From Patescibacteria group bacterium (lineage in GTDB: Bacteria; Patescibacteriota; Minisyncoccia; RBG-13-40-8-A), in the NCBI GenBank assembly GCA_018829905.1, contig JAHJST010000022.1, forward strand, positions 1 to 39,560: a DNA stretch of 39,560 nucleotides. Reading direction: 5' to 3'. Positions within the stretch are counted from its first letter, which is position 1, and each line of letters begins with the position of its first letter. Below the pieces are notes generated by a model. That model was not told where the DNA came from. It did no database searches and saw only the letters and a list, made by a program, of their open reading frames with translations. This document shows, one piece after another, positions 1 to 39,560 of this stretch. The position numbers and the translations under genes were made by a program.

Positions 1-1
1 T

Positions 2-112
2 ATCTATAGGACTATATATTCTTACAATAACAATCGTATCCATTCTGCTTTAAAGATGCCTCCTAATATATTTGCTAAAAGGTTTGAATTACAAAGGTCG
101 AATTACGCATAA
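2..112 (+). mobile_element. 3' end of an IS3-like transposase (partial, cut by window edge)
   Basis: Reading from base 2, 36 codons are open and end in TAA at 110-112. The peptide contains YNNNRIHSALKMPP, which matches the C-terminal end of the integrase core of IS3-family OrfB proteins (a YN-x-RIHSAL-x-x-P pattern just after the catalytic Glu). The catalytic residues would lie to the left of the window. Whether the element is intact cannot be judged from here. The family call rests on this one motif. Confidence 0.72.
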
Positions 113-119
113 ATTGTGT

Positions 120-453
120 ATGAAGAAATGGGTACCTTACATTTTTGGATTTTCAGTAAAAATGGCAGACCTATTAGATGAGTGTGGTTTAAAGCTATTT
201 AAAGGTGTGGCTATTTTATTTGGTATTTTTTGGATCATTAAATGATGCTGTTGATAGAAAAGAAATTAAAGGTTGGTTTATAAAAATCATTCATTCGTAT
301 TTTTATTTAATATTATTTCCATTGATTCTTGTTTTTATAAATGCTGATTATTGGATTATTTTAGCTTCTTCAATATTACAAATTATCTTTTATGAATTAA
401 CGGCAAAAGGGGGAATAAAGATTATAAAAAAACAACAAAATAAATATGCCTAA
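120..453 (+). pseudogene. Internally deleted paralogue of the membrane protein at 948-1505
   Basis: Two reading frames together resemble one protein. ATG at 120 opens 41 codons (containing PYIFGFSVKMADLLDECGLK) that end in TGA at 243-245. The other frame, open from about 193 to 453, has the tail (SLNDAVDRKEI, then a hydrophobic stretch ending near KGGIKII). The first piece aligns by eye with residues 10-40 of the protein at 948 (FAITMKIGDLFNEHGMK). The second aligns with its last 65 residues. About 75 middle residues are missing and the frame changes at the junction. A GTG at 205 could start the second piece alone as an 82-residue two-helix membrane protein. It overlaps idi by 8 bases. Function is unknown. 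Confidence 0.55.
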
Positions 454-964
454 AGAGATTATCCTTGTAGATAAAAACAATAAAAAGATTGGAATAGATG
501 AAAAAATAAAAGCTCATATAGAAGCTAGGTTGCATAGATCTTTTTCAGTTTTAGTTTTTAATCCAAAAAAAGAATTATTAATTCAAAGAAGAACCAAAAA
601 TAAATATCATTCGGGAGGATTGTGGACAAATACTTGTTGCAGTCATCCAAAACCAGGAGAAAAATTAAAGTCAGCAATTCATCGTAGATTAGGAGAAGAA
701 ATGGGATTTGATTGTGATTTAGAAAAGATTGGAAGCTTTATTTATAAAGTAAAATTTAATAATGGCTTATATGAAAACGAATATAATCATGTTTTTATGG
801 GATTTTCTCATCAAGAACCAAAAATCAATAGAGAAGAAATTAAAGATTGGAAATGGATTAATATAAATAAGCTAAAAAAAGATATTAAGAAAAATCCCAA
901 TAAATATACTTACTGGTTTAAGATAATTATTAATAAATATTTAAAGAATGGGAGTTTTATTTGA
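446..964 (+). CDS. idi: Isopentenyl-diphosphate delta-isomerase, type 1
   Basis: Interconverts isopentenyl and dimethylallyl diphosphate in the cytosol, balancing the two building blocks for polyprenyl lipids. The 172 residues match the usual type 1 length (about 180). The catalytic Cys motif is visible as TNTCCSHP near residue 64, a Nudix-like helix as RLGEEMG near residue 84, and the acidic motif ENEYNHVF near residue 113, which carries the second catalytic acid and metal ligands. The start overlaps the preceding frame by 8 bases and the stop overlaps the next gene by 17, so it looks translated as part of an operon. There is no Shine-Dalgarno sequence. No other isoprenoid gene lies in the window. 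Confidence 0.93.
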   Translation: MPKEIILVDKNNKKIGIDEKIKAHIEARLHRSFSVLVFNPKKELLIQRRTKNKYHSGGLWTNTCCSHPKPGEKLKSAIHRRLGEEMGFDCDLEKIGSFIYKVKFNNGLYENEYNHVFMGFSHQEPKINREEIKDWKWININKLKKDIKKNPNKYTYWFKIIINKYLKNGSFI

Positions 965-1505
965 AATTATTATTTATAGTATATTGTTTGCTATTACAAT
1001 GAAAATTGGTGATTTATTTAATGAACATGGAATGAAGCCATGGTTTCCTGGTTCTGCTTTATTTTTTGGATTTTTTTACGGAATTATTGGATTATTGTTG
1101 GTTTTTTCAGACAATATTTTAGCAAATGTTATACTTGCAATGATTATAGGATATGTTCTTAGACATAGAATAGATTATTTAAATCATGGAATAGCAGCTT
1201 CAATAATTATCATTGGTTTTTTATACAGATCAGTTTTTGATATTAATATTTTTATTCCATTTTTTTTAGCATTTGCTATATTTGGCTTAACAGAAGATTT
1301 TATTTCTGAAAAATTAAAGAAGAAAATAAAAATTCCAAAAAGATTACCTTTTTATACTTTAACAGGAATTGTCTTTGGGATAATTGCTGGGAATTGGATT
1401 ATATTATTATCATTATTCTTGTTTGAATTCTTTTACGTAATTACAGACATTTTCGGAATGAAGTTTATAAATCATCAAAACAATTCTTTAGATAAATCAT
1501 TATAG
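948..1505 (+). CDS. Polytopic membrane protein next to idi, function unknown
   Basis: 185 residues with about six hydrophobic segments and a polar loop at residues 120-135 rich in Lys (EKLKKKIKIPK). Conserved-looking polar residues inside the first segments (MKIGDLFNEHGMK, LRHRIDYLNHG) suggest a binding or catalytic role rather than a plain anchor. I do not recognise the family. A shortened relative lies at 120-453 on the other side of idi, so the family flanks idi on both sides. It begins inside the end of idi, so the two are probably co-expressed. Confidence 0.8.
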   Translation: MGVLFEIIIYSILFAITMKIGDLFNEHGMKPWFPGSALFFGFFYGIIGLLLVFSDNILANVILAMIIGYVLRHRIDYLNHGIAASIIIIGFLYRSVFDINIFIPFFLAFAIFGLTEDFISEKLKKKIKIPKRLPFYTLTGIVFGIIAGNWIILLSLFLFEFFYVITDIFGMKFINHQNNSLDKSL

Positions 1506-1523
1506 TATTTTTTAATTATTCAG

Positions 1524-1584
1524 GTTCGAACTTCGTCCAGTAGCCCCAGCCACTATGTGATAGTGACCGAAGAGGCTAAAAATT
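1524..1584. repeat. Dispersed non-coding repeat, copy A
   Basis: About 60 bases related to copy B at 3874-3929. They share a gttc-aac start, then ccagccac, tgtg, and the run tagtgaccgaagagg followed by taaaaat. In this copy CACTAT-gtg-ATAGTG (1551-1565) is a perfect hairpin, and CTTCG (1531-1535) can pair with CGAAG further on. It lies in the gap between two genes with no open frame of note. Confidence 0.6.
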
Positions 1585-1598
1585 AATAGATAAAATTT

Positions 1599-2174
1599 AT
1601 GAAAACCTTTCATACCATTGATGTTATATCCGAAATTATCCAAAAAAATCCGCAGATTAAAGAAATTAATCTAGCCGTATATAAATATATCCCCCAGACT
1701 TTAACTGATAAGGGGCGTTTGAAAATTCATAAAATCAAATGTGATAAATCTATTGATATTAAGAACAAAATTCTATCAGCAAAAATTCCAGAAGGATGGC
1801 GCTTAGGATTAACTTCTAAAGTAAAAATGAAAGACAATTCTTATAAGCATATCCCACAGATTGATTTTGAATGTTTTATTTCAAATAAAAATCTTAATGA
1901 AATAAAAAGAAAGCTTTCAAAAATTGTAAAGATTTTTCCTGGTTATATTATTAATTCAGGTGCCTCATATCATTATGTTGGATTAAAGCTTCTTGGTGAA
2001 AAACAATGGCAAAAATTTATAGGTCTTTGTCTATTATGCAAAGATCCAAAGAAAAAATCTATAGTAGATTCAAGATGGTGTGGTCATCAACTGGTTAGTG
2101 ATTATAGTAATTTAAGAATTTTAGCCTGTGATTCAAGGCCAGAACCAAGAGTTATTGCTTTTATTAAGAAATAA
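1599..2174 (+). CDS. Putative archaeo-eukaryotic-primase-like protein
   Basis: 191 residues. The pattern fits a minimal AEP-type primase/polymerase core: an acidic motif DFE after a beta strand (about residue 88), a serine-x-histidine motif in INSGASYHYVG (about residue 127), and a later basic stretch ending in SDYSNLRILA (about residue 170). AEP domains use an acidic pair, an SxH motif and a third acidic site, so the order is right, but the third acidic residue is not certain. If correct it would make primers or fill gaps in DNA. Neighbours give no support. There is no Shine-Dalgarno sequence. Family call tentative. Confidence 0.5.
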   Translation: MKTFHTIDVISEIIQKNPQIKEINLAVYKYIPQTLTDKGRLKIHKIKCDKSIDIKNKILSAKIPEGWRLGLTSKVKMKDNSYKHIPQIDFECFISNKNLNEIKRKLSKIVKIFPGYIINSGASYHYVGLKLLGEKQWQKFIGLCLLCKDPKKKSIVDSRWCGHQLVSDYSNLRILACDSRPEPRVIAFIKK

Positions 2175-2201
2175 TAAAAAAATTTAAAAAAATAATATAT
2201 C

Positions 2202-2816
2202 ATGCACAAAATTCTATGCTTAAAGCATCTCAAACAAAAAATAATGCATATGAAGCACAAATATTTCTATCCTGCTTTATCGAAATTAAAGGGGAGAATT
2301 TTAGAAATCGGTTTTGGTGATGGAGAAAGCTTGGTTTATTATTCTTCTGATTGTGGGGTATTTGCATTAGAGAAGTCAGACAAAAAGATTCAGACGAAAA
2401 AGAATAGCAGAGTTAAGTATAAGAATGTTAAGTTTTTTAAAGGCAAAGCCGAAAGCTTACCTTTTGAAGATGCTTTTTTTGATGGAGTGGTGGTATCTTT
2501 TACGCTGTGTTCAGTTAGTTCGATCGATATATCTATGAATGAAATAGTGCGGGTGCTAAAACCAGGCGGTAAATTTATCCTATTGGAGCATGTCAGATCG
2601 GAGAAAAAAATAATAGCGAAGCTACAGGATATATTTGCGAAACCATACTCGTGGATAGCCAAGAATTGTCATCCCAATAGAAATCCTTTGTTATTTATAA
2701 ACAAAGATATTTTTGAATTATCCATTGAAGTAAAAAATTCTTATATTTTAGGAAATTTAGTTTTTGTCAAAGCTTATAAAAAATTGGGAGTGTGTGGTGA
2801 GCAACAATCAATCTGA
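2202..2816 (+). CDS. Class I SAM-dependent methyltransferase
   Basis: 204 residues with the Rossmann-like order of the UbiE/Methyltransf_11 type. Motif I is ILEIGFGDGES (about residue 34), the acidic ribose-binding residue is in ALEKSD, motif II is SLPFEDAFFDGVVVS (about residues 86-100), and motif III is VLKPGGKFILLEH (about residue 120). A substrate cannot be deduced. ATG codons at 2202 and 2244 are both possible starts; neither has a Shine-Dalgarno site. The 3' end overlaps the start of a decayed membrane-protein frame at 2794. Confidence 0.82.
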   Translation: MHKILCLKHLKQKIMHMKHKYFYPALSKLKGRILEIGFGDGESLVYYSSDCGVFALEKSDKKIQTKKNSRVKYKNVKFFKGKAESLPFEDAFFDGVVVSFTLCSVSSIDISMNEIVRVLKPGGKFILLEHVRSEKKIIAKLQDIFAKPYSWIAKNCHPNRNPLLFINKDIFELSIEVKNSYILGNLVFVKAYKKLGVCGEQQSI

Positions 2817-3270
2817 TAATAATATTCTTAAAGATGAAAAACAAATTGTATTGGAGGAAATTAATAGATGGCTACAAAATATTGCTAATACTATATGAAT
2901 AGTTAGCTCTTTTTTTGTAAGTTTAAATTTTTTAGTAATTAGATCAACTTTTTACACGCCCGTTAGTGAGTTTATTGAGAATAGCTCTTTTTCCCGAAAT
3001 TTATTTTTGATTAGCATTGTTTTCTTCTTTCTATGAATTATGCCAGCTATCTTTGCATTGGCTATGATCGTAATTGATGAAAAATTACTTGATTTAATCA
3101 AGAATGATTCTTAAAAGATAGAAAAGTTTAGATCGGCATTAGAATTTAAGTTTTCTAAAGATATTAAAAAAGTTTTTGGGGTAATAAGATTTTCTTAAGG
3201 AGAGATAATAGTTGCATTAACTGCGTTTTTAATTTTTGTTTGGAGATGGATATTAGTTGCATTAAACTAA
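2794..3270 (+). pseudogene. Membrane-protein gene with four in-frame stop codons and no frameshift
   Basis: From GTG at 2794 one frame runs 159 codons to TAA at 3268. It is broken only by TGA at 2896 and 3034 and by TAA at 3112 and 3196. Between the stops the peptide is coherent: a polar start, a hydrophobic segment after the first TGA, a second helix around the second TGA (IVFFFL-stop-IMPAIFALAMIV), a charged stretch KFRSALEFKFSKDIKK, and a last helix ending in FVWRWILVALN. The rest of the window uses TGA as stop, so a pseudogene is the simplest reading. The family is not recognised. Confidence 0.6.
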
Positions 3271-3332
3271 AAAATAAGGCAATTTAGGAGTTCAGTTTAT
3301 GTAGAGAAAAATAAAATTTCTCCAGACCGGTA

Positions 3333-3361
3333 TTGACAATAGTATTTTATTAAACTATAAT
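3333..3361 (+). promoter_or_regulatory. Consensus sigma-70-type promoter
   Basis: TTGACA at 3333-3338 and TATAAT at 3356-3361 are separated by exactly 17 bases, a perfect consensus. Transcription would start near 3368, giving a leader of about 33 bases to the ATG at 3401 with a weak AAGGAAG site in it. Confidence 0.85.
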
Positions 3362-3400
3362 TACTATGAAAGGTCGGAATAAAAAGGAAGTTAAAAAAAT

Positions 3401-3610
3401 ATGAAGTTAAAAAATATTACACCAAAAGAATATCAATGCGCAGCAGTTGCTTGTCCTGCAGTATATGAGATTATGGGGGAAAATAAACTCGCCATTGTAG
3501 GCCATAAATTAGGTAATCCTGAAAAACTTGGAATTACGGGCAAAATTGGAGAGAACGAACAAATTGTGATAGTGGATAAAGTAATGCTTCAACAGATTTT
3601 TGAGAAATAA
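3401..3610 (+). CDS. Small cysteine-containing protein, unknown function
   Basis: 69 residues with no membrane segment. Two cysteines sit close together near the N-terminus (QCAAVACPAVYEI), and the C-terminal half is Gly/Ile-rich with a predicted beta character (IVGHKLGN, ITGKIGENEQIVIVD). It is a monocistronic gene, with a perfect promoter at 3333 and a terminator-like hairpin from 3643. The strong promoter suggests high expression. I do not recognise it. Confidence 0.7.
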   Translation: MKLKNITPKEYQCAAVACPAVYEIMGENKLAIVGHKLGNPEKLGITGKIGENEQIVIVDKVMLQQIFEK

Positions 3611-3642
3611 TGGGCATACGTTTGAGTTAGAGTTAGAGAAGA

Positions 3643-3676
3643 AAAACATCGCTTTCCATAAAGTAATGTTTTTTAT
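3643..3676 (+). terminator. Rho-independent terminator after the small Cys protein
   Basis: AAAACAT-CG-CTTT pairs with AAAG-TA-ATGTTTT around a five-base loop, with a two-base internal mismatch, and is followed by a run of T. Confidence 0.65.
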
Positions 3677-3873
3677 TTGTTCTGTTAAACTTGACTGAAA
3701 CCAGCATAAGCCCCGACTTTTAGGGCGGAGATGTTGATATAGACTTAATTTCTTCCTTACGTTTTTCGAGGGGTATCAATTATATAAACTTTAAAAAATA
3801 TTCCTTGAAATAAAAGTAATTTCATTTCTGACCGAGACGGACAAAGAACAAAAAGATGGATTTTAAAAAAATA
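3677..3873. other. Gene-free stretch with a GC-rich hairpin
   Basis: No convincing frame on either strand. A short segment at about 3702-3727 is unusually GC-rich for this window and can form a GCCC/GGGC hairpin (agccccgacttttagggcgg). The rest is AT-rich with no clear signal. Confidence 0.4.
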
Positions 3874-3929
3874 GTTCTAACTATGTTCAACCAGCCACCT
3901 TGTGCTAGTGACCGAAGAGGGTAAAAATC
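3874..3929. repeat. Dispersed non-coding repeat, copy B
   Basis: Related to copy A at 1524: the block ccagccac, tgtg, tagtgaccgaagagg, taaaaat is shared with a few changes. Its first 20 bases (3870-3889) also match 9675-9694 with two differences, so parts of it recur separately. It runs into the terminator hairpin at 3926. Confidence 0.6.
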
Positions 3930-3948
3930 GCTTTTTAAGCGGTTTTTT
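3926..3948 (+). terminator. Rho-independent terminator upstream of tRNA-Cys
   Basis: AATCGCT pairs with AGCGGTT around a five-base loop and is followed by six T. It implies that the repeat-containing stretch before it is transcribed, or that it insulates the tRNA promoter that follows immediately. Confidence 0.7.
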
Positions 3949-3956
3949 GATATAAT
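3948..3956 (+). promoter_or_regulatory. Extended -10 promoter for tRNA-Cys
   Basis: TG-a-TATAAT, an extended -10 with a perfect hexamer, directly follows the terminator T-run. The predicted start at about 3963 gives a 16-base 5' extension before the mature tRNA. Confidence 0.65.
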
Positions 3957-3978
3957 GAGAATGATAATCAAATATAAT

Positions 3979-4050
3979 GGCGCGGTGGCGAAGTAGGAAC
4001 GCGACTGTTTGCAAAATAGTTATGAGTAGGTGCGACTCCTGCCCGCGCCT
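3979..4050 (+). tRNA. tRNA-Cys (anticodon GCA)
   Basis: A 72-base cloverleaf can be folded by hand. The acceptor stem is GGCGCGG/CCGCGCC, the D-stem is GCG/CGC, and the anticodon stem ACTGT/ATAGT holds loop TTGCAAA, so the anticodon is GCA. The T-stem is GTAGG/CCTGC with loop TGCGACT. The discriminator base is T, as expected for Cys identity. CCA is not encoded. The next gene begins 21 bases later and may share its transcript. Confidence 0.93.
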
Positions 4051-4071
4051 CTATTTTCAAATTTAAGAATT

Positions 4072-4917
4072 ATGAAAAATTCTAGATCAAAAAACCAATT
4101 TGTCTGGAGAGAAAGATTATTAAAATGCCCCATAGATGAAAATGATTTAAAAGAAATGGGTATTTGGGAATACAAGAAGGAGCAATTTAATAATCTTTAT
4201 TTGAATTCAGAAAGAGAAAATTGCATTTTAATCCAAGGTGCAGGATTTATGTATAAAAAATTTGTTTTTCTTACTTTAGGGATTGGCGCAATAAATGTTC
4301 TCGAGGCATTTTCTCAATTTGACGAAATCAATGGTGTTGTTGGAACAGGCAATGCTCTTTTTCTATCCAGAGATTGCAAATATGTTTTTAGCGCTCTATC
4401 AGAACAAGAAACATTAATACGTTATGAAATAGACAAAACATATAGGAAGTTTAAATATAGCGAGGGTGGAAAACTCGGACCATTAATAATTTTAAATCGA
4501 GTTTTCACAAACAAGAAAGAATTCGATGAGACAAAAGCCAAGAAGAATAATGACCTTGCATTTGATCTCGGCAATACCTTTTTCACAAATCCTGCCAAAT
4601 ATTCAGGAACAAGAAAATCAAGGTTAAGAAATAAATTTATTAAGACTGTCAGAACCGTGCATTGTGTTCATCATCCAACATTAATGGAAAAAGAATTGTT
4701 TTTTGATTCCTTTAAAGATATAGAGAAAGCAATTAATAACTTTAATGGGTATTTTATGCTTGGATATACTTATTTTTCTGAAACTTTTGCGAATTCTATT
4801 GGAATGGTTGCTAATTTTCAAGAAGACATTAAAGATAATCCTTCTGAAATAACTAGCTTTACTATTTTAAAATTAGTTCAACAGTTTTACAGAAATCACC
4901 CCGAATGTTTTAATTAA
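4072..4917 (+). CDS. Orphan soluble protein, unknown function
   Basis: 281 residues from the ATG at 4072; a longer in-frame start at 4030 would lie inside the tRNA and is rejected. It has no signal peptide or clear membrane helix. Visible features are a hydrophobic Gly-rich segment (FLTLGIGAINVLEAF, about residue 70), GVVGTGNALFLSRD (about 94), a basic stretch TRKSRLRNKFIKTVRTVH (about 183-200) and HHPTLMEKELFF. I do not recognise the family. Its position directly behind a tRNA is typical of acquired DNA, though no attachment repeat was found. No Shine-Dalgarno site. Confidence 0.72.
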   Translation: MKNSRSKNQFVWRERLLKCPIDENDLKEMGIWEYKKEQFNNLYLNSERENCILIQGAGFMYKKFVFLTLGIGAINVLEAFSQFDEINGVVGTGNALFLSRDCKYVFSALSEQETLIRYEIDKTYRKFKYSEGGKLGPLIILNRVFTNKKEFDETKAKKNNDLAFDLGNTFFTNPAKYSGTRKSRLRNKFIKTVRTVHCVHHPTLMEKELFFDSFKDIEKAINNFNGYFMLGYTYFSETFANSIGMVANFQEDIKDNPSEITSFTILKLVQQFYRNHPECFN

Positions 4918-4918
4918 G

Positions 4919-4965
4919 AATGAGACACTAAATTTAGCTTAAACCACTGTCTCAAATGTCTCATT
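4919..4965. repeat. Partial inverted copies of the 53-bp repeat start
   Basis: AATGAGACA at 4919-4927 recurs in reverse as TGTCTCATT at about 4957-4965, and tgtctc occurs again between them. The same AATGAGACAC begins the 53-bp repeats at 5007 and 15197. It lies directly behind the stop codon at 4917. Confidence 0.5.
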
Positions 4966-5006
4966 TAGCTTCATTTTGTTTGCCACCAGGAGACCCATCT
5001 CTATCC

Positions 5007-5059
5007 AATGAGACACCAAATTTTACCTTCAAATTTTGGTTCTGAACCCGAGTAGGGAG
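5007..5059. repeat. 53-bp direct repeat, copy 1
   Basis: Matches 15197-15249 over 53 bases with three differences, in the same orientation. It begins aatgagacaccaaatttta and ends cgagtagggag. ACCAAATTTT and AAATTTTGGT inside it form a near-perfect inverted repeat, so the RNA can fold. The two copies flank about 10 kb that includes the IS30 and mannoside region. Confidence 0.75.
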
Positions 5060-5151
5060 TTAATCATTGTCTATTATAACACTCTTAAAACTTGCCGTTT
5101 TCGGCAATTATTCCCTCCTTGTTTTATTTTTAATAATTAATCTTCAATTTT

Positions 5152-5547
5152 ATGAAAACAATTTTAGTAGATGCAATTGATGCTTTTATAATAGAAGAAA
5201 ATGGTGTTTTTAAGATTTTTGAAAAAATGCATGAATTACTGGAAACCTTCCCAAATAAAAAAATTCTTTTAACTGGAGCTGATGAAAAAAGTTTTAAAAA
5301 ATATGGGTTAGATAAGGTTCCTTATGAAGTTTTTACATTAAAACATAATCCAGAAAAAACAGATCCAGAATATTATAAAAGAATGCTTGAGCATTTTGAA
5401 TTAAGCACAAATGATGTTTTATATTTTGAGCATAACCCAGAAGCAGCAAAAAGCGCTAAGTCTATTGGTATTAATACTTATTATTATGATTCAGACAATA
5501 AAGATATTGATGCTTTAAAGGATTTTTTATTAAAAAGTCTTGAATAA
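5152..5547 (+). CDS. HAD-superfamily-like protein with degenerate catalytic motifs
   Basis: 131 residues. The order of HAD motifs is recognisable. The N-terminal strand with the nucleophile region is LVDAIDAFII (usual form DxDGT), motif II is ILLTGAD, a lysine lies in LKHNPEKTDPEYY, and the fourth motif is LYFEHNPEAAKSAKSIG, where a DD pair is usual. The acidic fourth motif is reduced to FEH, and there is no cap domain. It may be a weak phosphatase or a non-catalytic relative. It lies 14 bases before the metallo-hydrolase gene, so the pair is probably co-transcribed. Confidence 0.7.
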   Translation: MKTILVDAIDAFIIEENGVFKIFEKMHELLETFPNKKILLTGADEKSFKKYGLDKVPYEVFTLKHNPEKTDPEYYKRMLEHFELSTNDVLYFEHNPEAAKSAKSIGINTYYYDSDNKDIDALKDFLLKSLE

Positions 5548-5561
5548 AATTAATAAATTGT

Positions 5562-6155
5562 ATGGCAAAAATAAAAATTCTAATTAAAGGATATGTAATA
5601 GAAAAAAAAGGAGAAGTAGAATTTGCTTCTTCAACCACTACTTTAATACAAGACAATAATCTAAATATTATAGTTGATCCCGGAATGCATAGAGAGTGGT
5701 TGTTATTTTCTTTAAACGATGAAAATCTATCTCCAGAAAAGATAGATTTTGTTGTTTTAACTCATACACACATAGATCATTGCTTTTTAACTGGTATTTT
5801 TACTAATGCTAAAATATTAGATGATACCTGTATATATTCTGATAATGGAGAAATAGGTGAACATGATGGGAAAATACCAGGAACATCTATAGAAATTATT
5901 CAAACACCCGGGCATGATCAATTTCATTGTTCTATTCTAGTTGATACAGAAGAATATGGAAAAGTAGCTATTGTTGGTGATGTTTTTTGGTGGGCAGATG
6001 ATCAAGAACAAAAAACAGACAAAGATAGTTTATTAAATCACAAAGACCCTTATGTAAAAGACAAAGATTCTTTAAGAAAAAGTAGAGAGAAAGTATTGGA
6101 ACTTGCTGATTATATAATTCCTGGGCATGGCAAGATGTTTAAAATTAAAAAATAA
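5562..6155 (+). CDS. Metallo-beta-lactamase-fold hydrolase
   Basis: 197 residues. The complete metal-binding set is visible: HTHIDH (residues 68-73), the single His in TPGHDQFH, the bridging Asp in IVGDVFWWAD, and the last His in IPGHGKMF near the C-terminus. An N-terminal strand ends in IIVDPG, as in the family. The nearest type by pattern is the small MBL hydrolase group that includes MBLAC1-like proteins; the substrate is unknown. It is cytosolic and follows the HAD-like gene closely, with no Shine-Dalgarno site. Confidence 0.88.
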   Translation: MAKIKILIKGYVIEKKGEVEFASSTTTLIQDNNLNIIVDPGMHREWLLFSLNDENLSPEKIDFVVLTHTHIDHCFLTGIFTNAKILDDTCIYSDNGEIGEHDGKIPGTSIEIIQTPGHDQFHCSILVDTEEYGKVAIVGDVFWWADDQEQKTDKDSLLNHKDPYVKDKDSLRKSREKVLELADYIIPGHGKMFKIKK

Positions 6156-6159
6156 ATTT

Positions 6160-6573
6160 ATGGAAGTTGAATCAACAATTATAGTGGCTTTGGTTACTTT
6201 AATCATCGGTGGATTAATTGGTTATTTTTCTGGAATAAAATTAGAAAGTTATAAATTTGTAATTCGTCGAAGAGAACAAGCGATAAGAATCGCTGAATTT
6301 TTTGCTAAGTGGATTAAATATGGAGGAAAGGAAAAAGAATTATTATCTGAAAAAGAATTAATTGATTATTATGAAGATTTAACAAGAATGTCCTTTGAGA
6401 TGTCATTGTGGATAGATGATGAAGAAGTTTTAAAAAAGATTATGAGCCGTTTGGTTCATAAGAAAGATGCTATCAGAGTTAGGGAAATACTTATTGAAGT
6501 TAGAGATTTAATATCTAAATCAAAAACAAAGTCTTTTAAGGCCGATGATATAGTCATTTGGCCGGGAAATTGA
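6160..6573 (+). CDS. Single-anchor membrane protein, unknown function
   Basis: 137 residues from ATG at 6160; an in-frame ATG at 6127 would overlap the previous gene by 29 bases. One N-terminal membrane helix with glycines (IIVALVTLIIGGLIGYFSG) is followed by a charged helical cytosolic part. The layout is the same as the protein at 7224, an anchor followed by a K/E-rich helix, though the sequences are not clearly alike. Function unknown. Confidence 0.75.
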   Translation: MEVESTIIVALVTLIIGGLIGYFSGIKLESYKFVIRRREQAIRIAEFFAKWIKYGGKEKELLSEKELIDYYEDLTRMSFEMSLWIDDEEVLKKIMSRLVHKKDAIRVREILIEVRDLISKSKTKSFKADDIVIWPGN

Positions 6574-6610
6574 AAAGGATACGAGATATTCGAATTTTAC
6601 TCATAAATTT

Positions 6611-7108
6611 ATGGAAATAAAGCATAGAGAATTACACAGAATAACATCAACAGCTATCATTTATAAAAATGGTAAATATTTATTATTGAAAAGAAGTTTA
6701 AAGAAAAAAGCTTTTCCAGGAAAATGGACAGTACCTGGTGGTGGATTAGAAGTTGATGACTATATCGGTCTTGCAAAAACTACCAAAGATCATTGGTATT
6801 TTGGTATAGAAAAATCCCTTAGAAGGGAAGTTAAGGAAGAGTGTAATCTAGAAATTGGAAAAGTAAAATATTTATTAGATATTATTTTTATAAGACCAGA
6901 CGGTGTTCCAGCCATTATCTTGAGTTTTTATTCTTCATATAAATCAGGAGAAGTTAAATTAGATGAAGACAACACAGACTATAAATGGGTTACATATGAA
7001 GAAGCTAAGAAATACGATATGGTTGAGGGATTATTAGAAGAGATAGAAATGGTTGATAAGATTCTTAAGAACAATGACGAAGATGAAGTAGAGTATTTAC
7101 GAAACTAG
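6611..7108 (+). CDS. Nudix hydrolase with a long insert in the Nudix box
   Basis: 165 residues. GKWTVPGGGLE begins the Nudix box and SLRREVKEECNLEIG completes it. Between them are about 20 residues (DDYIGLAKTTKDHWYFGIEK) where the standard box has about five before the REVxEE helix. Substrates of the family are nucleoside diphosphates linked to another group. The insert lies where the loop could contact substrate, so specificity cannot be guessed. No Shine-Dalgarno site. Confidence 0.85.
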   Translation: MEIKHRELHRITSTAIIYKNGKYLLLKRSLKKKAFPGKWTVPGGGLEVDDYIGLAKTTKDHWYFGIEKSLRREVKEECNLEIGKVKYLLDIIFIRPDGVPAIILSFYSSYKSGEVKLDEDNTDYKWVTYEEAKKYDMVEGLLEEIEMVDKILKNNDEDEVEYLRN

Positions 7109-7125
7109 TATTTATTATAATTCTT

Positions 7126-7182
7126 AACAATTTAGATTTGAACTTTATCTAGCTTTCGGAGCTAACGGAAGGAATAATTGTT
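7126..7182. repeat. Inverted repeat between the Nudix gene and the next gene
   Basis: AACAATT at 7126-7132 and AATTGTT at 7176-7182 enclose about 43 bases containing AGCT-ttcgg-AGCT. The inner part could form its own small hairpin. No T-run follows, so it is not an obvious terminator. Confidence 0.4.
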
Positions 7183-7223
7183 TAGTTGGCTACTTATATT
7201 TCTAATAATTAATATATGAATTT

Positions 7224-7625
7224 ATGCAAGACATTTCCCCACAAATAATATTACTTATAGGTACTCTTGGAGGTACATTAATTGGCGTTATGTCATCCTT
7301 GATTACTGTTTTTATTACAAAAAAATATGAAGAAAAGAAAGATTATAGAAAAACCTTATTGGAGACTTCTATAATTAATTGGAAAAGGATGTCTGAATTC
7401 GCCTTAAAAAATGGTGGTACGCTTTTTCCGCTTGATTCATTTATTATCTATAATTCTAAATTAATGAACGCAATATCAAAAAATCCAGACTTATCAAAAG
7501 ATGAGTTAAAAAGATTGCTTGATGAATCGCATGAATTAATGGAAATTTATGTAGAAAAAGAGGCTCAGCACAAAAAAAGAGACTATGAAATTAGAAGAAA
7601 ATTAGATTTAGAAAACAAAAAATGA
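7224..7625 (+). CDS. Single-anchor membrane protein, unknown function
   Basis: 133 residues. The N-terminal membrane helix is glycine-rich (IILLIGTLGGTLIGVMSSLI) and is followed by a long, highly charged helical region ending in RRKLDLENKK. No Cys or catalytic signature is visible. It resembles in layout the protein at 6160. It lies alone, with an inverted repeat upstream and an AT-rich gap downstream. Confidence 0.7.
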   Translation: MQDISPQIILLIGTLGGTLIGVMSSLITVFITKKYEEKKDYRKTLLETSIINWKRMSEFALKNGGTLFPLDSFIIYNSKLMNAISKNPDLSKDELKRLLDESHELMEIYVEKEAQHKKRDYEIRRKLDLENKK

Positions 7626-7839
7626 TTTAAAAGACAAGAATAAATAATTTTATTTAAATACAGTAATTATTTTTTACTTGATTGATTAATTTAAGTTGTG
7701 TTTTCAATGATTCCATTTAATACGTAATCTTCTAGGATGGTTATAATAACGGACGAACTGGGGAGCAGTCATTTTTGATCTTAAATTTAATACCCCAAGC
7801 AGGACGGTTAGAACTTTTATCGCTAAGAAGGCGTTTTTA

Positions 7840-7848
7840 TGTTAAAAT
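7840..7848 (+). promoter_or_regulatory. Extended -10 placed for a leaderless transcript
   Basis: TG-t-TAAAAT ends at 7848. A start seven bases later (7855) is one base before the ATG at 7856. The stretch before it (7626-7839) has no gene, only AT-rich sequence and a short GC-rich patch around 7741-7835. Confidence 0.55.
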
Positions 7849-7855
7849 AAAATAT

Positions 7856-8806
7856 ATGAGCAAAAAATTTTTAATTTTCATACCGATTGTTATTGTTATA
7901 GGAATTGTAGTCTACTTTACGGTATTTCAGCCGGATGAAGTGCTAACTCCTAGTATTAATAGTTTTGAAGAATGTGTTTCCGCCGATTATCCAGTAATGG
8001 AGAGTTATCCCAGGCAATGTAAAACACCCGATGGTAGAAGTTTTACAGAGGATATTGGCAATGAATTAGAAAAAATTGATCTAATAAGAGTAAATAATCC
8101 TCGCCCTAATCAAATTATCCAAAGTCCTATCTTAATAAAAGGAGAAGCAAGGGGATATTGGTTTTTCGAAGCAACCTTTCCAATAAAATTAATCAATGAA
8201 AACGGGGAAGTCATTGTTCAACATTATGCTCAAGCAAAAGATGACTGGATGACTGAAGATTTTGTTTCCTTTGAAGTTGAATTGAATTTTGAAATTATAA
8301 ATACTCAAAAAGGCACTTTAATTTTAGAAAAATCAAATCCATCAGATTTACCAGAAAATTATGATAAACTTCGTATTCCAGTTATTTTAGAAAAAGCTGA
8401 AAAACTTCTTCAAACAATAAAGCTTTATTATTATAACCCTGATTTAGATAAAGATGAGACGGATAATGTTCTTTGTAGTAAAAAAGGGCTTGTAGCAGTA
8501 GAGCGTAAAATCCCTGTTACTAAAACACTAATTCAAGATACTATAAAGCTTTTACTTCTCGGAGAGCTTACTAATAAAGAAAAAGACCAAGGGATTACCA
8601 CTGAATATCCTTTAACTGGATTTTCATTAAAAGGAGCTTCTCTAAAAGAAGGAAGCTTAATGCTTGAATTTAATGACCCCAATAACAAAACTATTGGTGG
8701 TTCATGCCGAATAGGGATATTATGGTTTCAGATTGAAGCTACAGCAAAACAGTTTCCTCAAATTCAAGAGGTTAAGTTTATGTCCGAGGATCTTTTCCAG
8801 CCTTAA
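7856..8806 (+). CDS. Gmad2 plus GerMN domain protein, membrane-anchored
   Basis: 316 residues from ATG at 7856; a longer frame from 7775 has no support. It has an N-terminal anchor or signal helix (FLIFIPIVIVIGIVVYF). A Cys-containing segment (residues 40-70) follows, then a Gmad2 immunoglobulin-like domain starting near VNNPRPNQIIQSPILIKGEA. The last part is a GerMN domain, seen from IKLYYYNPDLDKD, with KLLLLGELT and SLMLEFNDP. These domains occur in spore-germination proteins but also in many non-sporulating bacteria, where the proteins act outside the membrane in unknown ways. Confidence 0.82.
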   Translation: MSKKFLIFIPIVIVIGIVVYFTVFQPDEVLTPSINSFEECVSADYPVMESYPRQCKTPDGRSFTEDIGNELEKIDLIRVNNPRPNQIIQSPILIKGEARGYWFFEATFPIKLINENGEVIVQHYAQAKDDWMTEDFVSFEVELNFEIINTQKGTLILEKSNPSDLPENYDKLRIPVILEKAEKLLQTIKLYYYNPDLDKDETDNVLCSKKGLVAVERKIPVTKTLIQDTIKLLLLGELTNKEKDQGITTEYPLTGFSLKGASLKEGSLMLEFNDPNNKTIGGSCRIGILWFQIEATAKQFPQIQEVKFMSEDLFQP

Positions 8807-8885
8807 AATTAGAAATCTTTTATTCAAATACTTAACAAATAAGTTTTAACAAAGTCCGTCCCCCGGAGTCCATTTAAACAAAAAT

Positions 8886-8908
8886 CCTTGCTTTTTTCAA
8901 GGTTTTTT
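8886..8908 (+). terminator. Rho-independent terminator after the Gmad2-GerMN gene
   Basis: CCTTG-cttttt-tCAAGG hairpin followed by six T. A TATAAT at 8925-8930 just behind it probably serves the next gene. Confidence 0.8.
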
Positions 8909-8955
8909 GATAAAGTAAATTCAGTATAATTTCAAAATAAAAAAGGAGGCATTAA

Positions 8956-9555
8956 ATGAGAGAAAAAAAGATTATGGGAATAAGTCCGTTTAAAGAAGCT
9001 GGTTATGCTAACGACCTATTTACTATTCTTTTTTGGAACTGTTCGGCGTTTATTGAAGACCACTATTTCATTCATTACCCTGTTGTTTTATTGGGAGGAT
9101 GGAAAGACGATATTCTTTCTGATGACGAATGTCATATTCAAAGGATAACTACAGAAATTCCACCACCATTAGACATAGCTAAAATTAGCTTGTCGTGCAA
9201 TTATCCTTTTCAGGGAAAACTACCTTTATCTCTTAGAGGATTTATAAGAGATAACGCTGAATTTGAAAAATATCCTTATATAGGAAATATGGTTTTAAAA
9301 GAATGGTCTATTGAATATCCAAAATCAGAATCTAGGATCCTCACGACAACCAACAAAAGACTTGAAAGATTTGATTTAATTTCAGCATTATGGTTTCCTG
9401 ATGGCAGGATATTTAGTTTTAACGAAGAGCTTGCTGAACAAATAATCAAATTAGCCAAATCAACAGTTATTTCAGTGCATAGTGGTCATGCTAGATGGGA
9501 GTGTTTAACAGAAAAGAAAGAACATCAAAAAATGATGGAAAGCATAACAAGCTAG
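8956..9555 (+). CDS. Orphan soluble protein with strong Shine-Dalgarno, unknown function
   Basis: 199 residues. GGAGG at 8945-8949 stands six bases before the ATG, one of the strong ribosome sites in the window. No membrane helix is seen. It has a central PPPLD turn, several Cys residues (WNCSAF, DECHIQ, LSCNYPF, RWECLTE) and a C-terminal helical part. It has its own terminators before (8886) and after (9561), so it is a self-contained unit. I do not recognise the family. Confidence 0.8.
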   Translation: MREKKIMGISPFKEAGYANDLFTILFWNCSAFIEDHYFIHYPVVLLGGWKDDILSDDECHIQRITTEIPPPLDIAKISLSCNYPFQGKLPLSLRGFIRDNAEFEKYPYIGNMVLKEWSIEYPKSESRILTTTNKRLERFDLISALWFPDGRIFSFNEELAEQIIKLAKSTVISVHSGHARWECLTEKKEHQKMMESITS

Positions 9556-9560
9556 AATTA

Positions 9561-9593
9561 AAAAGGAGTGACTCTAAATGAGAAACTCCTTTT
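9561..9593 (+). terminator. Rho-independent terminator, AAAAGGAGT/ACTCCTTTT
   Basis: A nine-base perfect stem with T residues on the descending arm. The left arm also reads as a Shine-Dalgarno site before an ATG at 9579, but that 32-codon frame is probably incidental because its ribosome site is locked in the stem. Confidence 0.75.
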
Positions 9594-9740
9594 ATTATTT
9601 ATACACAAAAGGCTTTGATATATTCCATTCTATTATCCTAAATCTGGTATATAAAATCCATTTGATTCTTGTATAATAGTTCTAACGTTGTTCACGATGC
9701 GGAGCCGTGCGCGGGCAATAAATCATTACTTCCTAAAATT

Positions 9741-9815
9741 TTGACTGAAAACATATTTTGTAGTATCATTTAAATAGTACTAAATTATTTAATATACTTC
9801 AATATAATAGTACTA
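9741..9815 (+). promoter_or_regulatory. Promoter with two operator-like repeats upstream of the IS30 element
   Basis: TTGACT (9741-9746) and TATCAT (9764-9769) are 17 bases apart. Downstream, ATAGTACTA occurs twice (9774-9782 and 9807-9815), 33 bases apart, with AGTACT palindromic in each. The second copy overlaps another TATAAT (9803-9808). Spaced palindromes next to a promoter fit an Xre-type repressor operator. The regulator gene now lies behind the IS30 insertion at 10907. The rest of 9594-9740 shows only the partial repeat at 9675-9694. Confidence 0.5.
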
Positions 9816-9851
9816 CCATAAATAAACTATGTCAAAACAAGAATAGCTGAA

Positions 9852-10927
9852 TTCAACCTTCAAGTGCAACACTAAAGACTTCTAAGGGTGTTTTAAATCC
9901 TAGTCTTTTCCTTGGTCTAGTATTAAGGCTGTATTCTACAAATGCAATATCTTCATTAGATATCTTGGTAAAGTCTGTACCTTTGGGAAAATAGTCTCTA
10001 ATTAAACCATTGGTATTTTCATTAGTGCCTCGTTCCCAAGAATGGTAAGCATGAGCAAAGAATGTTTTAATCCCTATTCTTTGTTCTAGTTCCTGCCACT
10101 TACTGTTCTCTGAACCATTATCAAAAGTAATTGTTTGTTTGGTTTTTTCTGGTAAAAGATTTAAACGGTTGCTAATAGCTGATAATGTAGAATAACTAGT
10201 TTTATCAAATAATTTAGTAATTAAAACTAATCCTGTTTTTCTTTCTACTAATGTATTAATACCTGGCTTGTAATCTTTGGATTCTACAGTATCACTCTCC
10301 CAATCTCCTATACGTTTCCTTAAATCAACAATAAATGGTCTGTTATCAATAGAAATGCCTTCTGGTTTGATTCTTTGACACTTTCTAGCTCCTTTTGGTT
10401 GTCTTCTCTTTCTTTTCCTTCTAAGATACATACGTAAATCTTCTGCTCCTGGCTTTAAGAGACCATAACCATCACGATGTACTTGATCATAGATATATTG
10501 ATAAATAGCTTCGTGAGATATTGTTTGTTTAATCTCTGATTGTATTGTACCAGCTATTTGTTCAGGAGACCATTTTTCCTTTAGATGATTAACTACATAA
10601 TCACGGACTTGTTGATTCTTTAATCTGTCTGTTCTTCCTCTGCTTTTCCTTTTCCTTAATGCTCTCTTATGAGCTAGTCGTGGAATATATGTTTTGTGCC
10701 CTGATAAAAGATTTTTATCAATTTCTCTTGATATTGATGATGGATTTCTGTCTAATGCTGTAGCAATATTTCTAATTGATAATTTTTGCCATAACATCTT
10801 CTGTATTTTTTCACGCTCCTCAATAGAAAAATGTTTGTATTTCATAAAAACACTTTAATAAATGATTAAATATATTGATTAACTCAATAATACCTAATTT
10901 ATTAAAGTGTTGCACTTACTTATTGAA
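9852..10927 (-). mobile_element. IS30-family insertion sequence
   Basis: It carries one transposase on the minus strand. The ends share AAGTGCAACACT in inverted orientation (9862-9873 and 10906-10917), and matching extends outward to TTCAA/TTGAA on each side with mismatches between. That places the ends near 9852 and 10927. A target duplication could not be identified with certainty. The transposase stop codon lies inside the left terminal repeat. Confidence 0.85.
9853..10845 (-). CDS. IS30 family transposase
   Basis: 330 residues, full length for the family. An N-terminal helix-turn-helix region (IRNIATALDRNPSSISREI, about residues 24-42) is followed by a basic stretch and a DDE catalytic core. 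The acidic residues are in GDWESDTV (about residue 184), TFDNGSEN (about 243) and RGTNENTNGLIR (about 277). The arrangement is typical of IS30. The frame is intact, so the element may be active or recent. Its upstream end points toward the Xre-type gene it separates from its promoter. Confidence 0.95.
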   Translation of the reverse strand: MKYKHFSIEEREKIQKMLWQKLSIRNIATALDRNPSSISREIDKNLLSGHKTYIPRLAHKRALRKRKSRGRTDRLKNQQVRDYVVNHLKEKWSPEQIAGTIQSEIKQTISHEAIYQYIYDQVHRDGYGLLKPGAEDLRMYLRRKRKRRQPKGARKCQRIKPEGISIDNRPFIVDLRKRIGDWESDTVESKDYKPGINTLVERKTGLVLITKLFDKTSYSTLSAISNRLNLLPEKTKQTITFDNGSENSKWQELEQRIGIKTFFAHAYHSWERGTNENTNGLIRDYFPKGTDFTKISNEDIAFVEYSLNTRPRKRLGFKTPLEVFSVALEG

Positions 10928-11146
10928 CCTAGTATACCCACTATCAAAAAACCTCAAGAAATTAAGAAAAAAAAGGGACTTTCGCAAGATCGGCTCGCAA
11001 AGCTTGCCGATGTTGCCAACAACATGATTATTAAAATTGAGCAGGGTGAGAATATAAACCCAACGCTTGATACACTAAAGAAAATTGCGAAAGCCCTTGA
11101 GGTTGGTTTGGATGGATTAACCGGTTATCAATTACGTGGTAAATAA
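10907..11146 (+). CDS. Xre-family HTH regulator, 5' end replaced by IS30 end
   Basis: The helix-turn-helix is clear: KKKGLSQDRLAKLADVANN followed by IIKIEQGENINPTLDTLKKIAKAL, a standard Xre/HTH_3 domain. The first residues of the 79-residue frame (MLHLLIE) are coded by the right terminal repeat of the IS30, so the native start was lost or moved. A short ATG frame (MSKQE then TAG) at 9829 on the other side of the IS may be what is left of it. With no Shine-Dalgarno site at the new GTG/TTG starts, expression is doubtful. It precedes the GH130 gene by 29 bases and may have regulated it. Confidence 0.75.
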   Translation: MLHLLIEPSIPTIKKPQEIKKKKGLSQDRLAKLADVANNMIIKIEQGENINPTLDTLKKIAKALEVGLDGLTGYQLRGK

Positions 11147-11175
11147 AAGTCTAATCAATTAAGGAATTAAAAAAT

Positions 11176-12201
11176 ATGATCATAGTTAAAAACGAGGGAA
11201 TAATTTTAAAGAAAACAAATCTTGAATTTGAAAATAAGGGCGTTTTAAACCCGGCCTGCATCCAGGTGGATGACATTATTCACATGTTCTATCGGGCAAT
11301 TAATCATAACGATATTTCTTCCATAGGCTACTGCCAGTTGAAAAATAATAAAGTTGTAAAAAGACTTAAGGAGCCGGTTCTCTTTCCCGAATATGATTAC
11401 GAGAAAAAGGGCGTAGAAGATCCCAGGATTACTCTTTTAGAAGGAACTTACTACCTTTTTTATACAGCCTATGACGGTAAAAACGCTCTCGTTGCCTACG
11501 CCACCAGCCAGGATCTTGTCCATTTCACTAAACAGGGTCTTGTCTCGCCAAAAATTTCTTACGACGAAGCTGAGGACATTTTTCGTGGGTCAAAAGTCAG
11601 GGAAAGATATACCATGTTTGAAATGCTCTACAAAGAAAGAGAAAGTAAAGACATTTTGTTATTTGAAAAAGACGCTTCTCTTTTCCCCCAAAAATTTAAC
11701 AATAAATTTGTTCTTCTTCACCGTATTTTGCCCGGGATCCAAATTATTTACTTTGACAAATTCTCAGATTTGACTTCCAATTACTGGCGCGATTATTTAA
11801 AGAATTTAAATGATTTTATTGTGTTTGACCCTCTCTTTTGGTTTGAAAACCGTAACATTGGCGGTGGTTGTCCCCCTATTGAAACAAAAGATGGATGGCT
11901 TATTATCTATCATGCGGTAGAGGATAACCCTTTTGGTAAAATCTATCATGCCTCCGCTGCCCTGATTGACCTCAAAAATCCCCTAAAAGTTTTGGGGCGA
12001 TTAAAAGAACCTCTATTTTCCCCAAAGGCTTCTTGGGAAAAAAGTGGTGTTATAAATAATGTTGTCTTTCCGACCGGAGCAGTCGTAAAAGATAAAAAAC
12101 TTTATATTTATTATGGCGCTGCCGACAAGTTAATCGCCGCGAAATCTGTTGACCTCACAGAGCTGTTAATTGAACTTAAAGAAAACCCCCTAAAACTATG
12201 A
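11176..12201 (+). CDS. Glycoside hydrolase family 130 (mannoside phosphorylase-like)
   Basis: 341 residues forming a five-bladed propeller enzyme. Family GH130 members phosphorolyse or hydrolyse beta-mannosides. Recognisable motifs are NPACIQVDDIIHMFYRA (about residue 25), GVEDPRIT with the catalytic Asp region (about 80), IGGGCPPIETKDGWLIIYH (about 233) and IYYGAADK near the C-terminus. It shares a four-base overlap with the next gene, a GT4 fusion, so enzyme and transferase are made together. Base composition is clearly richer in G+C than the flanks. An AAGGA lies 13 bases before the ATG, too far for a normal site. Confidence 0.92.
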   Translation: MIIVKNEGIILKKTNLEFENKGVLNPACIQVDDIIHMFYRAINHNDISSIGYCQLKNNKVVKRLKEPVLFPEYDYEKKGVEDPRITLLEGTYYLFYTAYDGKNALVAYATSQDLVHFTKQGLVSPKISYDEAEDIFRGSKVRERYTMFEMLYKERESKDILLFEKDASLFPQKFNNKFVLLHRILPGIQIIYFDKFSDLTSNYWRDYLKNLNDFIVFDPLFWFENRNIGGGCPPIETKDGWLIIYHAVEDNPFGKIYHASAALIDLKNPLKVLGRLKEPLFSPKASWEKSGVINNVVFPTGAVVKDKKLYIYYGAADKLIAAKSVDLTELLIELKENPLKL

Positions 12202-14414
12202 ACACCAACCAGCAAAACAAATCTTGGATCGTCTGTCTGGCCACCTTTCCGCCGCGACGGTGCGGCATAGCTACTTTTACCGCTGACTTAACCAATGCGA
12301 TTGATCAAATGTTTGGACCGTCGGTTAAGTCAAAGATTATCGCGATGAATCCTATCGAAGTAAATCATTTGCCCTATTCTGACAAAGTAATTTGGGAGAT
12401 ATGCCAGCCTCGTGAAGAGGACTATGTTAATATTGCCAACAAGTTGAATCAACTCAAAGAGGTAAAGCTGGTCAACATTCAACATGAATTTAGTATCTTC
12501 GGAGGGGAATATGGCGCACACTTGCTTCTCTTTTTGGCCAAACTTCAGAAACCGGTTGTTATCACATTTCACACCGTTATTCCCGCTCCAGACGAAAAAT
12601 TGCTCAATGTCGTTCAAACTATAATGAAATATTCTAAAGGGATAATTGTAATGACCCAATCTTCAAAAGAGATTCTTACGAGTGACTATGGATTAAATCC
12701 TGATCATATTCAGATTATTCCTCATGGAATCCATCATGTCCCCTATAGAACCAGCCAGCGTGCTAAGTCCGCCTTTGGCTTTTCTGGCAAACTAATCCTC
12801 TCAATCTTTGGGTTTCTTAATCCTGGCAAAGGGATTGAGTATGTAATCGAAGCATTGCCAAGGGTAGTAGAAAAATTCCCTAATGTTCGATTTCTTATCG
12901 CTGGTGTTACTCATCCTGTTGTTCTGGGACAGGAAGGCGAAAACTACCGTAATTTTCTTATTAAAAAAGTTTATGAACTTGGTTTAAGCAACTACGTTTC
13001 TTTTTATAATACCTATTTTAATGTAAATAAACTCCTTCAATTTTTAGAGGCTACTGATGTCTATCTTTCCACTTCCTTAAATCCAAACCAGGCCATCTCC
13101 GGCACTTTATCTTATGCCCTTGGCAGCGGTCGTCCGGTCATATCCACAGCTTTTGCTCAGGCCAAACAAGACATTACGAATGAGGTCGGCATATTGATTG
13201 ACTTCAAAAACCCGCAGGCTTTTACTGATGCCATCATTAAATTAATAAGTAATAATGAATTATGTTTACAGATGGGCAAAAACGCTTATTTCCGCACCAG
13301 GCATATGACCTGGGAAAATGTCGCCTATTCCTACATGAAATATTTTTCGCAATTTGCGCCGGAACTGATCTTGGGACAAAGAAAATTTCCGTCCATAAAA
13401 CTTGATCATTTTGCTAAATTGACTGATGATTTTGGTATTATTCAATTTGCCAAGCTGACCGAACCAGATCTTTCCTTTGGATATACCGTAGACGATAATG
13501 CCCGAGCCTTAATCGCGACTGTTCTTCATTATAAAAAATTTAGGACCAATTCTGCACTAAAACTTGCTTCCATATATCTTAACTTTATTTATCAAGTAGC
13601 TAAACCCGACGGTTATTTTGATAATTATGTCAATTCAAACCGCATTATTGATAAGCAAAGAAATATCCAGGAAAATTCAGAAGATTACAGCGCCAGGGCC
13701 CTATATGCTCTTGCCTTAGTTTCAACTACCAAACAAATCCCCAAACGCTTTAGAAAACAAGCCCATTCTCTATTTGAAAAAAGTTTTGAGAAAAACATTA
13801 CTTTTTCCTCACCTCGCGCTATTGCTTTTTACATTAAGGCTCTTAATTGTTTGCTTTCAAAATGGAAAGAACCCAAGACTCTTGCTGTATCAAGGTCATG
13901 CTGCGAACAACTTATAATTTTATATGAGAAGAGTTACTCGTTGGATTGGGAGTGGTTTGAGCATTATTTAACATATTCAAATGCTATCCTACCAGAAGCA
14001 CTCATTCTCGGCTACAAAATAACAGGAGATAAAAGATATTTTGAAGTGGCTGAAAAAACCCTCAACTTTTTAATTAAACATACCTTTAAGGACGGTATGT
14101 ACATTTCCGTCGGCCAAGATGGCTGGTTTTTTAAGGGAGGGACAAGATCGTATTTTGACCAACAGTCCGAAGATGTTGCTGCCACCGTAAAAGCTCTTAA
14201 TACAATGTTTCAGATAACAAACAGGAGGCAATACGAGGAATTAGCGAGTATCGCATTTAACTGGTTCTTGGGAAATAATATTCTTGGGCAGGTTGTTTAT
14301 GATCGGACCACCGGAGGATGTTATGATGGGATTGGGAAAAAATTTATTAACCTCAACCAGGGTGCCGAATCTACCATTTCTTACCTTTTAGCCCGTCTTT
14401 CTTTTGAGGAATAA
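12198..14414 (+). CDS. GT4 glycosyltransferase fused to a C-terminal alpha/alpha-toroid domain
   Basis: 738 residues. Residues 1-390 form a GT-B glycosyltransferase: FPPRRCGIATFTADL (donor-side loop near the N-terminus), HEFSIFGGEYG, IIPHGIHH, a second Rossmann strand LILSIFGFLNPGKG, and SLNPNQAISGTLSYALGSGR in place of the usual EX7E region. From about residue 400 the sequence turns all-helical with repeating Trp/Tyr/Asp motifs (YTVDDNARAL, NSEDYSARALYAL, DWEWFEHYLTYSNAILPEAL), typical of six-hairpin sugar-binding or hydrolytic barrels. The fusion next to GH130 suggests assembly and recycling of a mannose-containing saccharide. The substrate is inferred only. Confidence 0.88.
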   Translation: MNTNQQNKSWIVCLATFPPRRCGIATFTADLTNAIDQMFGPSVKSKIIAMNPIEVNHLPYSDKVIWEICQPREEDYVNIANKLNQLKEVKLVNIQHEFSIFGGEYGAHLLLFLAKLQKPVVITFHTVIPAPDEKLLNVVQTIMKYSKGIIVMTQSSKEILTSDYGLNPDHIQIIPHGIHHVPYRTSQRAKSAFGFSGKLILSIFGFLNPGKGIEYVIEALPRVVEKFPNVRFLIAGVTHPVVLGQEGENYRNFLIKKVYELGLSNYVSFYNTYFNVNKLLQFLEATDVYLSTSLNPNQAISGTLSYALGSGRPVISTAFAQAKQDITNEVGILIDFKNPQAFTDAIIKLISNNELCLQMGKNAYFRTRHMTWENVAYSYMKYFSQFAPELILGQRKFPSIKLDHFAKLTDDFGIIQFAKLTEPDLSFGYTVDDNARALIATVLHYKKFRTNSALKLASIYLNFIYQVAKPDGYFDNYVNSNRIIDKQRNIQENSEDYSARALYALALVSTTKQIPKRFRKQAHSLFEKSFEKNITFSSPRAIAFYIKALNCLLSKWKEPKTLAVSRSCCEQLIILYEKSYSLDWEWFEHYLTYSNAILPEALILGYKITGDKRYFEVAEKTLNFLIKHTFKDGMYISVGQDGWFFKGGTRSYFDQQSEDVAATVKALNTMFQITNRRQYEELASIAFNWFLGNNILGQVVYDRTTGGCYDGIGKKFINLNQGAESTISYLLARLSFEE

Positions 14415-14453
14415 ATTCAATACTTCCTGTAAAAAATAATTTTAAAGATAATT

Positions 14454-14801
14454 ATGAAAAATAAAAACAAAACAATTTTAAAGCCTTGGGGTAAATATGT
14501 GATTCTGGAAAAAAAGCGGGATTATTGGATCAAAAAATTATTTGTGCGTCAAGGTGAAAAATTAAGTCTGCAAAGTCATAAAGGCCGATTTGAGATTTGG
14601 GTGGTGCTTTCTGGAAGGATTGAGGTTATTAAAGGAAATTCGCATCTTTTTCTTAAAGAGGGAGAATTTGTGAAAATAAATAAAAAAGAAAAGCATAGAA
14701 TAACCGGGCTCGAAAATTCATGGATTCTGGAAACGGCCTTTGGTCAAATGCGAGAAAATGATGTAATCCGTTTTAAAGATGATTATGGACGAATTAAATA
14801 A
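14454..14801 (+). CDS. Mannose-6-phosphate isomerase, cupin type II
   Basis: 115 residues, equal to the stand-alone cupin that forms the C-terminal part of bifunctional ManC proteins. KPWGKYVIL opens it. The metal-binding motif region is LSLQSHKGRFEIWVVLSG (about residues 37-54), and the end is marked by KEKHRITG. It interconverts fructose-6-phosphate and mannose-6-phosphate, which fits the GH130/GT4 neighbours. Its tail overlaps the next frame by 23 bases. Confidence 0.88.
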   Translation: MKNKNKTILKPWGKYVILEKKRDYWIKKLFVRQGEKLSLQSHKGRFEIWVVLSGRIEVIKGNSHLFLKEGEFVKINKKEKHRITGLENSWILETAFGQMRENDVIRFKDDYGRIK

Positions 14802-15158
14802 ACCCTTAGAAGAATTATATCTGGATTTTATAAAAAAGAAAGTAAAAGCCGTAATTTTCGATTTGGATGGCGTTATTGTACCGACGGGCACTTTTTTACG
14901 GGAGAGCGTTGACGGGACGGAGTTAACTATGAGAACGCACAAATTAAGTAAAGAGATGGTAGAAATGATTAAAGAGCTTAAAAAATATGTTTGGATTAAT
15001 TTCTCAAGTGGTCGAGCGCTTCTTTATCTTCAACAGATGCTTGAAGATATTTTATGGGATAAGGTTTCGCTTATTGCCGAAAACATGTCGAACAGAATTT
15101 CAGCATCCAGCGTATGATTGACCGCTATGAGGAAGAATTTCTCAAACTCTTAAGATAA
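14779..15158 (+). pseudogene. HAD-IIB N-terminus joined out of frame to a GT4 C-terminal tail
   Basis: From 14779 (or ATG 14785) the frame gives VKAVIFDLDGVIVPTGTF, a HAD nucleophile motif, and NFSSGRALLYLQQML, a HAD-IIB motif II of the phosphomannomutase or trehalose-phosphatase sort, up to SLIAEN. There the expected ENG motif breaks off and the frame stops at 15117. In the +1-shifted frame the next codons read NFSIQRMIDRYEEEFLKLL and stop at 15158, which looks like the last helix of a GT4 glycosyltransferase. A deletion that fused two neighbouring genes explains this. The lost genes were probably a HAD phosphatase or mutase and a second GT4. Confidence 0.65.
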
Positions 15159-15196
15159 GCCTACGAAAATACAAAAATCATTATAAATTTATTTAA

Positions 15197-15249
15197 AATG
15201 AGACACCAAATTTTACCTTTAAATCTTGGTTCTGAACTCGAGTAGGGAG
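15197..15249. repeat. 53-bp direct repeat, copy 2
   Basis: Same orientation as copy 1 at 5007, with three mismatches in 53 bases. It lies just beyond the broken end of the mannoside module. Confidence 0.75.
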
Positions 15250-15303
15250 CCACGTTGGATGTTGTGAGTTTTTATAATTCTATTTTTTATATCTTAATCT
15301 AAT

Positions 15304-15335
15304 AAAAAAACACATTTTTTCAAATGCGTTTTTTA
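15304..15335 (-). terminator. Rho-independent terminator of typA
   Basis: On the minus strand AACGCATTT-gaaa-AAATGTGTT forms a nine-base stem with one G-U pair, followed by seven T. It begins at the TAA stop of typA. The plus strand also has a T-run after the hairpin, so it may act both ways. Confidence 0.8.
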
Positions 15336-17123
15336 TTTAATTCTAGATGCTTTAACTCTATCATTTTCTTTTAACAGCCTTTTCCTTAGACGAATATTAT
15401 TTGGTGTTATTTCTAAAAACTCATCATTGTTCATTATGCTCATTCCGCGTTCTAGCGTTAAATCAATTGGTGTTATTAAACGAATGGCTTCATCTGCTTT
15501 AGAGGATCTCATGTTAGTTAATTCTTTTCCTTTAATTGGATTAACAGTCATATCGTTTCCTTTTGATACATTACCAATCACCATTCCTTCATATACTTCT
15601 GTATTAGCAGAGATATATAATTCTCCTCTGTTTTGTAAATTAAATAAAGAAAATCCGAGTGCTTTGCCAATAGCCATAGAAACCATTGATCCAAGCTCTG
15701 TTTTTTGAATGTTTCCAGTATGTGGTTTAAATCCAATTACTCTAGTATATAATATACCTTCTCCTTTTGTATCAACTACAAATTCATTTTTATAACCCAA
15801 TAATCCACGAGTTGGTATTTCAAAAATAAGTTTAGTATTTCCATGTTCTGGTCCAATTTCTATTAAATTACCTTTTTTCTTAGAAAGTTTTTTAATTACA
15901 ATCCCAGTTATATCATTTGGCACATTAATAATTACTTCTTCAAATGGTTCAGATTTTATTCCATTGATATCTTTAATAATTACATGAGGTTGAGAAATTT
16001 GGAGTTCATATCCTTCTCGTCTCATGTTTTCTAGTAAAATTGCAATATGCATTTCACCCCTACCATAAACCTTATAATATTCAGATGTAGAAAAATCTAT
16101 TTTTAATCCTACATTTATTTCTAGTTCTTTTTCTAGTCTTTCTTTTATTTGCTTGTTAGTTACAAATTTCCCATCACGGCCAGCGAACGGAGAATTGTTA
16201 ACATAAAAATTTAAAGAAATTGTAGGTTCATCAATATTAATAGCTGGAAGAATTTCTTGTTCTTCATTCTCACAAATTGTTTCACCAATAAAAATATTAG
16301 GCAATCCAGCAATCATTACAATATCGCCAGCTCCAGCTTCTTTGACTTCTTCTCTTTCTATTCCTTTGAAAGTAAATAATTTTGTAATTTTTCCTGTTCT
16401 AGTGATGCCATTAATGTTTTTAATAAAAACATTGTCTGCTTGCTTTATTTTTCCTTGATAAATTCTACCGATAGCTAAACGACCCAAGAAATTATCATAT
16501 GCAAGATTAAATGGCTGAACGTATAATTTTTTTTCTATTGCATTTTTGGTTGAGGCTACTGGAACTAATTTTAAAATAGCATCTAATAGTGGCGTTAGAT
16601 TTTTTCTTTCGTCATTATAGTTTTTCATTGCAATGCCATTGCGAGCAATTGCATAAAGAGTAGTAAAATCTAATTGTTCATTATTTGCGCCTAGATCTAG
16701 AAATAATTCATAAATTAATTCTTTTACGATATCTGGACGAGCTGCTTCTTTGTCAATTTTATTAATTACCACAATAGGTTTTAATCCCAAATCAAGAGAT
16801 TTCTTTAAAACAAACTTAGTTTGGGGCATTGGTCCTTCTTGCGCATCAACAACTAAAATTACACTATCAACAGAACGAAGTACGCGTTCAACCTCAGATC
16901 CAAAATCAGCATGCCCTGGAGTATCTACTATGTTAATTTTTGTATTTTTATAATAAATAGAAGTATTTTTAGAATAAATAGTAATACCACGCTCTTGTTC
17001 TAGGGCGTTGTTATCCATACTGGTATCACTGGTAGACATTCCTGTTTGTTGCATAAGCGCATCAGTTAGGGCTGTCTTGCCGTGATCAACATGAGCTATA
17101 ATTGCTATATTTCTAATAATCAT
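15333..17123 (-). CDS. typA: Translational GTPase TypA/BipA
   Basis: 596 residues, normal length. A ribosome-associated GTPase linked to stress and low-temperature growth and late ribosome assembly. G1 is [12 protein letters not shown] (residues 10-21), G2 is in the ERGITI region, G3 is DTPGHADFG (about 67), and G4 is VINKIDKE (about 120). The EF-G-like domains II and III and the family-specific C-terminal domain follow, with GTKGEGI-like and RGELYIS-type blocks visible. Initiation is at ATG 17123 without a Shine-Dalgarno site. A hairpin lies in the leader. The cold-shock gene lies divergently upstream. Confidence 0.97.
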
Positions 17124-17146
17124 TATTTTTATATTTTAAATTAAAA

Positions 17147-17165
17147 CCGCCCTCAAAAGAGGCGG
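17147..17165 (-). promoter_or_regulatory. GC hairpin upstream of typA
   Basis: On the minus strand CCGCCTC-tttt-GAGGGCGG is followed by TTTTAATTT, a terminator-like shape, 23 bases before the typA start codon. It may be an attenuator or the end of an unseen upstream transcript. Confidence 0.5.
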
Positions 17166-17277
17166 AAATATTATTGGTAGATTACTTTTAAATAATAGTA
17201 TTATTTAAAATAAAAGTCAATGGGGATAAAATTATATTTATTTTTACTTATAAAAACTAAAAATTCATGAAATATAT

Positions 17278-17378
17278 TTGACACTTTAATTCTTTTGTGA
17301 TAGCATTAACAATATCAAATCAGAACTGCAAGCGAAGCATAGTCGAGTTTCTGAACTACAGTATTCTTGATTTGAGAT
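17278..17378 (+). promoter_or_regulatory. cspA promoter and structured 5' leader
   Basis: TTGACA (17278-17283) is followed after 17 bases by TAGCAT (17301-17306). The transcript would have a leader of nearly 90 bases. In it, CAAATCA-GAA-CTG (about 17316-17328) pairs with CAG-TATTC-TTGATTTG (17359-17374) with small bulges. Cold-shock mRNAs in other bacteria have structured leaders that respond to temperature; that role here is inferred. Confidence 0.55.
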
Positions 17379-17400
17379 TTAATTCATTAATTTATTGAAA

Positions 17401-17604
17401 ATGAAAAGCGGAAAAATCAAAAGACTCACAGACCGTGGGTTTGGATTCATCGAATATGATGAATCTGATAAAGATCTCTTTTTTCACTCAAACGAACTAA
17501 AAGGCGTAGAATTCAATGACCTTAAAGAAGGCGATAAGGTAACGTTTGAAATAGCAGATAGTCCAAAAGGACCAAATGCTACCAATGTTAGTAAGGAAGA
17601 GTAA
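17401..17604 (+). CDS. cspA: Cold-shock protein, CspA family
   Basis: 67 residues from ATG 17401; a TTG six bases upstream in frame is less likely. A single OB-fold that binds single-stranded nucleic acid. RNP1 is RGFGFIEY and RNP2 is DLFFHS, both intact, and the N-terminus begins MKSGKIKRL where the family has MxxGxVKxF. The last strand region is KVTFEIADSPKGPNATNV. It is monocistronic with a long leader and a very strong terminator. It sits opposite typA, itself linked to cold growth, so the pair may respond together. Confidence 0.95.
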   Translation: MKSGKIKRLTDRGFGFIEYDESDKDLFFHSNELKGVEFNDLKEGDKVTFEIADSPKGPNATNVSKEE

Positions 17605-17617
17605 AATAGAAATTTAC

Positions 17618-17656
17618 AAAAAATCGCTTATTTGATTTGATTCAGGGCGATTTTTT
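17618..17656 (+). terminator. Rho-independent terminator of cspA
   Basis: AAAAAATCGC and GCGATTTTTT form a perfect ten-base stem around a 19-base loop, with T-run at the end. Confidence 0.88.
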
Positions 17657-17732
17657 GGTATATATAAACAATAGATAAAAATTGAAAGATAATTAAAAAT
17701 AGATAAACATTAAAGAATATTTGTTTATTTTT

Positions 17733-17741
17733 TGTTAGAAT
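17733..17741 (+). promoter_or_regulatory. Extended -10 placed exactly for a leaderless start
   Basis: TG-t-TAGAAT ends at 17741. Seven bases later is 17748, the A of the ATG of the next gene. No Shine-Dalgarno site is present. Confidence 0.6.
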
Positions 17742-17747
17742 AAGAAC

Positions 17748-18455
17748 ATGAAGAAAATATTAATAATTTTAATAATCTTAATCTCTTTTACCTTTTTTAT
17801 AAACGAATCTTTAATATCATATGAATACAAAGAAGAGATTATTAAAGAAGTTATTGTTGAAAAAAATCAATATATTTTATCTAATGTTCCTTTTATTCTT
17901 CAGGCGCCTTTTGGAAATTGGGATAATCCAATATTTCAAGACGCATGTGAAGAAGCAGCTATTTTAATGGCAAAATATTGGATTCAAGGAAAACAAATTA
18001 CAAATGAACAAGCATATAATGAATTAATTGAATTATCTGAATTTGAAGAAAAGCATTTTTCAACTTTTTATGATCATTCAGCAAAAGATACAGTTGAGAT
18101 AATGAAACAATATATTAATTATAAAAATATTAAAGTATATAATGATATTGGATTAGAAGATATTAAAAGAGAGATAAGAAACAATAATTTGGTTATTGTA
18201 CCAGTTAATGGACAAGCAATTAAAAATCCAAACTATACTTTACCTGGACCAGAAAGACATATGATAATAATTATTGGTTATGATGAAACAACAAAAGAAA
18301 TAATTACTAATGATTCAGGAACAAGAATGGGTAAGAATTATAAATATCCTGAATCTGTTTTTGAATCAGCAATAAGAGATTATGCTACTGGTTATCATGA
18401 ACCAATAATAGGAATTCAAAAGAATATGATAGTAGTAGAAAATGTGATAAAATAA
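17748..18455 (+). CDS. C39-like peptidase, membrane-anchored
   Basis: 235 residues. N-terminal hydrophobic helix (ILIILIILISFTFFI) followed by a Peptidase_C39_2-type domain. The catalytic Cys lies in FQDACEEAAILM (about residue 67), the His in PERHMIIIIGYDE (about 173), and the Asp/Asn in ITNDSGTRMG (about 189). It probably acts outside the membrane on peptides or as a bacteriocin-processing-like enzyme. uppP starts four bases after its stop, so they form an operon with apt and mtnP. Confidence 0.85.
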   Translation: MKKILIILIILISFTFFINESLISYEYKEEIIKEVIVEKNQYILSNVPFILQAPFGNWDNPIFQDACEEAAILMAKYWIQGKQITNEQAYNELIELSEFEEKHFSTFYDHSAKDTVEIMKQYINYKNIKVYNDIGLEDIKREIRNNNLVIVPVNGQAIKNPNYTLPGPERHMIIIIGYDETTKEIITNDSGTRMGKNYKYPESVFESAIRDYATGYHEPIIGIQKNMIVVENVIK

Positions 18456-18459
18456 AAAC

Positions 18460-19257
18460 ATGTTAGAATCAATAATTTTAGGAATAGTTCAAGGTATTTT
18501 TGAATGGTTACCAATTTCTAGTCAGGGCAATCTAGTTTTAATAATGGTTGGCTTTTTTAATATTGGAATAGAAACAGCTGTAAAATATTCAATCTTTCTT
18601 CATTTTGGAACGCTTTTGGCTGTGTTGGTGTATTTTAAAAAAGATATTATTAATATTCTTAAAAATTTAAAAGAATTTAAATTTAAATTTGAGAATAAAC
18701 AAAATGGTTTAATTTCTTTTTTAATTGTTTCAACTGTTATTACTTTTATTATTGGTTTTCCTTTGTATAAATTAATTTCTAATTTTTCTTTTAGGGGAGA
18801 GTTTTTTTTGGGATTAATTGGTATAGGTTTAATTATTACTGGTTTATTACAGAAATTTGCACATAAGAGTAAAATAAAAGAAAAAAGATTATTAACCTTA
18901 AAAGATAGTGTTTTATTGGGAGTAGTTCAGGGCTTAGCAGTTATTCCTGGTATATCTCGTTCTGGAATAACTATTTCTACTTTTTTATTTAAAAAATATT
19001 CTGCAAAACAAGGATTGTATTTATCTTTTTTAATGAGCATTCCTGTTTTATTGGGTGGTATTGTTTTACCAATATTAGATGGTTTTCCTAATCTTCCTTT
19101 TATTAATTTATTTTTAGGATTAATATTTTCTTTTATTTTCGGTTTAATAACCATTAAAATATTAATGCAATTAGCTCAAAAAATAAGATTTTGGTTATTT
19201 GCAATAATTATTGGTATATTAGCATTTGTGCCATTGATATTTAGTTTATGGATTTAA
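18460..19257 (+). CDS. uppP: Undecaprenyl-diphosphatase UppP/BacA
   Basis: 265 residues, multi-spanning. It removes a phosphate from undecaprenyl diphosphate so the lipid carrier of cell-wall precursors can be reused. The first motif is QGIFEWLPISSQGNLVL (residues 10-26), with the family's QxxxE, and the second is PGISRSGITIS (about 164-174). The position usually filled by the conserved histidine after SSxG is Asn here. Eight or so hydrophobic helices fit. Its last ten bases overlap apt. Confidence 0.95.
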   Translation: MLESIILGIVQGIFEWLPISSQGNLVLIMVGFFNIGIETAVKYSIFLHFGTLLAVLVYFKKDIINILKNLKEFKFKFENKQNGLISFLIVSTVITFIIGFPLYKLISNFSFRGEFFLGLIGIGLIITGLLQKFAHKSKIKEKRLLTLKDSVLLGVVQGLAVIPGISRSGITISTFLFKKYSAKQGLYLSFLMSIPVLLGGIVLPILDGFPNLPFINLFLGLIFSFIFGLITIKILMQLAQKIRFWLFAIIIGILAFVPLIFSLWI

Positions 19258-19754
19258 AACAAAAAATTAAAGAGATTCCTGATTGGCCTGAAAAAGGTGT
19301 TAATTTTAAAGATATAACCCCATTATTACAAGACAAAGAATATTTTAAATTTGTTGTTGATAAATTATGTGAAACAGAAAAACCAGATATTATTGTTGGT
19401 ATAGATGCTAGGGGATTTATCTTTGCTTCTGCTATGGCGTATAAAATGAATACTGGGTTAGCTTTAATTAGAAAAAAAGGAAAATTACCTCCAAAAGTTA
19501 TTTCTCAAAAATATGATTTAGAATATGCTTCTAATATTATTGAAATGAAATATGATTCAATTAAAAAAGGAGATAAAATTTTAATTGTAGATGATGTTTT
19601 AGCTACTGGTGGAACAATGAAAGCTACTTGTGATTTAATTGAAAAATTACAAGGAAATATTATTGGAATTTCTTTTTTAATAGAATTAGATTTTCTTAAA
19701 GGTAGAGAAAAATTAAATTATCCAATTAATTCTTTAATTCATTATGAAAGCTGA
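19248..19754 (+). CDS. apt: Adenine phosphoribosyltransferase
   Basis: 168 residues, normal length. It makes AMP from adenine and PRPP. The opening IPDWPEKGVNFKDITPLL is typical for Apt, IVGIDARGFIFASAMA lies near residue 50, and the PRPP-binding loop is ILIVDDVLATGGTMKA (about 111-126). It overlaps uppP by ten bases upstream and mtnP by eleven downstream. The order of mtnP directly after apt makes biochemical sense because mtnP supplies adenine. Confidence 0.96.
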   Translation: MDLKQKIKEIPDWPEKGVNFKDITPLLQDKEYFKFVVDKLCETEKPDIIVGIDARGFIFASAMAYKMNTGLALIRKKGKLPPKVISQKYDLEYASNIIEMKYDSIKKGDKILIVDDVLATGGTMKATCDLIEKLQGNIIGISFLIELDFLKGREKLNYPINSLIHYES

Positions 19755-20535
19755 TATAGGCATAATTGGTGGTTCTGGTTTGTATAAATTCTTTGATAAA
19801 GGAAAGTGGGTTAATATTAAAACAAAATATGGCAAACCAAGTGATCAAATATTTTTATTTGAATATTTGGGTAAAAAAATTGCTTTTTTACCAAGACACG
19901 GAAGAAAACACAATTTACCTCCTCATAAAATTAATTACCAAGCCAATATAGATGTTTTTAAACAATTAGGAGTAAAACTTATTATCTCTCCAGCAGCTGT
20001 TGGTTCATTGCAAACAAACATTAAAAGAGGAGATTTTGTTTTTTGCAATGATTTTATTGATAGAACAAAAAAAAGAAAAGATACATTTTTTAATGGACCC
20101 AAAACTGTTCATATTTCTTCTACTGATTGTTATTGTGATCAATTAAGAAAAATAGGTAAAAAAGTTTGTGAGAAAAATAAGATAAAGGTTCATGATAAAG
20201 GAATAGTTGTTGTTATTGAGGGTCCAAGATTTTCTTCTAAAGCAGAAAGTAAATGGTTTACTAAATCTGGTTGGCATATTATTAATATGACTCAATATCC
20301 AGAAAATGTTTTAGCAAGAGAAGCTGAAATTTGTTATTTAAATATTTCTTTGGTTACTGACTATGATGTTGGTGTTCAAGGAATTAAACCAGTAAGTTTA
20401 GAAGAGGTTATTAAGGTGTTTGGTAAAAATATTGAAAATGTTAAAAAAGTAATTATTGATATTATTAAAGAAATTCCAAAAGATTATTCTTGTAATAAAT
20501 GTCATAATGCATTAAAAGGAGCAATAATTTCTTGA
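19744..20535 (+). CDS. mtnP: 5'-methylthioadenosine phosphorylase
   Basis: 263 residues of the purine-nucleoside-phosphorylase family. It splits 5'-methylthioadenosine with phosphate into adenine and methylthioribose-1-phosphate. Motifs are IGIIGGSGLYKF (N-terminus), LPRHGRKHNLPPHKINYQAN (phosphate and substrate loop, about 56-75), EGPRFSSKAE (about 159), and NMTQYPENVLAREAE with VTDYDVG, where the double Asp around Tyr favours 6-aminopurine substrates. No methionine-salvage enzymes that would use the sugar follow it in the window. Confidence 0.94.
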   Translation: MKADIGIIGGSGLYKFFDKGKWVNIKTKYGKPSDQIFLFEYLGKKIAFLPRHGRKHNLPPHKINYQANIDVFKQLGVKLIISPAAVGSLQTNIKRGDFVFCNDFIDRTKKRKDTFFNGPKTVHISSTDCYCDQLRKIGKKVCEKNKIKVHDKGIVVVIEGPRFSSKAESKWFTKSGWHIINMTQYPENVLAREAEICYLNISLVTDYDVGVQGIKPVSLEEVIKVFGKNIENVKKVIIDIIKEIPKDYSCNKCHNALKGAIIS

Positions 20536-20559
20536 CAAAGAATTATTTTAGATTAAAAT
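20532..20559 (+). promoter_or_regulatory. Sigma-70-type promoter overlapping the mtnP stop
   Basis: TTGACA (20532-20537), 16 bases, TAAAAT (20554-20559). The first hexamer overlaps the stop codon of mtnP. It would drive the small frame at 20591 with about 25 bases of leader. Confidence 0.7.
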
Positions 20560-20590
20560 GTATAGTATTGGAATATAAAAAGGAGCGAGT

Positions 20591-20770
20591 ATCGCCACAT
20601 TAATCGTTATTTATCCACTTGTCTTGCTTTTTAAGGATAATCAGGACAGGCCAAAAGAAGCGATTTTAATTTATGTCTCTATCTTATATTTTATTCTGTA
20701 TAAAATTACAGAATGTGTATATAGGATTGGTCGATATTCGTTCCTTTTTGTATTTAAATTAAAAAAATAA
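20591..20770 (+). CDS. Small membrane protein, apparent AUC start
   Basis: AAGGAG ends five bases before ATC at 20591, ideal spacing. From there 59 codons are open to TAA at 20768, giving a hydrophobic start (IATLIVIYPLVLLF), a charged turn KDNQDRPKEA, a second helix and a basic end FKLKK. No ATG, GTG or TTG lies in frame between the upstream stop and this point. A consensus promoter precedes it. It is either a rare non-AUG start, as known for infC (AUU), or a start codon lost by mutation. It has no recognised family. Confidence 0.55.
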   Translation: MATLIVIYPLVLLFKDNQDRPKEAILIYVSILYFILYKITECVYRIGRYSFLFVFKLKK

Positions 20771-20802
20771 TATAATTAAAGCTTAAGTATTAATTTTAAT
20801 TT

Positions 20803-22602
20803 ATGTTTGAAGAATTTAAAAAATCTATTGAAGGAGATGTATTATTAGATAAATTTTGGTTAGAAGCATATTCTACTGATGCTAGTATATATAAGCTAGT
20901 GCCTAAAATGATTGTTTTGCCAAAGAATAAATCTGACATACAAAAAACAATTAAGTTTGCTAAAGAAAATAATATTGGTATAACTTGTAGGGCAGCAGGA
21001 ACTTCTTTAGCTGGAGCATCTGTTGGCAAGGGAATCATTGTTGATATTACTAGATACTTTAGTAAAATTCTTGAAATAGGAGATGGCTTTATTAAAGTAG
21101 AACCAGGAGTAATATATGATGATATACAGGCAGAATTAAATAAAAAAAATATGTTTTTACCTCCAACTCCTGCTTCTTCTCGTGCTTGTATGATTGGTGG
21201 CAATGTTGGAACAAAAGCTTGTGGTGGTGGTGCTGTTAAATATGGAACATTAGATGATTTTTTACTTTCAATAGAGTTTATTGATTCTGATGGAGATATT
21301 ATTAATACAGAAACAGGGGAAAATATAGAAAAGTATAAGGAGAAAATAGAATCTTTAAAAAAAGAGGTTTTATCTAATTCTGAAGTAATAAAATCCTTAG
21401 AAAAAAAAGATGATATTCAAAATTCTTCTTCATATAATATATTTGCTTTAAGAGATCATGAATCATTAAATGATATATTAACTCATTTAATGATTGGTTC
21501 AATTGGTACTTTGGGGATTTTTACAGAAATTAAATTAAAAGCAATTAAAAGAAAATCCAATGAAAAACCAGTTGCTTGGGCTGTGTTTCTTAAAGACTTA
21601 TTTCAATTAGATGATGTTATTAAATTATCTAAAGAATTAGATTGTAGTGCTATTGAATTTGTTGATAAGGTTTCTTTAGAATTAGCTTGTGATAATTTTC
21701 CTAAATTAGGAATTTCTAAAGAGGCAGAATCAATGGTTATTATTGAATTTGATGAAAACATTAAAGATACTCTTAAAAAATTTGAAGAAAAATTAAAAGA
21801 TTTTGAATTAATTGGTGAGATTATTAAAGATGCTGAAAAAATGGGAGCTATTTGGGAAGTAAGAAAATGCTTATTGCCTTTAACAGCAAAATTCTCTGAT
21901 ACAACAAAACCATTAGTTTCTATTGATGATATTGGTGTAAAAGTAAAAGATATACCAAATATTGTTAAAGACTTAAGACAAATATTTAAAGATTTAAATA
22001 TGGATGTTGCTATTTATGGCCATGCTGGTGTAGGAACGATTCATATTGATCCTGTTATTGAAGCAACTACTGATGAAGATATTCCTAAAATTAAACAAAT
22101 AGCTGATAAAGTATATTCAGCTACATTTAAATATGGAGGTACAACAGCCACAGAACATGGTGGAGGTAGATGTAGAAGTATGTATTTAGAACAAGAGTGG
22201 GGAACAGAAATATTTAATTATTTAAAAAAGATCAAAAATATTTTTGATCCTAGTGATATTTTAAATCCTGGAGTAATGTTTAATACTGATAATAAGTCTA
22301 TTATTGATGATTTAAAATTTCCAACCAAGAGAATAAATGAAAAAGAATGGCTTTGTATGGAATGTGGCTATTGTCAATCAAAATGTCCTGCTTGGATTAA
22401 ATCTCAAAGAGGAGAAACTGGTCCTAGACAATTTAGAAATTTAATTAGATACAAAACACTTAGCAATGATGATTCTAAAGAATTAGAAAATCAAATCAAT
22501 ACTTGTATTTTATGTGGTAATTGTACCAGTGCCTGTGAAAAAATAGTAGGAGCAAAATTAAAAGAATTTAATGAGGATTATAGAAAAGGAGATTTAAATT
22601 AA
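20803..22602 (+). CDS. FAD-linked oxidase with two 4Fe-4S motifs (D-lactate/glycolate dehydrogenase-like)
   Basis: 599 residues. The N-terminal FAD-binding PCMH domain shows CRAAGTSLAGASVGKG and GNVGTKACGGGAVKYGTLDD. The oxidase C-terminal domain shows AIYGHAGVGTIHIDPV and FDPSDILNPGVMF (about 475). A ferredoxin-like end has CMECGYCQSKCP (about 512) and CILCGNCTSACEK (about 566). It probably oxidises D-lactate or a similar 2-hydroxyacid and passes electrons to iron-sulfur clusters. Larger fusions of this type continue with Cys-rich CCG domains, absent here. No partner gene is adjacent. Confidence 0.9.
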   Translation: MFEEFKKSIEGDVLLDKFWLEAYSTDASIYKLVPKMIVLPKNKSDIQKTIKFAKENNIGITCRAAGTSLAGASVGKGIIVDITRYFSKILEIGDGFIKVEPGVIYDDIQAELNKKNMFLPPTPASSRACMIGGNVGTKACGGGAVKYGTLDDFLLSIEFIDSDGDIINTETGENIEKYKEKIESLKKEVLSNSEVIKSLEKKDDIQNSSSYNIFALRDHESLNDILTHLMIGSIGTLGIFTEIKLKAIKRKSNEKPVAWAVFLKDLFQLDDVIKLSKELDCSAIEFVDKVSLELACDNFPKLGISKEAESMVIIEFDENIKDTLKKFEEKLKDFELIGEIIKDAEKMGAIWEVRKCLLPLTAKFSDTTKPLVSIDDIGVKVKDIPNIVKDLRQIFKDLNMDVAIYGHAGVGTIHIDPVIEATTDEDIPKIKQIADKVYSATFKYGGTTATEHGGGRCRSMYLEQEWGTEIFNYLKKIKNIFDPSDILNPGVMFNTDNKSIIDDLKFPTKRINEKEWLCMECGYCQSKCPAWIKSQRGETGPRQFRNLIRYKTLSNDDSKELENQINTCILCGNCTSACEKIVGAKLKEFNEDYRKGDLN

Positions 22603-22717
22603 AGACAATTATTAGAGTTTATTTTTAATAATTGTCTTAATAATTATATAAGAAAATATTTTCGTGATAGAAACATAGAAGCAAAAGTTTCTTCATGAAA
22701 ATGAAAGGAGAGTGGCT

Positions 22718-22777
22718 ATGCGCTACATGTTACCACGCACAGCTCATTGTTCAGAGGGCTGTATGCTCATGTCCTAA
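22718..22777 (+). CDS. 19-residue peptide with strong Shine-Dalgarno
   Basis: AAAGGAGA at 22704-22711 stands seven bases before an ATG that opens 19 codons (MRYMLPRTAHCSEGCMLMS), ending at TAA 22775. A strong terminator follows at 22805. The pair of Cys with spacing CSEGC is notable. It could be a true small protein or a leader or small RNA with a chance frame. The region between 22603 and 22700 holds only AT-rich sequence. Confidence 0.45.
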   Translation: MRYMLPRTAHCSEGCMLMS

Positions 22778-22804
22778 GCAAGACGTAAAACTGCTTAAAA
22801 AAAT

Positions 22805-22829
22805 AAAGGTGTGGAAATCCACACCTTTT
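22805..22829 (+). terminator. Rho-independent terminator, perfect ten-base stem
   Basis: AAAGGTGTGG-aaat-CCACACCTTT then T. It ends the short transcript that carries the 19-residue frame. Confidence 0.9.
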
Positions 22830-22888
22830 CATTTGCATTAATTTAAATAATATGTTATATTAATATAAGCACATAAAGGAAGGTTATA

Positions 22889-23089
22889 ATGAAAAGAATT
22901 AAGGATTTTTTGATTAATGCTTCTCCGTTTATTGGGGTTTTTTCCTTCTTGTATTTTATAATGATAATTAAGCATGCTTCTTTTTTAGAAATTCTTATTT
23001 TTTCAATCATTATTTTATGTTGCAAAGCCTTTTGTTCTTATAGACACAGAAGATTTAAAAAAAAGATTGAGGAACGTTGTATGTTTTAG
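22889..23089 (+). CDS. Small membrane protein, unknown function
   Basis: 66 residues with two hydrophobic helices and a basic tail (SYRHRRFKKKIEERC). AAAGGAAGG lies about six bases before ATG. A TTGCAT-16-TTATAT pair upstream (about 22834-22861) may be its promoter. It ends with a perfect terminator at 23105. It is one of a series of self-contained small genes in this part. Confidence 0.72.
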   Translation: MKRIKDFLINASPFIGVFSFLYFIMIIKHASFLEILIFSIIILCCKAFCSYRHRRFKKKIEERCMF

Positions 23090-23104
23090 TTTTCAAAAAT
23101 AATT

Positions 23105-23131
23105 CTTGGCAGTACGTAACTGCCAAGTTTT
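23105..23131 (+). terminator. Rho-independent terminator, perfect nine-base stem
   Basis: CTTGGCAGT-acgta-ACTGCCAAG followed by five T. The next promoter begins four bases later. Confidence 0.9.
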
Positions 23132-23134
23132 TAT

Positions 23135-23163
23135 TTGACTTTTAAATGGTATTATGATATAAT
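23135..23163 (+). promoter_or_regulatory. Strong promoter, 17-base spacing
   Basis: TTGACT (23135-23140), 17 bases, TATAAT (23158-23163), with a TGa extension before the -10. Confidence 0.82.
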
Positions 23164-23192
23164 TATAGCATATCTTAAAAAGGGAGGAAAGA

Positions 23193-23759
23193 TTGGAACA
23201 TTACAAAATATTTTCTATTGTTGCAGGGATCGTCTTTGTGTCAGCGTTTATTCCATATTTCATTGCGATTTTTAGGAATCAAACAAAGCCACAAAAAACA
23301 AGTTGGTTGGTCTGGGCAGCTCTTGATACTCTTGCACTTACAGGAATGATTAAGGAAGATGTTGTAAATGGACAGATAGTTGGAGCAGTGTGTTGTGCTT
23401 GGTTTGTTTTTCTTCTTGCTGTGAAAAAGGGTAAACCAGGATGGACTAACTTAGATAGGGCTTGCCTGTTATTCGGTTTTGCTGGTGCAGTTTTGTGGAT
23501 AATTTATGGAAACGCTACTTCTGGAATTGTTGCAGCGTCTGTTGGGCTGATAATTGCTGCTATTCCAACATTTAAATCAGCATGGTATACTCCAGAACAT
23601 GAAAACAAGCTTGCTTGGGCAATATTCTGGATCTCATGTGTGTTTACACTACTAAGTGTAGAAAGTTGGAACATAAACAGCGGATCTCAGCCAATATCCT
23701 TTTTCATTATTGAAAGCGTAGTGGTCGGCATCCTTTTTTTCAAAAAAAGGAAAGCATGA
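23193..23759 (+). CDS. Polytopic membrane protein with an internal repeat, PQ-loop-like
   Basis: 188 residues starting at TTG 23193, chosen because GGGAGGA lies five bases upstream and no ATG fits. About six helices. The two halves look alike: FIPYFIAIFRNQTKPQKTSW in the first and AIPTFKSAWYTPEHENKLAW in the second, each followed by a helix. A helix, proline and tandem three-helix layout resembles PQ-loop or SemiSWEET transport proteins, but this is only a pattern resemblance. It has its own promoter and terminator. Confidence 0.75.
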   Translation: MEHYKIFSIVAGIVFVSAFIPYFIAIFRNQTKPQKTSWLVWAALDTLALTGMIKEDVVNGQIVGAVCCAWFVFLLAVKKGKPGWTNLDRACLLFGFAGAVLWIIYGNATSGIVAASVGLIIAAIPTFKSAWYTPEHENKLAWAIFWISCVFTLLSVESWNINSGSQPISFFIIESVVVGILFFKKRKA

Positions 23760-23771
23760 TCAGAAACTTAA

Positions 23772-23800
23772 AAGCGGATCATCTTTGGATCCGCTTTTTT
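23772..23800. terminator. Shared convergent terminator
   Basis: AAGCGGATC-atctttg-GATCCGCTT, a perfect nine-base stem with a T-run that overlaps the stop codon of the minus-strand gene ending at 23799. It terminates the plus-strand gene. Confidence 0.88.
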
Positions 23801-25034
23801 ATATCTTTGCTTCATATAATTTCTGTTTTTCTAAAAAGTATAAGGTTTTATTCTTAATATTATATTGTATATCTGAATTTTCTGTTTTAATAAAGCTTAT
23901 TGTATTTTGTGGTAATCTATTGTCTAATTCAGTTATTAATATGTCATTTTCTGTAGAAATAATTAAATGTTCATCTGTGTGTGGTAACCAAATAACTTGA
24001 TTAATTTTTTCCTTTAAATCAATTTCTTGCGTGTCTCCTTTTTCTCTATTAATTGAATTATTAAAAACTTCATCTAACCATAATATTTCTATTGTTTTTT
24101 CTTTTTGTGAAAGTAATTTCTTTTTATCATTTGAAAGAATCCATTTTCCTTGATCAAATCCTGGAAATACTTGATCAAAAAATTTTGCTGATTTAAAACT
24201 AGTTAAATCTAATTCATAGATTTTTTCATTAATATTTTCTTGATAAATAATTCCATGCTTGTAAGCAATATAATTAGAAACATTTTCTACTAACATATCA
24301 GAAACAATAGAATCTCTTATTGATTCATTTAATTCTAAATAATATAAATTATTTTTTGAAGTAAAATATATTCTTTTACCATCTAGCCCAAAGCTTACAT
24401 TTTCCATCTCATAAATATTACTATTTTGTACCAATGCATTTAAATTAATTAAAACTTTTGGATCATTAATATTTAGAAAATAAAATTGATTATTTGATTC
24501 TAATATTACATTTTCATTATTAGAAGACCATATCCATTTAATTGGTAAGTTTAATTTAAATGTGGTAATTATTTCATCTTTGTCTTGAGATTTAATATAA
24601 AAAAGATTGCTTGATAAATATGCAATCTCTTTTTTATTTGGGAGAATAGAAAATGAATCAATTCTTTTTTCTGTGTTTAAAGATATTTTAGGATTTTTTT
24701 GTATAAGGAAAATTGTATCTACTTTTGTAACTATTCCTGGCTTAACTGTTAAGTTTTTTTCCCAAATATGATAATCATCTATTTCAACCTTTATTTCATA
24801 AATTTTAGGTAATAATCTTTTAATAAATTTGTTTGTTTTTCCTTTTAATTTATTATCAATATATATTTCAGCTTTTTGTGGGGTTGATCTTAAATAAATA
24901 CCACCATTTCTAATAATTGTTTTTTTCTCAAAATCAAAAGTATAGCCTCTAGAAAATAGGGTAATTAAAGGGACTAGAATTAAAAAAATTATTAGGAAAA
25001 TATAGAAAATAATTCTTCTTGTTTTTCGTTTCAT
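23799..25034 (-). CDS. PEGA-domain protein with a propeller-like C-terminal region
   Basis: 411 residues from ATG 25034; a GTG six bases upstream is also possible. It has an N-terminal membrane helix (IIFYIFLIIFLILVPLITLF) and then a PEGA domain (about residues 42-110), with GGIYLRSTPQKAEIYIDNK and a GKTN turn. The long rest is rich in short beta strands with repeating WSSNNENV, FSILPNKKEIAYLSS and FGLDGKRIYFTSKNN units, typical of beta-propeller blades. It probably sits outside the membrane and binds envelope material. It is divergent from mreB1, with 66 bases between start codons. Confidence 0.8.
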   Translation of the reverse strand: MKRKTRRIIFYIFLIIFLILVPLITLFSRGYTFDFEKKTIIRNGGIYLRSTPQKAEIYIDNKLKGKTNKFIKRLLPKIYEIKVEIDDYHIWEKNLTVKPGIVTKVDTIFLIQKNPKISLNTEKRIDSFSILPNKKEIAYLSSNLFYIKSQDKDEIITTFKLNLPIKWIWSSNNENVILESNNQFYFLNINDPKVLINLNALVQNSNIYEMENVSFGLDGKRIYFTSKNNLYYLELNESIRDSIVSDMLVENVSNYIAYKHGIIYQENINEKIYELDLTSFKSAKFFDQVFPGFDQGKWILSNDKKKLLSQKEKTIEILWLDEVFNNSINREKGDTQEIDLKEKINQVIWLPHTDEHLIISTENDILITELDNRLPQNTISFIKTENSDIQYNIKNKTLYFLEKQKLYEAKI

Positions 25035-25063
25035 AATCACAATGTTATCATGTTTTATTTAAC

Positions 25064-25092
25064 TTGCCAAGTTAAAATATTTAGCGTAAGAT
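25064..25092 (+). promoter_or_regulatory. mreB1 promoter, near-leaderless placing
   Basis: TTGCCA (25064-25069), 17 bases, TAAGAT (25087-25092). The expected start at 25099 is two bases before the ATG at 25101. Confidence 0.55.
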
Positions 25093-25100
25093 TATTATGT

Positions 25101-26108
25101 ATGTTTATTAAAAAAATTGGAATTGATCTAGGAACAGCCAATACTTTGGTTTATGTTCCAAATAAAGGAATTGTAGTTAATGAACCATCTGTTGTGGCTA
25201 TTTCTATTGAAGACAACAGAGTATTAGCTGTTGGAAATGAAGCAAAAGAAATGCTTGGTCGTACTCCTGATACAATTGTTGCTTCCCGTCCATTAAAAGA
25301 CGGGGTTATTGCTGATTATCGAGTAACTCAAGCAATGTTATCATATTTTATTGGAAAAGCAGAAGGTAAAATTAGATTATTTAGACCAGAAGTTATGATA
25401 TCTGTTCCAGCTGGTATTACTTCTACAGAAAGAAGAGCTGTTATTGAGGCTGCTATTCAATCTGGTGCAAAAGCAGCTTATTTAGTAAAAGAACCAGTCT
25501 TAGCTGCTATTGGAGCAGGTATTCCTATTAATTCTGCTGCTGGTAATATGATTGTAGATATTGGTGGTGGTACTTCTGAGGTTGCAATAATTTCTTTAGG
25601 TGGCATAGTTGCTTGTTGTTCTGTAAGAGTTGGTGGTGATAAAATAGATCAAGCAATAGCAGAACATATTAAGAAAAAACATAATTTAGCTATTGGAGAA
25701 AGAACTGCAGAAGAAATTAAAATTCAGATAGGATCTGCTTTATATAATCCAGAAAGAGGGTCTATGGAAGTAAAAGGAAGAGATTTAATTGAAGGATTGC
25801 CCAAAGCTATTGAAATTACCAATAAAGAGGTTGTAGATGCTATTTCTTCAGAATTAAATGATATTATTAAAGCAATTAAATCTGTTTTACAAGAAACACC
25901 TCCTGAATTAGCTGCTGATGTTATGAATAGGGGAATGATAATTTCTGGAGGAGGCGCTTTATTAGATAAAATAGATGATTTAATTACTAAAGTTACTGGT
26001 GTTCCAGCATATATTGCTGATGATCCACTTTCTTGTGTTGCAAAAGGAACTGGTATTGCTTTAGAAAACTTGGATGTTTATAAGAGAAGTATTATGAATA
26101 AAAAATGA
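25101..26108 (+). CDS. mreB: Rod-shape-determining actin homologue MreB (copy 1)
   Basis: 335 residues from ATG 25101; a longer frame from 25050 adds 17 residues with no MreB match and would take in the promoter. Bacterial actin that guides cell-wall synthesis along the cell length. Phosphate 1 is GIDLGTANTLVYV, phosphate 2 is DIGGGTSEVAIISLGG (about 157), and the adenosine motif is ISGGGALLDKIDDL (about 290). It overlaps the next glycosyltransferase gene by ATGA. A second mreB at 31572 lies in the usual mreBCD context, so this copy is the additional one. Confidence 0.95.
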   Translation: MFIKKIGIDLGTANTLVYVPNKGIVVNEPSVVAISIEDNRVLAVGNEAKEMLGRTPDTIVASRPLKDGVIADYRVTQAMLSYFIGKAEGKIRLFRPEVMISVPAGITSTERRAVIEAAIQSGAKAAYLVKEPVLAAIGAGIPINSAAGNMIVDIGGGTSEVAIISLGGIVACCSVRVGGDKIDQAIAEHIKKKHNLAIGERTAEEIKIQIGSALYNPERGSMEVKGRDLIEGLPKAIEITNKEVVDAISSELNDIIKAIKSVLQETPPELAADVMNRGMIISGGGALLDKIDDLITKVTGVPAYIADDPLSCVAKGTGIALENLDVYKRSIMNKK

Positions 26109-27139
26109 AAATAGCTATTATACATGATTATTTAGTTTGTTTTGGTGGAGCTGAAAAAACTTTTAAGACCTTGACTGAGATTTTTCCTCAAGCCAAGGTT
26201 TTTACTTTATTCTATGATAAAGAAATTAAAAATGAATTTTTTCCTAATAAAGAAATTAAAACTTCTTTTCTGCAGAAATTTCCTTTTAAGAAAAAGTATA
26301 AATGGTTGTTACCATTTTTACCAATAGCAGTTGAGTCTTTAGATTTTAGAGATTTTGATTTAGTAATTTCTTCTTGTTTTTCTTTTTCAAAAGGAATAAT
26401 TACTCGCGTAAATACAAAACATATTTGTTATTGTTATTCTCCTACAAGATATTTGTGGGATCAAAATCTTTTCAAGTCTATTCTTCATTTTTTTAGAATA
26501 TGGGATAGACATGCTTCTGAAAGAGTAGATGAATTTATTGCTATATCTAAAACAGTTCAAAAAAGAATAAAGAAATATTATAAAAAAGAATCTATTGTAA
26601 TTTATCCTCCTGTAGAAATTCCTAGATATAAATTTAATTATTCTGATAAAGAGTTTTTTTTAATTGTTTCTAGGTTAAAAAAATATAAGAGGATTGATTT
26701 AGCTGTTGAAGCTTTTAATAAATTAGGCTTGGATTTAAAAATAATTGGTTCTGGTCCAGAATTTAAAAAATTAAAGAAAAAAGCTAAAAAAAATATTGAG
26801 TTTCTTGGATCACAACCTGATAATATTGTTAAAGAATATTATGCTAAATGTTCAGGATTTATTTTTCCTTCAGAAGATGATTTTGGCATTGCTCCAGTAG
26901 AAGCAATGAGCTATGGTAAACCAGTTTTAGCTTTTAGAAAAGGAGGGGCCTTAGAAACAATAATAGAAGGAAAAACAGGAGAGTTTTTTGATTTTCAAAA
27001 TACAGCTGTTTTAGCTGATGGAATAAGAAGAATAAGAGAAAAAAAATATGATCCTAAGTTTATTATGAATCATGCTAAGAAGTTTAATAGAGAAAGATTT
27101 GAAAGAGAAATAAAGAAAGTTATTGAAAAAAACATATAA
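26105..27139 (+). CDS. Glycosyltransferase family 4
   Basis: 344 residues with GT-B fold. It opens IAIIHDYLVCFGGAEKTFKT, the donor-side glycine loop. The second half shows FFLIVSRLKKYKRIDLAVEAF and the EX7E motif as EDDFGIAPVEAMSYGKP (about 260-276). It is likely to transfer a sugar to a lipid-linked or surface glycan on the inner face of the membrane. Its start overlaps the stop of mreB1 by four bases, which suggests translational coupling and a link between envelope glycan synthesis and the cytoskeleton. Confidence 0.9.
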   Translation: MKIAIIHDYLVCFGGAEKTFKTLTEIFPQAKVFTLFYDKEIKNEFFPNKEIKTSFLQKFPFKKKYKWLLPFLPIAVESLDFRDFDLVISSCFSFSKGIITRVNTKHICYCYSPTRYLWDQNLFKSILHFFRIWDRHASERVDEFIAISKTVQKRIKKYYKKESIVIYPPVEIPRYKFNYSDKEFFLIVSRLKKYKRIDLAVEAFNKLGLDLKIIGSGPEFKKLKKKAKKNIEFLGSQPDNIVKEYYAKCSGFIFPSEDDFGIAPVEAMSYGKPVLAFRKGGALETIIEGKTGEFFDFQNTAVLADGIRRIREKKYDPKFIMNHAKKFNRERFEREIKKVIEKNI

Positions 27140-27172
27140 GTATGATAATTTTAAATTAGGAGGTATTGTACA

Positions 27173-27577
27173 TTGAACAATAAAAAAACAGGAAATCCAA
27201 TCAAGAATTTGATAATTAGGCCAGAGTGTAAAAGAAATGAATTTAAAGATCCGACAACGAACAGAACGGACTTAGAACTCATTAGACAATTTGGTCTAGC
27301 CATCAATGCTGTGCAAGAGTTATTCTGGAGGATGGGCGTGGTTGGGTCGTGGATTCTTACAGACAATAATTTTATTATCCCCGGAGAAATCGCTAACCTA
27401 CCGACAGAAGAGATTTATATCTCGGTTGATGAATACGCTAACCGTGCCGATGTGGTTAATTTAAAAAAGGCTGTTGAAGGAGAGAAGATTTCAAAGGATT
27501 TTGCACCACATTTTCATATTGCTAGAACTGCTCGAATTTGGTGGAGTCAAAAAGAAAAAGCCTTCTTTTTATTTTGA
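27173..27577 (+). CDS. Orphan soluble protein with strong Shine-Dalgarno, unknown function
   Basis: 134 residues starting at TTG 27173; AGGAGG is nine bases upstream and no ATG is available. No membrane segment. It has a basic N-terminus, FWRMGVVGSWILTDNN in the centre, an acidic EEIYISVDEYANRAD stretch and a C-terminal HFHIARTARIWWSQK with two His and two Trp. Monocistronic, with a terminator at 27584. Family unknown. Confidence 0.75.
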   Translation: MNNKKTGNPIKNLIIRPECKRNEFKDPTTNRTDLELIRQFGLAINAVQELFWRMGVVGSWILTDNNFIIPGEIANLPTEEIYISVDEYANRADVVNLKKAVEGEKISKDFAPHFHIARTARIWWSQKEKAFFLF

Positions 27578-27583
27578 TTAATG

Positions 27584-27622
27584 TGCTCAACGTTAGAATT
27601 TTAAATCTGGCGTTGAGCATTT
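27584..27622 (+). terminator. Rho-independent terminator
   Basis: TGCTCAACG and CGTTGAGCA form a perfect nine-base stem around an 18-base loop, followed by TTTC. Confidence 0.82.
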
Positions 27623-27658
27623 CTTGTTCTTAAATAAACAATATGATAAACTTTAAAT

Positions 27659-28351
27659 ATGAATCAGAATATTTTAGATTTCTTTAAAAAGGCAATTGAG
27701 TTTAATAATTTAGCTCATGCATATTTATTTTACGGTCCTCGTGGGTCTGGCAAAAAAGACACAGCATTTTGGCTATCAGAATATTTAAAAGTTTCTCCTT
27801 TTGATATTTTATACGTTGTTCCAGAACAAGACAAAAAAGATATTTCAATTAATCAAATTAGACAAGTAAAAAGACATTTAACATTATCTTCTGATTCATA
27901 TAGATTTGTAATTATAGATAATGCTGATTTAATGAATATTGAATCTTCTAATGCGTTATTAAAAACATTAGAAGAACCACAAGAAAAAACTGTTTTAATT
28001 TTAATAACTACCACACCAGATCTTCTTCCAAAAACTATTTTATCTAGATTACAAGATGTTAAATTTAAAGATATTCCTTTGAGTAAAATGAGTTTTAATA
28101 AAAAATATGTTGATATTTTAAAAGAATCAACTAATGATATTTTTAAATTTATTGAGTCTTTTATAAAAGAAGATTTAGATATATTTTCTTTATTAGATTC
28201 TTGGTTGTTTTACTTTAGAGATCTAATGTTAAAAGATAAAAAATATTTACAAAACATTAAGGAAATTCAAAAAACTAAAGATTTAATTTCTTCTTCTAAT
28301 GTTAATAAAAGATTAGCTTTAGAAAATTTAATTTTATGTATAAAGAACTAA
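27659..28351 (+). CDS. holB: DNA polymerase III delta-prime-like clamp-loader subunit
   Basis: 230 residues, a short AAA+ protein. LAHAYLFYGPRGSGKKD holds the P-loop, VIIDNADLMNIESSNALLKT the Walker B region and clamp-loader signature, and TILSRLQDV the arginine-finger-containing SRC-like motif (no Cys). Length and the missing zinc-binding cysteines separate it from DnaX. A TATGAT at 27642-27647 would give a start about five bases before the ATG. Its end overlaps frr by 16 bases, a compact arrangement. Confidence 0.85.
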   Translation: MNQNILDFFKKAIEFNNLAHAYLFYGPRGSGKKDTAFWLSEYLKVSPFDILYVVPEQDKKDISINQIRQVKRHLTLSSDSYRFVIIDNADLMNIESSNALLKTLEEPQEKTVLILITTTPDLLPKTILSRLQDVKFKDIPLSKMSFNKKYVDILKESTNDIFKFIESFIKEDLDIFSLLDSWLFYFRDLMLKDKKYLQNIKEIQKTKDLISSSNVNKRLALENLILCIKN

Positions 28352-28890
28352 TAAACAATTTAAAACCAGAATTAGAAAAAACAATTACGTTTTTAAAAGG
28401 TGAGTTTATGAAAATTAAAACTAGCAGAGCAACACCTGCTATGATTGAAGATATTGTTGTTAATGTTTATTCACAATTATTACCAATTAAACAATTAGGA
28501 AATATTAATGTTCCTCAACCAAGAGTTATTACTGTTCAACCATGGGATAATAGCGTAATAACACAAATAGAAAAAGCAATAAGAGACAATTCTTCTTTTT
28601 CTCCAGTTGTTGATGGAGAAATGATTAGAATAAATATTCCTGCATTAAATGAAGAGCAAAGAAAAGAATATGTAAAAATAGTTGCTGATAAAGCAGAAGA
28701 AGCAAGAATTTCTATTCGTTTACAAAGAGAAACTCTTTGGAAAAAAATTCAAGAAATGGAAAAATCAGGAGAATTAACAGAAGATGATAAATTTAGGGGC
28801 AAAGATGAACTTCAGAAATTAATTGATGAATATAATAAAAAGATAGATGAGATGAAGAAAAACAAAGAAACAGATATTATGACAGTATAA
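28336..28890 (+). CDS. frr: Ribosome recycling factor
   Basis: 184 residues, full length. It releases ribosomes from mRNA after termination, together with EF-G. The tRNA-like helical body is recognisable from KTSRATPAMIEDIVVNVY (near residue 31), PLKQ-like LPIKQLGNI, VTVQPWDNSVI and the C-terminal KDELQKLIDEYNKKIDEM. The start lies inside the end of holB. After its stop is a hairpin that serves as terminator for the opposite-strand small gene. Confidence 0.97.
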   Translation: MYKELINNLKPELEKTITFLKGEFMKIKTSRATPAMIEDIVVNVYSQLLPIKQLGNINVPQPRVITVQPWDNSVITQIEKAIRDNSSFSPVVDGEMIRINIPALNEEQRKEYVKIVADKAEEARISIRLQRETLWKKIQEMEKSGELTEDDKFRGKDELQKLIDEYNKKIDEMKKNKETDIMTV

Positions 28891-28912
28891 AAAGGGCCCA
28901 AATCATGGGCCC
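28889..28912 (-). terminator. Terminator of the minus-strand small gene
   Basis: Read on the minus strand, GGGCCC-atgattt-GGGCCC is followed by TTTTTA. The plus strand lacks the T-run, so it works for the minus-strand gene at 28918. Confidence 0.8.
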
Positions 28913-28917
28913 CCAGC

Positions 28918-29064
28918 TTATAGAAGAAATGAGGAAAAAAATAGAATAGCCATAATAATAAAAATCTTTTTAATTCTTCTTTCTTTTTCAATTGGTGTTT
29001 TTAAAAATTTAACAGCAACTATAAGGAACAAAATTCCTAAAATTATTGTTATTATCGTTTCCAT
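28918..29064 (-). CDS. 48-residue membrane protein, strong Shine-Dalgarno
   Basis: Read on the minus strand, AAGGAGG lies six bases before ATG 29064. The frame has 48 codons: a hydrophobic helix (IITIILGILFLIVAVKF), a charged turn TPIEKERRIKK, and a second helix ending in FFSSFLL. The minus-strand promoter at 29084-29112 and a terminator at 28889 make it a complete unit in 230 bases. It lies between frr and rseP on the opposite strand. No family is recognised. Confidence 0.72.
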   Translation of the reverse strand: METIITIILGILFLIVAVKFLKTPIEKERRIKKIFIIMAILFFSSFLL

Positions 29065-29083
29065 TTTAAGCCTCCTTAATTTA

Positions 29084-29112
29084 ATTATACACCATAAATA
29101 TGATTCTTACAA
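29084..29112 (-). promoter_or_regulatory. Promoter of the minus-strand small gene
   Basis: TTGTAA, 17 bases, TATAAT on the minus strand. The -35 lies inside the first codons of rseP, so the two genes share their control region. Confidence 0.7.
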
Positions 29113-30170
29113 TAATAGTTTTTATCTTAATATTAGGCATTTTAATTTTTGCTCATGAATTGGGCCATTTTATTACTGCTAAAAAATTTGGAATGAAAGT
29201 AGAAGAATTTGGTTTTGGTTATCCACCAAAACTATTTTCTTTTAAAAAAGGAGATACTATTTATTCTTTAAATTTATTTCCCATAGGTGGTTTTGTTAGA
29301 ATCCACGGAGAATTAAATGAGAAAAAAAGATCTAAAAGCAAAAAGGCTTTTTATAACAAACCAGCATGGAAAAGAGCTATTGTTCTTGTTGCTGGTGTAT
29401 TTTGTAATCTTTTAATAGCTGCAATTTTTTTATCTATTGTTCATATGATTGGTATTCCAAGTATTGTTGAAGAGGGCAAGAATTATAAAAATATACAGAT
29501 TCAGGTTGTTGAAGTTGCTAAAGATTCTCCAGCTAAAGATGCTGGAATAAAAATAGGGGATACAATAAAATCTCTTAATAATCAAGAAATAAAAGAATTA
29601 GAAGATGTTCAATCATTTGTTGCTATGAATATTGGGCAAGAAGTAAATGTTCAAATTAAAAGAGGAAAGGAAATAATTGATAAAAAAGTATTATTAAGAA
29701 TTTCTCATCCTGAAGGAGAGGGTATAATGGGAATAGCAATGGCTAAAACTGATTTAATTTCTTATCCTTGGTATGAGGCAATTGCAAGGGGATTTGAAAC
29801 AACTGGTAGATTGTTTATTACATTTATTAAAATGTTCTATTTGTTAATTAAGAATTTAATAATATCTGGAAAATTAATTGCAGATATAGCTGGTCCAGTA
29901 GGAATAGCTAATTTAACTGCTCAAATGGTTGATTTAGGTTTTGTATATGTTTTACAATTTGCAGCTATTTTATCTATAAATTTAGTTATTTTAAACCTTA
30001 TTCCCATTCCTGCGCTAGATGGTGGTAGGTTATTGCTACTTTTTATAGAAAAGCTTAAAGGGAAGCCAATTAAGGCTAAAACAGAGCAATTAGCTAATGG
30101 TATTAGTTTTGCTCTCTTGATTTTATTAATGATAGTGATAACATTAAGAGACGTTGTTAATTTATTTTAA
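29100..30170 (+). CDS. rseP: RIP metalloprotease RseP (site-2 protease)
   Basis: 356 residues. Intramembrane zinc protease that cuts anti-sigma factors or signal-peptide remnants. The zinc site FAHELGHFITAKKFG begins in the first helix (about residue 19). A single PDZ domain occupies residues 115-200 (SPAKDAGIKIGDTIKSLN), and the third metal ligand lies in NLIPIPALDGGRL (about 302). It heads a run with proS two bases downstream. No Shine-Dalgarno site. Confidence 0.95.
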   Translation: MILTIIVFILILGILIFAHELGHFITAKKFGMKVEEFGFGYPPKLFSFKKGDTIYSLNLFPIGGFVRIHGELNEKKRSKSKKAFYNKPAWKRAIVLVAGVFCNLLIAAIFLSIVHMIGIPSIVEEGKNYKNIQIQVVEVAKDSPAKDAGIKIGDTIKSLNNQEIKELEDVQSFVAMNIGQEVNVQIKRGKEIIDKKVLLRISHPEGEGIMGIAMAKTDLISYPWYEAIARGFETTGRLFITFIKMFYLLIKNLIISGKLIADIAGPVGIANLTAQMVDLGFVYVLQFAAILSINLVILNLIPIPALDGGRLLLLFIEKLKGKPIKAKTEQLANGISFALLILLMIVITLRDVVNLF

Positions 30171-30172
30171 AA

Positions 30173-31570
30173 ATGTTAACTAAACAATCACAAGATTTTG
30201 CTAAATGGTATAATGAATTAGTTTTAAAGGCTGATTTGGCTGATTATTCGTCAGTAAGGGGTTGTATGGTAATTAAGCCATATGGTTATGCTATTTGGGA
30301 AAACATACAAAAAGAATTTGATAAAAAGATCAAAGAATTGGGAGTAAAAAATGCATATTTCCCTCTTTTTATACCAGAGAGTTTTTTAAAAAAAGAAGCA
30401 GAACATGTAAAAGGATTTGCTCCCGAAGTAGCGTGGGTAACCCATGGTGGTAATAAAAAGCTTAAAGAAAGATTAGCTATTAGACCAACATCAGAAACAA
30501 TAATATATGATATGTTTTCTAAGTGGATTCAATCATATAGAGATCTTCCTTTTAAAATTAATCAATGGGTTAATATTGTAAGATGGGAAATGAGGCCTAG
30601 ATTGTTTTTAAGAACTCTTGAATTTTTATGGCAAGAAGGACATACTGCACATGAAACCGAAAAAGAAGCTGAAATAATGACAAAAAAAGCTTTAGATATT
30701 TATCAAGATTTTGCACAAGAATATTTAGGAATTTCTGTTATTTCTGGTAAAAAAACAGATTCAGAAAAATTTGCTGGTGCTAATTATACATTGTCTATTG
30801 AAGCATTAATGAAAGATGGAAAAGTATTACAAATGGGGACATCACATAATTTAGGTCAGAATTTTGCAAAAGCTTTTAATATTAAGTTTCTAGATAAACA
30901 GGAGAAACAAAAATATGTTTGGCAAACTAGTTGGGGAGTTAGCACAAGAATGATTGGTGGTTTAATTATGGCTCACGGAGACGACAAAGGATTAATTTTA
31001 CCACCTAAAATAGCCCCCTATCAAACAGTAATTATTCCTATTTGTAAAAATGCAAAAGAAAAGAATTTAATTAAATCATATATTTCTAAACTAGAATTAA
31101 AAGATGTTCGTTTTGAAGTTGATTGGTCAGATCAAACTCCTGGTTGGAAATTTAATGAGTGGGAGCTTAAGGGAGTTCCCCTAAGAATAGAAATTGGACC
31201 AAAAGAAGTTAAAGAGAAAAAACTAACCATTGTTTCAAGAGATTCTTTGAAAAGGGAAGTTATTTCTTTGAAATCTTTTGATGTTAATAAGATTTTAGAA
31301 GATATTCAAAAAAGAATCTTAGATAATTCAAAGAAATTTGTTAAAAATAATACTTTTATAATAAATAATTTTTCTGAATTTAAAAAAATTATTAATAAGG
31401 GGGGACTTGTTAAAAGTTTTTGGTGTGGAAACAGCAAATGTGAAGAAAAAATTAAACAAGAAACAAAAGCCACTATTAGATCTATTCCATTTAAACAAAG
31501 TGAGAGTGGAAAATGCATAAAATGTGGCAATGTATCAAAAACACAAGTATTTTTTGCTAAAGCATACTAA
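30173..31570 (+). CDS. proS: Proline--tRNA ligase, archaeal/eukaryotic type
   Basis: 465 residues, class II synthetase. It lacks the editing insertion of the usual bacterial ProRS and matches the archaeal/eukaryotic type: YSSVRGCMVIKPYGYAIWE at the start, the motif 2 region with RWEMRPRLFLRTLEFLWQEG (about 133-152), WGVSTRMIGGLIMAHGDD as motif 3, and a C-terminal zinc-type segment with CGNSKCEEKI and CIKCG ending in AKAY. It stands two bases after rseP and one before mreB2. Confidence 0.95.
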   Translation: MLTKQSQDFAKWYNELVLKADLADYSSVRGCMVIKPYGYAIWENIQKEFDKKIKELGVKNAYFPLFIPESFLKKEAEHVKGFAPEVAWVTHGGNKKLKERLAIRPTSETIIYDMFSKWIQSYRDLPFKINQWVNIVRWEMRPRLFLRTLEFLWQEGHTAHETEKEAEIMTKKALDIYQDFAQEYLGISVISGKKTDSEKFAGANYTLSIEALMKDGKVLQMGTSHNLGQNFAKAFNIKFLDKQEKQKYVWQTSWGVSTRMIGGLIMAHGDDKGLILPPKIAPYQTVIIPICKNAKEKNLIKSYISKLELKDVRFEVDWSDQTPGWKFNEWELKGVPLRIEIGPKEVKEKKLTIVSRDSLKREVISLKSFDVNKILEDIQKRILDNSKKFVKNNTFIINNFSEFKKIINKGGLVKSFWCGNSKCEEKIKQETKATIRSIPFKQSESGKCIKCGNVSKTQVFFAKAY

Positions 31571-31571
31571 T

Positions 31572-32624
31572 ATGTTTAATAAACTTTTAGGAAAACTCTC
31601 TAAAGATATTGGTATTGACCTTGGAACAGCAACAACGCTTGTTTATGTAAAGGGAAGAGGGATTATTATAAACGAACCATCTGTTGTAGCTGTAAATCAA
31701 AAAACTGGTCAAATTTTAGCTATTGGTGAAGAAGCTAAAAAAATGGTTGGTAAAACACCAGCTCATATTTCTGCTACTCGTCCTTTAGTAGATGGTGTTG
31801 TTTCTGATTTTGAGGTAACCGAGCAAATGCTTAGACATTTTATTAACAAGGTTCATAAAGATAGTTTTACAATTTTACCAAGACCAAGAGTTGTTATTGG
31901 TATTCCTTCTGATATTACTGAGGTTGAGAAAAGGGCGGTTAGAGATGCTACTATAAATGCTGGTGCAAGAGAAGTATATTTAGTAGAAGAAGTAATGGCA
32001 GCTGCAATTGGCTCTAGATTGCCAGTTCAAGAAGCCTTAGGTAATATGGTTGTAGATATTGGTGGTGGCACAGCAGATATAGCTGTTATTTCTCTTGGTG
32101 GCATTGTTTCTTCTAAGACACTAAAAATAGCTGGAGATAAATTAAATCAAGATATTATTGATTATGCTAGAGATGAACTAAAGTTAATTTTAGGAGAAAA
32201 AACAGCTGAAGACATTAAAATATCTATTGGGTCTGCTTATGATTTAGATGAATACTTAGAAGCTCCAATGAGAGGAAGAGACATAGCCTCTGGCCTACCA
32301 AAAGAAATTATTGTTAACAGTGATCAAATACGTAATGCAATTGCTAAATCTGTAAAAGATATTGTTAATGGTGTTAAGGATGTTATAGAAGCTACTCCTC
32401 CAGAATTAATAGCTGATATTATGAGTAAAGGAATAATAATGGTTGGTGGTGGTAGTTTATTAAGAGGATTGGATAAATTAATTGAAAAAGAAACTAAAAT
32501 ATCTGTTAAAGTAGTTGATGATCCCTTAACAGCTGTTGCTAGAGGAGCAGGTATAATTTTAGAAGATTTAGACAATCTTAAAGAAGTATTGATTCCATCT
32601 GATTATGGAGAAGTTCCAAAATAG
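31572..32624 (+). CDS. mreB: Rod-shape-determining actin homologue MreB (copy 2)
   Basis: 350 residues from ATG 31572, directly after the proS stop; the longer frame from 31524 overlaps proS and is rejected. Nucleotide-binding blocks are GIDLGTATTLVYV, DIGGGTADIAVISLGG (about 165) and VGGGSLLRGLDKLI (about 298). It differs from copy 1 in the loop after the first block and in the long DLDEYLEAPMRGRD segment. It overlaps mreC by 20 bases. This is the canonical mreB by context. Confidence 0.96.
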   Translation: MFNKLLGKLSKDIGIDLGTATTLVYVKGRGIIINEPSVVAVNQKTGQILAIGEEAKKMVGKTPAHISATRPLVDGVVSDFEVTEQMLRHFINKVHKDSFTILPRPRVVIGIPSDITEVEKRAVRDATINAGAREVYLVEEVMAAAIGSRLPVQEALGNMVVDIGGGTADIAVISLGGIVSSKTLKIAGDKLNQDIIDYARDELKLILGEKTAEDIKISIGSAYDLDEYLEAPMRGRDIASGLPKEIIVNSDQIRNAIAKSVKDIVNGVKDVIEATPPELIADIMSKGIIMVGGGSLLRGLDKLIEKETKISVKVVDDPLTAVARGAGIILEDLDNLKEVLIPSDYGEVPK

Positions 32625-33402
32625 AAAATATGTTGTTTTAATTATTACAATAATTATTGTTTTAATTGTTGTTAATTTAATCCCTGGATTTAATAATAAT
32701 CTTGGGAATTTTATTTTTAAAATAACCAGTCCTATTAATGGTTTTTTTATTAAAATAGGAAATGTTTTTTCTGGTTTTTTTACAACATTGTTTTCAATAA
32801 GAGGTTTAGCTATAGAAAACAATGATTTAAGAATTCAAAATATGAAACTAGAAACAGAAATCTCTTCTTTAAAAGAAATTAAAAGAAGAGATGAAGCATT
32901 ATTACAAGCAAAAGAATCATTAAAAGATTTAGTTGAAATAAAACAAGTTGGTATTGTTATTTGGAAAGATATTCAGGAAAATCAAGATTGGATATTAATA
33001 AACAAAGGGAAAGATCATGGATTAGAAAAAGATATGGCTGTTGTTTCTAAGGAAGGATCTTTAGTTGGGAAAATATTTGAAGTTTCTAAAGATTTTTCCA
33101 AAGTAATGTTATTAACAAACAAAGAAAGCGTTATTGCTACTTTATTAGAAAACGGAAGAAATGAAGGTTTAATTAAAAAAGAAAAACAAGGTGGTCTTTT
33201 TATGGACTTTATTCCTAGAAGTGAAAAATTAGAAATAGGAGAAAGAATAATTACTTCTGGTATGGACAATGTTTATCCAAAAGGAATTTTAATTGGAAAA
33301 ATTGAATCTATTGATTTTTCTCAAAATCAATTATTTCAAAGAATTGTTGTTTTTCCTGTTGTAGATTTTAATAAATTAGAAGAAGTATTTATTGTAAAAT
33401 GA
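32605..33402 (+). CDS. mreC: Rod-shape-determining protein MreC
   Basis: 265 residues. N-terminal membrane helix (VVLIITIIIVLIVVNLI), a coiled coil at about residues 70-110 (IENNDLRIQNMKLETEISSL), and two beta domains outside the membrane (ILINKGKDHGLEKDMAVVS, GIIMxx-like IITSGMDNVYPKGILIGKI). It links MreB inside with PBP2 outside. It overlaps mreB2, and a pair of hairpins follows it before mreD, which is unusual within this operon. Confidence 0.93.
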   Translation: MEKFQNRKYVVLIITIIIVLIVVNLIPGFNNNLGNFIFKITSPINGFFIKIGNVFSGFFTTLFSIRGLAIENNDLRIQNMKLETEISSLKEIKRRDEALLQAKESLKDLVEIKQVGIVIWKDIQENQDWILINKGKDHGLEKDMAVVSKEGSLVGKIFEVSKDFSKVMLLTNKESVIATLLENGRNEGLIKKEKQGGLFMDFIPRSEKLEIGERIITSGMDNVYPKGILIGKIESIDFSQNQLFQRIVVFPVVDFNKLEEVFIVK

Positions 33403-33448
33403 TTAAAATGTTTAAACCAAAAACTGAAAAAATTAAAAAACTAGCCAA

Positions 33449-33517
33449 AAGGACTCCCAAAGGAGCCCTTAAGCTATAGAATTTTGATCATTTCTGATCA
33501 ATTCTATTATAGCTTTT
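33449..33517 (+). terminator. Two hairpins between mreC and mreD
   Basis: First, AAGG-a-CTCC-caaa-GGAG-c-CCTT (33449-33470). Second, AGCTATAGAATT-GATCA pairs with TGATCAATTCTATTATAGCT (about 33472-33512), followed by five T. The second looks like a true terminator, so mreD would need its own promoter; TATATT at 33541 fits. A 26-codon basic frame overlaps the mreC stop but is not convincing. Confidence 0.7.
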
Positions 33518-33550
33518 TAAAAATTAGTTTGTCAATAGCTTATATTAAAA

Positions 33551-34015
33551 ATGAAAATTATATACATAATCTTCTTTATTATTATTCTATTATTTCTTCA
33601 AATAGGTATTTTACCCCATTTAAAAATATTAGGGGTTTTTCCTAATTTGATTATCATATCTATTTTAAGTCTAAGTATTTTAAAAGAATGGAAAAAGAAT
33701 TTTGTTTGGATAATTATTGCTGGATTGTTTTTAGATGTTTATTCTTTAAATAATATTATTGGTGTTTCAATAATTTCTTTATTAGGAGCAGGTATTTTAG
33801 TATATTTTTTAAATCAAAATACATTTAAAAAAGCTAATATTCTTTCATTAATTATTACGTTTCTAATAGGAATATTAGCTTTCTATATTCTCTCTTTAAT
33901 TCTCTCTTTAATCTTTTCTTTTTCTTTTACTTTTTCAATTGTTTTGGTTATTTACAATCTAATATTATCCTTGCCTGTTTTTTGGGTAATGAAAAAGGCC
34001 ATTATAATCAAATGA
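33551..34015 (+). CDS. mreD: Rod-shape-determining protein MreD
   Basis: 154 residues, almost entirely hydrophobic with five to six helices (IIYIIFFIIILLFLQIG at the start). Length and position between mreC and the PBP2 gene fit MreD, and WIIIAGLFLDVYS in the second-third helix is like the family's G-x-x-x-D-x-x motif. Sequence identity in MreD is always low, so context carries most weight. It is separated from mreC by terminator hairpins and from PBP2 by a minus-strand gene. Confidence 0.82.
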   Translation: MKIIYIIFFIIILLFLQIGILPHLKILGVFPNLIIISILSLSILKEWKKNFVWIIIAGLFLDVYSLNNIIGVSIISLLGAGILVYFLNQNTFKKANILSLIITFLIGILAFYILSLILSLIFSFSFTFSIVLVIYNLILSLPVFWVMKKAIIIK

Positions 34016-34030
34016 TTATGTGGCCCTTTA
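33994..34030. terminator. Convergent terminator between mreD and the minus-strand small gene
   Basis: GGCCA...ATAATCA pairs with TGATTAT...TGGCC, flanked by AAAAA on the left and a TTTA on the right, so it can serve both strands. It contains the mreD stop codon. Confidence 0.75.
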
Positions 34031-34031
34031 T

Positions 34032-34190
34032 TCATGTCTCTTTTATAAATTTTTCGGGATTTTTTAATATATGTATGATAAACATGATAAATAACCAATA
34101 TCCAATTACGATAGTACCCAAAAAATAAATCCCAACACAAAGAACAATAAGAGATATTCCTATAAAAAGAAAAGAAGTTCTTTTTTTCAT
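34032..34190 (-). CDS. 52-residue membrane protein, strong Shine-Dalgarno
   Basis: On the minus strand GGAGG lies five bases before ATG 34190. The frame has 52 codons with a basic start (MKKRTSF), two hydrophobic helices (FIGISLIVLCVGIYFLG and IGYWLFIMFIIHIL) and a charged tail NPEKFIKET. Its promoter TTGACA-17-TAATAT lies at 34218-34246, overlapping the PBP2 start, and a terminator follows it at 34030. The same layout as the gene at 28918. No family recognised. Confidence 0.72.
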   Translation of the reverse strand: MKKRTSFLFIGISLIVLCVGIYFLGTIVIGYWLFIMFIIHILKNPEKFIKET

Positions 34191-34217
34191 CTTATCCTCC
34201 ATTTGTGAGATAATCTA

Positions 34218-34246
34218 ATATTAGCATATTAATTAATTTATGTCAA
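34218..34246 (-). promoter_or_regulatory. Promoter of the minus-strand small gene, overlapping the PBP2 start
   Basis: Minus strand TTGACA (34246-34241), 17 bases, TAATAT (34223-34218). The -35 covers codons 1-3 of the PBP2 gene. Confidence 0.75.
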
Positions 34247-36075
34247 TAAAATTAAAAGTAAAAAGAAAATTTAAAGAAGATATTGAACCTGAAGAAATCT
34301 TTATGGATTCTAAAAGGTTAAAACAATATTCTGGAAGCGAAAGAGAAAAAATAGAAAAACCAATAGAACAAATAGTTTTAAAGGTTTTTTTTGCTTTTGT
34401 TTTTTTAATCCTTTTTTCTTTGTTTTTAAAAAGTTTTAGTGTTCAAATAATAAAAGGAGAATATTGGAGAAATTTAGCTGATGAAAACAGAATTAGATCT
34501 TATCCAATAAAAGCTTTAAGAGGAATAATTTATGATAAAAATAAAGAGCCATTAGCTATTAATGTTCCCAGATTAGACTTAGTAATTATTCCAGCTGATT
34601 TAAATAAAAGTAGGGAGTATAAGGAAATTTTAGAAAAACTATCTGGATTATTAGATATTGAAAAATCAGAAATAGAAAAAAAGATTTTAGACAATTCTAA
34701 TTTGTCTTATCCAATAATTATTAAAGAAAACATTGAAAGAGAAAAAGCTCTTTTATTAGAATCTGAATTTTCTGAAAATCCATTTGTTTTAATTAGAAAA
34801 GAAAGTCGTAGACAATATGAAACCGGTTTTTCTCATTTATTGGGTTATTTAAATAAAGCAAACGAGCAAGAAACAGATCAAGGATATTTAGTTGATGAAT
34901 ATGTTGGTAGGACTGGTTTAGAACAAGTTTATGAAAGTTTATTAAAAGGAGAAAACGGAGAAGAATTAGTAGAAATAGATAATCTGGGAAGAACCCAAGA
35001 TGTTTTAGCAGCTAAAAATCCTAAACATGGGAAAGATCTAATTTTATCTATAGATGCTGGTTTGCAAAAACAACTTTATTCTGCTTTAAAATCTACTTTA
35101 AATAATTTATCTACTTCTAAAGCTGCTGCAATTGTATTAAATCCTAAGAATGGAAAAATATTAGCATTAGTTAGTTTTCCTGATTTTGATAATACTAATT
35201 TATCAGAAGAAATGTTTATTGATCCAAACCAGCCCTTATTTAATAGAGTTATTAGTGGAACATATGCTCCTGGATCAACAATTAAACCATTAATTGCAGC
35301 TGCTGCCTTACAGGAAAATGTAATTATTAATCAATTAAATTGTCCTGGCCATTTATCTGTTCCTGATAAGTATAATCCTGGAGTATTTTGGACATTTAAT
35401 GATTGGAAGGTTCATGGCACCGTTGATTTAATAAAAGCAATTGCTGAATCTTGTAATGTGTATTTTTATACCCTAGGTGGTGGTAGTGGAGATTTTGAAG
35501 GATTAGGAATAGATAGAATAGCAAAGTATTTGAGATTGTTTAATTTTGGTGAAAAATTAGGAATTATTCTTCCTGGAGAAAGCTCGGGCCTTATTCCTTC
35601 TGCTGAATGGAAGCAAGAAACAAAAAAAGAAGCTTGGTATACTGGCGATACATATAATACATCAATAGGACAAGGAGATGTTTCTGCTACTCCATTACAA
35701 GTAGCTTTTGCTACTGCAGCAATAGCAAACAATGGAATAATATTTCAACCACAACTAGTTGAAAATCAAAAGACAAAAATTATTAGAAAAGGATTTATTG
35801 AAGAAAAACATTTAGAAACAGTTAGAAAAGGTATGCGAGAAGCTGTGATTTCTGGTTCTGCTAGATTTTTATCTGATTTACCAGTACAAGTTGCTGGCAA
35901 AACCGGCACAGCAGAAACATTTAAAGGAAAAGAATATCATGCTTGGTTTACTGGTTTTGCTCCTTATTCTGATCCAGAAATAGTAATAACTATTTTAATT
36001 GAAAACGGAGGCCAAGGAAGTGCTATTTCTGTTCCAGTTGCCAAACAAGTCTTAAATTGGTACTTTTCTCAATAA
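34240..36075 (+). CDS. mrdA: Penicillin-binding protein 2 (cell-elongation transpeptidase)
   Basis: 611 residues, full length. Cytoplasmic tail of about 45 residues with many charges, one membrane helix (VFFAFVFLILFSLFLK), a dimerisation domain with RSYPIKALRGIIYDKN, then the transpeptidase. The active-site Ser is in YAPGSTIKPL (about residue 346, SxxK), the SxN motif is AESCNVYFY (about 402), and KTG is VAGKTGTAET (about 554). It cross-links peptidoglycan during rod growth with MreBCD and usually RodA, which is not in the window. Confidence 0.95.
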   Translation: MSIKLKVKRKFKEDIEPEEIFMDSKRLKQYSGSEREKIEKPIEQIVLKVFFAFVFLILFSLFLKSFSVQIIKGEYWRNLADENRIRSYPIKALRGIIYDKNKEPLAINVPRLDLVIIPADLNKSREYKEILEKLSGLLDIEKSEIEKKILDNSNLSYPIIIKENIEREKALLLESEFSENPFVLIRKESRRQYETGFSHLLGYLNKANEQETDQGYLVDEYVGRTGLEQVYESLLKGENGEELVEIDNLGRTQDVLAAKNPKHGKDLILSIDAGLQKQLYSALKSTLNNLSTSKAAAIVLNPKNGKILALVSFPDFDNTNLSEEMFIDPNQPLFNRVISGTYAPGSTIKPLIAAAALQENVIINQLNCPGHLSVPDKYNPGVFWTFNDWKVHGTVDLIKAIAESCNVYFYTLGGGSGDFEGLGIDRIAKYLRLFNFGEKLGIILPGESSGLIPSAEWKQETKKEAWYTGDTYNTSIGQGDVSATPLQVAFATAAIANNGIIFQPQLVENQKTKIIRKGFIEEKHLETVRKGMREAVISGSARFLSDLPVQVAGKTGTAETFKGKEYHAWFTGFAPYSDPEIVITILIENGGQGSAISVPVAKQVLNWYFSQ

Positions 36076-36079
36076 GCTA

Positions 36080-36158
36080 TTGACATTTGTTTTTTTTTGA
36101 TTAAAATTAATATATTGATGTCATTTGTCTTTTAAGGGCAAATCGACATCTCGTTTTT
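36080..36158 (+). promoter_or_regulatory. greA promoter with a terminator-like hairpin in its leader
   Basis: TTGACA (36080-36085), 16 bases, TAAAAT (36102-36107). The transcript would start near 36114. GATGTCATTTG (36117-36127) then pairs with CAAAT-c-GACATC (36139-36150), and tcgttttt follows, only four bases before the greA ATG. A promoter followed at once by an intrinsic-terminator shape would make short RNAs unless polymerase reads through. Confidence 0.7.
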
Positions 36159-36161
36159 AAA

Positions 36162-36611
36162 ATGAAGTATTTAACTAAAGAAAAATTTAATGAATTAAAG
36201 CAAGAGTTAGAAGACTTGAAGCTTAAAAGAAATGCAATTTCTAATAGAATTCACCAAGCTAAAGAATTGGGTGATCTTTCTGAAAATGCAGAATATACTG
36301 AGGCTAAAGAGGCCCAGGCTTTTAACGAAGGAAGAATACAAGAATTAAAACAAATTATTAGAGATGCTGTATTAATTTTAAAAAAAACAAAATGTGATTC
36401 TGTTGAAGTTGGTTGTAGTATTATTGTAAAAAACAAAGAAGGTAAAAGAGATTTTAGTATTGTTGGCTCAGAAGAAGCTGATCCATTAAATGGTAAGATT
36501 TCTAATGAATCTCCTTTGGGTAAGGCATTTCTTGGAAAAAGGAAAGGAGATGAAATAATGGTACAAACACCAAGAGGCAAGGCGTATTATAAGGTTCTAG
36601 AGATAAAATAG
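36162..36611 (+). CDS. greA: Transcription elongation factor GreA
   Basis: 149 residues. It rescues backtracked RNA polymerase by stimulating cleavage of the nascent RNA. The N-terminal coiled coil holds the tip acidic residues in LGDLSENAEYTEAKEAQ (residues 37-53), the standard catalytic pair region. The C-terminal domain ends with SPLGKAFLGKRKGDEI and a final KVLEIK. Slightly shorter than the common 158 residues. There is no Shine-Dalgarno site, and the leader carries a hairpin. aspS follows after about 110 bases. Confidence 0.96.
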   Translation: MKYLTKEKFNELKQELEDLKLKRNAISNRIHQAKELGDLSENAEYTEAKEAQAFNEGRIQELKQIIRDAVLILKKTKCDSVEVGCSIIVKNKEGKRDFSIVGSEEADPLNGKISNESPLGKAFLGKRKGDEIMVQTPRGKAYYKVLEIK

Positions 36612-36659
36612 ATTTAATATTTTAGTGTAAAAAGGAGGCAAAAGGAAAATGCCCTGTAA

Positions 36660-36687
36660 ATGTTCTATTAATCAATGGAGCGTTTTT
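36660..36687 (+). terminator. Rho-independent terminator between greA and aspS
   Basis: ATGTTCTATT pairs with AATGGAGCGT (ten pairs, three G-U) around AATC, followed by six T. A strong AAGGAGG site at 36632-36638 and an ATG at 36649 precede it, giving a 29-codon frame that runs through the hairpin. Confidence 0.65.
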
Positions 36688-36709
36688 TCTTTTAATTTTC
36701 GTTTTATTC

Positions 36710-36718
36710 TGATATACT
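36710..36718 (+). promoter_or_regulatory. Extended -10 placed exactly for a leaderless aspS mRNA
   Basis: TG-a-TATACT ends at 36718. Seven bases on is 36725, the A of the aspS ATG. Confidence 0.65.
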
Positions 36719-36724
36719 TTAATT

Positions 36725-38074
36725 ATGAAACGTATTAATATATCTGAAACAACTAAATATATTGGTAAAAAAGTAAAAGTATGTGGTTGGGTTCATTCTC
36801 GTAGAGATCATGGAAAAATCACATTTATAGACCTGCGCGATCGTTCAGGATTGCTTCAGGTTGTTTTTATTAAAATAAAAGACGCAGATAAACTAAGAAC
36901 AGAATGGGTTGTTGAAATAGAAGGAATGGTTAATAAAAGACCATCTGGAATGATTAACAAAGAATTAGAAACTGGAACTGTTGAGTTAAAAGTTGAAAAA
37001 CTTAATATTTTAAACGAAGCAGAAACCCCTGTTTTTGAAATAACTGAAGATTCTAAAAAAATTAAAGAAGAGATTAGATTGAAATATAGGTATCTTGATT
37101 TAAGAACCAAAAGAATGAAAAACAATCTTATTCTTCGTCATAAAGTAATTAAAACAATTAGAGACTATTTTGATAAAAAAGAATTTATTGAAATAGAAAC
37201 ACCAATATTAACAAAATCAACTCCAGAAGGAGCTAGAGACTTTCTTGTTCCTTCTAGATTACATGCTGGAGAGTTTTATGCTTTACCACAAGCTCCTCAA
37301 CAATTAAAGCAATTATTAATGGTTTCTGGAATGGAAAAATATTTCCAAATTGCAAGATGCTTTAGAGATGAAGATTTAAGAGGGGATAGACAACCAGAAT
37401 TTACTCAATTGGATGTTGAAATGAGTTTTCCAACACAAGAAGAGATTCTTAAATTAATTGAAGATTTAATGATTCAAATAGCAAAAGATTGTAAAAAGAA
37501 ATTAACATTTAATCCTTTTAAAGTAATGACTTATAATGAGGTTATAAAAAAGCATAAAACTGATTCTCCTGACTTAAGAAAGAATAAAAAAGATCCAAAT
37601 GAATTAGCTTTTGTTTGGATTATTGATTGGCCTTTGTTTGAGTATAATAAAGATGAAAAAACATGGGATCCTTGCCACCATGTATTTACAGCACCAAAAG
37701 GAGAATTAAAAGATCCTAAAAAAATTAAATCTTGGCAACATGATTTAGTATTAAATGGTAATGAAATAGCTGGTGGAAGTATTAGAATACATGATCCAAA
37801 AATTCAAAGAAAGGTATTTGAATTAGTTGGTTTAACAAAAAAACAAATAGATGAGAAATTTGGTCATTTATTAAAAGCATTTCAATATGGAACACCTCCT
37901 CATGGAGGAATAGCTATGGGAATCGATAGATTAATTATGCTTTTAGCTGGAGAAGAAACAATTAGAGAAGTAATTGCTTTTCCTAAAACAGGAGATGGTA
38001 GAGATTTAACAATGGAAGCACCTAGTGAGGTAGAAACAAAACAATTAAAAGAATTACACATTAAAAAAGATTAG
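36725..38074 (+). CDS. aspS: Aspartate--tRNA ligase, bacterial type without GAD insertion
   Basis: 449 residues against about 590 in typical bacteria. The N-terminal OB fold for the anticodon shows VCGWVHSRRDHGKITFIDLR. Class II motif 2 is FRDEDLRGDRQPEFTQLDVE (about 207-226), and motif 3 is GGIAMGIDRLIMLLAG (about 399). Bacterial-type blocks (FYALPQAPQQLKQLLMVSG) exclude the archaeal type. The sequence passes from HKTDSPDLRKNKKD directly to NELAFVWIIDWPLFEY, so the roughly 130-residue GAD domain is absent and only a short linker is left. It activates aspartate for protein synthesis. Confidence 0.95.
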   Translation: MKRINISETTKYIGKKVKVCGWVHSRRDHGKITFIDLRDRSGLLQVVFIKIKDADKLRTEWVVEIEGMVNKRPSGMINKELETGTVELKVEKLNILNEAETPVFEITEDSKKIKEEIRLKYRYLDLRTKRMKNNLILRHKVIKTIRDYFDKKEFIEIETPILTKSTPEGARDFLVPSRLHAGEFYALPQAPQQLKQLLMVSGMEKYFQIARCFRDEDLRGDRQPEFTQLDVEMSFPTQEEILKLIEDLMIQIAKDCKKKLTFNPFKVMTYNEVIKKHKTDSPDLRKNKKDPNELAFVWIIDWPLFEYNKDEKTWDPCHHVFTAPKGELKDPKKIKSWQHDLVLNGNEIAGGSIRIHDPKIQRKVFELVGLTKKQIDEKFGHLLKAFQYGTPPHGGIAMGIDRLIMLLAGEETIREVIAFPKTGDGRDLTMEAPSEVETKQLKELHIKKD

Positions 38075-38118
38075 TTCTTTAAGAACATTTAAATAAAAAA
38101 AATATAAGGAGGATAAAA

Positions 38119-38856
38119 ATGTTAGATTTCAGAGATTCGTTTATTAAGTCTACAAAAGGATTTGGAAGAAGATTTCTTGCTTTCTTGTTTTCTTTTTCAA
38201 TCATTGGTATTGCTATAATAGCAATGATTGTTGTGCCATTAATGAGTACTATAGAAATGCCAACAATTGAGGTTTATAGTGCCTTTCTTGCACCTCCTCC
38301 ACCTCCTCCACCGCCCCCACCTCCTCCTGCTAAAAAAAGAGAAACGGAAAGAAAAAGAACCAGGATTAAGCCGGTTCAAGCCAAGTCAAGCATTGAGCCA
38401 GGACAACTTGTTGCTCCAGTAGAAATACCAGAAGAAATTTCAGATGAGGAGCTTATGGATATTGGAATTGAGGGTGGAATCGAAGGTGGCGTAGAAGGTG
38501 GCGTTGTTGGTGGCGTACTTGGTGGCGTTGTTGGTGGTATACTTGGTGGTGTTGTTGGCGAAATAGAAGCACCTATAAGGGCTATTGGCGAGATTAAGCC
38601 ACCTAGGTTAATTAAGCGAGTAGAACCACTTTATCCAGAGATTGCAAGACAAGCAAGAGTAGAGGGAGTAGTTATCATTGAAGCTACAACAGATATGTAT
38701 GGTAGAGTTCAAACAGTAAAGGTTCTTCGCTCAATTCCATTGTTAGATCAGGTTGCGATTGATGCTGTTCGTCAGTGGGTGTATGAGCCAATGGTTATTA
38801 ACGGGAGACCAAGAGGCGTTGTTTTCACGGTTACTGTGAGATTTAAACTAAAATAA
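38119..38856 (+). CDS. TonB-like energy transducer with poly-Pro and Gly-Val repeats
   Basis: 245 residues, strong GGAGG six bases before the ATG. Short basic N-terminus, one membrane helix (residues 21-41), a run of twelve prolines after SAFLAP (about 58-69), a Lys/Arg stretch, and then a linker of GGV/GGI repeats (about 117-147). The TonB C-terminal domain starts at IKRVEPLYPEIARQARVEG and ends with VVFTVTVRFKLK. TonB passes proton-motive energy to outer-membrane receptors. No exbB, exbD or receptor gene is nearby. Proline codons and base use differ from the AT-rich neighbours, suggesting transfer from a diderm. Confidence 0.9.
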   Translation: MLDFRDSFIKSTKGFGRRFLAFLFSFSIIGIAIIAMIVVPLMSTIEMPTIEVYSAFLAPPPPPPPPPPPPAKKRETERKRTRIKPVQAKSSIEPGQLVAPVEIPEEISDEELMDIGIEGGIEGGVEGGVVGGVLGGVVGGILGGVVGEIEAPIRAIGEIKPPRLIKRVEPLYPEIARQARVEGVVIIEATTDMYGRVQTVKVLRSIPLLDQVAIDAVRQWVYEPMVINGRPRGVVFTVTVRFKLK

Positions 38857-38877
38857 GTCTTTTTATCTCTTTTGTAA

Positions 38878-38911
38878 AGGGCAGGAATTTTTCCTGCCCT
38901 ATTTTATTTTT
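38878..38911 (+). terminator. Rho-independent terminator of the TonB-like gene
   Basis: AGGGCAGGAA-ttt-TTCCTGCCCT, a perfect ten-base stem, followed by a T-rich tract. Confidence 0.9.
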
Positions 38912-38950
38912 CTTGATGAGTTTAATTCCCGTTGGCCAATTCCAAAACCA

Positions 38951-38979
38951 TTGACATTTTAAGATATTTATGATATACT
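38951..38979 (+). promoter_or_regulatory. Strong promoter for the last small gene
   Basis: TTGACA (38951-38956), 17 bases, TATACT (38974-38979), with a TGa extension. The leader would be about 60 bases. Confidence 0.82.
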
Positions 38980-39041
38980 GATAATAGTATAAAACTGTTA
39001 TTGTTATCGGTTTTAAATTTACAGAAAAATAAAGGAGAGGC

Positions 39042-39281
39042 ATGTCTATGAAAGATGAAAGAAGTAAAAAGCTTTTGATTATTAATGGTATCGGAATTGG
39101 TGCGTTTTTGATCGGATACGTGTTTTCCGGCATAAGCGAAATCATTAGCTTTTTGGGCTATGGTTTTTTTGCTGCAATTCTTGCTTTGGACTTGCTCATT
39201 TTAATTTGTGTCGTGTGTGTCGCGATCGCGTTTTTTGTGAATGTGATGTTTAAACGCATCTTTCGCGACAAATCTACATGA
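39042..39281 (+). CDS. Small membrane protein, unknown function
   Basis: 79 residues (77 if ATG 39048 is used; AAAGGAGAGG is nearer to the first). Charged N-terminus MSMKDERSKK, two hydrophobic helices (LLIINGIGIGAFLIGYVF and a longer one around AAILALDLLILICVVCVAIAFF), and a basic tail FKRIFRDK. Strong promoter, strong ribosome site and private terminator make another self-contained unit. No family recognised. Confidence 0.75.
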   Translation: MSMKDERSKKLLIINGIGIGAFLIGYVFSGISEIISFLGYGFFAAILALDLLILICVVCVAIAFFVNVMFKRIFRDKST

Positions 39282-39293
39282 TGCATTTCTTGT

Positions 39294-39330
39294 AAGTGGA
39301 TAGGGTTTTTACTCTATCCACTTTATTTTT
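39294..39330 (+). terminator. Rho-independent terminator of the last small gene
   Basis: AAGTGGATAG and CTATCCACTT pair over ten bases around a ten-base loop, followed by TATTTTT. Confidence 0.9.
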
Positions 39331-39408
39331 AATTATTTACTAAATAGCAGTTCTAATACATTCCAGTCTTCCACCTTTTTAAAAGTCGTTCTTTGAGCAA
39401 TTTTTTAG

Positions 39409-39482
39409 TATAATAAGAGTATATGACAAGTTATCTGTTATTAACTCTTAACTGGAAGCATTTTTACAATAAATCAGTTTGA
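39409..39482 (+). other. Possible leaderless short frame at the window end
   Basis: TATAAT at 39409-39414 predicts a start at 39421, two bases before ATG 39423, which opens only 19 codons to TGA at 39480. It is probably too short to be real on its own. A further extended -10 (TG-a-TACAAT, 39544-39552) stands before an ATG at 39557 where the window ends, so the next gene may begin there. Nothing else is seen in 39331-39560. Confidence 0.3.
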
Positions 39483-39560
39483 AACGAACAGTTGTTTTTT
39501 AAAACGTGGTAAATGACTTTAGTTAGTTTGTTAGCAGCCGCTGTGATACAATAACGATGA

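Follow-up and report, generated by a model that had tools for sequence, protein, structure and literature searches.

The window, the whole 39,560-nucleotide stretch of DNA analysed here, belongs to a genome (G000) of ~641 kb that is 96% complete, and contains frr, the gene for ribosome recycling factor (28336-28890, plus strand; Pfam RRF, 5.5e-50), followed by a gene for an rseP-type M50 site-2 protease with a PDZ domain (29100-30170, plus strand; Pfam Peptidase_M50, 3.5e-58). Between the two lies a 209-bp interval (28891-29099) that, together with the first codons of rseP, carries a complete set of expression signals on the minus strand. In particular, a sigma-70-type promoter, TTGTAA-17-TATAAT (29084-29112; 10/12 match), has its -35 element TTGTAA (29112-29107) within rseP codons 3-5 and, after a 17-nt spacer, its -10 element TATAAT at 29089-29084; a Shine-Dalgarno (SD) sequence, AAGGAGG (29071-29077), is positioned 6 nt upstream of an ATG at 29064; a 48-codon open reading frame (ORF), METIITIILGILFLIVAVKFLKTPIEKERRIKKIFIIMAILFFSSFLL (28918-29064), extends from this ATG to a TAA at 28918; and an intrinsic terminator hairpin of 9 pairs, GGGGGCCC..GGGCCC (28892-28914), is followed by a T-run that continues into the frr stop codon. 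An earlier, sequence-only reading had described these elements in this order, as a unit that opposes both flanking genes and has its promoter inside the first rseP codons, and all of them are present as described.

The promoter of this mini-gene is the joint best site on both strands in a 4-kb scan. In this A+T-rich DNA, promoter-like sites overall are no more frequent than chance predicts (20 found versus 22.8 expected), so the promoter is no proof by itself. The terminator folds well, with -18.4 kcal/mol for a 51-nt segment (shuffle z -2.9). The predicted transcript starts at about 29077, with a short leader (~13 nt) whose first bases are the SD sequence, leads away from rseP, and stops at the frr stop codon. 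Because it covers neither the frr nor the rseP coding region, the earlier suggestion that expression of the mini-gene may interfere with the protease is unsupported. The base composition of the ORF does not look foreign (G+C of 31/147, or 21%, for the ORF, 27% for the interval, and 25.5% for the genome). A search for terminal repeats or an insertion signature at the interval ends found none, an Rfam search of the mini-gene region returned nothing, and a search for further DNA copies of the mini-gene returned only short A+T-rich matches.

Signal combination and predicted product

Across the whole ~641-kb genome, a strong SD sequence precedes 62 ATG-initiated ORFs of ≥30 aa; 23 of these ORFs have a terminator, and 10 have both a terminator and a promoter matching at least 10/12 positions. 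First-order shuffled genomes contain, on average, 4.0 SD-led ORFs, with 0 having a terminator and 0 having both signals. Because the ordered combination of promoter, SD sequence, ORF, and terminator is absent from the shuffles, the combination exceeds chance. Codon statistics are weakly compatible with coding and are not decisive: the ORF ranks at the 11th percentile among gene fragments and outscores 86% of spurious ORFs. We conclude that the frr-rseP mini-gene is a real feature and is likely a real gene.

The strong SD core is rare in the genome, being present at 4.5% of genes of at least 200 aa (longest start) and at 2.1% of random ATGs. A search of the assembly did not locate the anti-SD end of the 16S gene, and the 3' portion of the G000 16S gene that carries it was likewise not found in the sequence retrieved; SD use is therefore deduced from the statistics. 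The 16S rRNA gene match on contig C12 (~26603-29098; L172, L115) covers ~2.5 kb against a model of 1.5 kb, and the sequence diverges from 16S directly after TTGTAC, as though split by inserts.

The 48-aa product is predicted to be a two-helix membrane hairpin. Specifically, hydropathy analysis gives two hydrophobic stretches, at approximately residues 3-21 and 34-48, in agreement with the two-helix membrane frame proposed earlier, and between them a Lys/Arg-rich, positively charged loop that is probably cytoplasmic. No credible homologue was found in 384 genomes of the class, in 380 genomes of the phylum (the two sets overlap), in all 7 genomes of the order, or in Pfam, NCBIfam, and PDB, and no relative was found among viral contigs, phage records, and PHROGs. 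Among the genomes searched, the frame is present in G000 only, and the protein is an ORFan. Weak matches (best E value 9e-4 in the class and 0.003 in the phylum) are partial, low-complexity membrane alignments, several of which sit inside larger ORFs or run across stops, and were rejected. The product is most likely a small membrane modulator or a selfish or defence-type accessory peptide, both being putative assignments.

The frr-rseP junction in related genomes

We compared the frr-rseP junction of G000 with those of four genomes of the same family (G001, G002, G004, and G005) and one of the same order (G006); the genome collection used holds no same-genus partner of G000, and G003 was left out because its contig stops at rseP. 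In the five relatives, the two genes range from an ATGA overlap to ~25 bp apart. The sequence-only reading had proposed a search for the frame between frr and rseP in related genomes; there, the frame and ~205 bp of the interval are absent, and no second carrier was found. In view of the tight spacing in the relatives, the ~205 bp in G000 is best read as a lineage-specific insertion, and gain by insertion, which would be the simplest reading, is preferred to repeated loss. The -35 hexamer is also present in rseP of G001, which is without the insert, and the codons are conserved; thus the unit appears to have borrowed host sequence as its -35 element. A scan of genome contigs with rseP returned matches from distant bacteria only.

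Two other junctions in the window are longer than their counterparts in G002 and contain no SD-led ORF: 33403-33550 (148 bp versus -4) and 34016-34239 (224 bp versus 64). The rseP match in G004 (C50:5985-7067; L006) contains one internal TAA.

We consider it probable that the mini-gene is an independently expressed, moron-like orphan gene inserted in reverse at the frr-rseP junction. Under this reading, a single orphan gene would have arrived with its own -10 element, SD sequence, and terminator, and would have entered the tight junction, facing the opposite way, after the split from the sequenced relatives. It would be transcribed independently, starting near 29077 and ending in the T-run at the frr stop codon, and SD pairing would lead to translation into the 48-aa membrane hairpin. 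Plus-strand frr-rseP transcription would probably read through the hairpin, since it lacks a U-run when read in the plus-strand direction. Because the predicted transcript is confined to the insert, it would not be expected to act directly as antisense to either frr or rseP; convergent transcription may nonetheless exert a slight, putative effect on frr-rseP.

A class of self-contained orphan units

For a genome-wide analysis, we compared two genomes, G000 and G002, using mechanical gene calls (the longest ORFs of ≥80 aa that do not overlap, plus shorter ones accepted by SD sequence) and pattern matches for terminators and promoters; only at the frr-rseP site were several genomes used to judge whether the change was a gain or a loss. 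Large genes in G000 have strong SD sites at near-background frequency. SD sequences and terminators co-occur, with terminators at 18 of 41 SD genes versus 15 of 529 others (p=2e-14). A homologue in G002 is present for 3 of the 18 genes having both signals versus 375 of the remaining 552 (p=1.6e-5), and the mirror test, starting from G002 genes, gives homologues for 1 of 13 versus 397 of 593 (p=2e-5). Genes that join a strong SD sequence with an intrinsic terminator are rare in G000 and are mostly without a G002 homologue.

G000 and G002 have 228 neighbouring gene pairs in common; 174 of these junctions are tight (<80 bp) in G002, and G000 has ≥120 bp of additional sequence at 22 of the 174. 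Of these 22 enlarged junctions, 7, that of the mini-gene included, contain an SD-led ORF of ≥30 aa, whereas 200 draws of random genome segments of equal lengths gave 0.54 on average (maximum 3) and shuffled inserts gave 0.02. The other 15 enlarged junctions are without an SD-led ORF, indicating that some extra stretches are not such units. The six further ORFs are located at L096 8207-8374 and L097 12422-12772, which both face against the operon, and at L098 17225-17548, L107 9340-9564, L107 13699-13845, and L115 12041-12424, and some of the six have a promoter and a terminator. One sibling unit in G000, which faces in reverse, encodes a 55-aa membrane protein and has a TTGACA promoter and a hairpin terminator, and G002 has its own example of such a unit (L141 7924-8268). 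None of ten unit proteins scores above cut-off against Pfam; the nearest match is ribbon-helix-helix for L107 9340-9564 (19.1 of 20.5 bits), which also matches a PHROG of unknown function. Judging from these comparisons, the mini-gene appears to be one of several self-contained orphan units scattered over a small genome. Literature searches, with the terms tried, found no paper on such units in Patescibacteria.

Near the end of the window, a plus-strand ORF at 39042-39281 encodes a hydrophobic 79-aa product and has an AAAGGAG SD sequence and a strong hairpin terminator, a layout like that of the mini-gene. A 245-aa plus-strand ORF at 38119-38856 also has an SD sequence and a terminator and is without a G002 homologue; its product has a hydrophobic N-terminal stretch and then a proline run, giving it a TonB-like look.

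We tentatively suggest, as a possibility that is itself doubtful, that in these reduced-genome bacteria strong SD sequences and intrinsic terminators belong mainly to a mobile pool of moron-like orphan units, whose members enter core operons singly. If this is so, translation and termination signals alone would mark the accessory genome, and the frr-rseP mini-gene would be among the smallest members of the accessory pool. Short single-copy frames of this type are usually passed over in annotation. Orphans with an SD sequence and a terminator, in a genome where conserved genes mostly have neither, offer a simple sequence test for recent gains in ultra-small bacteria, and the tight operons concerned provide a set for studying how a lone gene can be acquired while host expression stays intact. 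The mini-gene is of modest interest by itself and gains interest from belonging to a class that can be recognised.

Alternative readings and known systems

The orientation of the unit against the operon, and the overlap of its -35 element with rseP codons, would also fit a small regulatory RNA or antisense unit that has an incidental frame and that tunes frr-rseP through convergent transcription or promoter occupancy. We regard this as unlikely: the SD sequence is perfect and at ideal spacing, the ORF fills the space up to the terminator, Rfam gives no match, the predicted transcript runs over neither flanking coding region, and sibling units have longer SD-led frames. Less likely again is that the unit encodes a type I toxin-like, or other selfish or defence, small hydrophobic peptide. 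Type I toxin peptides are very small, hydrophobic, and orphan-like; their expression inhibits growth, and the opposite strand has a separate promoter for an antisense RNA. The mini-protein resembles them in size, hydrophobicity, and orphan status, and is encoded by a predicted independent expression unit, but it has a layout of two helices and a long charged loop, not one helix, and matches no family. On the plus strand, the promoter scan gave only sites of 9/12, a level expected by chance.

Least likely of the three is a non-functional stretch, either a chance intergenic frame or the remains of a lost gene. The weak codon score, the chance-level frequency of promoter matches alone, and the enlarged junctions without an SD-led ORF (15/22) are consistent with such a stretch, but the combination of SD sequence and terminator is absent from shuffled genomes and the same architecture recurs as a class. 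An inserted, independently expressed orphan gene is the reading that we prefer.

Among known proteins, SecG (PF03840) is likewise a small two-helix membrane protein, and the second helix of the mini-protein has a chance-level score to it (E 0.87). However, the mini-protein reaches 10.2 bits versus a cut-off of 29.2, and the weak score was discounted because the true SecG is encoded on another contig (C26:37363-37566; 54.5 bits); identity with SecG was rejected on both grounds. Among known genetic units, phage morons, or units of "more DNA", comprise a single coding region flanked by a promoter and a terminator, are inserted between genes that are adjacent in relatives, and usually, although not obligatorily, have a distinct base composition (PMC4378225). 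The mini-gene is similarly a single coding region with, as judged from sequence signals, its own promoter and terminator, is located between two genes that lie next to each other in relatives, and is without a recognisable recombination signature. It differs in being located in a cellular core operon, flanked by frr and rseP, and not in a phage or prophage, in having a base composition like that of its surroundings, and in having no phage homologue. Because the mini-gene departs from morons in two of their features, phage location and distinct composition, we call it moron-like and do not file it as a moron.
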